NCBI GenBank assembly: GCA_951640195.1
Contig: OX621163.1
Span: forward strand, 1,178,001-1,242,000
Source: Porpolomopsis calyptriformis
Taxonomy: Eukaryota > Basidiomycota > Agaricomycetes > Agaricales > Hygrophoraceae
Direction of reading: 5' to 3'
Length of the DNA: 64,000 bases
Shown here: positions 1-64,000 of the stretch, in pieces
Layout of the letters: each line of letters begins with the position of its first letter
Position numbering within the stretch: the first letter of the stretch is position 1
The notes under the pieces: generated by a model
Database searches by the model: none
What the model was told of the DNA's origin: nothing
The model's input: only the letters and a program-made list of their open reading frames with translations
Made by a program: the position numbers and the translations under genes

Positions 1-430
1 CAATAATGGCGCGGGTGGTGACATCGTAGCAATCGACCCATGTTCGCTTCTTTTGTTGTTGGAGCTCCCAAACTTTGAGCTCACTTTCATCCCAGCGGTT
101 CTTCCAAAACAGGGTGCTCTTCTCTGATGCTTTGAGCTCGGCTTTCAAGACTTCACGCTCTTGATGAAGTTCTCGGTTCCAGTTACTGATGCTGTTACTG
201 TGAACCGTGAGATGCGAGATGGTGACGGCAGGGTCTTCGGGAGGAGGGGTCTTCGTAGGGTATTCTTTGAAGAAATCTTCCGCGCGTGCATGAGCTTGTC
301 GACGTAACTGTCGAGTAGAGGAGGAAGAGGTGGAGGGACCGGGAGTAGGGGAACGGATGGCGGCAGACAAGGGGATTCGTCCAGCACGTCGAATGGCGAC
401 CTGAGGAGAGGGAGATCGAGTGGCGGGCAT
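1..430 (-). CDS. ORF3 of element I, partial (coiled-coil protein downstream of pol)
   Basis: ATG at 430 opens a frame that runs to the window edge without a stop (143 codons). It lies 155 nt downstream of the pol stop. The N-terminus is rich in Ser, Pro and Arg (begins MPATRSPSPQ). A charged helical stretch follows with regularly spaced Trp and Glu, predicted by eye to be coiled coil. Position, start (MPA.RS) and layout match ORF3 of element II (26,355-26,933), so the two are probably homologous although the sequences have diverged. No signal peptide or membrane segment is seen. Function unknown; it is not env-like. Confidence 0.6.
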   Translation of the reverse strand, partial: MPATRSPSPQVAIRRAGRIPLSAAIRSPTPGPSTSSSSTRQLRRQAHARAEDFFKEYPTKTPPPEDPAVTISHLTVHSNSISNWNRELHQEREVLKAELKASEKSTLFWKNRWDESELKVWELQQQKKRTWVDCYDVTTRAII

Positions 431-585
431 TATGGGCGATGGTTCAACGATGTTGGTGTTGGGTAAGTTCGTCGAAAGTGGGGAAGGACTGGATGGAATC
501 GTATCAATGACTCTGAGTTTATAAATGCCAACTCGACCTAAGAATAGAATTCGGAAAATGGACAGCCAGAATGATGACAAACGAG

Positions 586-3500
586 TTAAGTCGCCATTTG
601 AATTAAGTCTTCGTAAGTCTTCACAATTTCCTTGGCGTGTCGTAAGACGTTCGATCGTTCTTCCCAAGTAGCTTCTTCAATCGGATAACCTTTCCACTTG
701 ACCAAATATTTTCGTCGGCGTTGAGCTCCAGAGTGTTGAAGAATAGATTCAACTTCATATTCTTCTTCGTTCTCGATCAAATCTGGGGGAGGTCGAGATG
801 TATCAGTAATATCAGGGTGGAGTGACTTATCTTTGACATTCGGTCTCAGGAGTGATACGTGAAAAACTGGGTGGAGCTTCTAAGTTCCGGGGATATCGAT
901 AAGATATGCGAGATCCGATACTTGTCTTAGGATCTTGAACGGTCCAGTTCTTCTGTTATCCAGTTTCTTGGCGGGTCAAGTCGTCTTGATGTTCTTAGTA
1001 TCTAACCAAACCAAATCTCCAACTTTGAAGGAGGGAGAGAGTTTCCGTTTTCGATCGGCGTATTTCTTCATTGATTCTGCAGCATGTGACAGTGATTCGC
1101 CAGCACTCTTCTGAGCACGTGTGAGACATTCGTGGAAGGTGTTTGCTGCGGGTACATTACTCGGGGATTCGATTGTGATCAGCAAATGAGGGTGACGGCC
1201 ATATTCCAAATAGAAGGGTGATTGTGATGTGGCAGAGTGTTGTCGATTATTGTAAGCGAATTCAGCAGAAGCCAGCCATTCAGACCAGTCGTCTTGCATG
1301 AAATTAGTATAGAACCGTAGGTAGACCTCGAGTTCTTGATTCGTTCGTTCGGTCTGACCATCGGTCTCAGGATGATAAGCAGTAGACAGTCCAGAGATGG
1401 TTCCTAAGAGTTTATTGAGGGCTTCAGTGAATTTTGATGCGAATTGAACTCCACGATCGGAAATGATCTTCTTTGGCCATCCATGATGTTTCCAGATGTG
1501 ATCACGGAAAAGTCGAGCAGCGCCTTCTGATGAGAGATTGGAAGTCGTCGGAATAAAGTGGGCTCGTTTTGTGAAACGATCAATGACTACCATCACGGCA
1601 TCATATCCAAGCGAGTCAGGTAGTTGAACAATGAGATCGACGGTTATCTCAGTCCATGGTTCGGTAGCGGGGGGTATAGGTTGTAGGAGTCCTGTCAGTT
1701 TCGAGGGGTAATTCTTGTTTTGCTGACAGGCGGGACAGGACCGTACGTAGTTGATAACGTCTTGAGAGACGCTATCCCAAACAAAGTTTCAGAGCACCAG
1801 CTCCTTCATCTTCTCAATGCCAGGGTGTCCAGCATGGGGGTAGGCGTGGGACAGTCGTATTATGTCTGTGCGCAAAGATACTTCCTCCGGCACCACAATT
1901 CGACCTTCAACATTGCGAACCAACCCATCGGCTTGGTCCCAAAACAATGAGGCATCCTCGATTCTCTGTGAGATCTTGTTCGGTATTGGTAGCTTGAAGC
2001 ATAATCTTGCGAAAAAGTCCGGTTCTGAAAGTTTGACGATCGAATTGATCCAATGTTCATCCGCGATTAAAATCTCATCTTCCACCTCGCCTTTACCCTC
2101 GTCGAAATAATCCAGGCACCTGGATAACCCATCGGCTTTGTTCTTTCTCCCTGGGACGTACTCGATTTTGTACTCGTATCTTGATAGAATTTCTGACCAA
2201 CGGGCACGTCGTCCAAATAACACACGAGCAATACTGAAATACTTGAGGGCAAGGCTATTGGTACGAATTAGAAGGTCATGTCGCGAACCTTCCAAAAGAT
2301 GTCGCCACGCCTTAAGACAGTCTATTATCGCTAGAAGCTCAGTGTTGTGAGTTGGATATTTCTTTTCAGCAGGGGTTAAAGATCTTGAATGAAAGCCTAC
2401 GGGTTTCCATTCGTTTTCATGTAGCTGAGACAGTATTCCTCCTAAGGCAAAGCCAGAGGCGTCCGTCTCTAAGCAGTATGGTAGGTCTTGATCCGGTACT
2501 TCAAGGACAGGGGTATTTATGAGGGAGTGTTTCAATTGATCAAAGGCGTGTTGTCGTCTGGGGGTCCATTCCCATACAATATCTTTGCGGAGTAATTGGT
2601 TAAGTGGTTGGGCAATCTTTGAAAAGTCCTTGATATATTTTCTCCAGAAATTCGCGCTTCCGAGAAAGGATTGAAGTTGTTTAACGGTTTGAGGTTCGGG
2701 CCACTCAGCTATGGCTTTGATCTTCTTGGGATTGGTTCCAATATGACCTTTCGTTAAGGTCATTCCCAGATAGATCACCTCTTCCTTCTCGAATTGACAT
2801 TTGATGGGTTTACAGGAGAGTTTGTTCTTCTTCATGATGTCAAGGGTCTTGAACATCCAGTAACGCAATTCTTCTAGATCATCTCCGCAGATGAGAACGT
2901 CATCGATATAGATGAAAACACAACCTGATTTCAACACTTCAGCAAATCGCGTATCAATCATCCGTTGGAACGTGGCTGGAGAATTCCGTAGACCGAAGAA
3001 CATCACTCTTGGAACATAGAGTCCTTTGACCATGTTGAAGGCGGCTTTCCATTCGTCACCTTCTCTAATTCGAATATTGTTAAATCCCCATCGGATATCC
3101 ACGACTGTGAATAGTGCAGCAGATCGTAACTTCGGTTGTTGAATGATTTGATGAAGGAGTGGTAGGGGGTATCGATCAGGAACGGTAAAGTGATTCAGAT
3201 AACGGTAGTCTTCGATTGGTCTGTATCCAGCGTTTTGTCCTTTCGCGTTGATTTCTTTAGCTTTCTTGCTCAGGAAGAAGGGGGCGGCTTGAGGTGAGGA
3301 TCCTTTGAATATTCATCCAGTAGCCACGTTTTCTTCTAGAAACTTCTCTAGGAAGTCTATCTCTCAAGGGGACATCGGATAAGTCGCGTCATTTTGGGGT
3401 ACGAAGTTATCTTTAAGATCAATGACGTGATCGAACTCGGAATGAGGTGGAAGGCAATCGAAGGACTCCTTGGCAAAGACACTAGCATAGTCTTTCCAAT

Positions 3501-4128
3501 AGACCTCCGGTACAAACTTTCGCATATCTTCCTCCACCGTGCTGGCTCGAGATTCATCCAATTTTGAAATACTTGTTATTGCCAGCGAGACCGATTCTAC
3601 CACAGAGGGCTCTGCTTTGCCGCTACAATACCGACGAGAAGTCTCTTTGCCTCCGAGAGCCAGTGTTGACTTCTCCCAATTGATACTAGGGTTTTGAGCT
3701 CTGAGCCATGGGTAGCCGAGGATAATATCAAACTTGGATCTGAGGTCGGTCACTTCCAAACGGATCCTTTCGGTGTGTCCACCTGGAGCTTCTATCCAGA
3801 CATCTGTGTCAAAAACGATCAGGCCTCCTCGGTTCTCTGACCCATCGGCATTCCGTACGGGGATTGGGGTTTCCAAATCCTGAAGAGTAAATTCGTGACG
3901 AGTTGCGAAGGTCTCGTCCATAAAGTTTCCAGAAGCTCCACTATCAATAAGACACGTGGCGGGGACACGTCGGCCACTGTCTGAAGCCTTGATCCAAACG
4001 TCCATCGTAAGTCCTGAATCGCCCTTTTCAATAGTACCAAGAGTTCGAAACAGATTGCATGGGGTAATGGTACATCGAGTGGTATGGTCCGTAATGTTGA
4101 GCGCATTGTCTGAACCTTTTAAAAACCC
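586..4128 (-). pseudogene. pol of element I (PR-RT-RNaseH-IN-chromodomain), five stops
   Basis: One reading frame in -1 phase to gag from the heptamer at 4122-4128. Domains in order: retropepsin with DSGASGNF (about 3920-3950), RT with YIDD, RNase H with LETDASGFALG, integrase with the HAYPHAGHPG and DDE-type DRFTKRAHF/DRGVQF segments, then a chromodomain (EYEVESILQ...YLVKWKGYPIEEATWEE) ending at 586. In-frame stops lie at 3364-3366, 3313-3315, 1789-1791, 976-978 and 880-882. By comparison with element II and the gypsy remnant at 12,971-13,195, at least two are CGA to TGA and one is TGG to TAG. There are no frameshifts. It cannot make a full Pol. Confidence 0.92.
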
Positions 4129-5318
4129 TGGGACTTCAAGTCCGCTGCCAGCCTCTTCTTTCGATCATCCGACCAATTGCGTATACCAGATTTCGCCATA
4201 TCCGATGGAACTTCACTCATTGCCAGTGTAGCGGGCGAGCTGACGTTCTCCATGTAGGGCTCAGTGGTAACGACACGTATGTCTCTGCCTCATCCTCATC
4301 CTCGTCCTCTGTAACCTCCTCTTCCTCGAAAGTATCCTCCTCGACGTGAGGAAGAGGTATCGGGTAAATTCTTCGCATCACCGGCGACACGGTTTGGGCA
4401 GGCGTTCGCGAAGTGGCCAGGTTGGCCGCAGGAGTAACAATTTCCATACGGGATCGTACGGGCAGAAGAGGAAGGCTCCTCTCTTTTGATGGTGGGGGCT
4501 GCTGACGTTTGGTGGGTCATCGTTGCAGCCACGTACGATCCTCGGGCAGGAAAGGGATTGGAGTATTGGGGTTGGGATGTAGAGGACTGTTTTTGTGAGG
4601 CGAGAATGTCCTTTTGATGTTGATAGCGCGTCGTGGCGTCCTTCCACTCTTGAAGTGTGGCAGGGATGGCGGGGAGTCGGTAAACGTATTCAATGAACTC
4701 GGAGTTGAGTCCAGCTTGATAAAGATCAATGAGGGCGGCGTCGTTGAAACCGGTATCGACCTGTAAAGCGCCAAAGCGCAGGTTGTAGTCTTCAATCTTC
4801 TTTTTTCCTTGGCGGAGGTTCTTGATGTCGTTGCGAGCGCGAGACTGTCTGTCGATTCCTTCAAACGTTGATCGGAATCGAGTTACGAATGTGGCCCAGG
4901 TAGCAGTCGGGCCAGTCCAGTTGACAGTTCTCATGTCATTGGTCTCCTTTTCTGACCAAGTTTGAGCCATCATGCCCTTCATGAAGGAGAGGGCAAAGGG
5001 GATCTTGTGTTCGTCGCAGTATGGCTTCCCCATGAAATACAATTTGCAGCTGTTAATAAATTTGTCGATGTCTTGCTGTCGACCAGTGAACTCATCTGGT
5101 TTGGCCATCTTTATTTCAATGGTGGGAGTGGCAGGAGGTTGGGGTTGAGGTCCCGGTGGGGGTTGAGCTTGGGCGGCAAGTTGCTGGTGGAGATCTTGGA
5201 TCTCCGCCGCTTGGTTCGCATTCGAGGCCTGAAGATTGGCCATCTCCCTCCGCAAGTCGTTCATGACTGCAAGGATTTCATTAAGGTTGGGAACAGGGGG
5301 GTTAACGCGAGAACCCAT
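4119..5318 (-). pseudogene. gag of element I with CCHC zinc knuckle, one TGA
   Basis: Gag starts at ATG 5318 (MGSRVNPPVP). A retrotransposon gag core follows (KMAKPDEFTGRQQDIDKFINSC, then WATFVTRFRSTFEG) and a CCHC knuckle (CYSCGQPGHFANAC). A TGA at 4296-4298 interrupts an RG-rich stretch where CGA (Arg) is expected. Beyond it the frame stays open to TAA at 4119-4121, which directly follows the slippery heptamer. The frame is also open upstream of 5318 for about 110 codons without an ATG, so the original start may be lost or non-AUG. Confidence 0.88.
4122..4128 (-). promoter_or_regulatory. -1 ribosomal frameshift heptamer GGGTTTT (element I)
   Basis: In the gag frame the bases read G GGT TTT TAA. 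This is a canonical X-XXY-YYZ slippery site directly before the gag stop. The pol frame (codon starts at 4122, 4005, 3102 and 1596) is exactly the -1 frame. No downstream structure was assessed. Confidence 0.7.
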
Positions 5319-5669
5319 TGGATCTGGTAATGGTGAAGGTGAAGGGGTTGTTAAGGGTGAAGAAGGTCGAGTAGGTTGTTGGAATGGAAAGGGTTGATAT
5401 CTAACAGTAGGGGGAGTGATGGGACGTTGTGACTGGGTGGCGGCGAGTAAGCGAGTTGTTTCGCTTCGAGTTCTTCCTAGAGTTTGTGTGATACTTGGTA
5501 GAGGAGAAGCTTGACTAGCTTCCTCGTTTGGATCTGGGAAGATTCGGGTTTGTGAGTAGAGCGACTGAGAAAGTGGATTGTTCTGCTCAGAGGGATCGTA
5601 AAGGTCCTGGTCATCGTCGTCCAGTGTTAAAGCAAAGGTGGATCAAGTAAGGGGGAGAGAGCAAGAAGG

Positions 5670-5680
5670 AAGTCTGATTC
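5670..5680 (-). promoter_or_regulatory. Primer site of element I (self-priming type)
   Basis: One base inside the 5' LTR boundary, the minus strand reads GAATCAGACTT. It is perfectly complementary to the LTR segment at 5781-5791, which lies where the transcript should start. There is no TGG, as a tRNA 3' end would require. Confidence 0.7.
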
Positions 5681-5681
5681 T

Positions 5682-6070
5682 TGTTATAAACTGGTTGTCG
5701 ATGAGATGGTTTTACTTCGGAGAGCTCTGTCCCAAGACGATGATAATGTCTCAAGTCCTAGTTATTGGGTTGCTAACGAGGAATCAGACTTAAAGTCTGA
5801 GTACAACTAACTAGGGGTTTATATACTGACTACGCTACTGTGGATGAGTCAGTGTAAACATGAGGAATACATGCGACGAGTAGAGATAAACATGATAAGG
5901 GACTTGGAGCATGTGAAGAGATGAAACATGATTGTCGGAAATGAAATGTGTCCTATCTCGGATATATGAAAAGATACGGAATTGTGGGGAATCCCAAGTA
6001 GAGATAAGACCTGTCTGACTAAGCAGTAATGACTAACATAGAGAGGGAATGAAAATTTACGTCCGTGACA
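5682..6070 (-). repeat. 5' LTR of element I (389 bp)
   Basis: Begins TGTTATAAAC and ends GTCCGTGACA on the plus strand, the same ends as the 370-bp LTR of element II. On the minus strand a TATA box (5817-5826) lies about 25 nt upstream of AAGTCTGATTC (5781-5791), the predicted RNA start. One TGAGTCA bZIP-type site lies at 5845-5851. The following CCTAT (6071-6075) is the likely target duplication; its partner is off window. Confidence 0.88.
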
Positions 6071-6621
6071 CCTATCAAGTCCTTCAAATACGAACTCGAA
6101 CCCTCCGAACGCTCCCGATAGCTCCCAAACGTCCCGAACGACTTCAAGAATCATCGAACCCTCCGAACGCGATCGAAGCTTTCCGAATGCGAATGAAAGT
6201 TTGTATATCAAAGGGAAGACACTATTCAAAGGCATCTGATCTCTTCTATTTCTCCCTTTTCATTCAATTCCTTCATTCCTATTCACTACTTTCCCCTTAG
6301 ATCATTAGAGAGGCTTCCCTTTTATCATATACACTCAAAGGGATCCTTGTACTAGAAGATATATATACTGTATGTTGTAGCTAGTGATAAAACAAGTTAG
6401 ATATTCGCTTCTCTCTCGCTCTCGAGTCTAGATCCTCTTTAGATCTTCTAAGACTTCCTCTTTCGACTTCCCGATCCTTCCGATTCCCCGATCGATCTCA
6501 TTCGCGAACGATCGAAGACTTCCTTTCCACGATCATCGATCATAGACTGTGTCGAGACTCTTTATAGTCGTCCTCGCACCTTGTTCTGTGTTCGGTTCTC
6601 ATACGCGAAGCAGACGTATCA
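6071..6621 (+). repeat. Solo LTR of the element III family, left part removed by element I
   Basis: Matches the reverse complement of the LTRs at 14,828-15,435 and 23,119-23,706, ending GCAGACGTATCA. The missing first bases (TGATACGACC...) lie to the left of element I, which inserted within it. Still CpG-rich, so recent. Confidence 0.88.
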
Positions 6622-6696
6622 GCGGCTATTGATGTAAACTGTCTGATGTAAATAGGAATAGACGAGCAAAGAAAAAGAAAAAATATATCTCTGACA
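6622..6696. repeat. Tail of a 438-bp-type LTR (same family as 9915-10,352)
   Basis: About 75 bp match the right end of the LTR at 9915-10,352 (TATTGATGTAAACTGTCTGA... to CTCTGACA). The left part was displaced by the solo LTR ending at 6621. Confidence 0.75.
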
Positions 6697-7057
6697 CTCG
6701 CAGGCCCATCGACAGCTGGGCTTGAACTACTTCCAGTGGCTGTATGTCACAACTGTAGTTGCAAGTCTTTTTGTTGATCACAAGGCAGGCCTTAGAGCTT
6801 AATAAGTCTAAAAGGATATAGAAGAAGGTTCTGACAGGAACGTCTTCGTAAAGGGTGATAATTCCTTCCGTGTTGAGTTTGACTTCTACAAAGAAGTTCT
6901 GTTGTGGGTTAAATCCGTTGTGTGCCTCTGCTGAGAGTTTAGGGAATATAGGCATGAACAGTTGGCTCAATAGTTATATGTTTATGTTTCTCTTTTCTTG
7001 TTCTGATGGAAGAGAAGTCTGATGATTCTGATTGTGTTCGTGCTACTACAAGTAATC
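6697..7057. other. Unassigned segment between LTRs
   Basis: No recognised domain. A minus-strand frame of about 90 codons from ATG 6970 (MSQLFMPIFP...) runs through it, then enters the LTR tail, so it may be a broken host or element gene. No RNA gene or clear promoter seen. Confidence 0.3.
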
Positions 7058-7670
7058 TGTCAGGACCGAGGTTCCAAGGGGGTTCTCTGGGCCTAACATG
7101 ACACAATCAGGGTTGACAAGTGTTCCAAAGAGGCTATTGGATTCGAGGCGGAACCACAGTATGTAGACGAGTAAGTCAAAACTAGAGTAGTCTACTATAA
7201 AATGTGTATATTATATATGTGTAGTAAATAAAGGGTTTTTATGAAGGACTAAGGGGAACGAACATCTAAGGGTCATAAGGACCTTGTATGTAAGGGGAGG
7301 TCATCTACAATATAGTCTTCAAAGGGGGCTTGTATAGAATGAAAGGTAGAAAGGGAAGAAAGGGACCATTATGGATGGTCCGAATGGTGGAGTGGCTCAG
7401 AGTGCGTAGGACGAGTACACTCAGATGGCGCACGGCTTTTAGGGATTCCAATGAACCAATTTCGGAATGAATCCGATCAGTAGATCTTGAGTTATCTTTG
7501 GTTTAGTGCGCAGGATGAGTACACTTGGATCGCGCAAGATGATATGACATCATCCAAAGGTGTGCAGAACGAGTACACTCGGATCGCACAAGGTGATATG
7601 ACATCATCCAAAGGTGCGCGAAACGAGTGTGTTCAGATGGCACAAGGTATCAGGTTCGAGATTTCTGACA
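7058..7670. repeat. Solo LTR A (613 bp, TGTCAGGACC...TTTCTGACA)
   Basis: Bounded by a perfect 5-bp target duplication TAATC (7053-7057 and 7671-7675). It starts TGTCAG and ends CTGACA. No internal domain of a matching element is in the window, so it is a solo LTR. It is closely related to solo LTR B (12,290-12,965). An internal 54-bp tandem repeat occupies 7506-7648. Confidence 0.88.
7506..7648 (+). repeat. 54-bp minisatellite in solo LTR A (2 full + 1 partial unit)
   Basis: Units start at 7506, 7560 and 7614, each opening GTGYGCRGRA and the two full ones ending GACATCATCCAAAG. 54 is a multiple of three, so one plus-strand frame reads an 18-residue repeat (AQDEYTRIAQDDMTSSKG-like) through all units. 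Confidence 0.88.
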
Positions 7671-7675
7671 TAATC

Positions 7676-8310
7676 TCACAGGAGGATGAAGTGATGATCT
7701 GCTTCGCCCTCAGGGTTTATATAGTATTTCTAAAGTAGGAGTCATTATGAGTCAGCCTCTGCAGTCACCCCATTTTCTATTGTTCACAGCCTCCAAATAA
7801 GGTTTGCCATTGTCCCTAGTCATGCTGCAGGAGGCTATGTGCTTCTGATGACTCAATTCTATTGGGCATAGCCTTCCGCAGCACTGAGCTGTGTTGTCTC
7901 ATGACTAGTTCCTATTGTTCTCCTGGTCATGAGATCACCATTGTTTCTATCTCTTGTCCAGTGTATCAGGTTTCTCTTCTTTGACTGAGGAATCTCCTTT
8001 TGGTCCTCCCTTTATACGCAGGCATATAAAAGGTATAGAGTTGTATCCCTACCCTTCAGTTCAATCTTCGTCCATCATCATAACTCCCTCCCACCAAGGC
8101 CACTACGTCTGATTCTTCAAGCAGTCTGGGGTGGTGCACCGCACTGCCCCCATCTTCCTTGATTGTGATTTGTTTCACTACTACCTTCAGCGTATCCCCT
8201 CCAATGCTAATCTTTGTTGGTTGTCTTTCTGTTGCTTTGCTTGCAGTGGCAAACACAAGGTCAAGAAGTGTCCATATGTTTGCTGGCTGATCCAGCATGC
8301 TTGTGGTTTG
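7676..8310 (+). promoter_or_regulatory. Upstream region with TATA box for the gene at 8311
   Basis: No open coding frame is supported. A good TATA sequence (GCATATAAAAGG) lies near 8021-8032, followed by a pyrimidine-rich start-like stretch. A possible 5' intron may end at CTTTGCTTGCAG near 8240. The start of the coding region is unresolved. Confidence 0.35.
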
Positions 8311-8903
8311 ATGGAGGATCCACTTGGTAAGTGTCTTGTTTTGTCTTTGTTAGTCTATGTTTATTGATAATAGGCCTTTCCTTTTTAGCTTGGGATGATT
8401 ACGCCCCTCCCCCTACTTCCCAGCTCCCTTTGGAGGAGCAGGTTAATTGGGGGTCAGATAAGTGGGCTGCCTCCCTTCCTCTTGTCAAGAAGGAGGCAGT
8501 TGATTGGGCTGCCAGTCCTCCTTTTCATCCTTGGACCCCTGGTCCATTGAGTTCTTTGTCGAGTGGTAAGCCCTTAACTCTCTCGCCCTCTTCATGATTA
8601 CTGACTCCTTATTTCTCAGTTGAAGATTTGTCCTTGTCATCTACCAACATCAAGATTGAGGAGGAAGAAGTTCCTCCTAGTTTATTGTGGAGTCCTACCA
8701 ATGATTGGTTGGGTGAAGAGGCAAGGAAGATAGCAATGGGTTTCATCGAGGGTAAGGCTGCTGAGTTGCAGGCTTCTGGTGGAGATACCAATGGGGCAAT
8801 CCATTGGGGTAATAAGTTGGCTGCATTAGATAGCCAAGTAGTTTTGAGTTTCATAGAGTTTCTGAGGGACAGTATGGTGCAGGAGATTGCCAAGATGGAC
8901 TAG
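8311..8903 (+). CDS. Orphan spliced gene, about 158 aa, unknown function
   Basis: Three exons joined by GT-AG introns keep one frame: 8311-8326, 8389-8565 and 8620-8903 (introns of 62 and 54 nt, GTAAGT...TTTTAG and GTAAGC...CTCAG). The product begins MEDPLAWDDY, has repeated Trp/Pro-rich acidic segments (W...AASLPLV, DWAASPPF) and ends in a helical stretch to a stop at 8903. An upstream frame (SGKHKVKKCPYVCWL) joins ATG 8311 in phase, so the true start may be earlier. No known domain recognised. It lies between solo LTRs and could be a captured or element-derived gene. Confidence 0.45.
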
Positions 8904-9542
8904 TTTGAATTGTTAGTCAGACATGGACTCCCCTTTTGTACAAATAGTCTCTGCTGCCAATAAAGACAGCCCCCTCCAAAGAGAACAGGCATAGAAAAGA
9001 AAGGAAAAGAAAGGATTTTAAAAAGAGTGAATGCCAATTTCATGACACTGTATTGGTAAGTGCAGCACATACTGCTGCCTCAGACCTAACAGTTGGGCTT
9101 GGATTAATGTGGTACCCTAGGGAGGGAACCTGAGGGGCTACAAATATCTCATATTTGGCCTCTGGTGTTATGTCAGCAGAGAGACTCAGGTTGCTAGATG
9201 TAAATCACAGAGAGACCAGCGCATAAACTGGTGGTGACAACGTTAAAGGATGAAAACTAGGGAGATACAAGCGTTCTGTACTCTACTTATATCTATCTGA
9301 GTCTGGACCTGTGATTGTGATAACCACGATAACGATCCATGGAATGGCTGACTAATGCACAGCATTATGCAGTGTTGCGCAGCTACTGCGGAGCATGTCT
9401 TCATCGACCAATGGCATTATCACCTCTAATCTCTGAGGAGATAAGATAGAAGATTAGACAAGGAGAGATAAGATAAAATCGAAGATAAGATTAGATAAGG
9501 GGAAAAAGAAAAGTTGGTGAGACAACAAAAATGAAGTGACCG
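8904..9542. other. Gene-free spacer
   Basis: Contains A/G-rich runs (about 8990-9025 and 9435-9500). No frame, RNA gene or LTR end could be supported. Confidence 0.5.
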
Positions 9543-9914
9543 TAACATGACCCCTCAGTCCCCTGAGCACTGTATATTCAACTATATGAATACTAGATGC
9601 CTATCAAGTCCTTTGAATACAAACACGAACTCTCCGAATGCTCCTGATAGCTCCCGAATGTCCCGAACGAGTTCGAGATTCATTGAACTCTCTAAACGCA
9701 ATTGAAGCCTTCTGAACGCAAATGAAAGTTTGTATATCAAAGGGAAGATACTATTCAAAGGCATCGGTTCTCTTCTATTTCTCCCTTTTCATTTGACTTC
9801 TTCATTCCCATTCACTACTTTCCCCTTAGATCATTAGAGAGGCTCCCCTTTTATCATATACACTCAAAGGGATCCTTGTACTAGAAGATATATATACTGT
9901 ATGTTGTAGCTAGT

Positions 9915-10352
9915 TGTTAGATGGCAGTCTAGGGTTAATCACAAAGTTTTACTTCAGGCTCTGGGTGTAGGGTTTTTAAAGGGTTGGCAGACTACTAATT
10001 GGGGGTGTTAACGAAAGAAACAGACTTATCCTAAGTCTATCTACTGCTGGCTTTATATACTAGCTACGTATGAGTCATACTGACTACGTGTGAGTCATAG
10101 CAACTACATATGAGTCCTAGCTATGGATGAGTCATGATGACTATGTATGAGTCTGAATACAAATGAGTCATAGTAACTATGGATGAGTCACATGGAATGT
10201 GAAGGAAAATGGTGGTGGGCTAAATATAGGTATGGCTTGGTCACCTTCTATTACTAAGCAGAGCTTGGGTGGCTAAGCAGTTATTGATGTAAACTGTCTG
10301 ATGTAAATAGGAATAGATAAGCAAAAGAAAAGGAAAATATATACCTCTGACA
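9915..10352 (-). repeat. Solo LTR C (438 bp) with bZIP-site array
   Basis: Bounded by CTAGT target duplications (9910-9914 and 10,353-10,357). It begins TGTTAG and ends CTCTGACA. Distant relative of the element I/II LTRs: minus-strand TATA at 10,051-10,060 and a start-like AAGTCTGTTTC at 10,017-10,027. Five exact TGAGTCA sites (10,071, 10,091, 10,128, 10,164, 10,184) and two near-matches lie just upstream of the TATA box. Confidence 0.87.
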
Positions 10353-10566
10353 CTAGTAATCCAACAAGTTAGATATTTGCTTCTCTCTCGCTCTTGAGTC
10401 TAGATCTTCTAAGACTTCCTCTTGACTCCTATTTCGATCTTCCGATCCTTCCAATTCCCCAATTGATCACATTCGCGAATGATTGAAGACTTCCTATCCA
10501 CAATCATTGATTATAGACTGTGTCAAGACTCTTTATAGTCATCCTTGCACCTTGTTCTGTGTTTGG

Positions 10567-10740
10567 TGATACAACCCATTGGTCCTTTGGACTCTGATTC
10601 ATGATTTGTATGTGTTGATTTTGATAGTGACTAGTTACAGTAGATGTGACATGTAACGAAGAAGAAGCCTTTGTATGCAACTACCACATTCCCTCTGCAC
10701 TTGCACTTCTGGAGGGCTCAGGCCTGGCCCAGTCGTATCA
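10567..10740. mobile_element. 174-bp LTR-like insert with TGATAC...GTATCA ends
   Basis: Removing it restores the host LTR sequence. The ends are inverted repeats like those of element III LTRs, but the interior does not match them. Flanks TTGG (10,563-10,566) and TCAG (10,741-10,744) are both one CpG transition from the TCGG seen in intact copies, which fits a 4-bp target duplication. No coding capacity; probably a short solo LTR or non-autonomous element. Confidence 0.65.
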
Positions 10741-10770
10741 TCAGTTCTCATACACGAAGCAGACGTATCA

Positions 10771-12019
10771 GCAGTTGCAGCAGGGTTTGGTACAATCCCT
10801 GGATAAATGCCCAGGGGCATCGCAGTTATAGCATCACATGGCGTGGTCTGGGTTCTGGGTGCGGGACTGGTAATTTGGGGTTCGGGGTTAGTAATTTGGG
10901 GTGTGGGGTTGGGAGTTCTGGTTTGGGCAGTAGGCGTTGCCTGTGCTTAGTGCAGCGTGGTTTGCAGATTGGACAGCTCAGCTACCATGTTCGCTCTTGA
11001 TCTGCATTTCAACATCCTTGGATGTGTATGGGTCGACAAGTCCAGCAAACACATAGTTCCATTCCTGGGGCATTGATAGCCGCAGGAAGCATGCAAAGAC
11101 TGCATTGTCGATATTGCGGTTCATAAGTGTGAGGTCACAGCGGTATCTCTTCATCTTTTTGATGTGTTCAAGTACGTCATTATCTGAGCTGCTAAGCCTC
11201 GTGTTGATGAGGCTGGATATTGTTAGGGTGTAGTCGGTCATCGTTTGACCAGAAAATAGTCATCTGAGTTCAGTCCAGATTTCGTGTGTGGAAATGTTGG
11301 GGTCAAGTTGCAATACAATATCGCCTTCCATGTTAGTGAGGAGGATGGCTTGGATGAGCGCATCCGCTTGTTTCCAGTATGTTAATTCACTGGGGTCAGT
11401 AGGGGTCAGTAGGGATCCATTACAATATTCGAAGACACCTATGGATTGTAGGGCAGTTTCAGCAATGCAGGACCAGGGGACTATTATGATTCGGTAGTCG
11501 AAGGTTTTACTTCTCACATTGGAGGGGCTGATAAGGAAATAGAATTTAACTAAAGAGTGAGGGAGCTAACTAGGAATTGAACTTAATCTACTAACTAGAG
11601 GTCAGGCTTTATATACTAACTACCTGAGTCATCATGAGTCAGTCATATAGATGATTACAAAGCGGAATCCAGAATGTGACTAGTGAAGAGTCAGAATGAA
11701 GGTACATGTGACTAGTCTCTATATATAAAATGGTAAAGCGGAAGGGTAAATAGAACAGAGACTAATCAAGTATGACTAAATGAAAAAATGAAAAAGTATC
11801 TGTGACAGGGACATAGTTGTTGTCTGAGAGCTTGATTCCTAGTTTATTATAAAATGGAGTGAACTTTGATATCTCCATGGCTGCAGTGATTGTCCAGTGT
11901 TTCGGGTTCATGGTGCCAGATGGGGCATTAGTGCCAGTTGAATGGGTAGTTGATACTCCCACCATTTCTATTGTCTAGAGAGATTTTGAATGAGTGTTAG
12001 GGTTTATGGTGAGCTATCA
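10771..12019 (-). pseudogene. Copia II gag fragment, split by a solo LTR
   Basis: Minus-strand Ty1/copia gag: an N-terminal part (MNPKHWTITAAMEISKFTPF, about 11,808-11,910), then after the LTR insertion YWKQADALIQAILLTNMEGDIV, an SLINTRLSS/LRLSMPQEW segment, and a CCHC knuckle (CYNCDAPGHLSRDC) in a shifted frame near 10,790-10,830. Contains stops and at least one frameshift. It ends at the old solo LTR boundary at 10,770; protease, integrase and RT of this copy are not seen. Confidence 0.8.
11482..11807 (-). repeat. Solo LTR D (326 bp), element II family
   Basis: Perfect GGGAC target duplication (11,477-11,481 and 11,808-11,812) within copia II gag. Shortened relative of the 370-bp LTR, starting TATTATGATTCGG (TG changed to TA). 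The start-like segment GAATTGAACTT (11,574-11,584) is the element II version with a CpG to TpG change. TGAGTCA at 11,625 and 11,635. Confidence 0.88.
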
Positions 12020-12031
12020 GGGCTCATAACC
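12020..12031 (-). promoter_or_regulatory. Copia II primer site matching initiator tRNA-Met anticodon arm
   Basis: The plus strand reads GGGCTCATAACC, the anticodon stem-loop of eukaryotic initiator tRNA-Met, next to the LTR. On the minus strand it contains an ATG that opens a gag-like MSPDSSP before a stop. Confidence 0.65.
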
Positions 12032-12164
12032 TGTGAAAATAAGGGAGTGAATGTCAGTGTCGTGTTCAACCAACCACTACCATATTAGGCCATAATATGC
12101 ATTTTATCTACTACCTATGTGCTTATGTGATGGTACATGTAAACACTCGGAATGTATATCAACA
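12032..12164 (-). repeat. 5' LTR of copia II (about 133 bp)
   Basis: TGTGAAAATA...ATCAACA between the primer site and the gypsy remnant. The right border was set where integrase homology resumes (CACTCTGCCAC); the exact end is uncertain by a few bases. Confidence 0.55.
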
Positions 12165-12289
12165 CACTCTGCCACTTCACAATCACCCTTCTATCTAGAA
12201 TATAGCTATCACCCTCATTTGCCAATCACAATCACTTCTCCAAGTAATGTCCCTACAGCAAACACCTTCCATGAACATCTCACATGTGC

Positions 12290-12965
12290 TGTCAGGACCG
12301 AGGTTCCAAGGGGGTTCTCTGGGCCTAACATGACACAATCTAGGGTTGACAAGTGTTCCAAAGGGCAGTTGGATTCAAGACGGAACCACAGTATGTAGAC
12401 AAGTAAGTCAAAACTAGAGTAGTCTACTATAAAATGCGTATGTTATATATGCATAGTAAATAAAGGGATTTTATGAAGGACTAAGAGGAATGAACATCCA
12501 AGGGTTGTAAGGACCTTGTATGTAAGGGGAAGTCATCTACAATATAGTCTTCAAAGGGGACTCTAACAGAATGTATGGGATGAAAAGTAGAAAGGGAAGA
12601 AAGGGACCATTATGGATGGTCCGAATGGTGGAGTGGCTCAGAGTGCGCAGGACGAGTGCCCTCGGATAGCACACGGCTTTTAGGGATTCCAATGAACCAA
12701 TTTCGGAATGAATCCGATCAGTAGATCTTGAGTTATCTTTGGTTTAGTGCGCAGGACAAGTATGCTCAGATCGCACAAGATGATATGACATCATCCAAAG
12801 GTGCACAGGATGAGTACACTCGGATCGCGCAAGATGATATGACATCATCCAAAGGTGCGCAGGACGAGTACGCTCAGATCGCACAAGATGATATGACATC
12901 ATCCAAAGGTGCGCGAAATGAGTGTGTTCAGATGGTACAAGGTATCAGGTTCGAGATTTCTGACA
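12290..12965. repeat. Solo LTR B (676 bp)
   Basis: Perfect TGTGC target duplication (12,285-12,289 and 12,966-12,970) inside the gypsy remnant integrase. Same family as solo LTR A but with one more minisatellite unit. Confidence 0.9.
12747..12943 (+). repeat. 54-bp minisatellite in solo LTR B (3 full + 1 partial unit)
   Basis: Units at 12,747, 12,801, 12,855 and a partial at 12,909. Same unit as in solo LTR A with one extra copy, and again in one open frame. Confidence 0.9.
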
Positions 12966-13195
12966 TGTGCTCAGAAGAGTGCTGGTGAATCACTATCACA
13001 TGCTGCAGAATCAATGAAAAAGTATGCCAATCAAAAACAGAAACTCTCTCCTTCCTTCAAAGTCAGAGACCTGGCTTGGTTAGATACTAAAAATATCAAG
13101 ATGGCTCAACCTGCCAAGAAGCTAAATAACCAAACAACTGGACCATTCAAGATCCTGAAACAAGTATCAGATCTTGCATATCTTATTGACATTCA

Positions 13196-13383
13196 TTTTA
13201 AGATTACAAGATGGGCACTTAGGATCTCGAGTGGTAGTCCTTAGTTTTTGGTGGTAAAAACTGATGAAATAAGGTTGCATTGGTCAACTAAATAGTCTAT
13301 GCAAAATAAACTTCCTTCCAACAAGCTCATACCCAAACATGCCCAACTGTTCCACCTACGCATGGGTTCATCTACACTTAACA
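13196..13383 (-). repeat. 3' LTR of copia I (188 bp)
   Basis: Near-identical to 33,092-33,279. On its right, minus-strand AAGGGGGAG (13,384-13,392) is the polypurine tract. Confidence 0.9.
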
Positions 13384-13396
13384 CTCCCCCTTGAAC

Positions 13397-14827
13397 CTAT
13401 CGGAGGTTCAATATCTTGATGAAGTTCTCGAATTTCAGTCGTGCCAGGGGTTTTATGAAGATGTCCGCGATCATCTTGCCAGTTGGGACATAGATGACGG
13501 TTACCTCTCCAGCTTCCACAGTCTCGCGTACATAGTGGTACTTAATGTCAATGTGTTTGGTGCATGCATGAAAAGTGTTGTCTTTTGCTAGGGATTTCAC
13601 ACCTAGGTTGTTACAGAAGATTGGTGTTGGTGTTGTGATTGGTCCCAATAATTCTGTGAGGAAACTTCGAAGCCATATGGCTTCTTGTGCTGCATTCGAC
13701 AGCCCTATGTATTCCGCTTCAGTGCTAGATAGTGCGATGATTGGTTGTCATTTGGATGACCATGAGATGGGGCCGCCAGCGAAGAAAAAGATGTAACTGG
13801 AAACTGAGTGTCAGTTGCTTTGAGATGCAAAGTCCAAGTCCGTGTATCCTTCTAATCCAGTTGGTTTTCCGCCAAGGACCAGGCGTTGGTCCTTCACACC
13901 CTTGAGATGTCGCAGTACATGTTTGACTCCCTCCCAATGAGTTAGACCTGGGTTTTGCATGAATTGCAACAGTGTTCACACAGCGAATCTGAGCTGGGGG
14001 AATGACACTAGGTAGGTGTACATGATCTTTCTGATGGCACAGGCATATGGATATCGCGTCATGTCGAGCTGCTCCTTTGGTGTCTTGGGACATTGCTCAT
14101 GCGTGTACACGGCACCAGGGTCTATAGGCATAGATACTAGTCAACAATTGGACATTTTGAACTCTTGGAGTATGGATTCAACATATGCTTTCTGTGAGAG
14201 GGATATCGTTCATGCCTTCCAGTCTCGGATGAGCTCCATACCTAATAGCCAGTGAATCTCTCCAAGATCAGAGATCTTGAAGTACATCCTGAAGCCATCC
14301 TTGAGTTGTTTGATGGAGTGGAGATACCTTGCCGTTATCATCATATTGTCTACAGAGACTCCTACTATGTTCCGTCCAGTCGCATTTTTGAAACACAGAG
14401 TGGTCCGCGTTGGTGCGCTTGAAGCCGAGCACTTGGAATGTCTCACATAACTTGAGGTACTATTTCCTTCCAGCTTGTTTGAGTCTGTAGATGCCCTTTT
14501 GTAGCCGGCAGACCATTCCCTTCTGCACTTCCAAGAGGTAACCTGGCAGGGCTTTCATATATATTTCCTCGTCTAGTTCCACATTAAGGAAGGCACTCTT
14601 GATGTCAATTTGGTGGATTTCCCAGTCTTCTTGGGCTGCTAACGCTAAGATGATTTGTTCGGTTGTAAGTTTTATGCCAGATGCGAAGGTGTCAAAGTAG
14701 TAGACCTGGCTATAACCCTTGGCGACTAATCAGGCTCGAAACGTTGCGATATTCCCGGATGCATCTCGCTTGTGTTGGAATATGAATCTGGAGCCAATGA
14801 TATTGGCATCAGGAGGAGGGTGGACGA
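13397..14827 (-). pseudogene. Copia I RT and RNase H (C-terminal part)
   Basis: RVT_2-type reverse transcriptase resuming after element III with ANIIGSRFIFQHKRDASGN. The active-site segment reads VGVSVDNMMI where YVDD is expected, so a catalytic Asp is lost. The end carries the RNase H motif KHIDIKYHYVRE and stops at 13,397. Stops and frame changes interrupt it. TGTCGTA-type bases at the element III border restore the frame KTWKLVHPPP when the insertion is removed. Confidence 0.85.
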
Positions 14828-15435
14828 TGATACGTCTGCTTCGTGTATGAGAACCGAACACAGAACAAGGTGCGAGGACAACTATAAAGAGTCTCGACAC
14901 AGTCTATGATCGATGATCGTGGAAAGGAAGTCTTCGATCATTCGCGAACGAGATCGATTGGGGAATCGGAAGGATCGGGAAGTCGAAAGAGGAAGTCTTA
15001 GAAGATCTAAAGAGGATCTAGACTCGAGAGCGAGAGAGAAGCGAATATCTAACTTGTTTTATCACTAGCTACAACATACAGTATATATATCTTCTAGTAC
15101 AAGGATCCCTTTGAGTGTATATGATAAAAGGGGAGCCTCTCTAATGATCTAAGGGGAAAGTAGTGAATAGGAATGAAGGAATCAAATGAAAAGGGAGAAA
15201 TAGAAGAGATCAGATGCCTTTGAATAGTGTCTTCCCTTTGATATACAAACTTTCATTCACGTTCGGAAAGCTTCGATCGCGTTCGGAGCGTTCGATGATT
15301 CTCAAAGTCGTTCGGGACATTCGGGAGCTATCGGGAGTGTTCAGAGGGTTCGAGTTCGTATTCGAAGGACTTGATAGGCATCTAGTATTCGTATAGTTGA
15401 ATATACAGTGCTCAGGGGACGGAGGGGTCGTATCA
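14828..15435 (-). repeat. 3' LTR of element III (608 bp)
   Basis: Differs from the 5' LTR by a few substitutions and a 20-bp segment absent from the other copy, probably lost between short GTTCGGA repeats. The LTRs are therefore not identical and the insertion is older than element II. Confidence 0.92.
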
Positions 15436-15460
15436 TCTCCTCCTCACTGAAATGTTGACT
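15436..15460 (-). promoter_or_regulatory. 3' polypurine tract of element III
   Basis: On the minus strand TCAGTGAGGAGGAGA directly precedes the 3' LTR. The same segment recurs at 18,645-18,668. Confidence 0.75.
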
Positions 15461-15470
15461 GTCCTCAGTC

Positions 15471-15515
15471 AATCACGTGATTTGCCAGTAGTTGCCAAGG
15501 CGCGTTTATAAGTGT
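15471..15515 (+). promoter_or_regulatory. Putative promoter of the antisense gene
   Basis: A perfect 12-bp palindrome AATCACGTGATT (15,471-15,482, E-box/Cbf1-Pho4 type core) is followed by a TATA-like TTTATAAG (about 15,505-15,512). Both lie about 90-130 bp upstream of ATG 15,603. Confidence 0.5.
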
Positions 15516-15602
15516 GACCAGCATGTCACATTCATCTTTAGACACGACCGTCTTCAAACCGCATACCACAACACCAAGAAAACCGCGTCAAGCCATTCAA
15601 GA

Positions 15603-17118
15603 ATGTCGAAGAACGTTATTACTATTGCAAAACAGAAGATCAGCGACCAGATGAAGTCGCTTCCGGATGGGGTTGCCGAACCCAAAGATTACAAAATCTG
15701 GGGGCAACAGTTCTGCAAGTTACTGGTGAGTTTTTGTTTTTCTAATCGTTTTCTTCCGCTAATCCATCTTTTAGATCGCATATAATCGGGTTGTAAAGGC
15801 CCTGAAGCAAACATCAATGGACGACGAGGTCGTCGCGTGGCAAAAAGAGGCCCGCGAGACCTTCGACGCTTTCGAAGAGCGAGAGTGGTTGGAATGGGCG
15901 GGGGAGCTGCTGATGCCAAGGTTGGCAGAGGTGGTACGTCGCGAGGCCGAGGAGAAAGCGGAGGCGGAGAGGGTCGAGCGAGAGCGAAGGGCGGAAGAGG
16001 AATGCGAGGCGAGGGAGAGGGCAGAGATGTCTGCGCGGGAGGAACAAGAGAGGGTCGAGCGCGAGGAGCGAGAGGAGTGAGAGCGAGCAGAGCGTGAGGA
16101 ACAAGAGGAGCGAGAAGAACGAGAACGGGAGGAATGGGACGCGGAGGATTGGAAGCGGATGGAGGAAGCCTACAAGAGGCTCCTCCAGTCGCTTATGGAC
16201 GGGAAGATCGATGAGGAGGAATTCCGTCGAGAAACGGAAAAGGTGGCGGGCGAGAGTGGGACGAAGGCAGCGGAGGTGTCGGCAGACACGCCAGACACGA
16301 TGGGGGGGACAACAGAAATGACGGAGGATGGGCACCAGCCCTCGGTTGACGAAGACGAATCGGTGGCAGCAGTGCAATCGCTGACTGCAGAAGAACTGGT
16401 CGAGCGGTCGATGGCGGCGCATCAGGAGAGGATGGCGGCGAAGGGACGGTCGCTCCCTGCGATCACAACGTGGGAGTACCGCAAGCAAAAGGCGGTAGAA
16501 GAGGCTTTGCGCCTGGTCAAGGGCAAAGTAAGTCTCTTTCTTTCTCTTATATTTGTTTTTGCTAACGGACTTCTTTATTTCGCAGTGTGATTTTTGCGAG
16601 AAGGTGGGCGCGGAGTGCGAGATCGGCCCCGCGGATCCGTTATGCGTCAAGTGCGTAACGGATAAGCGCAGCTGCTATTGGAAGGAGGAAACCCGGCTAG
16701 GGAAAAAGTTCAAGCTGCGGCCCAAGGCGACAGTGAAGGGCGCGACCAAGTCGGCGACGGCGGAAGAGTCAAAGAAGGGGGTTCGAAAGTCGGCGAGGGC
16801 CATTTCTTGTAAGTGCTTCTTTTTCTTTTGTTTTCTTTATTCTAATCTCCTCTTTCTATAGGTCCAGTAGTCTATATCGACGAGATGCCACCTTTCGAGG
16901 AGGAGACAGTGGGCGAAGGCTCGAAGGAAACGACGCGGCCGGTCGCGGGTCAGAAAGGGAAGGGGAAGGGGAAGGCAGTCAATGAAGAGAAATCGTGAGA
17001 GGTTTTGGCAGCGATCGCGGAGGAGAAAGCGCGTATAAAGGCGCGAATCATCGTTCTCGAAGAGATTTTGAGGGGTTTAGAAGAGAGGGAAGAGGAGATG
17101 GTCTTAGAGAATCTGTAG
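15603..17118 (+). pseudogene. Antisense accessory gene in element III: coiled coil plus Zn2Cys6-like cluster
   Basis: Four exons (15,603-15,725, 15,775-16,527, 16,586-16,808, 16,862-17,118) with GT-AG introns of 49, 58 and 53 nt, all in phase. Residues 1-60 form a small globular start (MSKNVITIAKQKISDQ). Next comes a long Glu/Arg-rich coiled coil, an acidic linker, and from about residue 293 a cluster C-x2-C-x6-C-x8-C-x2-C-x6-C (CDFCEKVGAEC...CVKCVTDKRSC), the spacing of Gal4-type zinc clusters but without the usual basic run after the third Cys. A Lys-rich and a coiled-coil tail follow. Two TGA stops (16,078-16,080 and 16,996-16,998), the first where CGA fits the repeat, break this copy. Function unknown; DNA binding is inferred from the cysteine pattern only. 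Confidence 0.72.
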
Positions 17119-17330
17119 ACTTGTCTTGAATAATTTGTAGCCTTTAGTCTTTTTCTTATAAATTTTGTATTTCTGTGTCTAAAAAAAATGAAAGAAAGAC
17201 TTTGGAATGAAAAAAGTGCGTAGCGATGTGTTACGGCAGGTTACAAGTCCTCGATCGCAACGCTATTGAGTGGTTCGCTAGCTAGCGAACATTCCATCTC
17301 TCTAAGTCGTGAAGTCGATATGTCAAGGAA
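17119..17330. other. Short spacer between antisense gene and pol end
   Basis: T-rich sequence after 17,118 ending in an A run near 17,181-17,190 looks like a 3' untranslated region of the antisense gene. The two genes converge here. Confidence 0.5.
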
Positions 17331-20300
17331 TCATTCGGGAATTGCGATCGATCTTCGAGTGAAGTATGGGCGATGTAAGACGGATCCATCGAGCTCTGCA
17401 ACAATATAAGCTTTTCCTAGGTTTCGGGATATCACGACTAGGGGTCCTAGGTATCGCGGACGCATCTTCCGATTGAGAGACTTCTCGATTTTCGTGTTCC
17501 GAATGAGTACGAGATCGCCAGTCTTGAAATCGTAGTCGCGAATGATCTTCTCGTGTTTCTTCTCGAATCGAACGGCGGATTGTAGGCGAGCAGCGAGAAC
17601 CTTCGATTGAAGTTGCTCTAAGTCAGCGTCTCGTTTTTGTAGGGCGATCACGCATTGCGATATTAGATCAGTCGTTGAGAGAACTGAATCTGGAGCGGGA
17701 AAGAGATATATCGCTTCAGAGATATCTAGAGGAAGCAATGGCTGAGATCCAGTGATGGCGAAGTAGGGTGAGCATCCCAATCGCTTTCGGGTAGTGACGC
17801 GCTCAGCCCAGAATACAGAGTAGGCTCCGATCAACCATTGCGTCTGATCGCCATCGACGGCTTTGAATAGCAATTGTCGTACGTCGAAGTGGGATCATTC
17901 AACTATTCCATTTGCGCGAGAGTTGTATCCGCTGATGTGAATGTGGTTGATTCAATAGCGCTTGGCGAGGTGATCTACGGCTCCTAAGAAGGCCATTCCG
18001 TTATCCATGACGATTTCTCGAAGAGAGCCCCAGCAGCAGATTATATCCTCGAAGATCCATTCGCCAATCGATTTCACTGTTTCTGAATGAAGCATTTGAA
18101 ATTCGGGATAGTGGGTGAGGGAGCATCGCCCTTGTACTATATATCGAAATGGACCGGATCGGGGCATATGCATCATGTCGACGTAGATTTTGGCGAACAG
18201 GGGAGCTGGCGTGGAGACAGTCGGAGGGACGAGGGCTTGTGTGGTTTGGCGAACCTGACAGGTATGACATGTCCGAATGAACCAGACTATGTCGGGGGCC
18301 ATATGGGGCTACCAGAAGCGTTTGGAAACGATCGATCGGGTAGCGAAGATAGCCTTGTGGCCTGTTCGATCGTGAAGTTCCGTCATGATCGCTAATTGGC
18401 GATCCAGATCGATGACTAATTTGTGAGCGCCTTGTCTATCCTTTCGCCACAGTCGATCGTTGTCAATAAAGAACTCTTCGCAGTATCGTATAAAACTTGC
18501 GTAGTCGCTGTCGGACATGTTGCTTGGTCGTTCGAGATCTGAGAGCCATTTTCGAATGAGGATAAGTCGTCAATCGTCGTGCTGAGCTACTTCCGATTGC
18601 GGAACGATGTTGTATGAATCGGTACGTGGATAGATATGGTCCTCCTCCTCCTCACTGAAATGTTTACTCTGCAAGTAAACTGAGGTGGGCATTCGGAGGG
18701 ATTTCGTTCAGGGCACGGGCGAATCATTGATATGGTGCATTAGTCCATGGACGCGATCGATCCAATCGTCGAAGTCTTTATCGATTGGTTCTTCGTCGTC
18801 TTGGTCATTGGGCTGTCGGGGGTGTCGAGAGAGACTGTCGGGACCATGGTTCGAACCAGCGACGTGTACCAAAGTAAAATGGAACATTAGGATCGCTACG
18901 ATCCATCTGTTAATACTAGCCTGGGGCGCGATGTCTGGGTTCACTAGCATTCCTTTGATATATCGAGCGTCGACTTCTATAATGAGGTTCCTAATGCCGA
19001 TGAGGTATAGTTGGAGCGATCGCAAAGCTCGATAGAGACTGTAGATTTCGAGTTTTGGTTGAGAGAACCATCTTTCTCGATCGTTCAGTGTGATCGAACC
19101 AAATCGATTATAGTACCGTTTCTTTGGGTCGTCGGGATCGCATTGGCAGAGATGAAAGCCAACAGCGATATATGAGGTGTCGACGGCGAGTATGACAGGA
19201 GCGTCAGAAGTATAATCGAGTACTCATAGAGCGGGCGATTCCAAAAGAGCTTGTTTTAAGTCCTCTTGAGCAGCGAGTTGATCGGGACCGAATTCGAAGG
19301 GCATATCTTTCCTAGTGAGCTTGACTAGGTGGTTCGCTCGATGCGCAAAGTTGCGAATGAAAATCCGAATGATGCCAATAGTGCCAAGGAAGGCTCGAAC
19401 TTCGGAGAGGTCTTTACAGGGACCCCAATTTTGGATCGCTGAGACACGCGGTTCGTTGGGTAGTTGTCCTAAGTGAGTACATCGGTGTCTGAGAACGGTG
19501 GTTTCTTCTGCGCACAAGAACGATTTATAGCCTGACATCGTTCCACTGCAGTATTTCATTCGCTGAACTATTCGATTGAGATTCCCGAAGTGTTCCCATA
19601 CGAATCATCGAATTCCGTCGTTCTCTGGAATCGTTTCATAGGATCTGTCGGGAAGTACGTATCGAGTCGCGGGACCCTTTACAGGGATATCATCGATATA
19701 GGGGATCGTAAACTCAGGAATCTCCGGTTGGAGAATATAGGTGACGTCGTCGTGAAAAACAGGCACGGAATTGGTCCATCCCATGGGTAGGGTAACTAGT
19801 CGATGAGCCCCATAGGGTGTTTGGAACGTGGTTAAATCGTGAGACGAAGGCGCGATCACTCGTTCATCATATCCGACGTACAGATCGAACATAGCGCCGC
19901 AGGATTGACCGCCGAACTGTTCGGCCAAGTGTTTGGGGATTGGCGTCACTCCTGAATGTCAAATCGTTACTTGATTAAGTGGTTCGAGACTGTGAACGAT
20001 TCTAAGTTCTTTTCCTCCTTTCTTTAGAATGGTGAACCATCGCGATCGGTAGGAGGAGTTCGAGGGTTCGTAGACACCAGCGTTAATTTTTCGCTGGATA
20101 ACTTTACATACTTCATGGTAGATCCCTGGGGGAATTGGAATATTCTTTTGTACCCAGGGCGTATGTGGTATGACTGGGAGATCGACGGGAGGGAAAAAGT
20201 CGGATCTGAAACGTCCTCATTCGGAGTCATTCCAGGTGAAGGTGAGATCTTGTTTTCTCATGAAATCGTGAAGGAGGGCCCTTTCTTGAGGCCAAAGGAA

Positions 20301-21154
20301 ATCTCCGGGGTGAGCTTTATCGAAAAGCTCCATCCGTTCGATCGTATATCGTTCGGTCAGGGTAAACGTGGGGGGGTTCGGGTTGAGTGTTGGCATATTC
20401 GCGAGTGGATCGCCAAGGATTTTCCGAATGATTCAGAACTTGTCGGGGAGTTCAGCTACTACAGAGTGAACTTTCTTCGAGACGGGTTTATATTTCTTTT
20501 TCGATGCGAGGAAGGTTGCAATTTCCATCGATCGATCGAGACGGTCGGAAACGGAAGGTCGATCGCTAGTTGATCGAGATTTAGAGATAAGGTCAGGGAG
20601 GTCACAAGCGGATAAATAAGCATGGGAAACTGTTGAAACTTTATTTGTTGCGCATAGAGGTGCACAGGAATTGACAGATAGCATAGACATAGTGTGGTCG
20701 TAATCTAGAATTATTGTGATCTCTCCTTGATCAGGAATCAAATCCTCGATGAGCGAAAATCCGAACGGTGCTTTGGCAGTCCTCGTGGAACTGTTGGAAT
20801 CGTGACAGTCCTTCCGCTATTCGGATTGCAAATGGTGATCATCTGGTTTTCGTCGGCGAAGTTCTTGACAAGGCTTTGAGCTAAAACGTCAAACGGTCTT
20901 CCGAGCAAGATATCGTAGGCGGGAGCGCAAATGACATGGATTTGAAGGTACAGGGTTATGTTGCCGATCTGACAGGGGACATTTCTCGCGAGACCTAACG
21001 ACTGGTCTATTTTGCCGTTGGCCGATTGCATGTTTAGTTGGATAGTTGGGTCGTAGATCAGTCCTAGGTCGTGACAAACAGCTTCGGACATAGCGATTAT
21101 CTGAGATCCAGGATTGACGATGCATTCGATTGTTTCTTTATGATCGATCAACAT
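17331..21154 (-). pseudogene. pol of element III (PR-RT-RNaseH-IN)
   Basis: The protease segment (20,738-21,154) reads IECIVNPGSQIIAMSEAVCHDLG then LARNVPCQIGNITLYLQIHV. The family has DPG at this place as far as I know, so the catalytic Asp appears changed to Asn. RT contains YIDDIPVKGP (about 19,690); RNase H-like VDTSYIAVGFHL and IEVDARYIKGML follow. Integrase has H..TGHKA/CHTCQVRQ and IVMDNGMAF, ending at 17,331. From about 20,741 down all segments share one frame interrupted by several stops; the protease is in another frame. No chromodomain was seen. Confidence 0.87.
18645..18668 (-). promoter_or_regulatory. Internal copy of the polypurine tract (candidate central PPT)
   Basis: 23 of 24 bases match the 3' PPT region at 15,437-15,460. 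Lies between RNase H and integrase and encodes HFSEEEED in the pol frame. Confidence 0.6.
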
Positions 21155-21687
21155 GACGATCGATCAGAGAGCGTGCGATTCCTTTGCGACGGTAACGGTG
21201 TGAGGGGTTTCATCGGATGAGAGAGTGTTCAAATATGATTCGTAGGGGTCGGGCACGGTGATCGAGCAATCGTCGTCGCAATAAGGGAGGGCGTTGTTCG
21301 GAATTGCTTCCACTTCGACGGTTTTGACCGCGATTGGTCGACTAGGCAGCTGAGTTCGTTTAGGGGTTACTGCCTCTCGAACCTTCGATCGGACTTCGGG
21401 TGAGGGGATAACAACTCTTCAGGGGAAAGCGTGACGCAAGGGGTTTTCATTGAACGAGTATAGATGTCGGAGGCGATCTTGGTGTCTTGGATCGGCGCTT
21501 GAGTGTGGTACGAGGGGTCTCTGTCTCTTTTCGCCATCGGAGAGCCAAAGTTCCGGACATGGGGCGGTACGTAGTTGGACTCTTTTGCTTTCGCGAACAG
21601 ATGTTCCGTTGTAGTAGGCTGAGTCAGGGTGGTCGTGGTCAGAGCGTTCGATGGTTTGTCAGTCGCTTTCTCTTTTTCGGGTTCTTG

Positions 21688-22860
21688 TCATCGAGGCCGA
21701 ACTATCTCTACTCCATCGAACGTCTTCTTACTCCTTAACGCGAAAATCTCCTTTTCGAGAGCAGCGATCCGTTTGTCGGCAGATAGTTGATAGGTTTCGG
21801 TCGCTGGGTCGCATTGGATACCGGCTGAAATTTCATACATCATTCCAGCAGTTGGAGTTGGGTTTTGCTTGTACCATTCGTCCATTCGTTCTTTCAAGCT
21901 TTTTCCCGGCATTTGCTGGGGGACAAACCTGTCGTTCGGGAGTATGATCCTTCCTTCGAAGTTCTTCTTGCATCGACCGTTCTGGATATATTCGCGGCAG
22001 GTCGGGCAGCTTCCGATGAAGTGATCGGGACTTCCGCAGAAGACGCAAGTTTTCGGCTCGAATGGGTCAGGAGTGTTGGGTTGTCGATCCGAAGTTTGTG
22101 GTGTTCGAGGGGGCGGGTTTCGTTTCGGGGGACCTCTATTGTCCAGGGTTTTGACCAACGTAGTCATTAGTTTTTCCATGAAGACACTGAGGTCTTCTTG
22201 TTTAGTGGTAGGGGTAGTAGTCGTCGTCGAAGTCGTCGTTTCGCACGGTAGAAAGGTGTTCGGAGACATTCCATATAGAACGAAATGAGCCGCCTCGTTG
22301 ATATTGTTTACCCCGTAAGGATCGTCGGGGAAGTGGTCGGGGAACTTGATTTCCAGTCGTCGGACGATCCTAGACCAGAGTTCGGGTTGGAATCCTCGGA
22401 TGAAGGCGCGACTTTGTTCCGCTTCGGAGATTCTATTCTTTGATCGCAGGAATTTAGTAATAGCAAGAAATGATCGGAAATACGCTCCGAGTTCGTTCAT
22501 GTTCATGATCCCTAATCGAAGCTGTTCTCCGACTATTTTGTCCATGTCGGCGATGGACCACTTTCAATCGTCTTCCGATCCTGGGTAGAGCTTGTAAATA
22601 GCAGCGACAAATTCGTCAAACGTATGTCCAGCTTGGAACTCCATTTGGTATTCCCAGAGTTCGGAGGTATCGATGTTGACGTACTTGCAGGCGTAAGTCT
22701 TCTTAGCATCATCGTCGGTGATGCTACAATTAGTGAAAAGACCTCTGAGGTCTTGGAAGTATCTTCGAAGTTCACAAGGTTGTTCAGGGTTGAACTTTGG
22801 GGCGGTCAAGTGACCGCGAGCAGGCATAACTAGAGTTGGTGGAGTCGTCATTGTTGTCAT
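21688..22860 (-). pseudogene. gag of element III, CCHC-like knuckle, one TGA
   Basis: ATG 22,860 (MTTMTTPPTLVMPARGHLTAPKF) runs to a TGA at 22,564-22,566 where Arg is expected (EDD-stop-KWSIADMDK), then continues in frame to 21,688. Contains a Thr-rich linker and a knuckle CVFCGSPDHFIGSC. The long C-terminal part (LQ..DKRIAALEKEIFALRSKK) is coiled coil. Confidence 0.85.
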
Positions 22861-23094
22861 AGAAATCGAGGATAAAGACGAAAGTGATATAGTAGAGGTT
22901 GGTTCGTCAGGCGAATTGGGATTTTCGATCGAAGTTGAATTTCGATTTATTGGAGAGTTGGGAAGTGTCAGTTGGGTCGGATCAGTGTTCCAAGTGAATC
23001 TATCTCGTAGGGTAGTACTTTGAGTGACTCGATTGTGCGTTGGGAACGGCAGTTCGAAGGACTGAGTCGAAGGAATCTTTTAAGATTTAATAGT

Positions 23095-23115
23095 GGGCCC
23101 TCGCAGTGGGCTCCA
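23095..23115 (-). promoter_or_regulatory. tRNA-type primer binding site of element III
   Basis: Three bases after the 5' LTR the minus strand reads TGGAGCCCACTGCGAGGG. This complements a tRNA 3' end ending in CCA with a 7-nt acceptor strand. The tRNA could not be identified by eye. Confidence 0.55.
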
Positions 23116-23118
23116 AAA

Positions 23119-23706
23119 TGATACGTCTGCTTCGTGTATGAGAACCGAACACAGAACAAGGTGCGAGGACGACTATAAAGAGTCTCAACACAGTCTATGA
23201 TCGATGATCGTTGAAAGGAAGTCTTTGATCGTTCACGAACGAGATTGATCGGGGAATCGGAAGGATCGGGAAGTCGAAAGAGGAAGTCTTAGAAGATCTA
23301 AAGAGGATCTAGACTCGAGAGCGAGAGAGAAGCGAATATCTAACTTGTTTTATCACTAGCTACAACATACAGTATATATATCTTCTAGTACAAGGATCCC
23401 TTTGAGTGTATATGATAAAAGGGGAGCCTCTCTAATGATCTAAGGGGAAAGTAGTGAATAGGAATGAAGGAATCAAATGAAAAGGGAGAAATAGAAGAGA
23501 TCAGATGCCTTTGAATAGTGTCTTCCCTTTGATATACAAACTTTCATTCGCGTTCGGAGCGTTCGATGATTCTCGAAGTCGTTCGGGACATTCGGGAGCT
23601 ATCGGGAGTGTTCAGAGGGTTCGAGTTCGTATTCGAAGGACTTGATAGGCATCTAGTATTTGTATAGTTGAATATACGGTGCTCAGGGGATGGAGGGGTC
23701 GTATCA
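23119..23706 (-). repeat. 5' LTR of element III (588 bp)
   Basis: TGATACGTCT...CGTATCA, the partner of 14,828-15,435. Confidence 0.92.
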
Positions 23707-25904
23707 ACGAGCTTCCAGGTTTTCAGCTTTTCCAGCTGACTAATTTCCTTCTCTATAGCGGCTTTCCATTGTTCCTGATTTGGACCACTCAGGGCTTCCA
23801 CTACAGTTTGAGGTTCATCCATACTTCCAGCTGCAGCTACATAGATGAACTCTTCATCGTTGTAGTCTTTGGGAGTGGCTGCTAACATTGTTCCTTTGTT
23901 TAGTTTCCGATAGTCTCCAGGTGGTTGTTGGGCTCAGAATCCACAGCCAGTGTTGGGTTCAGGAGGAGGTAGTCCATCTGGTGGTCATGTTGCTGGTGGT
24001 TCGGTTGGCTTCTCTGTTGGTGGGACTGGCATTGGTGCAACAGCAGGGATGTTTGGGACAGCAGGAATGTTTGGGACAGTTGGATGTAACTCCCCCTCAG
24101 GCTAAGCATTCCTGGGGATGTAGATTTCATCTGGTGGGAATATTACATTTCATTCTATGGATACTAATCATTTCATAGGCTAATAGATTTGGTATCCTTT
24201 CTTTTCAAGGTTGTATCCCACAAAGAGGGCTTCCACACCTCTTTCATCTAGTTTGGGGGCCTCAACGTGGATGTATACAGTTGAGCCAAATTCGCATAGG
24301 TTGGAGAGGTCTGGTTTTCTCTTCAGCAGTGCTTCAAAGGGCGTTTTGCCATTGAGTGCACTGGTGGGGGACCTGTTCTTTAGCCAGATGGCATATGCGA
24401 TTGCTTCCGCCCATAGAAATTTAGGTAGGTTAGCTCCACTTAGCATGGCTCATGCATTTCCAACGAGTGTTTGGTTTAGTCATTCAGCTATCCCAGATTG
24501 TTGCAGGGTGTCATGGACAGAAGTGGTTCATTTCGTTCCCTGGTCTTTTAGGAATTGGCTGAATTCGTCACTAGTGAATTCCCCACCACTGTCTGAGTGG
24601 AATTCTTTGAAGGTGACACCTCTCTGGGTTTTGGCAGATCGCGCTAGGTTCCGGTAGGCGGACAGGATGTCGCTTTTTCATCTGAGAAAGGCTACTTCCG
24701 TTAGGGCAGTTGCTTCATCCGTGAAGGAGACATAGTATTGTTTGCCATTTAGGGATTCAACCTGCGCTGGTCCCCACACATCCGAGTGGATCCAGTCGCC
24801 ATACGTTTTGGCATTTCGGGTTTCAGAACACTTCTTGGGGATGGGTGTTCATTTGATTTTGGTTTTTGTGCAGGTTTCACAGAAATCGGGGATTGGAGAG
24901 TGCGCTAGGGTGATCCCAGTTATTGCTCCTGAATTGACCATATGGCAGATGGTTCTGTGGGATATATGTCCCATTCGTCAATGGAGTTGGTTGATGGTCA
25001 TTTGTGTTTTGGCTATTGCAGCTGTGTCAGGTACGTTAGGTGTTGGGGATCCAAACTGGTAGAGCCCTCCTACTTTGGGGATTCGCGCTATGATCCTTCG
25101 GTTCAGTCTAGGTGAGTTGATTTCACAGACTCCCTCCTTGAAGTTTAGTTTACATCCTGCTTCATCTAGTCAGCTGATGGATATCAGCGTGAACTGCACA
25201 GTCTGGGAGTACAGCGTGTCACAGAGGGTGACAGATGTTTGGGAGTCACCATTTGGTAGGAGTATTTTTACATCTCCAATTCCAGATGCCTTGAAGGTTC
25301 GTCCATCCGCGGCTGTCACTGACTGTTCTATTTGGTGGAAGTTTAGGAACTTCATTTTGTTGGCGCAAAAGTGCTGACTAGTACCTGAGTCAAGTATGGC
25401 TCCATCACCTGGTGGGCTTGGGTTCCCATTTTTGTAGGAGGTGAAGGTGTATTCATCACTCTCCTTGATGGAGGCAGAGTTGGCAGTTGTGTTGGATGGT
25501 CTGTCCTTGCGTTTTGGTTTGAACCAAGCTGGGGCTTGCCCTTCTTTACCACTGCCTTCTTGCTAGCAATCTGGTTTGGTGTATCCATTTTTATCACAAT
25601 TTGAGCATTTGACATTTCACTTCTCAGGCTTTGATTTGCGGGAATTGGGCTTGTTTCAGGAGTCCTTTGTGGATAGGGCTGCATTAGTGGTTTTGTCACA
25701 TTGCCTTCGATCAATATGTGTTTCGTATTCTTCTGTAAGCCAGTGGATTAGGTTGAATGGGGCTACATCTTGCTTTGTGACACGTGCAGACGCTACTATT
25801 GATTGCAGCAATGATCAGTAGGAGGTGGGTACTGACACCATTATTATGGCAGTGAGGTCTGGATCAGCAATAGTCGATCCCATTCTAGCAAGTTCCTGGG
25901 TGAG
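23707..25904 (-). pseudogene. Copia I gag C-terminus, protease, integrase and RT start
   Basis: From right to left: the rest of gag (ARMGSTIADPDLTAIIMVSVP); the protease active site LDSGTSQHFCANK near 25,370-25,400; a pre-integrase His/Cys region (CHMVNSGAI...FCETCTK) near 24,880-24,960; and the integrase end LSGANLPKFLWAEAIAYAIWLKNR with ALFVGYNLEKKGYQ (24,180-24,446). The RT start (SMDEPQTVVEALSGPNQEQW...LKTWKLV) ends where element III inserted. Many stops (for example near 25,790, 24,470 and 23,700). Confidence 0.85.
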
Positions 25905-26274
25905 TGTTATGATTCGGTAGTCGAAGGGTTTTACTTCTCGCGTTGGAGGGGCTGATGAGGAAATAGAATTCGACTAAAGAGTGGGGGAGCTAACTAGGAA
26001 TCGAACTTAACCTACTGACTAGAAATCAGGCTTTATATACTAACTACCTGAATCGCCATGAGTCAGTCGTATGTACGATTACAAAGCGGAATCCGGAATG
26101 TGACTAGTGAAGAGTCACAAAAGGAATATCGGAAACGGAATGTGACTCGTGAAGAGTCGGAAGGAAGGTACATGTGATCAGTCTCTATGTATAGAATGGT
26201 AAAACGGAAGGATAGACGGAACAGAGACTAATCAAGTATGACTAAGAGAAAAAGGAAAAAAGATGTCCGTGACA
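25905..26274 (-). repeat. 3' LTR of element II (370 bp)
   Basis: TGTTATGATT...GTCCGTGACA, identical to 32,215-32,584. TGAGTCA at 26,059-26,065. To its right (26,275-26,310) lies a G-rich tract on the minus strand and a short hairpin GAATTTCG/CGAAATTC. Confidence 0.95.
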
Positions 26275-26354
26275 TACACCCACACTAAAAGGAATTTCGT
26301 CCCGAAATTCGAGGCGGCTTCGAGAGTGTTGAAGGGTGTGGAGGAGGGGAAGGA

Positions 26355-26933
26355 CTAGATTGAGTCCTTGTTGGAGGCGATGGTCGACAGGGAAATAATG
26401 TCGACCGGGGAAATATCGTCGTCATCGGGGATGGTGATGGGGTTCGACGACGAACCGGGGGGAACGATGAGTGGACCCGGGAAAACAGGGGGAACTGGAG
26501 AATCAAGATGGGGAAGTACCTTCGCAACTTCCTCGTACTTTGCCTCCCAGTATTTGGCCTGCTCTCGCCAGTATTCACTCCCTCTTCTGTTTCCGTCCAA
26601 ACTCATTCCTTGGTTGTACAATTCTTCGTTTAGTCTTGCAATCTCGTTCTTGTAGTAATCGATATCTTTCTGTAGTGACTCGATGATCTGCTCGGGCGGG
26701 ATGGGTGGAGCGACGATTTCCTCTGGCCATATGGGAAGGTCTCGATTTCGTGCGCGACGGTTGTGCTGCCAGAGTTGTCCGGCGAGCTCGGCTTCACCGT
26801 AAGCGGAGGAGGTGGAAGCGAGCGGAGGGGGAGCGCGACGAGGGGGTTGCCCTCCAGTGGACATGCGAGGAGCGCGGGGTGGACGACCACCAGTAGACTT
26901 GCGGGCAGTTTGATGCGAGCGTTCGGCGGGCAT
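26355..26933 (-). CDS. ORF3 of element II: histone H3-tail-like N-terminus plus coiled coil
   Basis: 192 aa, ATG at 26,933, 124 nt downstream of the pol stop and followed by the 3' LTR. Residues 8-16 are QTARKSTGG, identical to residues 5-13 of mature histone H3; residues 19-20 (PR) also match H3 16-17. Residues 23-28 repeat the motif as RMSTGG. A Pro/Ala linker follows, then residues about 80-135 form a charged heptad-like helix (SLQKDIDYYKNEIARLNEEL, then YWREQAKYWEAKYEEV), and an acidic tail with SSNPITIPDDDDISPVDI, which resembles a SUMO-interacting or acidic patch. No signal peptide or membrane helix. How it is translated (own RNA or re-initiation) is unknown. The H3 likeness is direct; a role in chromatin is inference. 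Confidence 0.85.
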   Translation of the reverse strand: MPAERSHQTARKSTGGRPPRAPRMSTGGQPPRRAPPPLASTSSAYGEAELAGQLWQHNRRARNRDLPIWPEEIVAPPIPPEQIIESLQKDIDYYKNEIARLNEELYNQGMSLDGNRRGSEYWREQAKYWEAKYEEVAKVLPHLDSPVPPVFPGPLIVPPGSSSNPITIPDDDDISPVDIISLSTIASNKDSI

Positions 26934-27057
26934 AGCGAGATCGATTTCTTGAGAATGAAAGATGGAGACGAAAGAGATTATAAAGAAGAGTCGGAGTTTG
27001 AAAGAGGTGACAAAAGTGAAAATATAAACGAGGGGAGTTGATACCGTGAAAGAATGA

Positions 27058-30000
27058 TTAGGTCGCCGTTTGAATTGATTGTTCGTATTCTAGAATTCGT
27101 TCTTTCGCATGGAGGAGGTTCTTCTTCGGTTCCCAGGTTGCTTCTTCAATGGGATAGCCGACCCATTTGACCAAATACGTACGACGTCGGGTGGACCCGT
27201 GGTGTTGGAGAATTTGTTCGACCTCATATTCTTCTTTCTCTTGAATGACATCCGGAGGTGGACGGAGATTATCATCTACTTCCTCCGGGTGGAGATCGGA
27301 GTTAATGTTAGCGGGTCTCAGGAGTGATACGTGAAAGACGTCGTGTATTTTCCATGATAAGGGGAGGGCCAGGCGATAAGAGACTTTTCCGATTTTCTCT
27401 AGAACTTTGAACGGTCCAGTGCGTTGGACATCAAGTTTGAGGGTTGGACGACCTGTTTTTAAGTTACGAGTATCAAGATAAACAAATTGACCTATTTGGA
27501 GTTGGGTATCTTTCCGTTTACGATCTGCGAAGCGTTTCATGGTTTCGGCCGCTGTTTCTAGAGCTTTTGTGGCTTCTTCACGGGCTTCTGTGAGATGATC
27601 GTGGAAGGTATCTGCTGCGGGGTTGGAAGTAGGGGCCGCAGGGACAGATGGGACGAAGGGATGTTGGCCAGTATCAAGGTAAAAGGGAGTGTGTTTCGTC
27701 GAGGAGTGCTGTCGGTTATTGTAAGCGAATTCAGCTGGGGATAGCCAGTTGGACCAATCGTCTTGCATAAAGTTTGTATATAAACGAAGGTATTGTTCGA
27801 GTTCTTGATTGGTGCGTTCCGTTTGACCATCAGTTTGGGGATGATAAGCGGTGGATAGACCGGAGATGATTCCCAAATGAATGTTGAGAGCTTTCGCAAA
27901 TTTGGAAGCAAACTGAGTTCCTCGATCGGTTATGATCTTCTTTGGCCAGCCGTGGTGTTTCCATACATTGTCCCTGAAGAGTTTTGCGACTCCTTCTGCA
28001 GAAATATTTGATGTTGTCGGAACAAAGTGAGCGCGTTTGGTAAAGCGGTCGACAACGACTAAGACAGCATCGTAGCCAGATGATTGGGGGAGTTCCACGA
28101 TTAGATCGGCGGTGATTTCTTCCCAAGGTCGAGACGAAGGGGGAATGGGTTCCAGGAGACCTGCAGGCTTCGAAGGATAGAGCTTGACTTGTTGGCAGGT
28201 CGGACAGGATGATACGAATACACGGATATCAGGGGCAGCACTACTCCAGGTGTAGTTCCGCAACACAAGCTCACGTGTCTTCTCGATTCCGGGATGGCCT
28301 CCATGGGGTAGGGAGTGGGTCAATCGAATTATCTCTGTGCGTAGCAATACGTCTGTTGGCACAACAATACGATCTCCTGCATCTCTCACAATTCCGTCAG
28401 TGAAGGAGTAGCCGGAAGAGGGATCGGATAACTTGATGCGAATGTCCTCTGGGATTTCGTTGAAGTCGGGGAAGCGAAGTCTTGACATAAAGGAAGGTTC
28501 GGACATGGAAATGATAGCATTAATGAAACGTTCGGGGGGGAGGAGGGCTTGGCCTTCTAGTTCTTCTTTTTCTGTATGACGGTGGTCGGGTCGGCGGGAG
28601 AGTCCATCGGCTTTGTTTTTGACTCCAGGGGAATACTCGATTTTGAAGTCGAATCTACCTAGGAATTCCATCCAACGTGCTTGTCGTCTGGAGAGGGATC
28701 TGTTTTGCATAAAATACTTGAGCGCTAAATTGTCCGTCTTTATCAACACAGTATCCCTTGCGCCCTCTAAAAGATAACGCCAATACTTGAGGGAAGTGAC
28801 GATTGCAAGCATCTCCAGATCATGGGTAGGATAGTTGTACTCGGCAGGGAGTAGAGACTTTGAGAAAAAGCCAACGGGGTGCCAACCGTTGTCGTGTTTC
28901 TGAGACAAGACTGCACCAATACCGAAATCTGAGGCATCAGTCTCCAAGAGGTAAGGAAGGTCTGGCCGCGGGGTAAGAAGGACAGGGGCTGTAGTGACGA
29001 GATGTTTGAGTTGTTCAAAGGCTTTTTGACACAAGGGAGACCAATCCCAAGGTTGGTCTTTCCGCAAAAGGCCACAGAGGGGACGAACGACTGAGGAGAA
29101 ACTTTTGATGTAACGACGCCAGAAGTTGGTGGTGCCAAGGAAGGATTGGAGGTCTCGCAGCTTTTGGGGTGTCGGCCAATTGATGATGGCGTCTACCTTT
29201 TTTGGATTGATAGCGAGTTGACCTTTACTGATGATTGTACCAAGGTATGTAACAGAGGTCTTCTCCATTTGGCATTTGACGGGTTTGGCGGATAGTTGAT
29301 TCTTCTCCATGAGTTTAAGGGTTTCGTCAGTCCAGTGGCGGATTTCTTCGGGGGTGTCGCCCATAATGAGAATGTCGTCAATATAAATGTGGACACAGCC
29401 AGAGTCCAGAACGGTTTTAAAGAGAACGTCTATCATTCGTTGGAAAGATGCTGGGGAGTTCCGTAGTCCAAAGAACATAACGGTCGGCTCGAAGAGTCCT
29501 CGATTGGTGATGAAAGCTGCTTTCCATTCGTCACCTTCCTTGAGTCGTATGTTGTTAAATCCCCATCGAATATCGATGACTGTAAAGAGTGAAGCAGTAG
29601 CAAGCTTCGGTACTTGGAGGATTTCCGATAGAAGGGGAAGGGGGTAACGATCAGGAATGGTTTTTGAGTTGATGTAGCGATAGTCCTGGATGGGACGTAG
29701 ACCAGCACTGAGACCTTTAGCATTGATCTCTTCAGCTTTTTTTGCAAAGAAGAAGGGAGCAGCTTGCGGTGATTTCGATGGACGTATCCGACCTGTTCTG
29801 AGATTTTCGTCAATAAACTTATTAAGTTCTACCTGTTCATAGGGGGAAAGGGGATAGAGTTTTCCGACTTGAAACTTGGTGTTCGGGTAGAGGTTGATCG
29901 CATGATCAAAAGGACGTCGAGGAGGAAGCTTGTCGAATTCTGCGGTATGAAAAACACGCCAGAAATTGTGATAACGACTGGGAATAAAGGATTTGATATC

Positions 30001-30678
30001 CTCCTCGATGGAAACTGGTCGGGAGTGGTCAACTCTGACCAAATGGATAAAGGAGTCATGTTTCAGACTCGAATCGAAGACGTAGAGTTCTTCCTGTGGG
30101 GGCAACACTCCGACTCGCATACTACTGAACAGCGTGTCACCAGACGCAAAGGTTAAGGTGCCTTTTGTCCAATTGATGGTGGGGTTGTGTCGCAAGAGCC
30201 ATGGGAAGCCGAGGATGACCTGTTGCTTTTTTCCTAAGTTGGTGACCTCCAACCGGATTCGTTCTCGAAAGGATAGATCTGGTGCCTCAATAAACAGGTC
30301 TGTATCGTGCGTGATGGGACCTCCTCGGTTCTCGGAACCATCAGCGTTTCGTACCGGTATAACCTCATCCAACAGATAGGTCGATATCTCCATTTGACGA
30401 ACGAATGCTTCGTCAATAAAATTCCCTGAGGCGCCAGAGTCAATGAGTGCTATGATAGCCACTCGTCGAAGATTGTCGGCACTCGTGATCCAAAGATAGA
30501 ATTCGAGAGCGCCTTTGCCCTGTTCAAGTGTGCCAAGAAAACGAAAACTTTTCATAGATGGTGGTACACATACATGGGACACAGCCAAAGTGCTCGGGCT
30601 TTTAGCACTTAGCCAGACTAAAAATCCTTTTGCTCTTTTAACGCTCGAGCTAGCGCAGCCCGTCTCTCCTTGTTCCAA
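27058..30678 (-). CDS. Pol of element II: protease, RT, RNase H, integrase, chromodomain
   Basis: About 1,200 aa, open throughout and expressed by -1 frameshift from gag (the printed start lies in the overlap; no ATG is needed). Retropepsin IALIDSGASGNFIDEAF near residue 80; RT with VIDIRWGFNNIR, FGLRNSPASFQRM and YIDDILIMGD; RNase H LETDASDFGIGAVL; integrase zinc finger H..HGGHPGIEK...CPTCQQ; core DRFTKRAHF, TDRGTQFASKF and YHPQTDGQTERTNQELE. The C-terminal chromodomain EYEVEQILQ...YLVKWVGYPIEEATWEP keeps the Tyr, Trp and Tyr of the aromatic cage that binds methyl-lysine. Known chromoviruses use it to target heterochromatin. Confidence 0.96.
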   Translation of the reverse strand: MEQGETGCASSSVKRAKGFLVWLSAKSPSTLAVSHVCVPPSMKSFRFLGTLEQGKGALEFYLWITSADNLRRVAIIALIDSGASGNFIDEAFVRQMEISTYLLDEVIPVRNADGSENRGGPITHDTDLFIEAPDLSFRERIRLEVTNLGKKQQVILGFPWLLRHNPTINWTKGTLTFASGDTLFSSMRVGVLPPQEELYVFDSSLKHDSFIHLVRVDHSRPVSIEEDIKSFIPSRYHNFWRVFHTAEFDKLPPRRPFDHAINLYPNTKFQVGKLYPLSPYEQVELNKFIDENLRTGRIRPSKSPQAAPFFFAKKAEEINAKGLSAGLRPIQDYRYINSKTIPDRYPLPLLSEILQVPKLATASLFTVIDIRWGFNNIRLKEGDEWKAAFITNRGLFEPTVMFFGLRNSPASFQRMIDVLFKTVLDSGCVHIYIDDILIMGDTPEEIRHWTDETLKLMEKNQLSAKPVKCQMEKTSVTYLGTIISKGQLAINPKKVDAIINWPTPQKLRDLQSFLGTTNFWRRYIKSFSSVVRPLCGLLRKDQPWDWSPLCQKAFEQLKHLVTTAPVLLTPRPDLPYLLETDASDFGIGAVLSQKHDNGWHPVGFFSKSLLPAEYNYPTHDLEMLAIVTSLKYWRYLLEGARDTVLIKTDNLALKYFMQNRSLSRRQARWMEFLGRFDFKIEYSPGVKNKADGLSRRPDHRHTEKEELEGQALLPPERFINAIISMSEPSFMSRLRFPDFNEIPEDIRIKLSDPSSGYSFTDGIVRDAGDRIVVPTDVLLRTEIIRLTHSLPHGGHPGIEKTRELVLRNYTWSSAAPDIRVFVSSCPTCQQVKLYPSKPAGLLEPIPPSSRPWEEITADLIVELPQSSGYDAVLVVVDRFTKRAHFVPTTSNISAEGVAKLFRDNVWKHHGWPKKIITDRGTQFASKFAKALNIHLGIISGLSTAYHPQTDGQTERTNQELEQYLRLYTNFMQDDWSNWLSPAEFAYNNRQHSSTKHTPFYLDTGQHPFVPSVPAAPTSNPAADTFHDHLTEAREEATKALETAAETMKRFADRKRKDTQLQIGQFVYLDTRNLKTGRPTLKLDVQRTGPFKVLEKIGKVSYRLALPLSWKIHDVFHVSLLRPANINSDLHPEEVDDNLRPPPDVIQEKEEYEVEQILQHHGSTRRRTYLVKWVGYPIEEATWEPKKNLLHAKERILEYEQSIQTAT

Positions 30679-32039
30679 TTTGCGATTCCCATATCCTTCA
30701 AGTCGTCCTTTGCCATCCTTTTTTCCTTTTCGTCGTCCTCTGGTACCTCCTCTATCTGCGCTTCCAATTCTTCTGTATCGACCCGATTGATCGTTCGGAC
30801 ATTCCGTCCTTTGCCTCGACCGCGATTTCCTCCTTTTCCTCGAGTAGAGTTTGAGGATTCTTGACGTGCCGGAACGTCTTCAGCACGTGGACTTCGACAT
30901 TCGTTGGCATAGTGTCCCTTTTTGCCACAATTGTAGCAAGTGATGGAGGAGTTGTCTCGTTTCGCTGTCTTGAGAGAGGCTTCTCTCGATTCTTGTTTAA
31001 TCGGGGATGAAGTGGTGGTGGTGATGGAGCGGGAAGGGTTTCCTCGTGGACTCGATTTGGTTTCAGACTTCTTTCCTTTTTGATCTCGACTTGACCACAA
31101 TGCTTGTTCGGCTCGTTGTTCCTGGTACTGTTCTTCGAACTGGGCCGCTTTTGTCGTCCAGTCCAGTAAAGTCGACGGCATGTTGTCCATCGAGTAGATC
31201 CGCGTTCGGATCGGCTGGGGGAGTCCGGCTTTGTAAAACCGAAGTAGAGCAGTCTCGTTGTACTCAGTTCTTGCTGCGTGTTGCATGAACCGAAGGTTGT
31301 AGTCTTCTATCGTTCCTGTCATCTTCACTTTCTCTAGCTCGATCCGCGCCTTCGCCGCTGGGTTGATCCTTCCGAAAGCTTCCCTGAAATCGTCTAAAAA
31401 TGTTGCATAGTCCCATACGAAATTCCTCGTCCTGTCAACTCCTTCTGTGAACAGTCGTCCCCAGGCCCGTGGATTGCCGTCACCGAGGTAGGAGAGCATA
31501 TAGATGATCTTCTGTTTATCATTGTAGTCTTTGACCACAAAGTTGAGTCGACATTGATGAATGAAGTCTTCAAGCTTCTCGGAGGTCCCATCATACTCGG
31601 TTGGATCGGCGATTTTGATTTTGGTGGGGGCTGGAAGTGTGGGGGGAGCAGTCGTCTGGGTGGGTAGTTGAGTGGGAAAGGTTGGTTGGGATGGAGGTTG
31701 GACGGATTGGGTTCTTCTTGTGGGATAAACGAAAGGATTCGAGGGGGAAAGTCCAGGTCCCCGAAGCACAGATCGTCGTCGTGGGGGAGGGGTGGCTGGT
31801 TCAGATTCTTCGCGTCGACTTTCTTTGAGAGCTTTCAGCTCCTTTCGGAGCTCTTCATTGACGTCGACTTCGCTGTAGTACCAACCGCGGAACTGGTCAA
31901 TTTGTGCTCTTAAATCTCTGAGCTCTTGTTCCATGTTAAATGGGACGACGTCTTCTTCTTCTTCTTGAATGGTAGGGGGGATGTTACTGGGTCCTGGTGC
32001 GGGAACGGATTGATCGGCTTCGTACTCTTGTTGAGACAT
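30618..32039 (-). CDS. Gag of element II
   Basis: 473 aa from ATG 32,039 to TAG 30,618-30,620. An acidic start (MSQQEYEADQ) and coiled coil (ELRDLRAQIDQF...NEELRKELKAL) lead into a Pro/Thr linker, a retrotransposon gag core (IADPTEYDGTSEKLEDFIHQC, FLDDFREAFGRINP) and a CCHC knuckle CYNCGKKGHYANEC. A basic RG-rich tail and a conserved end (MAKDDLKDMGIANWNKERR) are shared with element I. Forms the virus-like particle shell and binds RNA by family analogy. Confidence 0.94.
   Translation of the reverse strand: MSQQEYEADQSVPAPGPSNIPPTIQEEEEDVVPFNMEQELRDLRAQIDQFRGWYYSEVDVNEELRKELKALKESRREESEPATPPPRRRSVLRGPGLSPSNPFVYPTRRTQSVQPPSQPTFPTQLPTQTTAPPTLPAPTKIKIADPTEYDGTSEKLEDFIHQCRLNFVVKDYNDKQKIIYMLSYLGDGNPRAWGRLFTEGVDRTRNFVWDYATFLDDFREAFGRINPAAKARIELEKVKMTGTIEDYNLRFMQHAARTEYNETALLRFYKAGLPQPIRTRIYSMDNMPSTLLDWTTKAAQFEEQYQEQRAEQALWSSRDQKGKKSETKSSPRGNPSRSITTTTSSPIKQESREASLKTAKRDNSSITCYNCGKKGHYANECRSPRAEDVPARQESSNSTRGKGGNRGRGKGRNVRTINRVDTEELEAQIEEVPEDDEKEKRMAKDDLKDMGIANWNKERRAALARALKEQKDF
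30621..30627 (-). promoter_or_regulatory. -1 frameshift heptamer GGATTTT (element II)
   Basis: In the gag frame G GAT TTT TAG. Pol is in the -1 frame and open across it. Same place as GGGTTTT in element I. Confidence 0.72.
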
Positions 32040-32202
32040 TGATGTCAGTGATAATGATGAGGGGGAAAGGGGGATGATGGATTGTGCGGGGGTTTGGAAT
32101 ACTATTGGTTGAAAGGGAGTATCTGAATCTGCAGATGAGAAGATTGACCTTGTTAAGTCTTCGGCAGGATCCAGAGTGGAAGTGGTTTGATGCGCAAGAA
32201 GG

Positions 32203-32213
32203 AAGTTCGATTC
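32203..32213 (-). promoter_or_regulatory. Self-priming primer site of element II
   Basis: Minus strand GAATCGAACTT, one base from the 5' LTR. Exactly complementary to the predicted RNA 5' end at 32,308-32,318 (AAGTTCGATTC). Confidence 0.75.
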
Positions 32214-32214
32214 T

Positions 32215-32584
32215 TGTTATGATTCGGTAGTCGAAGGGTTTTACTTCTCGCGTTGGAGGGGCTGATGAGGAAATAGAATTCGACTAAAGAGTGGGGGAGC
32301 TAACTAGGAATCGAACTTAACCTACTGACTAGAAATCAGGCTTTATATACTAACTACCTGAATCGCCATGAGTCAGTCGTATGTACGATTACAAAGCGGA
32401 ATCCGGAATGTGACTAGTGAAGAGTCACAAAAGGAATATCGGAAACGGAATGTGACTCGTGAAGAGTCGGAAGGAAGGTACATGTGATCAGTCTCTATGT
32501 ATAGAATGGTAAAACGGAAGGATAGACGGAACAGAGACTAATCAAGTATGACTAAGAGAAAAAGGAAAAAAGATGTCCGTGACA
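32215..32584 (-). repeat. 5' LTR of element II with promoter
   Basis: Minus-strand TATA (GTATATAAAG, 32,341-32,350) lies about 23 nt before AAGTTCGATTC (32,318 down to 32,308), the expected transcript start. One TGAGTCA site at 32,369-32,375. Confidence 0.93.
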
Positions 32585-32589
32585 GTGAG

Positions 32590-33087
32590 TCCAATTAGTT
32601 CTGTAAGGTGGGCTTTTAGGTCCCCATCTTCAATGCATCGCATTTCATGAAGGTGACATTGGAGATCTACTTGATGGAGGAGGCTTTTGCCTTGGAATTC
32701 TTGTATGATTGCATCCCAGACCTTTTTGGGGTCAGTTTCGTCCTTGATCTGTTGGGACATTTGGACTGGTATGGTATTGATCATGATGTGTCTAGCGAGG
32801 TACTGTTGCATTTCATAATCGCTAATCCTTTTTTCTCTTGCCTCGATTTGTTCATTGGTGGCGATTGTGGTCCCGTCAGCCAAGACAGAGGCCCCGGAGG
32901 CATTTACTTGATAGGGGACTGGCTTGGTGAGCTTACCGGTGATATGTCCTATTAATCCTTTTGATCCCATCACAAGAGTCACCTTGGATTTGTATTCTAT
33001 CCAGTTTGAGGTGTCATCCTTTAGTTTTGGGATATTTATCAATTGGGAGCTGGAGAGGGATATTTTGTAATGGTCAACAGGGCTCAT
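32590..33087 (-). pseudogene. Copia I gag N-terminal part
   Basis: ATG 33,087 lies within the primer site. Reads MSPVDHYKISLSSSQLINIP, NWIEYKSKVTLVMGSKGLIGHI, ARHIMINTIPVQMSQQIKDE and KKVWDAIIQEFQGKSLLHQVDL, a typical copia gag (UBN2-like) region, interrupted by element II at the target duplication. It resumes to the left of 25,904. Confidence 0.85.
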
Positions 33088-33091
33088 AACC
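33080..33091 (-). promoter_or_regulatory. Copia I primer site = initiator tRNA-Met anticodon arm complement
   Basis: Plus strand GGGCTCATAACC, directly adjacent to the LTR. It equals the anticodon stem-loop of initiator tRNA-Met (CAT anticodon). Known copia elements use an internal tRNA-iMet half as primer. The ATG of gag lies within it. Confidence 0.75.
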
Positions 33092-33279
33092 TTTTAAGAT
33101 TACAAGACAGGTGCTTAGGATCTCAAGTGGTAGTCCTTAGTTTTTGGTGGTAAAAACTGATGAAATAAGGTTGCATTGGTCAACTAAATAGTCTACGCAA
33201 AATAAACTTCCTTCCAACAAGCTTGTACCCAAACATGCCCAACTGTTCCACCTACGCATGGGTTCATCTACACTTAACA
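33092..33279 (-). repeat. 5' LTR of copia I (188 bp)
   Basis: Matches 13,196-13,383 with a few changes. Confidence 0.92.
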
Positions 33280-33392
33280 ATTCCCAGAACTTGGAAGCTC
33301 CACCCTGATGTCACTGACACATCTTAACCTCCCCCAGATTTAATTGAGAATGAAGAAGAATATGAGGTCGAATCTATTCTACAACACTCCAG
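33280..33392 (+). pseudogene. Gypsy remnant: chromodomain side
   Basis: Continues 12,165-13,195 after copia I: IPRTWKLHPDVTDTS then PPDLIENEEEYEVESILQHS. Homology to element I ends near 33,392, so the remnant is truncated just upstream of RRN3. Confidence 0.85.
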
Positions 33393-33460
33393 TGGGTGTT
33401 CCCCTCGTCGGTGATTATATAATACCAGTGCATGAACTCTAAATTTTGAACAGGACGCTC

Positions 33461-35923
33461 ATGGATCCTCACTCGAGACTGGCCCAGTTCAATCAAAGGA
33501 ATCCAAAGACAGGTCCCATTCTTCAGACATATCGCTACGTGGAGCCGTCTCAAAAGTACACCCTCGGTAGACCACCTCACGACTATCCAAAGGCATCCTC
33601 TCCATTGTTTTCCCGACGTCTCATTGCCACAAACTCTCGAGTGAAGCAGGACGAAAAGTATCGAAAGGACATGTATCTTGCGTGCGTTAATGATGCTCTC
33701 CATCAAAAGGCCAATGTATGTTGTTTTCCCCTGACAAGTGAACTTCTACCCCAATCGCAATTCATAGGGCTATGCAGAGGCTTTTGATGACCTTGTTGAT
33801 CAATTTAACCCCAAGAAAGCATCTGGCGATGGCGTCTTCCAACCAGCGCAACTTCGACTTTGGATATCCGCATTTTCGCATGTGGTGTCCCGACTTGAGC
33901 GGACCTACTCTGCTCTTGTCGAAGCCATCGTTCAAATTCCTTGGACGACTATGGATCCCGCTATTGTAAAGTCCTATATTCACTTTACTGGGATGCTCCT
34001 GAGTGCTCGGCCAGAGTACCTGTCCCTCGTACTAACCAACATCACTCGCGGATTTACTCGCCGTTTGTCTCTGTCTCCTTTCTCCCATCCTCTTCAATTG
34101 ACACCAACACTAGAATCTGGACTTCAAGCATCGTGTTCCAGCATGCCCGAAGGCTCGTCTGGTCCACTCACAAGACGAGTCATATACGATCGCCTTCATA
34201 TCTTGCTCCGTCATCTCTACTCACTCATACCAACTTTACCTTCCACGTTGGGACCACTTCTTGCGCACCATTTTCCCCACAAGCGTCAGGAGCAGATTGC
34301 TCAGACAACATACATTCGGAATCTGCTCCACCTGTCGGAGTATTGTCCTGAACTGACTGAGAAAATCCTAGTCCTTATCATCGATCGCACCGTCCAAATA
34401 GATGTGCGTTCTAATGTTTATCATTTTTTGCATCTACCAATCCCCAATATAACCAGGTCGAGATACAAGTCGTATTAGAAGATTTTGAGGAAGAAGCTAC
34501 TCAGGAGGAGGAGCTTTTTGACCTAGATCCTTTCGACACGATCGTTGGACAAGAAGGAGACGATGATAACTCAGATGCCTCGGATAGTGACGACAATCTC
34601 AGCGACCTATCATCAGAGGGAGGGGACATGGATGATAGTAAACCCTTGGTTGACATACCCACAGACGTTCACTACATCCGTGACATGGCGAAGAAGCTTG
34701 ACGCTATCCTGAAACTAATATTTGACCACCTGAACTGCCGTCACCCGCCTGTTCCTCTGGATCTCCCTCTTTCCCCAGAGTCTCTCCGTTCGGAATCTCT
34801 CGTCTCCTCCACAAATACTTTAGAAGTGCTTCCTCTACCGCTATCTGTCGAATATACGAAAGCCGAACGCTGTTCTCAATTTCATACTCTTCTTTCCATT
34901 TTCGATCGTACGATCCTTCGCACATTCAAGTCTCGCTACACCCAATTTCTCTTGTTTTGGTACTCGTCACTGGATCCTGAATTCAGCGATCTGTTTCAGG
35001 GAACGCTGGTATCGAAGGCCGTCTTGGAACTGGACCAGCCTGATGTGACCCGCACCGCCGCCGCTAGTTACATTGCCGGCTTCGTTAGCAGAGCGCAGTT
35101 CGTTGATCGCGAAGGCGCACGACGAGTTACTGCTTTGTTGTGCAGCTACCTGCGAAGGGAGCTCGATATCTTCGAGAACCAGGCGCACACAGAGGTTGCG
35201 GTCACCACAGTGAACCAGATCGTGTTTTATGCCATATCGCAGGCAGTGTTGCTAATATTTTGTTTTCGATGGAGAGACTTGTTAGAGGAAGCGGAGGAAG
35301 ACGTAGATGAGTTACTGGGTCGGCCAAAACCGAGCAAAAAATGGATGCCCGAATTGGACATCGTCCAACGACTGGTCACGTCACCTCTTAACCCACTCAA
35401 GGTTTGATTACTCCATGTACCCAATCAAATATCTATTAACCACGCCCTGTAGTTCTGCTCATCAAACGTGGTCATGCAATTCGCCAGAATAGCTCAGGAA
35501 ACAGGATTGATTTACTGTTACTCCATCATGGAGTATAACAGAAGGTTGGAATATAGCTCCAGCGGTCGGGACGGTTCGCGAGATCAACGACCGGGTGTCT
35601 ATCCACCAATTCCTGGTTTACCATCAAATCCGGAGTTGACGTTCTTCCCATTCGACCCATACATGCTTCCGAAATCGAATTCATACATTCAAGGTATCTA
35701 TCGCGAATGGTCTTCAGTTTCCATTCATGACGACGATGATGAAGATGACGATGACGACGACGACGACGACGCGGAAGATGGGGAGAGAGGCACCAAAGAG
35801 GATTATATGGGAGAAGTTCCACGCCGTCAGTGTCTAGATATCCAACGGACTTCAAGCACAGACAGTGGAGGGCTTACCGCTTCATTGGATGCCATGAGCA
35901 TTAGTCCCATCAGAGTGTTTTAA
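33461..35923 (+). CDS. RRN3: RNA polymerase I-specific initiation factor RRN3 (TIF-IA)
   Basis: Four exons (33,461-33,715, 33,768-34,403, 34,457-35,401, 35,453-35,923) give 768 aa starting MDPHSRLAQF. The HEAT-like body includes YRKDMYLACVNDAL, HVVSRLERTYSALVEAIVQIPW, LDPEFSDLFQGTLVSKAVLELDQPDVTRTAAASYIAGFVSRAQFVDREG and TVNQIVFYAISQAVLLIFCFRWRDL, the conserved RRN3 core. Acidic runs occur near the middle (EEEATQEEELFDLDPFD region) and a long Asp run near the end. Bridges Pol I to promoter factors for rRNA synthesis. Its ATG is only about 70 bp from a truncated transposon. Confidence 0.95.
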
Positions 35924-36097
35924 TGTTCCAATCTGATTATTTATTACACCTTTCAATCACACCACTACGTTGTATGTTGTTAAGCACATATACGAACATT
36001 CCTACAAGATTTATCTTCCAGACAGCATGTCCTTGATATTTCCCTCGCGATTCTGTACAATACCACCTTATGACGTTGTATAGCTTCAAACGTCCGA

Positions 36098-38355
36098 TTA
36101 ATCCCGGTATATGCGTTCCGAGATGCTACTACGCGTGCCAGGAGAACGTGCGGCTACATGATGGCTCTCGCCCACAATGTCCGAAGATCGAGCCGGCTGG
36201 ATGTTACTCGCGAAGATCTTTGTGGTAGCGTTCCGGCCCTGATGAGAACCAGAGGCCAACTGATCCAGTAACACACGGAAGTCGGGCCCTTCGTCATTCG
36301 CGGGAGCGGTCCGGGAATACACCTCGCTCTTCGCTATCGAATCTGATAGGGCATCGAGAAGGACACGCACGTCGCGTCCGCCGCAAACGTTGGGTTGGGT
36401 GTGATAACCGGTGGATGATCGCGAAGGAAAGATGTCGCTCTTTGCAATGGAGTCGGAGAGGGCATCGAGGAGCGCGCGGACGTCACGACTACCAGTGGAC
36501 ACTACAGGCTTCGCTGAGACCGAGGCTCGGGCGGAGACTGCGGAGACCTTCTCGAGTTGTTTTCGAAGAGCCTCGATTTGATCGAAGAGAATCGAAGCAA
36601 AGGACGGCTTGCCCTTTTCAATTCCTGCTAGTATAACAAGGGAAGAGACGCTAGAGTTATGCAAACAGTTGTGGCATCAAGAAAAAACTGGAGAGAATGA
36701 ATTGAACGTACAAAGCTTCTTTGAGGTACGCGAAGCTAAATCCCTTCGTGGAATCGGCGATTTCACTCACAAGTGAGTCGGGGAATAATATTTCTTTATT
36801 GTCTTTGAGTTTCCCTTGCCAATATTTGGAGTATAAAAACCGCTCGTCGCGGTCGGGATCACCAAATAAACTAACCAATTCATATCAATGGGTGACGAGA
36901 AACGCCGAGATATGAGATCACTTACTACTTGCGGTCAAACCGGCTGGGACGAGATGAAAGTCCAGGGTCGAGCCTTTCAAAGTGGTTTGTTGTCGCAATG
37001 AGAAGCAATCCGTCATTCCCTTCGAGGCCGTCGAGTTGATTGAGGAAGAACGAGCGATTTTCGTCATTGATCAGGCTGTCAAGGTCTTCGAGGACGACGA
37101 CACAAGGAGACATTTGGCGAGCTTTTGCAAATACGTCGGCCATGCCTCGTTCTTCTCCCATGAAAGCTGAAAGGAAGCATTAGAGACCAAACGACGAAGT
37201 GCAAACGAACTCGCTTCTAAACGATTTGACGTAGAGAGGGTTGAAGCCTTCATTGTCACAGGTCTTCATAATCGCTTTAAGGGTAATGGTTTTTCCGTTT
37301 CCTGCATAGGATTGGTATTGCAGTCAAAACAACGTAGTTGAGACATACCTGGAGGACCAAACAAAATCAAACCACGCTGTGTAAACAAATTAGAAAAGTC
37401 AATAGTGGGGAAGATTAATGCCAAACCTTCCATGGGATAGCAAGCTCTTTGTAAACATTCTCCGAAGCAAAGAAACCGGAAACATCTTTTTGAAGCGCAG
37501 TTTTGAAGTTATCTTTGAGAATGATGTCCTTCCAGTCCGCTTTCTGAATTTGTGTCCAAAGGTCGTGGTCCTTTCTCCACATTCCAAAGTCATACACCCA
37601 TATTTCAGCATGCAGGTCGTTCTGCCAGACGCCAGCCGCGAGTAGCAACTCGCGAGCGGGTCCTTCGGGGCCATCGTGTAACAAGAAATGCTGGGTCACC
37701 CTGGATAAGAATAAAGGCCACTACACAGAACCATCGATATGTACACTTGTACAAAACAGTGCTGCTCGCACCTGAACGATATACAGAATAAAGTCATGTG
37801 TCTGGCGGGGGGCACATTAGTGAGTGTCGGATCGGTTGCAGGGAGCCTATGTGCTCACACCCCATGCGAGCCGGAAAGAACCAAATTCAATCGAATCAAC
37901 TAAGATTCCTCGCGAGGATCCTAATCGGCGAGCCAACGGAACGAAAAAGAGATTGGTAACGAGCTTGGACTCATCGAGGGGGAGAGCCGCGACGCCAGGT
38001 AGGTTGAGAATGTTCAGTCGCGGGTCATTAGACATGACCAGTGTGTGCTTTGGGTAGAGCTGGCGGAGGGCATCGGCACTACCAAATGAAAAGTGTTCAG
38101 AGTTGGGGGCGTAAGTACTGTTTAAATGATGTACCCAAACAGTTCTGGAGAGCTGTGCTTGGCTGAAGCTAAATAGCAGAGAAAGACGTCAAACGAATAG
38201 GTTGTACTTGAGTTGATCAGAGACAGACCTTTCTCGATCCATTCATTGTAAAAGGTGCTGTTGTCTACGCTAGCCAACGAAGGATCCTTTTTGTGGGCCC
38301 AGACGTCGACGAACTCGCTCTCTTCGTTGTCGTGGTTAGGGTTCATGTTTGGCAT
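36098..38355 (-). CDS. AAA ATPase (Bcs1/YjoB-like AAA module) with C-terminal repeats
   Basis: Minus-strand multi-exon gene; the start is probably ATG 38,355 (MPNMNPNHDN). A unique N-terminal region (about 37,680-38,355) precedes ELLLAAGVWQNDLHAEIWVYD and WKDIILKDNFKTALQKDV. Next come Walker A GPPGNGKT (split by an intron near 37,310-37,350), Walker B CVVVLEDLDSLI, a sensor TTN and an arginine region GLSSRPSRFDRK. The AAA ends GFSFAYLKEAFVSSLVILAG across an intron. The last 150 residues hold a repeated RDVRxLLDALSDSIAKS motif (two close copies, one degenerate). ATP-driven remodelling is inferred; substrate unknown. Convergent with RRN3, divergent from SWC4. Confidence 0.8.
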
Positions 38356-38447
38356 CACAGCAATGCGCAGCTTCAAGCGATCATATACACGTCCGAGTAC
38401 GACGCTAGATACACGTGACTAAGGCCAGCCACAGACTGCTTTCAGCG

Positions 38448-40345
38448 ATGGCTGCATCAGCTGCAGACGTCCGTAGCATTCTCTCACTCCCAGGAACGTC
38501 GTCGACATCTTCCCAGACCAAGAAGCCTACTGTCACTTCAACCCGTAAACCGGAGGGAATTTCCAGGGAACTTTACTCGTTAATAGGACCCTCGGCGCCG
38601 TCGCTTGCTGCTCATCTTGCAAAGCCGCGTCTAAAGCAGAAGCCAAACTTTGGAGGAGGTGGCAAGGTAAAGTGGTACGGCATGCTTTCTGCCTGGCTAA
38701 ACTTTGAATAATGGGTGTCTGTCGTAGGGAGTGGCGGTCATTCAAAAATGGTGCCCGAAAGGATGGACTTCAACTCCATCATTGGGTTAACGCATCGACG
38801 GATCCTGAGGCTGGTACGACACTTTCCTCGTTCACTATTTCGTGTAATTTAAAATTTCGCCCTTAGAATATCCTTTTGCCAAATACAAAGTCCCTTCCAC
38901 TGCGTTTAACTATACACAAGAAGAATATACCAGCTTCCTAGAGGGTTTGTGCTTCTGCTTTTGGTTCGAAATTTATTGACACTGTTGTCTCGGAAGATAA
39001 AGAATGGTCTCGGGAAGAAACAGATTACTTGTTCAACCTTGTGCGGGAGTATGACTCGCGATGGTACATTATTCATGACCGTTATGAATTCCAAGCTGGC
39101 GTCCCGCGCACGTTGGAGGTTCGCCACTATAACCTAGTCCCACACTTATCCTTGATCATTCTACTCAGGATTTGAGAGACCGTTACTACAGTTCCTGTAG
39201 AAAGCTCTTGCGGAATCGACCATGGGAGGGGGACGAAGCTAGCAAGGCTCAGCTAATTTCAAGCTTTCAGTTCGATAAAGGTAAATACGCTTTCTATTCT
39301 TGTTGTCACCATTTTCTTCAGCTGACGGTGATTTCAGACCGAGAGGTAACCCGCAAGAAATACCTCGTTAGCCTCGAGAATCGCTCCCCAGAGCAAATCG
39401 CGGAGGAGGAGGCCCTCTATATCGAGATAAAACGTTTGGAGCAAAACGAGCGACGATTCAAGCGGGAAAGGGACGACCTGCTCCGCACTCTGGTTGGCGT
39501 AGATTCTGGATTACCAGACATACCTGTTGATGAGGATGGACTGATGGCTCTCTCCTTGGACTTGAAGAAGAAGAAAAAAGGGGGCAACCAAATGGACCTG
39601 GACAGTCCCTCTACACCGTCGAACGTCATTGCTCTCGGCCCTCCGATTCCGAAACGAATTCAAACCGCAAAGTCTGCTGCCTTTGGTACCTCATCTCTTT
39701 TTTGTAATGTTGTTTCCACTACTCAGCCAACTCATCTCACTCAGACGCCATGCATTTCATAACACGTACTGACCCACCGCTGGCCACCACTCCCGCTACA
39801 AAAGCTGCTCATCAACCCGTCTACCTCCGTTCTTTCAAGATTCCTTCCCCCAAAGCTGCCGTTGCTCCCAAAGTCTCCATGGCACTGGCAGAACTCGGTA
39901 TTTCCTCTGCTCGGCTGGTCATGCCCACACAGGAGAACTGCTCGCAGCTGGAGGCCCTGCTAGAAGCCACAACAGCATTGGTGGAGATCAAAAAACTAGT
40001 GGACAAGGTGGAGTATGACATTCGGGTGTTGAAGGCAAGGTTGGGAAATAGGGTAAATAATGAAGGGACAACTGCCACACAGACGAATGACGGGGACAAA
40101 AGTGGTTCCATGAAGGTTGATGAGACCGCTGAAGGGAAAGGTACAGAAGGAGAGGGAGGACGAGCTCCGAGCGTCGTCAGTACAAGAAGTGGGGTGAGCC
40201 GGAAGCAAGTAAGGGTTTTGTCTTTCCTCCTTTAACGGATGACTGATTTTCTTGTCAGAGTCGACGATCAGGTTCGGTGTCGTCTGTAGAAACAACAGGA
40301 ACCGTCTCAACACGGACAGGAACAAAACGACAAAAACGGAGCTAA
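38448..40345 (+). CDS. SWC4: SWC4/DMAP1 subunit of SWR1 and NuA4 complexes
   Basis: Starts MAASAADVRSILSLPG and is spliced by at least seven short GT-AG introns. The diagnostic SANT-like segment is KEWSREETDYLFNLVREYDSRW. Upstream lies EYPFAKYKVPSTAFNYTQEEY; downstream are LRDRYYSSCRKLLRNRPWEGDE and DREVTRKKYLVSLENRSPEQIAEEEALY. The C-terminal domain has GISSARLVMPTQENCSQLEALLEATTALVEIKK, then SRRSGSVSSVE...KRQKRS. Nuclear chromatin remodelling (H2A.Z deposition, H4 acetylation) by homology. Start codons of this gene and the AAA gene are 92 bp apart. Confidence 0.93.
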
Positions 40346-40461
40346 AGTTGCGGGAAACCGATGGGCATATGTGGAATGAAGAAGCCAGTGTGACTGACTT
40401 GTACTTTACACTAAAATGGCCATCAGTAGGCCAATTTTTCTGTCAAAGATCTCTGCCACGA

Positions 40462-41057
40462 CTAGGTGATACGGAGGATGAAGCTGACGGCAACTGCAAC
40501 TATAAGAGAATCAGAGATGGGATGCTATTTTCATCGCGTGCGGCCTACCAAGTAATGCCCCGCACAGGATCGTCTGTACAAAGTTAAAGCTCACAATCAG
40601 AAGGCCGGTAATGAAAGATTAGACTCACAGGTCCTAGTCTATCGTCATATGGTCCTCGTCCCCCTCTTCGGATTGAAGCTGCCCGCCAGTGAAATGTGTA
40701 CAGGGCGTAGATCATTATGGCCATGGCTGTGAGAACGCGTTTATCTGAGACTAATTTTTTCTTTTGCTCGATCAGCTAAAAGACTTGCCAACGGCCGAGA
40801 ACATAGCGGCGCTGATCTTTCCAACCTATCGGGGAATAGATATCTTTTGAGTGTGTGCGCGGCTAAGACTAAAGGAGTATGAGATCGACCTTATCGCCAA
40901 AGTTCAAAAGTCCCACAGAGAGCCCGCCGAGTACGACGGTGAAGTGTAGCCATGACAAGAAGGTGCGTTCGTTCGCAAAGGAGACTTTTGGTTCAACGCG
41001 GACAGGCAATGCGATACGCTTGGCCGCGGTACGTTGAAGGAGTGGTTGGGTGGACAT
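40462..41057 (-). CDS. VTC1: VTC1 vacuolar transporter chaperone (DUF202)
   Basis: About 121 aa in five exons. Begins [40 protein letters not shown], the signature of the VTC/DUF202 membrane domain. Three membrane helices: [30 protein letters not shown] and [17 protein letters not shown]. Small membrane subunit of the polyphosphate polymerase complex of the vacuole. One intron (40,727-40,788) uses GC-AG (GCAAGT...CACAG); the others are GT-AG. Stop at 40,462, convergent with SWC4 (116 bp between). Confidence 0.92.
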
Positions 41058-41129
41058 GATGTGGGTGAACAGACTTCGTCTCGTGATTTATTGAAACAAA
41101 GGTGCGACATCATAATAGCTACATATTTT

Positions 41130-42037
41130 CTACCTTCCCGCCATCATCTTCAGTCTATCTGGATGGATCGTCGGGCCAGCGCCATTAAGTTGGGCAGCTT
41201 CAGATGGAGGTCCTTGGAGTGGTGGTCCACCCATGTTGCTGTTAGGCGGTGGTCCAGGTGGGAAGTTTCCACCAGGAGGAAACGGAGGCATAGCTGCTCC
41301 AGGGGGACGGAATGGAGGCGGGGGAGGGCCTATACGGGCGTTAGATGTTAGTTTGCCGGCGAGCCAAACACGTACCACCAGGGAAGCCGCCGGGAGGAGG
41401 AACCATTCCTGGAACCATACCAGGTGGGGGCATCCCATTTGGAGGGAAAGGAGGCATTCCGGGAGGACCCATACCGGGGGGCATCATCCCAGGCGGAGGG
41501 GGAAATGGTGGTCTTGCTATTTCAGCAAAGACATGTAGTTCAGCACATGGATGATGTGACGGTGGTTAGTATCACTCACGACCTGCGAATCCTGGCGGTG
41601 GTGGACCCCCAAAGCCCATCGGAGGAACACCGAAACCAGGAGGAGGACCGGTCAGATGCTGAGGGCCAAAACCAAACCCGCCCGCCGGGGGACCACCGGT
41701 TGACTCATAAACGGAGGTGATCTGGTCGATAATACTCTGGGCTTTATCATGCCCAAGTGCTAGTTGCTTGAAATCAGGCGGACCGTTCGGCAAGAGCACT
41801 AAGACGTGCACTTACAAGCGTAGTAATCTCTGACGTTTGAGAGGTGATTTTTGCCGCTGTTGTGAGCCTTGCGGACTGGAGAATGGAAAGTTGAATAAGA
41901 AAAGATTGTGGTGGATAAAGATAGTACCTGAGGTGGAATCATGGGTCAAGAAGACATCACAATAGTCGCAGTAATGTTTCTGGGGACGTAACCGGTGAGT
42001 GAGGGGGCAAGTGATAGGGAGATGGACGCACAGGCAT
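41130..42037 (-). CDS. YHC1: U1 snRNP protein C
   Basis: N-terminal U1-C zinc finger [29 protein letters not shown], then LSNVRDYYASLGHDKAQSIIDQITSVYEST, then a long Pro/Gly/Met-rich tail to a stop at 41,130. The first coding exon is only ATGCCT (42,032-42,037), followed by an intron to CCCCAG. Further introns include one with a perfect TACTAAC branch point (about 41,565). Binds the 5' splice site as part of U1 snRNP. Divergent from LSM3 with 95 bp between start codons. Confidence 0.94.
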
Positions 42038-42132
42038 TTTCTTGATAGCAGCGGTATTGTTTGTAAGTGTATGTACGTGTTATAGTTTTGGGGAGACGAT
42101 GGCAAATAAATGATAAACATCAGTCAACAATC

Positions 42133-42582
42133 ATGGACTCGTCTTCAATCCAGGAGCCCTTTGATCTCATCCGGTTGTCACTGAGCGAGCGCGTGTTCGT
42201 CAAGTTGCGTGGAGACCGCGAGTTGACGGGTGTACTGCATGTATGTCTGCGTCGATCTGTGTCGTGCCGTTCCCTTCATTTGTGGTTAAGCTCACATGTA
42301 GGCTTACGATGGGCACATGAACCTGATCCTGAGTGACGTTGAGGAGACAATTGTGATCGTAGAGATGGCGGAAGGCGGGCGTGATGAACAGGGGACGATC
42401 AATGTCAGCTTCATTTTCTTCCATCTCGCAACGTGGCCAATAAAATGAGCAGGTAGCAAAAAGAAAGATGGATATGCTGTTCGTGAGAGGAGACGGTGTC
42501 ATTTTGGTACTGATCACACTCTTTCGTTCGTGCCCCGAGTTCACCGTGTCGCACCCAGGTATCACCGCCTTCTCGTACATGA
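42133..42582 (+). CDS. LSM3: U6 snRNA-associated Sm-like protein LSm3
   Basis: 95 aa in four exons: [36 protein letters not shown], then [15 protein letters not shown] (Sm1), [18 protein letters not shown] (Sm2) and the last exon VSPPSRT-stop (42,559-42,582). Length and ends fit the LSm3 family. Part of LSm2-8 (U6 snRNP) and LSm1-7 (mRNA decay). Confidence 0.94.
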
Positions 42583-42625
42583 AGGAAGGTTCGAACGAGT
42601 TGTTGTACATGATTAGAGCAAATAG

Positions 42626-43147
42626 TTAGTCTCCAGCAGCAGCAACCAACCCCGCGGCTTGTTCCTCGGCGCCACGAACCGCTGTGTCTGGCGCTGAAAT
42701 GTCGGGCAGCGGCGAGGACGTCTCTTCGGAAACGTGATCAGATTCCGGAGCCACCGCACCAGGCGGCCATATATCAGGATCACGTAGCCATGCAGCGTGT
42801 ATAATTTTCATCTTTACCATTCTCTGAAACGGATCAAGGACGAGAAATGGCAGAGGGCATACCACGATGTGCATGGGGAGTCGCCTCTTCAGCCTCCCTC
42901 CTGCAGCCAGTCCTTGCCATATCTTCTCCAACCCGCCCTTCCATATCCTCTCGTCTGTGACCGCACCCGGAAGACGAAGGGCAGCCTCGAGTTTTCGACG
43001 TGACGTGGAAGGTTCCTGTTCGCGAACTTGCGACGAGCGAGGGGTCAACCAGAGCCTTCTGCGCGCAACATAGTAGCACGGCCCTGGTGGTGGCATACGG
43101 CTCGCTGCGAGCACACCCTCGAAACCTGAGGGAGGAGAGGAAGACAT
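42626..43147 (-). CDS. Uncharacterised conserved-looking protein, 173 aa
   Basis: Single exon from ATG 43,147 (MSSSPPSGFEG) to a stop at 42,626. Arg/Pro-rich, with CYYVARRRLWLTPRSS, then AALRLPGAVTDERIWKGGLEKIWQGLAAGGRLKRRLPMHIVV. I recall similar proteins in other mushrooms but know no function; a mitochondrial role is only a guess from basic content. Between LSM3 (convergent, 43 bp) and GRR1 (divergent, 72 bp). Confidence 0.7.
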   Translation of the reverse strand: MSSSPPSGFEGVLAASRMPPPGPCYYVARRRLWLTPRSSQVREQEPSTSRRKLEAALRLPGAVTDERIWKGGLEKIWQGLAAGGRLKRRLPMHIVVCPLPFLVLDPFQRMVKMKIIHAAWLRDPDIWPPGAVAPESDHVSEETSSPLPDISAPDTAVRGAEEQAAGLVAAAGD

Positions 43148-43219
43148 ACGCAGTGCTTTCCCACGATATTAAATAAATAATAAATTAAAAATTAAATTCC
43201 CTCCACACCACCTTGACTG

Positions 43220-46025
43220 ATGACCAACATGTACGCTCACTCCCCGAACCATTCCAGCACCTCTCTCTCTGACATGGACGACGACGACGCCGACGTTACA
43301 AAGTCGGTCTTCTTTCCCGGCGCCGACCAGCCACTCGCCCTTTCACCCGCGAAATGGTCCTCCGGCTTCCACCCGCTTCCTTCTCTCATTCGCTCTCTCG
43401 GACACGCTCCAATGTCCCGTCTGCCTCCGGAAATTCTCATCCACATTTTCAAGCATCTCAATTCACCCCGCGATTTGTACAACTCTCTTCTCGTTTCCCG
43501 GGCGTGGTGTGAATGCTCAGTCGAGCTCTTGTGGCATAAGCCGAGCTTTTCAAAATTGCCCACCCTCGTCAAGATGATGCGCGTCCTCAGCCGCCCAGAT
43601 CAGACATTCACTTATGCCCATTTCATCCGCCGCCTCAACTTCCTCCTCCTCGGTCCTGATATCACCGATTCCCTCTTCAACCGTCTCGTACAGTGCGATC
43701 GTCTTGAACGCCTGACGCTCGTCGGTTGCTCCGCTATCTCAGACGATTCACTTGTTCGCGTGCTTCCTGGCTGCCCCAATCTCGTCGCCATCGATCTGAC
43801 CGGCGTCGTCAATACCACCGACCGAGTCGTCGTCAGCCTTGCAACCTCAGCCAAGCGATTGCAAGGTATAAATCTTGGCGGTTGCAAGAAAGTAACAGAT
43901 GAGGGTGTCTCTGCCCTTGCATCCCACTGCCCCCTTCTTCGGCGCGTAAAACTCAGCGGCGTAGAACTCGTCACGGACGATCCTATCTCGGCCCTCGTCA
44001 AATCATGTCCTTTACTTCTCGAAATCGACCTTAATAATTGCAAGCAGATAACCGATTTATCTGTGCGTGATATCTGGACATACTCCAACCATATGCGCGA
44101 ATTGAGACTCGCCCATTGTATCCTTACCGATTCCGCCTTCCCTGCTCCGCTCAAACAAGATAGGGCCACTGCTGAACCCGTCCCAAATCCATTTCCTTCA
44201 TCCACACCCAAGTTGGCCGAGCCACTTTCCCCGCTCGTTCTATCGCGAACATTCGAGCATCTCCGCATGCTAGACCTCACCGCCTGTGCTCTCTTGACCG
44301 ATGATGCCGTAGAAGGGATCATAACCCACGCGCCCAAGATCCGCAACCTCGTTCTCTCAAAGTGTATTCAACTCACGGACAGAACAGTGGAAAACATTTG
44401 CCGACTCGGGAGATATATCCACTATTTGCATCTCGGTCATGCTGCAAGCATCACAGACCGATCCGTTCGGACTTTAGCAAGGTGTTGCACTCGAATCCGG
44501 TATATCGATTTCGCAAGTGAGTTCATTTATCTTTCCTCGACGATACCCCAGTCTGACCGCAAAAAGACTGTGTGCATCTCACAGACATGTCCGTCTTTGA
44601 ACTGTCTAGCTTGCCCAAACTACGACGCATAGGCCTCGTTAGAGTTAGCAACCTGACAGACGAAGCCATTTATTCACTTGCCGGTCGTCATGCCACTCTA
44701 GAACGTATTCATCTCTCATACTGCGACCAGATCTCCGTTATGGCCATTCATTTTTTGCTGCAAAAGCTGCACAAATTAACTCACTTGAGCCTGACGGGAA
44801 TTCCCGCTTTTCGCAAGCCCGAACTACAGAAATTTTGCAGGCCACCACCATCTGTATGTTCGATCCAAGTCAATAGCCTTCCTTCACTTATAACCATTGA
44901 ACTTGACAGGACTTTAACATGAGTCAACGCGCGACATTTTGCGTATACTCGGGGAAGGGCGTGTTGAGCCTCAGGGCATTTTTGACTGAATTGTTTGATC
45001 AAATGACAGAAGATATGAATGCGGCGGAGGACACAGAGTATGACGACGACTACGACGACCACTACCGCGAAGAAGGTCCCGAAGCTGAAATGGAGACAGG
45101 CGATGATGACGACGAATATCTTGCTCACAGAGCATATATTCCTTCCGCGAATTCAAGAGTGTATCAGGTACCTCGGCCACTTACTGATGGTCCGAGCCAA
45201 CAGCCGCTTCCTGCTACGCAGCCTGATTACCCTGGGGATCCTGCTTATCTGCCTCATATCCTAACGGAACATGCAACGACGGAAGCCCCAGCGGCAACGA
45301 ATTCAGATGGTACGGTTAGTGCAGTGGATCCAGAGGCAACTCCAATCGTTCCTTCAAGGCTCCGTGGGTTTGGGCAGCTACCCATTATAGAAACGTCGAT
45401 ATCCCCTCCACCAAGTGATGCCGCGTCTGTGCGCAGCTCAGGTACTAACAAGTCGAGTGGAGGTGGATTTTTCCGCACACATCAAGATATTGGGTCGTCG
45501 TCGCGGAGCAATGGTGCATTAACACCGGACTTGAATTTTGCGGAGATTGGCCATGGGCGTGGGACGGGTCACGCGGTGCAAACCAATCTCAACCTATCAT
45601 CGAGACGGGTCGTCGAGTCATCACACTTTGATACACTGCCCGGACCAAGTTCACAAGGAACTCCCCAAGCGATTCGCAGTCCGGAACTGCTTTCGGAAAT
45701 CCGCAGCGGCCATGGTTACGAACGTGCATTGTCCAATCCTGGTGATCCTGTGTTTTCTCTCCCGCCTTCCGTCCCGCGGGAAGAGGCCACGCCGTTTCCT
45801 TCGCAAGGTATCATTGATACGGAACCACGCGACTCTGGGCAGTCCACGCTTGGGATACTTCCAGCTGAAAATGTAGAACAGGAAGGCAGAAAAGGAGTCA
45901 AAAGAGGTTTTCGGAACCCGTTTTCGTTCGCCACGACATTTGGACGCCCACCTAACGGGCTGGATGGATTCTCTGGGGGAAGAAGTAACGGCCACGAAAC
46001 CAATTCTGGAACCCGTAAACATTGA
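43220..46025 (+). CDS. GRR1: GRR1-like F-box/LRR protein of SCF ubiquitin ligase
   Basis: Three exons (43,220-44,516, 44,567-44,853, 44,910-46,025), 899 aa. F-box at about residues 70-115 (MSRLPPEILIHIFKHLNSPRDLYNSLLVSRAWCECSVELLW). At least twelve Cys-containing leucine-rich repeats follow (LTLVGCSAISDDSL, INLGGCKKVTDEGV, LDLTACALLTDDAV, IHLSYCDQISVMAI), then CVYSGKGVLSLRAFL. A 350-residue acidic, Ser-rich disordered tail is typical of fungal Grr1. Recruits phosphorylated substrates, for example in nutrient signalling and the cell cycle. Confidence 0.92.
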
Positions 46026-46208
46026 AGGTTGAGCTATCCGGCACCCAGTTTCTTTTTCTTTTTGTTGTTCGACTGATTGAAATATGTACTTTGGAAGATC
46101 GCTTTTCACTATCGTCCATGTTGAAGACAATTTGTGTACGCTGTATACCATGTGCGTGTACCTGTCCATACCTGGACAATCGTAGACAGAGGTTACCTAA
46201 TACTGTTG

Positions 46209-46250
46209 TATGACTTCACTTTGTTATCTCCTTTCACTTTGTTATCTCCT
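46209..46250 (+). repeat. Short tandem duplication before the GlnRS start
   Basis: TTCACTTTGTTATCTCC occurs twice, 18 bp apart, ending a few bases before ATG 46,256. Likely 5' leader or core promoter. Confidence 0.6.
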
Positions 46251-46255
46251 CTGAA

Positions 46256-49006
46256 ATGCCTCCTTCGAACAACGGAGTCGACTCCTCAATTGCGCTCTTC
46301 AAATCAATAGGACTGTCTCAGTCCAAGGCAGCAGAAGCAGCCAAGAGCCCGAAGAGCGCAGGCGTGCTTCGAGACATTATCGATAGGCATGGACTGACGC
46401 ATCGAGACGGTGGCATTTCCGAAAAGCAGGGCGGTCTGATCGCTGCTCTGGCCATCCAGATCGCCAAATCGGCCGCGTTTGGCCAGGATGAGCAAGACTA
46501 TGTCATTCGCAAGATCTTGACAGACAAACTCAAGTCTGTCGAACAGGTTAAAGGTGAGAATTCGCTCAGCGGCACTGCCAAGCAGAGCCTTGATCAGCTT
46601 GACAGCTGCCACCAAGTATCTTGAGTCGCATTCTTCCCCTATTGATGAGGGGGAGTTTGATGAGCATTGCGGCGTAGGTGAATTTAACCCATCATTCCTT
46701 CGCGGAGACACTTTAATGTGCATCAAATGTAGGCTTTACTATTACTCCGGAGGAATTATACACACACGCTACAGACTACATCGTATCGAATGCTATCGCC
46801 GGTTGGGGATACTTGAGTACTGTTATCAACGGCATGAAGGGAACACCCAACCTCCGCTGGGCTAATCCCCTCGAGCTCAAAAACGCAGTTGAAAAGGCAT
46901 TCACGGAAAAATTTGGGCCAAGGACTGTTGCGAAGCCCAAAGTAAAACTGTCCTTCCCTATCTTCAGAGCTGTTGATTTAGCCGCCATTTTCCAGGAACA
47001 AAAGAAAGACGCGAATACTACCACTCCCAAGCGTGCGGAGTCGGACCAGCCCTCACACTCATCCAGTCTTAAAAAAACCGTTTTCGAAGAAGGCTTCCTT
47101 GGCCAACTTCACAAACCAGGAGAGAACCCGCAGCTTTATCCTCGCCTTCGGGAAGCCCACCTGGCTGCAACGGGTGGCATCGTCCGAACACGTTTTCCAC
47201 CTGAACCCAATGGCTACCTCCACATCGGCCATGCCAAGGCGATTTTTATCAACTTCGGGTACGCGGCACATCACGGCGGAGAGTGTTACTTGCGATTTGA
47301 TGATACGAACCCGGAGGCAGAGGAAGCATGCTATTTTGAGAGTATTGTGGACACCGTGCGGTGGTTGGGCTACCAGCCGCGGAAGATCACGTATTCCAGT
47401 GACTATTTTGACCAACTCTATGATCTTGCGGTGGACCTTATAAAGCGTGACAAGGCATACGTTTGCCATTGCACCCGTACGTATTCCGTACGTACTAGCT
47501 TTTATAATGAACTTAATAAGGTCACGGTAGAGGAGGAGATCAAGACAGATCGTGGTCAGAAAAGCGGCGGGCGCCCCAAAGCTTGCGTGCATCGTTCCCG
47601 ACCCGTTTCCGAGTCGCTGGTCGAGTTCGAAAATATGAAGGGGGGAAAATACCGTCCTAAAGAGGCCAACTTGCGCATGAAGCAGGATCTGGAAGATGGC
47701 AACCCACAAATGTGGGACCTGACAGCTTACAGAATAATCGAATCCCATCATCACCGCACGCATGACAAGTGGAGAATCTATCCGACTTACGACTTCACAC
47801 ATTGCTTGGTCGACAGTTTTGAGAATATATCGTAGGGTGTTGTCTTCGTCTTTCAAAGTCTTGTTCACCATAATTTGTTTGGGCAGACATTCTCTTTGCA
47901 CGGTGGAATTCATTGCCTCGCGCCAGTCATACGAGTGGCTTTGCGACATGTTGGAAGTTTACAAGCCCAAACAATCGGAATATGGACGTTTAAGTATGGA
48001 AGGCACCGTGCTGTCAAAGCGCAAGATCTTGACTCTAGTCAACGAAGGAATCGTTCGCGGTTGGGATGACCCACGACTCTACACCTTGATCGCACTCCGT
48101 CGACGTGGTGTACCTCCCGGTGCCATCCTCTCGTTTGTTGGTGGACTCGGGGTTTCGACAGCAGCTTCTAATATAGAAATCCCTCGGTTCAATCAGACGA
48201 TTAGACAACACCTGGAAGGGACCGTACCCCGTCTTCACATGATTTTATATCCGATAAAAGTTACGATCAAGAATCTTCCAGAAGACTACATACACAAGGT
48301 AGAGAAGCCTCTCCACCCCAAAGTCCCTGAGCTTGGTAATATTGTCGTGCCGTTCACCCGCACGATTTACATCGAAGCAGACGACTTCAGACTTTCGGAC
48401 TCGAAGAACTATTTCCGACTTGCCCCTGGGAAAACAGTTGGACTTTTCCAAGCACCTTACCCCATCACCTGTACATCCTATACAATAGACGCATCATCAG
48501 GCCAAGTCATAGAATTGGTCTGTCGACTTGAAAACGGACCTGGCCCCGCGCAGAAACCAAAGGCCTTTATCCAGTGGATTGCAGAACACCCACCATCCCG
48601 AAGCCCTGTGCGGGTTGACGAGACCCGCCTCTTCTCCCGCCTCTTCAAAACCGAACGCGTGTCGCACGACTTTAAGGCAGATTTAAGCCCAGACAGCCTG
48701 AAGATTGTCAAGGGAGCTATGCTAGAAGTTGGATTCTGGTCGGTGGCGAAACGCTGTATGGTGGAAGCGGGTAGGGAGAGTAAATTGAAGGCATCGAAGG
48801 GTGATCCGACTTGCGCGATCCCAGAACAGCCCGTTGGTATGGAATGCGTACGCTTTCAAGGCCTCCGTGTAGCCTACTTCGCGGTCGACAAAGACTCTCG
48901 TCTTTCTTGTTTGGATGAGGGAGATGATGTTGATCCCGGTCGGAGACCTGACGACTTTTTAGCCCTCAATCGCATCGTCGATGTGAAAGAAGACTCTGGT
49001 AAATGA
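46256..49006 (+). CDS. GLN4: Cytosolic glutaminyl-tRNA synthetase
   Basis: N-terminal GlnRS-specific domain (SIALFKSIGLSQSKAAEAAKS...), then the class I catalytic core: TRFPPEPNGYLHIGHAKAIFINF (HIGH), LRFDDTNPEAE, GTVLSKRKILTLVNEG (KMSKS equivalent), WDDPRLYTLIALRRRGVPP. A beta-barrel anticodon domain with IYIEADDF and RLAPGKTVGL follows. At least four introns (46,554-46,605, about 46,677-46,731, 47,477-47,530, 47,832-47,886). A possible internal oddity is the insertion-free but poorly conserved C-terminus. Charges tRNA-Gln in the cytosol. Confidence 0.93.
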
Positions 49007-49096
49007 ATGTTTAAATAAATAGTTTCTAGATAACGGCAGCAGCCTCGAATTTCCACAAAAAATCGTTTGCATACTCCGCAATAAGTTTTTGATCAT

Positions 49097-52000
49097 TCAT
49101 GCCGCCACCAGGGCATGTAGATTGTATATCTCCCTCCGAACAGTATAATACACGTCGGAGACATTACCCTCAAGTTCAACTCTCCCTTTCGCAGTCTTCC
49201 TGACTGCCACAGATTCTTCCAGTGTGCCAGAGGCTGTATTTCCTCTGACACCTGGCCCACAGATAAGCACACCCTCGCCAACGAGCTCCGCTTGTACACC
49301 CACTGACGCCAAACGAGCCTTCAGAGCCGTCAACTTTAGTTCTCCGATCATTGTTGAATGTGGAAGTGTCGTAGGAGGGCGAGATCCAAGGGTGCGTGTT
49401 TGGTGAGCCTTTGAAGTCAGAGCGTCGGAAACCTGTGAAGGGGGTGGAAGTGGTTCGAGAGTGGGAATAGTTGAACTTGCATGGGTGACAACCCGTCCTG
49501 TCACGTAGCCGATCTCGTTGTCTTCGAACTAGAAAATACAAGATTAGCTGAACAGAGCCGGGTGGAGACAACAGACGTACTCGTGACATCTTTAGGGATG
49601 CTAATAATTCATCACTGATCGAGATAGAAAAGGTGTTGGATTGTTGTCCTATTTGAATACTTTCTCCCTGCCTGGGGGCATATATATCTTTCGTCATGGC
49701 CCGGATATTTGCACAACTTTCGACAAGGGCTTCGGTTGCGTCGGCAGGTGCATGAACAAGGATCTTGTGAACATGATAAAGAACCCAATAAGTAACAAAG
49801 TCATTGTTGACGTACTATTTTTCTCGGGTTCACTTGGGGGACAATCGTTTTCACGGCACGACCGTCATTCAGACCTTCCATGTCTACGAACAACAGACGG
49901 CATGCCAACTGGACATCTATGACCGATGAGACGAACTTTGACGGCGGTTCTTGGATAGCTTTCTGTATGTCATATAAATCAGCCGGGGAGGTCGAGGGGT
50001 ATTAACGACATTAACCTTAGCATCGTCATCGGCTTGCTTTCTCCTCTTGGCGTCTCTCATCTCATCACCCTCGGCCTCCTCTTCAAGCACCTTTTTCTTT
50101 CGCAACCACATCCCTACATCAATTGTCTCACCATACTCATCCACCCTTTTTTTCTTCTCCACATAAGGGAACATCCTAAACCGTTGCGATTGACCACCAA
50201 CATTCTTGAAGAATGAGGTAGATTTAGACACATTCCCTTTTAGGTAAATGTCATACGATAGCAACTGCTTCGTCAACCCTTCGTCGCTATCCATGGTCCA
50301 ATCGGTTACATCTCCACTTTTATCAGCTTTCCGCGCTGAGCTGCGGCCTCCCCCAGGGGTGCTTGGTTCTTGACCGTCCAAATTCGTGGAGGTCTCCATT
50401 GGTTCGCCTTCCAGCGTGAGCCGCACCTCATTTTCCTCTACTGAATCGGAGTCCGAGTCCGAGTCACTTTCGTCCTCGTCGGCCTCAAGCATCCGCTGGT
50501 TGCGAGCCAACACGGCCAGATGCGCTGCCTCCTTCTCCTTGGCGAGCCTCCCTTTTTGAAGATAGGCCTCGAGTTCAGCTCCTTGAAGTGGGACCTTGGA
50601 ATTCATCTGCAAACATACGTTAATATCATGTGGGTGTCATAGTTATTACCACCAACCTTGAGTCTCAAGACGCCATCCATCATGACATTGCTTCCTATTT
50701 TGCCCTTGTCCCACTTGTCTTCTGGTCTCTGTGAATTATTCCATCGATCAAACAATACCCGTCCCAAGGTCCCTTCTTCACACCGTCCCGTCAGTAGCAC
50801 AACGTTATCGGGGACGGCGGCAAAATCAGCAAATAGATGCCTAGAAGGGCCGTGTGACAACGATGCGGGGACGGCGAGAATTAGCTTCGGATCTTTGGAA
50901 GAGTATGTTTGGGTCATGGCCTGCGGGTTGGGGAAGAACTCGAGATGTCTAAGAGTATATTTGAGAAGGATTCGTGAAGAATCACAGAGATACTTGCCTA
51001 AACCTCAGAGCGAAAGCTCCCAAAGCATCGTCTTCACCGTCATCATCGCGTTTCCTCTTGTTCGGGGCTTTACTCCCACCACCTTCCTCACCAACATCCT
51101 CCTTGCTGACTGTTCCTCCTAGCCATTCCATCATGCTTCGTACAAAGGTGAGCATTTCTCTTCCTGTACGGGAAAGAAGGCAAATCGGGTATTTCAGTCG
51201 CGAGTAGTTCCAATGTTGATCCAGCAGGACTAAAAGCTCAAGTATTCGTGTACTCGAGTCACAGGGTAAAAAGAGAGACGAACGAGACGTGAGAGTTGCG
51301 GTGATGGTATCTGAAAATAAGTTGAAGAAGATATAAAAAACAAATAGCTTTGGGTGTACCAATGAGAGCAGCGTCACGATCTTTTCTTCTGCTTGTGATC
51401 ACAGAGGCCCGGCCCGCGTCCGTAATAAGGAGATCAGGTCTTGCTAGAGGCTCGAATACCCCTCCGGTAGATTGTCGCATGAGCACGGTGCCATCTAAGT
51501 GGCGTTCTCGCATATGATTCATATTCACAGCGTACAGGATTGTGCCAGCAGAAGGTGATCGAATCTTCCATATAGCACCTCCAAGGCTGTGACCAGCATT
51601 GAAGGGAGTAATCGTCAATCCTTGACATTTACCTAGGGAGGCGTACTTCGGAACCAGCGAAATCATGCAAATGAGATACACAACGAACCTTGTAGATGAG
51701 TGGGTTGAGAGTATCGCAAGGTGTTGACCGAATCAAATGCATCATGAACTTCTTGGGTTGCGGCAACATACACTCCCGTTGGCTTGGAAGGATTTTGGCC
51801 AGAAATCATGTCCACATCCACAAATCCATCCTGATTTGGGTCTTTTTTTTGCACATCATCTCCGACATCTTGTTCATCTCTCACGCCTTCGATATCTTCA
51901 GTTACAGCTATGCGGCCCATTGCTTGAACAGGAAGGGTGGTGTATGTAGGTGCCTTCAAATTCCATCGCGAGTAGGCGTATGGATATAGGCCAACGTGCC

Positions 52001-52292
52001 TTAGATCTCCATGTGAAAGAAGGACAAGGTCTACTGTAGGTGCGCAGCTAGAGCACTATAATAGAAAATATAACCAATGAAATGAGAGAATATCCACACA
52101 CTCGCGTAACGCCTGGCAATACGCCTCCCAAGGCGCACTAAGTTCTTCAGCCTTCTCAGAGGATGATTCCTGCGCCCAATCTGGGGAGCCGCAGTCTAAG
52201 AGAATGCGCACATCGTCGACCTGGAGAAGATATGCCAAAGGAATCGTACGGGACGAATGTGCAGCCCCCGATAAAGGTGTAAACGTGATCAT
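49097..52292 (-). CDS. CFT2: CPSF subunit 2 / Cft2 (mRNA 3'-end processing)
   Basis: Starts MITFTPLSGAAHSSRTIPLAYLLQVDDVRILLDCGSPDW, the beta-lactamase fold start of CPSF100. Later LLSHGDLRHVGLYPYAYSRW lacks the full HxHxDH zinc motif, as in this pseudo-nuclease. Beta-CASP parts: LTITPFNAGHSLGGAIWKI, YAVNMNHMRERHLDG, LILAVPASLSHGPSRHLF. A Glu/Asp/Ser linker precedes TDWTMDSDEGL, then EYGETIDVGMWLRKKK and a C-terminal domain ending HALVAA. Many small introns. Nuclear cleavage and polyadenylation factor. Divergent from the first alpha-tubulin (226 bp). Confidence 0.93.
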
Positions 52293-52518
52293 GACTGAAA
52301 AGTGTCACGCAATCACATGGCGTGACATCGACTGCACAATCGTGACAATTGAGGCGTGAGAAAAGCTGAAAGGATTTAATTTTTTTTTTCCCACCTCCGA
52401 ACCTTGGTTCTGCTCACCATCCATCTCCATTAATCTCCAGGTAAAATCTCTCAGTAGCGTCACAGAGAACGTCTTGACATTCGGTTCTTATTTGTATAGT
52501 CCTAGTACCTTGAAAGCG

Positions 52519-54247
52519 ATGCGTGAGGTTATTTCTGTGCATGTCGGTCAAGCGGGTGTCCAGATTGGAAACGCATGTTGTGAGTGTTATGTTTACCATC
52601 TAGCTCAATATTTATCATCATCGCGAATTTCAACGAGAATGACGCGTCATGGTGCATTTGTTCTGTTGTCCTGATGCTAATCGCCATCACAGGGGAACTG
52701 TATACTGTCGAGCATTGTCTCAGTGTAATCCTTTTTCCCTCCCTTTCTGCCCTCTATAAGTCTGATCTTCGCCATCCAGCCCGATGGTCGTCTCATCGAT
52801 GGATCTTCCAACGATGATGGCTTCAGCACTTTCTTCTCAGAGACGTCTTCCGGGAAACACGTTCCCCGTTCCTTGTACATCGATCTAGAACCCAACGTCA
52901 TTGACGAAGTTAGGAACGGCCCTTACAAGAGCCTTTTCCATCCTGAAACGCTTGTGAACGGAAAAGAGGACGCGGCGAGCAACTGTAAGCGATTAAAAAA
53001 ACATCATTCCTGTTTGATAACCCACCCTTCCGCAGATGCCCGCGGTCACTATACCATTGGCAAGGAACAAATCGATACTGTCATGGATAAGGTTCGCCGC
53101 TTAGCCGATAACTGCTCCGGTCTCCAAGGCTTCTTCGTTTTCCATTCTTTCGGCGGTGGCACTGGTTCTGGTTTCGGTGCCCTCATCCTTGACCGTCTTT
53201 CTACCGACTACGGAAAAAAGTCAAAGCTCGAATTCAGTGTGTACCCTGCCCCTACGATGGCCAACTCCGTTGTAGAACCCTACAATTCGGTTTTGACGAC
53301 GCACACAACGCTTGAGCACTCCGATTGTTCTTTCATGGTGCGATTGACGTGTCGTCCGCATTAAGAATGTTTCTCAACGTTTTTCCCCTGACTTAGGTCG
53401 ATAACGAAGCTATTTACGACATTTGCAAGAAAAACTTGAACATAACCTCTCCAAGTTTCACCAACCTAAACAGACTTATCGCTCAAGTTGTCTCGTCTAT
53501 CACGGCTTCCCTCCGGTTTGATGGGTCCCTCAATGTAGACTTGAACGAGTTCCAGACCAACTTGGTCCCGTCAGTAATGATCTTCATCATTCGGGGAACA
53601 ATATATCTCACATCCCAATCAATAGCTTCCCTCGCATTCATTTCCCCTTGGCCACCTTCGCCCCCATTATCTCAGCGGAAAAGGCCCACCACGAACAAAA
53701 CTCGGTTGCCGATATGACATACTCCTGCTTTGAAACTGGTAATCAGATGGTCAAGTGTGATCCTAGAGAAGGCAAATACAGTGCGTATCTTGGAGTAGCC
53801 AATGTGGTATCCCTCGTTCTAATAACCTCAACAGTGGCCTGCGCGTTGCTCTATCGTGGTGACGTTGTACCCAAGGATGTGAATGCTGCTGTGGCCATCA
53901 TCAAAACTAAACGAACTATCCAGTTTGTGGACTGGTGTCCCACCGGGTTCAAACTCGGCATCTGCAACGAACCCCCTGCCCACATTCCAGGCGGAGATCT
54001 CGCCAAAGTTTCTCGTAGCATGTGTATGTTGTCCAACACAACTGCCATTTCGACTGCATGGAGTCGCCTTGACCATAAATTCGACCTTCTGTACTCCAAG
54101 CGCGCCTTCGTACACTGGTATGTCGGTGAAGGTATGGAGGAAGGTGAATTTTCGGAGGCCCGTGAAGACCTTGCCGCTCTCGAAAAGGATTACGAAGAGG
54201 TCGGGATCGATTCTGCGGATGTTGAAGAAGAAGCTGGTGAATACTGA
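52519..54247 (+). CDS. TUB1: Alpha-tubulin, copy A
   Basis: [23 protein letters not shown]-binding [46 protein letters not shown] and C-terminal EEEAGEY with terminal Tyr. Six introns; the last coding third (from [12 protein letters not shown]) is uninterrupted. Reads VEHCLSPDG where copy B has LEHGLSPDG. About 449 aa, normal. Microtubule subunit. Confidence 0.95.
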
Positions 54248-54492
54248 AACGCTGTGTCATAAAACTTTCTTTCCTTGTATTGCGTTTTAGTACCTTTTTT
54301 TCCCGTCACAATTCCCTCGTATACCGGCGTTCATACCTCCTTTTCTCTTCTGCTCAAATAATGGGAGTCCTACGATTACATGCAGTTCTGGCTAAGCTGG
54401 CTAAGCGGTGTCTGCAAAAGGAAAGATCAACAATTATCGATAACCGTCAACGATCTTTTCAAGTTATCCTCACAAAGTTCTAAAATCGTGCA

Positions 54493-56432
<1,940 letters not shown>

Positions 56433-56682
56433 AAAAGCCTCGTCAAAATTCGACATCCAGATACCCGTTATTTGTCCAATTCCCTTCTCTTAGTCTCTCT
56501 TTCACTTCACCGACGACTTCTGGTTGTAGGGATGATCATAGCCATCTATTTTCGTCTACTCATGTAGTCTGGTCTATGTCTATGCGGTATCAATTGTAAC
56601 TTCTACTCCATCGTCTACAATTCTCACAGAAACACTGAGAATAACCGTTAGACTACAAATGAAGAGGAAACTAACAGACATT

Positions 56683-57694
56683 TTACCTTGATAAATCTGC
56701 TGCTATAAAGTCTGCTTGGCAGAGGTCCATTTCCTCCCGAGTGTGAGATGTCATTAACCCTAGTGTCTTGCACCCCGCTTTCTGACCGCTGCGGATTCCG
56801 GAAGGAGCATCTTCTACCACTAGACCTACAAAGAAAGCAAACGAAAGGTTATCATGGTTTGGTATCCGGAAACCACCAGACGAACAGCGTTGAGGTGTAA
56901 CACCACATCTCTTTGCCCCAAGAAGATACGGATCAGGCCTAGAACAACACCAGAACGACGGCGAAGTCAGAAAGCGCCTGGCATGTAAGGTATTCAGGAA
57001 ACCGACATAGGTTTGCCTTGCGTCACGTCTTCGGCCGTCACAAAAACTTGGGGAGTGGGGATACCTGCAACCCTCAATGCAGCAGAGGCGTAATTGCGAG
57101 TTGCTGATGTGCATATAGCCCAACAAGGATTTGGGAGCGTGTGTTCAGAAACGGCCTACGCGCGAAGGGCGTGTGTTTCAAACGTTTTAACAGTAACATT
57201 CTTGACCAATACTCACCTTCATGATATTTTGGACGCCTGGCAGGGGAATGATCCCGTGCCTTCCGTTCTCCTGGGACGAGTCGATGATCGCTTGCTCAAA
57301 ACGTTCAACCTCGTTCTGAAGACAGTTAAGAGATACGTAGTTGAATGTATATTTTAATACCATTCTCACATCAAGTTGCTCAGGGCTTTCTATTCCGCAA
57401 TATTTGCGAAGATTTTCGACTGTGCGTATGCCGCGGGAACCTATAGGCGAGAAAGTCAGACAGTAAGGTCAAACTCGTCTCAGAATGACATACTGATCAA
57501 TACTTGATCAACATCCAATCCGGGATATGTCTCCGCAAATGTTTCCCAAGCACCGGCGACGCCAGCCCCTGAATCCACCAAGGTCCCATCCATGTCAAAT
57601 AGACTGCACAGGAGCAGGTTCACATTTCAAAAGGAAGCAGCAGAGAGCCATCGGGTAGGACTTACATGGCATCTACGTGAATTGAAGTTGGCAT
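56683..57694 (-). CDS. HAD-family phosphatase (GPP/DOG-like)
   Basis: Starts MPTSIHVDAILFDMDGTLVDS across an intron. The catalytic Asp pair is in DMDGT and motif IV is in VVEDAPSGIRSGQKAGCKTLGLMTSHTREEM near the end. The cap region includes WETFAETYPGLD. Closest families known to me are glycerol-3-phosphatase and 2-deoxyglucose-6-phosphatase of yeast; substrate cannot be told from sequence. Start is 81 bp from SEC15, divergent. Confidence 0.85.
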
Positions 57695-57775
57695 TAGCCT
57701 CTTGTTTGGATCTGAGGGAGCTGGTAAATACAATCCAAACAAAGCATTCAAAGTGATCGAAACCAGCAGCAAAGG

Positions 57776-60710
57776 ATGAAACGACCCCAATTCACAGCAG
57801 AGAACATCGACCAGCAGCTGCAGCAAATCCACTTGCTCGACCCGTCCTCTTCATCCGAAAATCTTGAACAATTGGGACCACTTATCAAACATATTCATTC
57901 CAACAAACAGCAAGAGGTGTTTCTGCGTGCTATCCATGAATTGATTGAATCGAAGGATGCCGAAATTGAAAAGATATGCAGCGACAACTACCAGGACTTT
58001 ATCTCGTCTGTGTCGACACTTTTCTCCATCAAATCCTACACCTCGAAGCTGAAGGAAAAGATCACCACCTTGGATACCAATGTCTCTCAAGCAGGACATG
58101 GACTGGTCGAAAAGAAACGAGCTCTCCTTCAGTCAAAGAAAACAGCAGCCAATCTGGACGAAGCTATTGATACGTTGCAGGCATGTTTGAGGGTTTTGGA
58201 TGTTGTGAATCGTGTAGGGGAGATGGTCAAAGATGGAAAATATTGGAGCGCGCTGAGGGTTAGTCTTTCCACTCCTTTTGACAACAGCAATCAACGAATT
58301 TATTCCTTTGATCTCTATCCACAGTCTCTGGAGGACATTCAAAACATGCCCCCTACCTCGTTATCGCAAACTCCATTTTTTCAGCATCTTCTATCCTCGC
58401 TGCCGTCATTGCGTGGTCAGATAAAAGACGCTGTCACTGCTTCCGTAAAGCAATGGTTACTAGAAATCAGGAATGTTAGTGCTCAAGTCGGAAAGTTGGC
58501 CCTCGAGTTTATGGAAGCCCGTGCGAGACGCTGGAGAACACGGCGAGAGAAGGACCCGATGCTGCGAGTGAGTCGAGTCGGTAGCGCGGTGGAGTTGGTC
58601 ACATATGAAAAGTCAGAAGGTAAATTTCGCATAAATCCTCCCTTGCTAAAGCATTCACAGACCATCTTTGAACCAGACAATATTCTCGACAACGATCGGC
58701 TTCACGTAGATTTCAAGCCTCTTTATGAATGCATTCATATATACACAACTTTGGATTCCCTTGACGAGCTTCGAAAATCATACCAAGCGGATCGGAAGGT
58801 AACCTCTCTGCTTGTCATTTTCACACCGTTTTGAGCTTGTATCTCAAGGCGCAATCCGACCTTATCCTACCAGATCCTCTCCCTATTGCGGCCCTTCCCT
58901 CCCTCACGCAAGAAATATCTGGTTTTTTTATCATCGAGACTCATGTGCTCAACACGACTGGTGACTTCCGGTCCGAAATGGAAGTGGAAGAGCTTTGGGA
59001 TGCGCTCGTGGGGCGCTTATGTGTGGGTGTGGAGAGCACACTTCGGGCGGAGACAGATCCAGACGTGTTCCTCAAAGTGAAGGAGTGCCTGATTGGGTTT
59101 ATTATGACCGTTGAAGTAAGATTCATCTCTTGTATGCGAATTTTGGCCATCTTACGTTCCACCAGTCATCAACATGCTCGACAAATCCGTTACATTCTTT
59201 CATCTTACTTTTGTTCGAGAAATACGCTACGCTTCTGGAACAACAGTTCAAGCGACGCTTCGAAAAGGTCAGCCTAAATTATTTTCCGATATCATCTCCT
59301 CAGAACTAATTCCATTCGACAAAGATTGTGCTTCAAGACGATCACTTGCCAATGCTCCTTGACCAGTCTAGTGAGGTAGAGTCTGTTCTTGAAGTGGTCT
59401 GGGTCAACAGCAGGGAAAAGGATGAGCTCCTCCTGTAAGTTCTATGTGACCGCCTTTTTTGGCATTACTGACAAAGTAAACGTTAGGGGTGTTCTACCTA
59501 TAAGTCTTCCTTGGTCCCAAAGCTTCTATCTGTGCTGCCAAGATGTACGCGTCAGGTTGCACCATCTGCGTTATTTGTCCCTCACCGGTGAAGACAGATC
59601 AGGGACTTTGTACAGAATTTTTATCAATTTGTCGAAGGTGTTTCTCAACATCATCGAAACATTGATGAACTCTTGAGCAAAGTAATGTCGTTTTACGCAA
59701 TTAACTTTCCACACACTAACCATTGTCCCACGCAGTCCTTAGATAATCTCCTCATCAAGCATGTCAGTGAAATGATCGGTCAACGGCTCGCTGGAACCTC
59801 CACACTTTCGCAGATAGCGCAGATAGTGACGAATTTGGAACATTTCCAGGTCGCGTGCACGGAACTGGAACGTTCCTTGACAAGTCTACGGTTTGTCTTC
59901 GGCGCATACGCAACTTGTCGAGGCTGAGAGTGTTCTACTCCAGCTCCGCTCAACGGGGTGGTATCATCCGCCTGTCCGCTTCGGCCTCCTTTTCAGCTAC
60001 ACTTGCTCGTGCCTTGGAGCGTTTGACAGGTCTCATCAGCTCAAAGCTTGACGACTTCTTTGAGCTTTCGGAGTACAACTGGACACCAAAGTCACAAGAA
60101 GATTCTCCGAGCATGTATTTGTACGAGCTGGTCAATTGGCTGACCACGGTAGTAGATTCACTGGTCATCAAGGACGCATACAAGGACGAGGCCTACAAAG
60201 GTGCGGTGACGTACATTGCAGATTGCTTCATCGTGAGCGCGCATAACTCCTTCAATGTCCTTGGCCTTTCAAACTGACCACAGTTTGGCTCAAGGACTTC
60301 TTGACGGGACGAAGTATAGATATGATTAACGAGAATGCGATATCCAACGTTCTTGTCGACGTCGACTTTCTAGAAGATTCTTTAAAACGTATTGGAAGAC
60401 AGCATCTAATCTCTCCCTTCGCAGAATTACGTTCCGTGCGTGCTTCTCGTGTGTGTTACTATTTGCGCTGACGGCGGCGGAAACCTAGACAACGTCAATT
60501 GCACTCTCCGACACTGTACAGGAGTATCTTGTGCCAGCGGTTCGAAAATCATCATACAGCGCTGTCAAGCAAAAACGTCTGCAAGCCTTGCTGGAGAAAC
60601 TGGCAAAGTATGGGTCAACGTGCCGAGATGTTCCTTCCAGGGAGCTGGGAGAGAAACGCAGGAGAGAAGCTGAGGCTGTGGGTCGATTGTTTCCGGGCGA
60701 GGGACGGTGA
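57776..60710 (+). CDS. SEC15: Exocyst subunit SEC15
   Basis: MKRPQFTAENIDQQLQQIHL, then IKHIHSNKQQEVFLRAIHELIESKDAEIEKICSDNYQDFISSV, coiled coil to LDTLQACLRVLDVVNRVGEMVKDGKYWSALR, SLEDIQNMPPTSLSQTPFFQHL, DAVTASVKQWLLEIRNVSAQVGKLALE, and the Sec15 C-terminal helical domain (LNRAFDDFFELSEYNW-like: SSKLDDFFELSEYNWTPK). Ends RRREAEAVGRLFPGEGR at 60,710. Several introns. Rab effector of the exocyst at sites of polarised secretion. Confidence 0.92.
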
Positions 60711-60927
60711 ACAAATTGTTTTTTTCGATTCCTTTGACTACTGAGAAAATAGCTTTTATAATACCCCTGGGGCAGATTTGTACATGAGAGACAATGTAAG
60801 GTCTTGGAATGAACCTAGCGAGTATGATGGGAGGGGGAAGCAACGGTGTATATGTCTGCGAAATTGTGAGGAATCGTGTGACACGTGTAACAACAGGAAA
60901 ATGGATCCAGAAGGTAAACAAATCGGA

Positions 60928-61737
<810 letters not shown>

Positions 61738-62092
61738 GGTGGATTATTTAGAAGGGAGGAGGTGGATTGCAAAATTGTGCGATGAGGGCGGGTGGTAGAC
61801 GATTTGAAGATGGATTCAGGCTCCGCCTGTTATATTAAGTTTGCTCCGCCACCGTCGAGTCACTCAGCCGGCATCGACCACGTCGCAACTGACCGTCACT
61901 TTTACGTGGGGACCCGGGTTTGGCTTGACATTGCCAGTGCTTGAATTATAGAATATTATAATAAGATGGCAACTAATGCGGAATCGTAAGGTACATAGAG
62001 CGGAGGCAGTAAATGAGGGAGTTTATCGTAGAGAGTATTTATCGTAGAGAGTATCCAGTATGTATACATCATTGGACGCCAGGTCTCGATGT
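61738..62092. other. Intergenic region between ARF1 start and phosphatase end
   Basis: Holds the ARF1 promoter and leader (GC-rich stretch 61,820-61,920). A near-tandem TTTATCGTAGAGAGTAT pair (about 62,021-62,052) lies in the 3' region of the phosphatase gene. No other gene seen. Confidence 0.55.
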
Positions 62093-62777
62093 TCATCGGA
62101 TGTTTTGTTCCTTCAGTCTTCGTTCGATCTTCGCCCGATAGTTGAGGTAGATACCGCACGATGGGTTGGGTGCATACCGACAAAGCTCAAATATTACGAG
62201 CTGTTCATGAAAGCCGGGGTTTAGCCATATCTGATCCCGCGCTGAACAGTGTACGCTTAGAAGCCTGGTCCAAGTGGGGAATAGACACTACTCACCGCGT
62301 CGGACAATCTCCAACGCTTCTGTAGCACTCAGCTGTCGAGAGTACATCACTGTGAATGGGCGTCAATGACGGTCTCCCGGAAAGGAAAGAAACTTACGAT
62401 AAGCTGCGATGACCGCAGCACTCCTGGACAAGCCCTGGACACAGTGAACGAGGACGACGCCTTGCGATCTGAGGGCATGATCTATGAATCGACACGCGCT
62501 TGGAAGGTGTATGAGCAGATCGGCATAGTCCACGTCTTCGACGGGTATGCGCATATGTGTAATACCTGATTCCGGCAACTCGGCCGGAATGGCATCGTCA
62601 CAGACGGACAGGATGTGTGATACACGACGTTCGGTCAGGGACCTTGACGATCTAGCCGCCATGATACTGACAGAAGAAAGAAAAGATGAGAAGAAGCGAG
62701 AGAGAGAGGGCCGAGAGGACTTACTTCCCCAAATAAAGTCTGCCGTCGATGATAGCGTTGACGTTCTTCCAGCCCAT
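62093..62777 (-). CDS. Atypical dual-specificity protein phosphatase
   Basis: Starts MGWKNVNAIIDGRLYLGN across an intron to IMAARSSRSLTERRVSHILSVC. The catalytic HCVQGLSRSAAVIAAY has the HC-x5-R signature; after introns come LMYSRQLSATEALEIVRR and the end RAKIERRLKEQNIR. About 200 aa, a catalytic domain alone, like DUSP12 without its zinc tail. Substrate unknown. Confidence 0.88.
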
Positions 62778-63698
62778 TGGGAGTTACTTGAGATTTAACG
62801 AGCTCTTGTACGAACTCATGACTCGTACTTGTACTACGCGCCATCCTCTCGACGGACAATGACCAAGGCCGTTGGGAGGTCCGGATACGACAGTTGCCGT
62901 AGTGGAAGAGTAAGTCTGTATGTCCCTGCGCAAAACCGCTTGGAAAAGGATGGCAGTGTGGACGAATAGTGACTCACAGCCTTCCTATGCCGCGAGAAAG
63001 ACCATCCAAGAAATACAGGAACAAACAAGGGCACGATGTGATTACATAAGCAAGGTGAGCCCGGTTTGCTGTGCCTTTTGCGAGCGTTTAGGCCATAAAA
63101 GGTAAGAAATGTTCGGAAGCTGGACTGGGCCGCGACACATCCATGTTGTTTCAACCTCTATCTTAGACCACATGAAAGGCCGTCATTCGTGCCTGGTGTG
63201 CACGTAATCATTGATGGAAGGAACATGCCTGGGGTTGTGTACTTGAGAGAAGCGGAATATTCACAGCAGGTGTATTCCGTTGAGGCAAACGCTGTGGACC
63301 ATTACGGACAGCGGCGGAACGGAACGAGCACGGGGAGGATCCGCTTGCAAGGCGACAAAAACGTTCCTGTCGCTGGACTGCCATATGTAACTCCTTGCGA
63401 TTACGGTACCGCGTGCGGTCAGCTCTGGACGATGCGGTGTGAAACGGAGGAGATTGGGAGGAACAGCGGGTCAAACGAAAGCAATGCAATTAATCGTCGC
63501 TGGACAGGGCGCACACTACCCAATGCGAGGAGGGCGTGGACTTGGGACGTTCAACAGCCGGGTGCTCTGGTAAGCGAAAGTGGATTATATAATACGACAA
63601 AAACATATTATCAGGTCGTGGCCCTCATCGGTTGTTATCACCATGAAGATTGAGTGGGAATCGGTTCGACAGCTTCTCTTTCTTTGCCGAAACTGCTG
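62778..63698. other. Region without a secure gene
   Basis: Open plus-strand stretches exist (about 62,920-63,105 and 63,189-63,653) with possible splice sites (GTAAGA near 63,101 and CTTAG near 63,166). No ATG-initiated, domain-bearing product could be built. Likely the leader or 5' exons of the gene at 63,699. Confidence 0.35.
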
Positions 63699-64000
63699 AT
63701 GGACCACTCCCAGGACAAACAAAGTGGCAGACCGAAGGTGTCTACCATGCATGGTTGGCTGGCCAAGATGAGAGGAACACTGCTCGGAGATGAAGCTCTC
63801 AGAAGTCGGGGAATGAAGGAGATGCGAGACGCTCGCGCTATGCGGCGTTACAGGCGCAAGAAGGAAGCTCAGCGGAAGCGCTCGATTTGCGCCACCTTAT
63901 TCTCTCTCCTTGGCCCCAAACACCGCCAGTCGAGACCACCCGTTGTCTCCCCTCGAAGAGGTTATCGACCGCGCAGTCTTGACGACAGTCGCAGCCGAGA
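63699..64000 (+). CDS. Basic orphan protein, partial at window edge
   Basis: ATG 63,699 opens a frame to the window end (100 codons): MDHSQDKQSGRPKVSTMHGW, then LAKMRGTLLGDEALRSRG, EMRDARAMRRYRRKKEAQRK, and a Ser/Pro/Arg tail. Small basidiomycete proteins with a HGW..K..G....D..L...G..EMR.AKA.R.YR pattern are familiar to me, but none has a known function. Could begin in an upstream exon. Confidence 0.55.
   Translation, partial: MDHSQDKQSGRPKVSTMHGWLAKMRGTLLGDEALRSRGMKEMRDARAMRRYRRKKEAQRKRSICATLFSLLGPKHRQSRPPVVSPRRGYRPRSLDDSRSR

Follow-up and report, generated by a model that had tools for sequence, protein, structure and literature searches.

Why a retrotransposon should encode a protein that begins like the tail of histone H3 is the question raised by this locus. 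The window, meaning the whole stretch of 64,000 nucleotides from Porpolomopsis calyptriformis that was analysed, carries on its minus strand an LTR element with an extra reading frame, ORF3. Its features, in window positions, are as follows.

25905..26274, minus strand: 3' LTR, 370 bp, TGTCAC...ATAACA, identical to the 5' LTR
26355..26933, minus strand: ORF3, accessory protein between pol and the 3' LTR, 192 aa, open frame
26505..26696, minus strand: predicted helical region, ORF3 residues 80-143, possibly a coiled coil (AlphaFold2, low confidence)
26838..26873, minus strand: imperfect second repeat APRMSTGGQPPR, ORF3 residues 21-32, with methionine at the lysine place
26886..26912, minus strand: QTARKSTGG codons, ORF3 residues 8-16 (K12 codon 26900-26898)
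27058..30678, minus strand: pol, 1206 aa (protease, RT, RNase H, integrase, Chromo), open frame, Pfam
27079..27228, minus strand: C-terminal chromodomain of the integrase with a Y-W-Y cage (Pfam Chromo, E 6.9e-13)
30618..32039, minus strand: gag, 473 aa (Ty3_capsid, zf-CCHC knuckle), open frame, Pfam
32215..32584, minus strand: 5' LTR, 370 bp, identical to the 3' LTR

The element and the H3-like tail of ORF3

The element that bears ORF3 is a Ty3/gypsy chromovirus, as seen from its pol with an integrase and C-terminal chromodomain, its LTRs and its target duplication, in which 5 bp (CTCAC) flank both LTRs. The pol frame overlaps gag in the -1 frame (30618-30678), and a frameshift would therefore be needed. 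The first-pass annotation had described all frames of the element as intact and its LTRs as identical; the frames are indeed open and the LTRs match over 370 bp. Elsewhere in the window, direct repeats at 14827-15435 and 23118-23706 (8.3 kb apart, 95-97% identical) lie around minus-strand retroelement-like frames, and 33328-33387 on the plus strand is 77% like the chromodomain-coding DNA of the element, apparently a fragment of a related one.

The N-terminus of ORF3 is MPAERSHQTARKSTGGRPPR, and in a longer extract the protein reads MPAERSHQTARKSTGGRPPRAPRMSTGGQPPR... Residues 8-16, QTARKSTGG, are identical to H3 residues 5-13, while R5 aligns with H3 R2 and P19-R20 align with H3 P16-R17. Over H3 residues 2-17, the two sequences are the same at R2, Q5 to G13, P16 and R17 and differ at T3 (S in ORF3), K4 (H), K14 (R) and A15 (P). 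The nine-residue identity and the PR match claimed earlier are thus borne out by the translation. A second, imperfect repeat follows, PRMSTGGQPPR compared to ARKSTGGRPPR in the first, and its M24 might double as an internal start codon.

ORF3 is not a member of the H3 family, as the histone fold is absent, and the protein matches no Pfam family at E 0.001. When the whole of ORF3 was compared with PDB sequences by phmmer, H3-type chains ranked first and made up all but one of the best 60 of 127 matches. The E-values are poor, 0.078 for a chain labelled Cse4 and from 0.13 for H3 peptides, because the matching stretch is short. A single-sequence AlphaFold2 model, weak at a mean pLDDT of 59.2, places helices at residues 45-60, 80-109 and 116-143 and leaves the tail, which is also basic, without secondary structure. 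Downstream of the pol stop, the first ATG is that of ORF3, at a distance of 124 nt and behind a pyrimidine-rich stretch. From such a position, ORF3 might be translated by reinitiation or from a spliced RNA, or be transcribed from an internal promoter; its expression is putative.

Conservation of the tail among genomic copies

A degenerate DNA pattern for QTARKSTGG was found in 21 stretches of bacterial and archaeal assemblies totalling 257 Gb, comprising 7 contaminating H3 genes, 3 other exact matches, 10 stretches with the serine replaced and 1 with a stop. Three exact non-H3 matches in 257 Gb indicate that about 4e-4 would be expected per 33.5 Mb. In the 33.5 Mb genome from which the window comes, the ARKSTGG-coding pattern occurs in 70 places, against 2 for the reversed-pattern control, and of the 70, 67 fall in ORF3 copies and the other three in H3 genes. 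Where its DNA is continuous, the K9 tail motif is therefore confined in this genome to H3 genes and the element family, a DNA pattern search being blind to motifs with an intron inside. Among viral contigs, no match was found for ORF3 or the integrase, and three pattern matches there read other than QTARKSTGG.

The genome contains 131 matches to ORF3 at 30-100% identity, the weakest of which belong to a second family. The comparison covered 101 ORF3-family loci including that of the window (L009-L109), two fragments at G000:C4:397113-397713 being omitted. Near-full copies, with at least 180 of 192 codons aligned, account for 96 of the 101, and 62 of these 96 are stop-free (61 align in one piece, 59 are distinct). 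QTARKSTGG is exact in 51 of the 62 stop-free copies and K12 is kept in all 62. The 11 exceptions consist of R11 to H in 6 and R11 to C in 1 (all 7 of CpG type), G15 to S in 3 and G16 to S in 1. Even among the 34 near-full copies with stops, 16 have the exact motif and 32 keep the lysine. It had been recognised at the outset that the motif might prove to be a random private sequence; across roughly 100 copies of the same genome, this is not so.

The codons beneath the motif vary silently. K12 is AAG in 46 copies and AAA in 16, S13 is TCT, TCA or TCC in 37, 17 and 8, and ACT/ACC and GCT/GCC alternatives are also seen. The pairs L009-L082, L009-L029 and L009-L034, with ORF3 DNA up to 22% apart, show synonymous but no amino-acid change in the motif. 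Relative to the window copy, and counted in 61 related copies of one genome so that the cells are not independent, synonymous cells make up 112 of the 549 in the block and 2149 of the 11041 outside it, CpG-transition-type replacements 7 of 549 and 557 of 11041, and non-CpG replacements 4 of 549 and 662 of 11041. The motif shows synonymous change as often as the rest of ORF3.

Rates were also calculated for 41 representatives of the stop-free copies, at least 3% apart. The block has a pN/pS of 0.06, or 0.02 without CpG transitions, compared to 0.22 and 0.17 outside residues 8-20, and its pS is ordinary (0.238 vs 0.224 outside residues 8-20). Of 182 nine-codon windows ranked by non-CpG pN, the one over residues 8-16 comes lowest. 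By a cruder measure, the number of distinct non-CpG replacement residues, 33 of the 182 windows are as low as the motif. Other stretches of ORF3 are therefore tight too, and a view of the block as uniquely conserved is weakened. Judged on the copies of this one genome, the motif is shown to be maintained by purifying selection.

Repeat 2 (residues 21-36) is looser, with a pN/pS of 0.65, or 0.38 without CpG transitions; M24 is present in 62 of 62 stop-free copies, while R23 is kept in 30 and is H in 32. Among 61 copies, arginine is lost from R20 in 13, R23 in 32 and R32 in 20, all by CpG-type change, and from R11 in 7. The position equivalent to K14 holds R in 53 of 62 copies and C or H in the remainder, and K12 is the only lysine within residues 1-85 in 51 of 62. 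The copies L040-L109 often differ from the window copy by CpG transitions that turn Arg into Cys or His, a pattern that suggests methylation of CpG sites or a RIP-like process in the host. DNA-methyltransferase matches are present in the host genome.

The second family carries an ORF of 173 residues that is related to ORF3 in its helical part, with about 33% identity and matches in both directions at E near 1e-6 to 1e-5. It has 19 near-full matches at 82-100% identity and a few weaker ones. The K9 motif and tail are absent from the members read, in which the ORF starts MST, and at the one locus examined, the integrase end ahead of the ORF is without a chromodomain. With only two families, this is a hint that the tail accompanies the chromodomain.

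Five loci of the most diverged type (L082, L083, L084, L087 and L088) have the tail, with QTARKSTGG in four and S at G15 in one. The ORF3 DNA of L082 is 22% from the window copy, and residues 8-20 show 0 replacements and 5 synonymous changes. The one locus of this type that was inspected, L082 (with L146, L110 and L147, at G000:C1:520634-524500), is composite: a K9-motif ORF3 lies behind a decayed, frame-shifted pol end and is followed by a truncated LTR (first 97 bases matched), a chromodomain-less integrase end and a second ORF3-like ORF. This ORF pair, or parts of the arrangement, recurs at several other loci. The L082 type was dropped as an independent active subfamily, given this composite locus, and the divergence of this most diverged stop-free lineage may therefore partly not reflect an active element.

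As to the origin of the tail, which is separate from its function, capture of host H3 exon sequence is a tentative possibility. In the H3 gene L119 (G000:C2:3412750-3413350), a 25-nt exon appears by eye to encode Q5 to G13, the very block shared with ORF3; its introns lie after K4 and within codon 13, and the codon-13 intron is found in all three H3 genes. The window copy has 6 of 8 codons in common with H3a (P 0.016 if H3a is the sole gene considered); a codon variant present in 6 copies has 7 of 8 in common with H3b. However, against the best of three H3 genes the probability of 6 or more is 0.076 for one sequence, 16 codon variants were examined, and different variants are nearest to different H3 genes. 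Codon matches between the ORF3 block and H3 genes are thus suggestive at most, and capture and convergence both remain viable.

Candidate writers and readers, and competing explanations

According to the available part of PMC3248561, the activity of the Neurospora K9 methyltransferase DIM-5 in vitro is abolished by K9L, R8A and G12P, cut greatly by S10A and T11A and reduced slightly by G13M in most assays, while K4L, A7M, K14R, A15M and P16A have no significant effect. ORF3 retains all residues that DIM-5 needs by this account, R8 to G12. It departs from H3 at positions whose tested substitutions were tolerated there, apart from T3, which lies outside the test, and the substitutions tested at K4 and A15 differ from the letters of ORF3. 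A fit of the ORF3 tail to the DIM-5 substrate rules published in PMC3248561, as far as that text is available, is supported by comparison of the residues. A six-frame search of the host genome yielded a single Pre-SET match, and the gene that holds it also has a SET segment nearby. The solved structure nearest to the Pre-SET piece is Clr4 (E 2.2e-4), and the gene is a putative Clr4-like methyltransferase and a candidate writer.

On the reader side, the earlier statement that Pol ends in a chromodomain with an intact Tyr-Trp-Tyr cage agrees with the residues present: Y, W, Y and the following E are all found in the window copy. Chromodomain matches occur at 89 loci, 17 of them with a stop. The alignment extends as far as the four cage residues in 29-30 loci, that of the window among them, and all of these keep the residues; in the 59-60 loci left uncounted, it stops before the cage. 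Among 52 PDB sequences, the best matches are Oxpecker, CDYL and HP1, followed by CDYL2, Rhino, SUV39H1, MPP8 and others, which are proteins that read H3K9me. A chromo-shadow (HP1) search of the host genome gave no match, and its control likewise gave no signal. Insertions of the family are clustered, with 43% of 101 positions less than 50 kb from another, compared to 26% expected (1 of 1000 simulations as high). Clustering was dropped as a sign of targeting, since any element excluded from genes would cluster.

The explanation preferred here, to which an even chance is given, is that ORF3 is a chromovirus accessory protein displaying a selected H3K9 mimic, methylated by the host at K12 and offered to chromodomains, that of the integrase first. 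A flexible N-terminal tail would stand ahead of a helical, perhaps oligomerising body, with the tail displayed in several copies, and a host K9 enzyme would methylate K12. Methylated ORF3 would then offer H3K9me-like tails to chromodomains, and the element's own integrase would be the first-choice ligand because the tail accompanies the chromodomain. This contact may hold the integrase in the particle or bridge it to methylated chromatin, and host chromodomain proteins may possibly be bound by the tail too. Counting against the explanation, D62, one of the residues through which HP1 contacts H3, is a leucine in the chromodomain of the element. The first-pass annotation had proposed that the lysine might be methylated and act as a decoy or a tether. 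Copy conservation and the fit to the DIM-5 rules strengthen the part of this proposal that sees a kept H3K9-tail mimic rather than a private accident, and on the preferred view the host probably methylates K12, which chromodomains would then recognise. If the explanation is true, one and the same LTR retrotransposon would code for a domain that reads the silencing mark, in its integrase, and for a protein that imitates the tail bearing this mark, and it would give direct access to the way in which chromoviruses locate heterochromatin or escape it.

The main rival to the integrase-ligand reading, though a rather unlikely one, is a decoy for host silencing, in which abundant ORF3 would compete with H3 for the K9 methyltransferase and, once methylated, tie up HP1 or further proteins with chromodomains, allowing the element to evade silencing. 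The same conservation data apply to it. HP1-type chromodomains hold H3 residues 5-10, and conservation of the writer footprint as far as G12-G13, beyond those residues, favours a decoy, as do the R at the K14 place in 53 of 62 copies and the frequency of CpG-type replacements (557 of 11041 outside the motif), which is expected if the host methylates the family. However, the level of ORF3 would have to rival that of H3, and the absence of the tail from the ORF of the second family would be left unexplained, a point that rests on two families.

It is unlikely that the tail is a basic segment for H3-importing karyopherins or for RNA or DNA, with its K9 likeness incidental. Retroelements need nuclear entry, and the tail is basic and unstructured in the model; yet what is kept is the K9 block and not the H3 lysines 4, 14 and 18. 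Moreover, R11 is lost from fewer copies than the arginines beyond the block (7 vs 13 for R20, 32 for R23 and 20 for R32, of 61), and K12 is never R, being K in 62 of 62.

Still less probable is a likeness born of chance or duplication and kept for another purpose, in which tandem STGG repeats near the ORF start gave rise to RKSTGG by one ATG-to-AAG change. The resemblance of PRMSTGGQPPR in repeat 2 to ARKSTGGRPPR, the MST start of the second family's ORF and the unexceptional number of distinct replacement residues in the block (33 of 182 windows) are all in keeping with it, but the chance rate of the nine residues is about 4e-4 per genome of such size, and the replacement rate is lowest exactly over the K9 block.

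A two-headed ORF3, in which ARKSTGG is substrate and chromodomain ligand and RMSTGG holds the K9 methyltransferase as H3K9M does, would mean a retrotransposon carrying an oncohistone-like trap beside a lure for its own integrase, but it is very improbable. The idea of a trap is weakened by the loose constraint on repeat 2 and by its R-M-S context, which is not conserved, R23 being kept in 30 of 62 copies.

Comparison with known systems

No relatives of ORF3 were found at E <= 0.1 among 5.8 billion proteins, with ORF3 and a four-sequence alignment as queries. The same collection holds 4182 pol relatives at E <= 0.001; the best 120 of them have 37-67% identity over pol residues 270-700, and Lyophyllum, Amanita, Psilocybe and Dentipellis are among the matches listed. 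In the copies compared, ORF3 has changed more quickly than pol, as in L029, which is 95.6% identical to the window copy at the pol end and 90% in ORF3. The database negative is therefore no proof of absence.

In gag, pol with chromodomain, LTRs and 5-bp target duplication, the element is like the fungal chromoviruses (Ty3/gypsy, Metaviridae), and it differs from them in having an ORF3 with an H3K9-like tail. The available text of PMC2864245 states that most of the full-length elements had one or two ORFs, with an additional function-unassigned ORF in a figure legend, and that chromovirus chromodomains steer integration to heterochromatin via histone modifications. LTR elements of bdelloid rotifers also have an ORF beside gag and pol; their ORF3 products are enzymes or envelope-like proteins, and the abstract of PMC5408684 is without mention of a histone mimic. 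The inhibitory H3K9M histone, as described in the accessible part of PMC5030085, can be likened to the R-M-S-T-G-G of repeat 2 in the window copy; unlike that histone, repeat 2 is weakly constrained, with R23 replaced by H in 32 of 62 copies.

Among the papers listed by a literature search, none showed a histone mimic in a retrotransposon. Mimicry of H3 is found in an RNA virus, where influenza NS1 imitates the start of H3 at its C-terminus; NS1 is thus, like ORF3, a parasite protein imitating the H3 tail. LIG1 is one of the host proteins that mimic H3K9. Others are G9a/GLP and ATF7IP, whose H3K9-like motif is a substrate of K9 enzymes and a ligand of HP1, the MPP8 chromodomain or UHRF1 according to the available part of PMC9768651. 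They share an H3K9-like motif with ORF3 but are host proteins, whereas ORF3 has a nine-residue exact match and belongs to a retrotransposon. ORF3 is accordingly classed as histone mimicry, known in host proteins and viruses, in a new setting.
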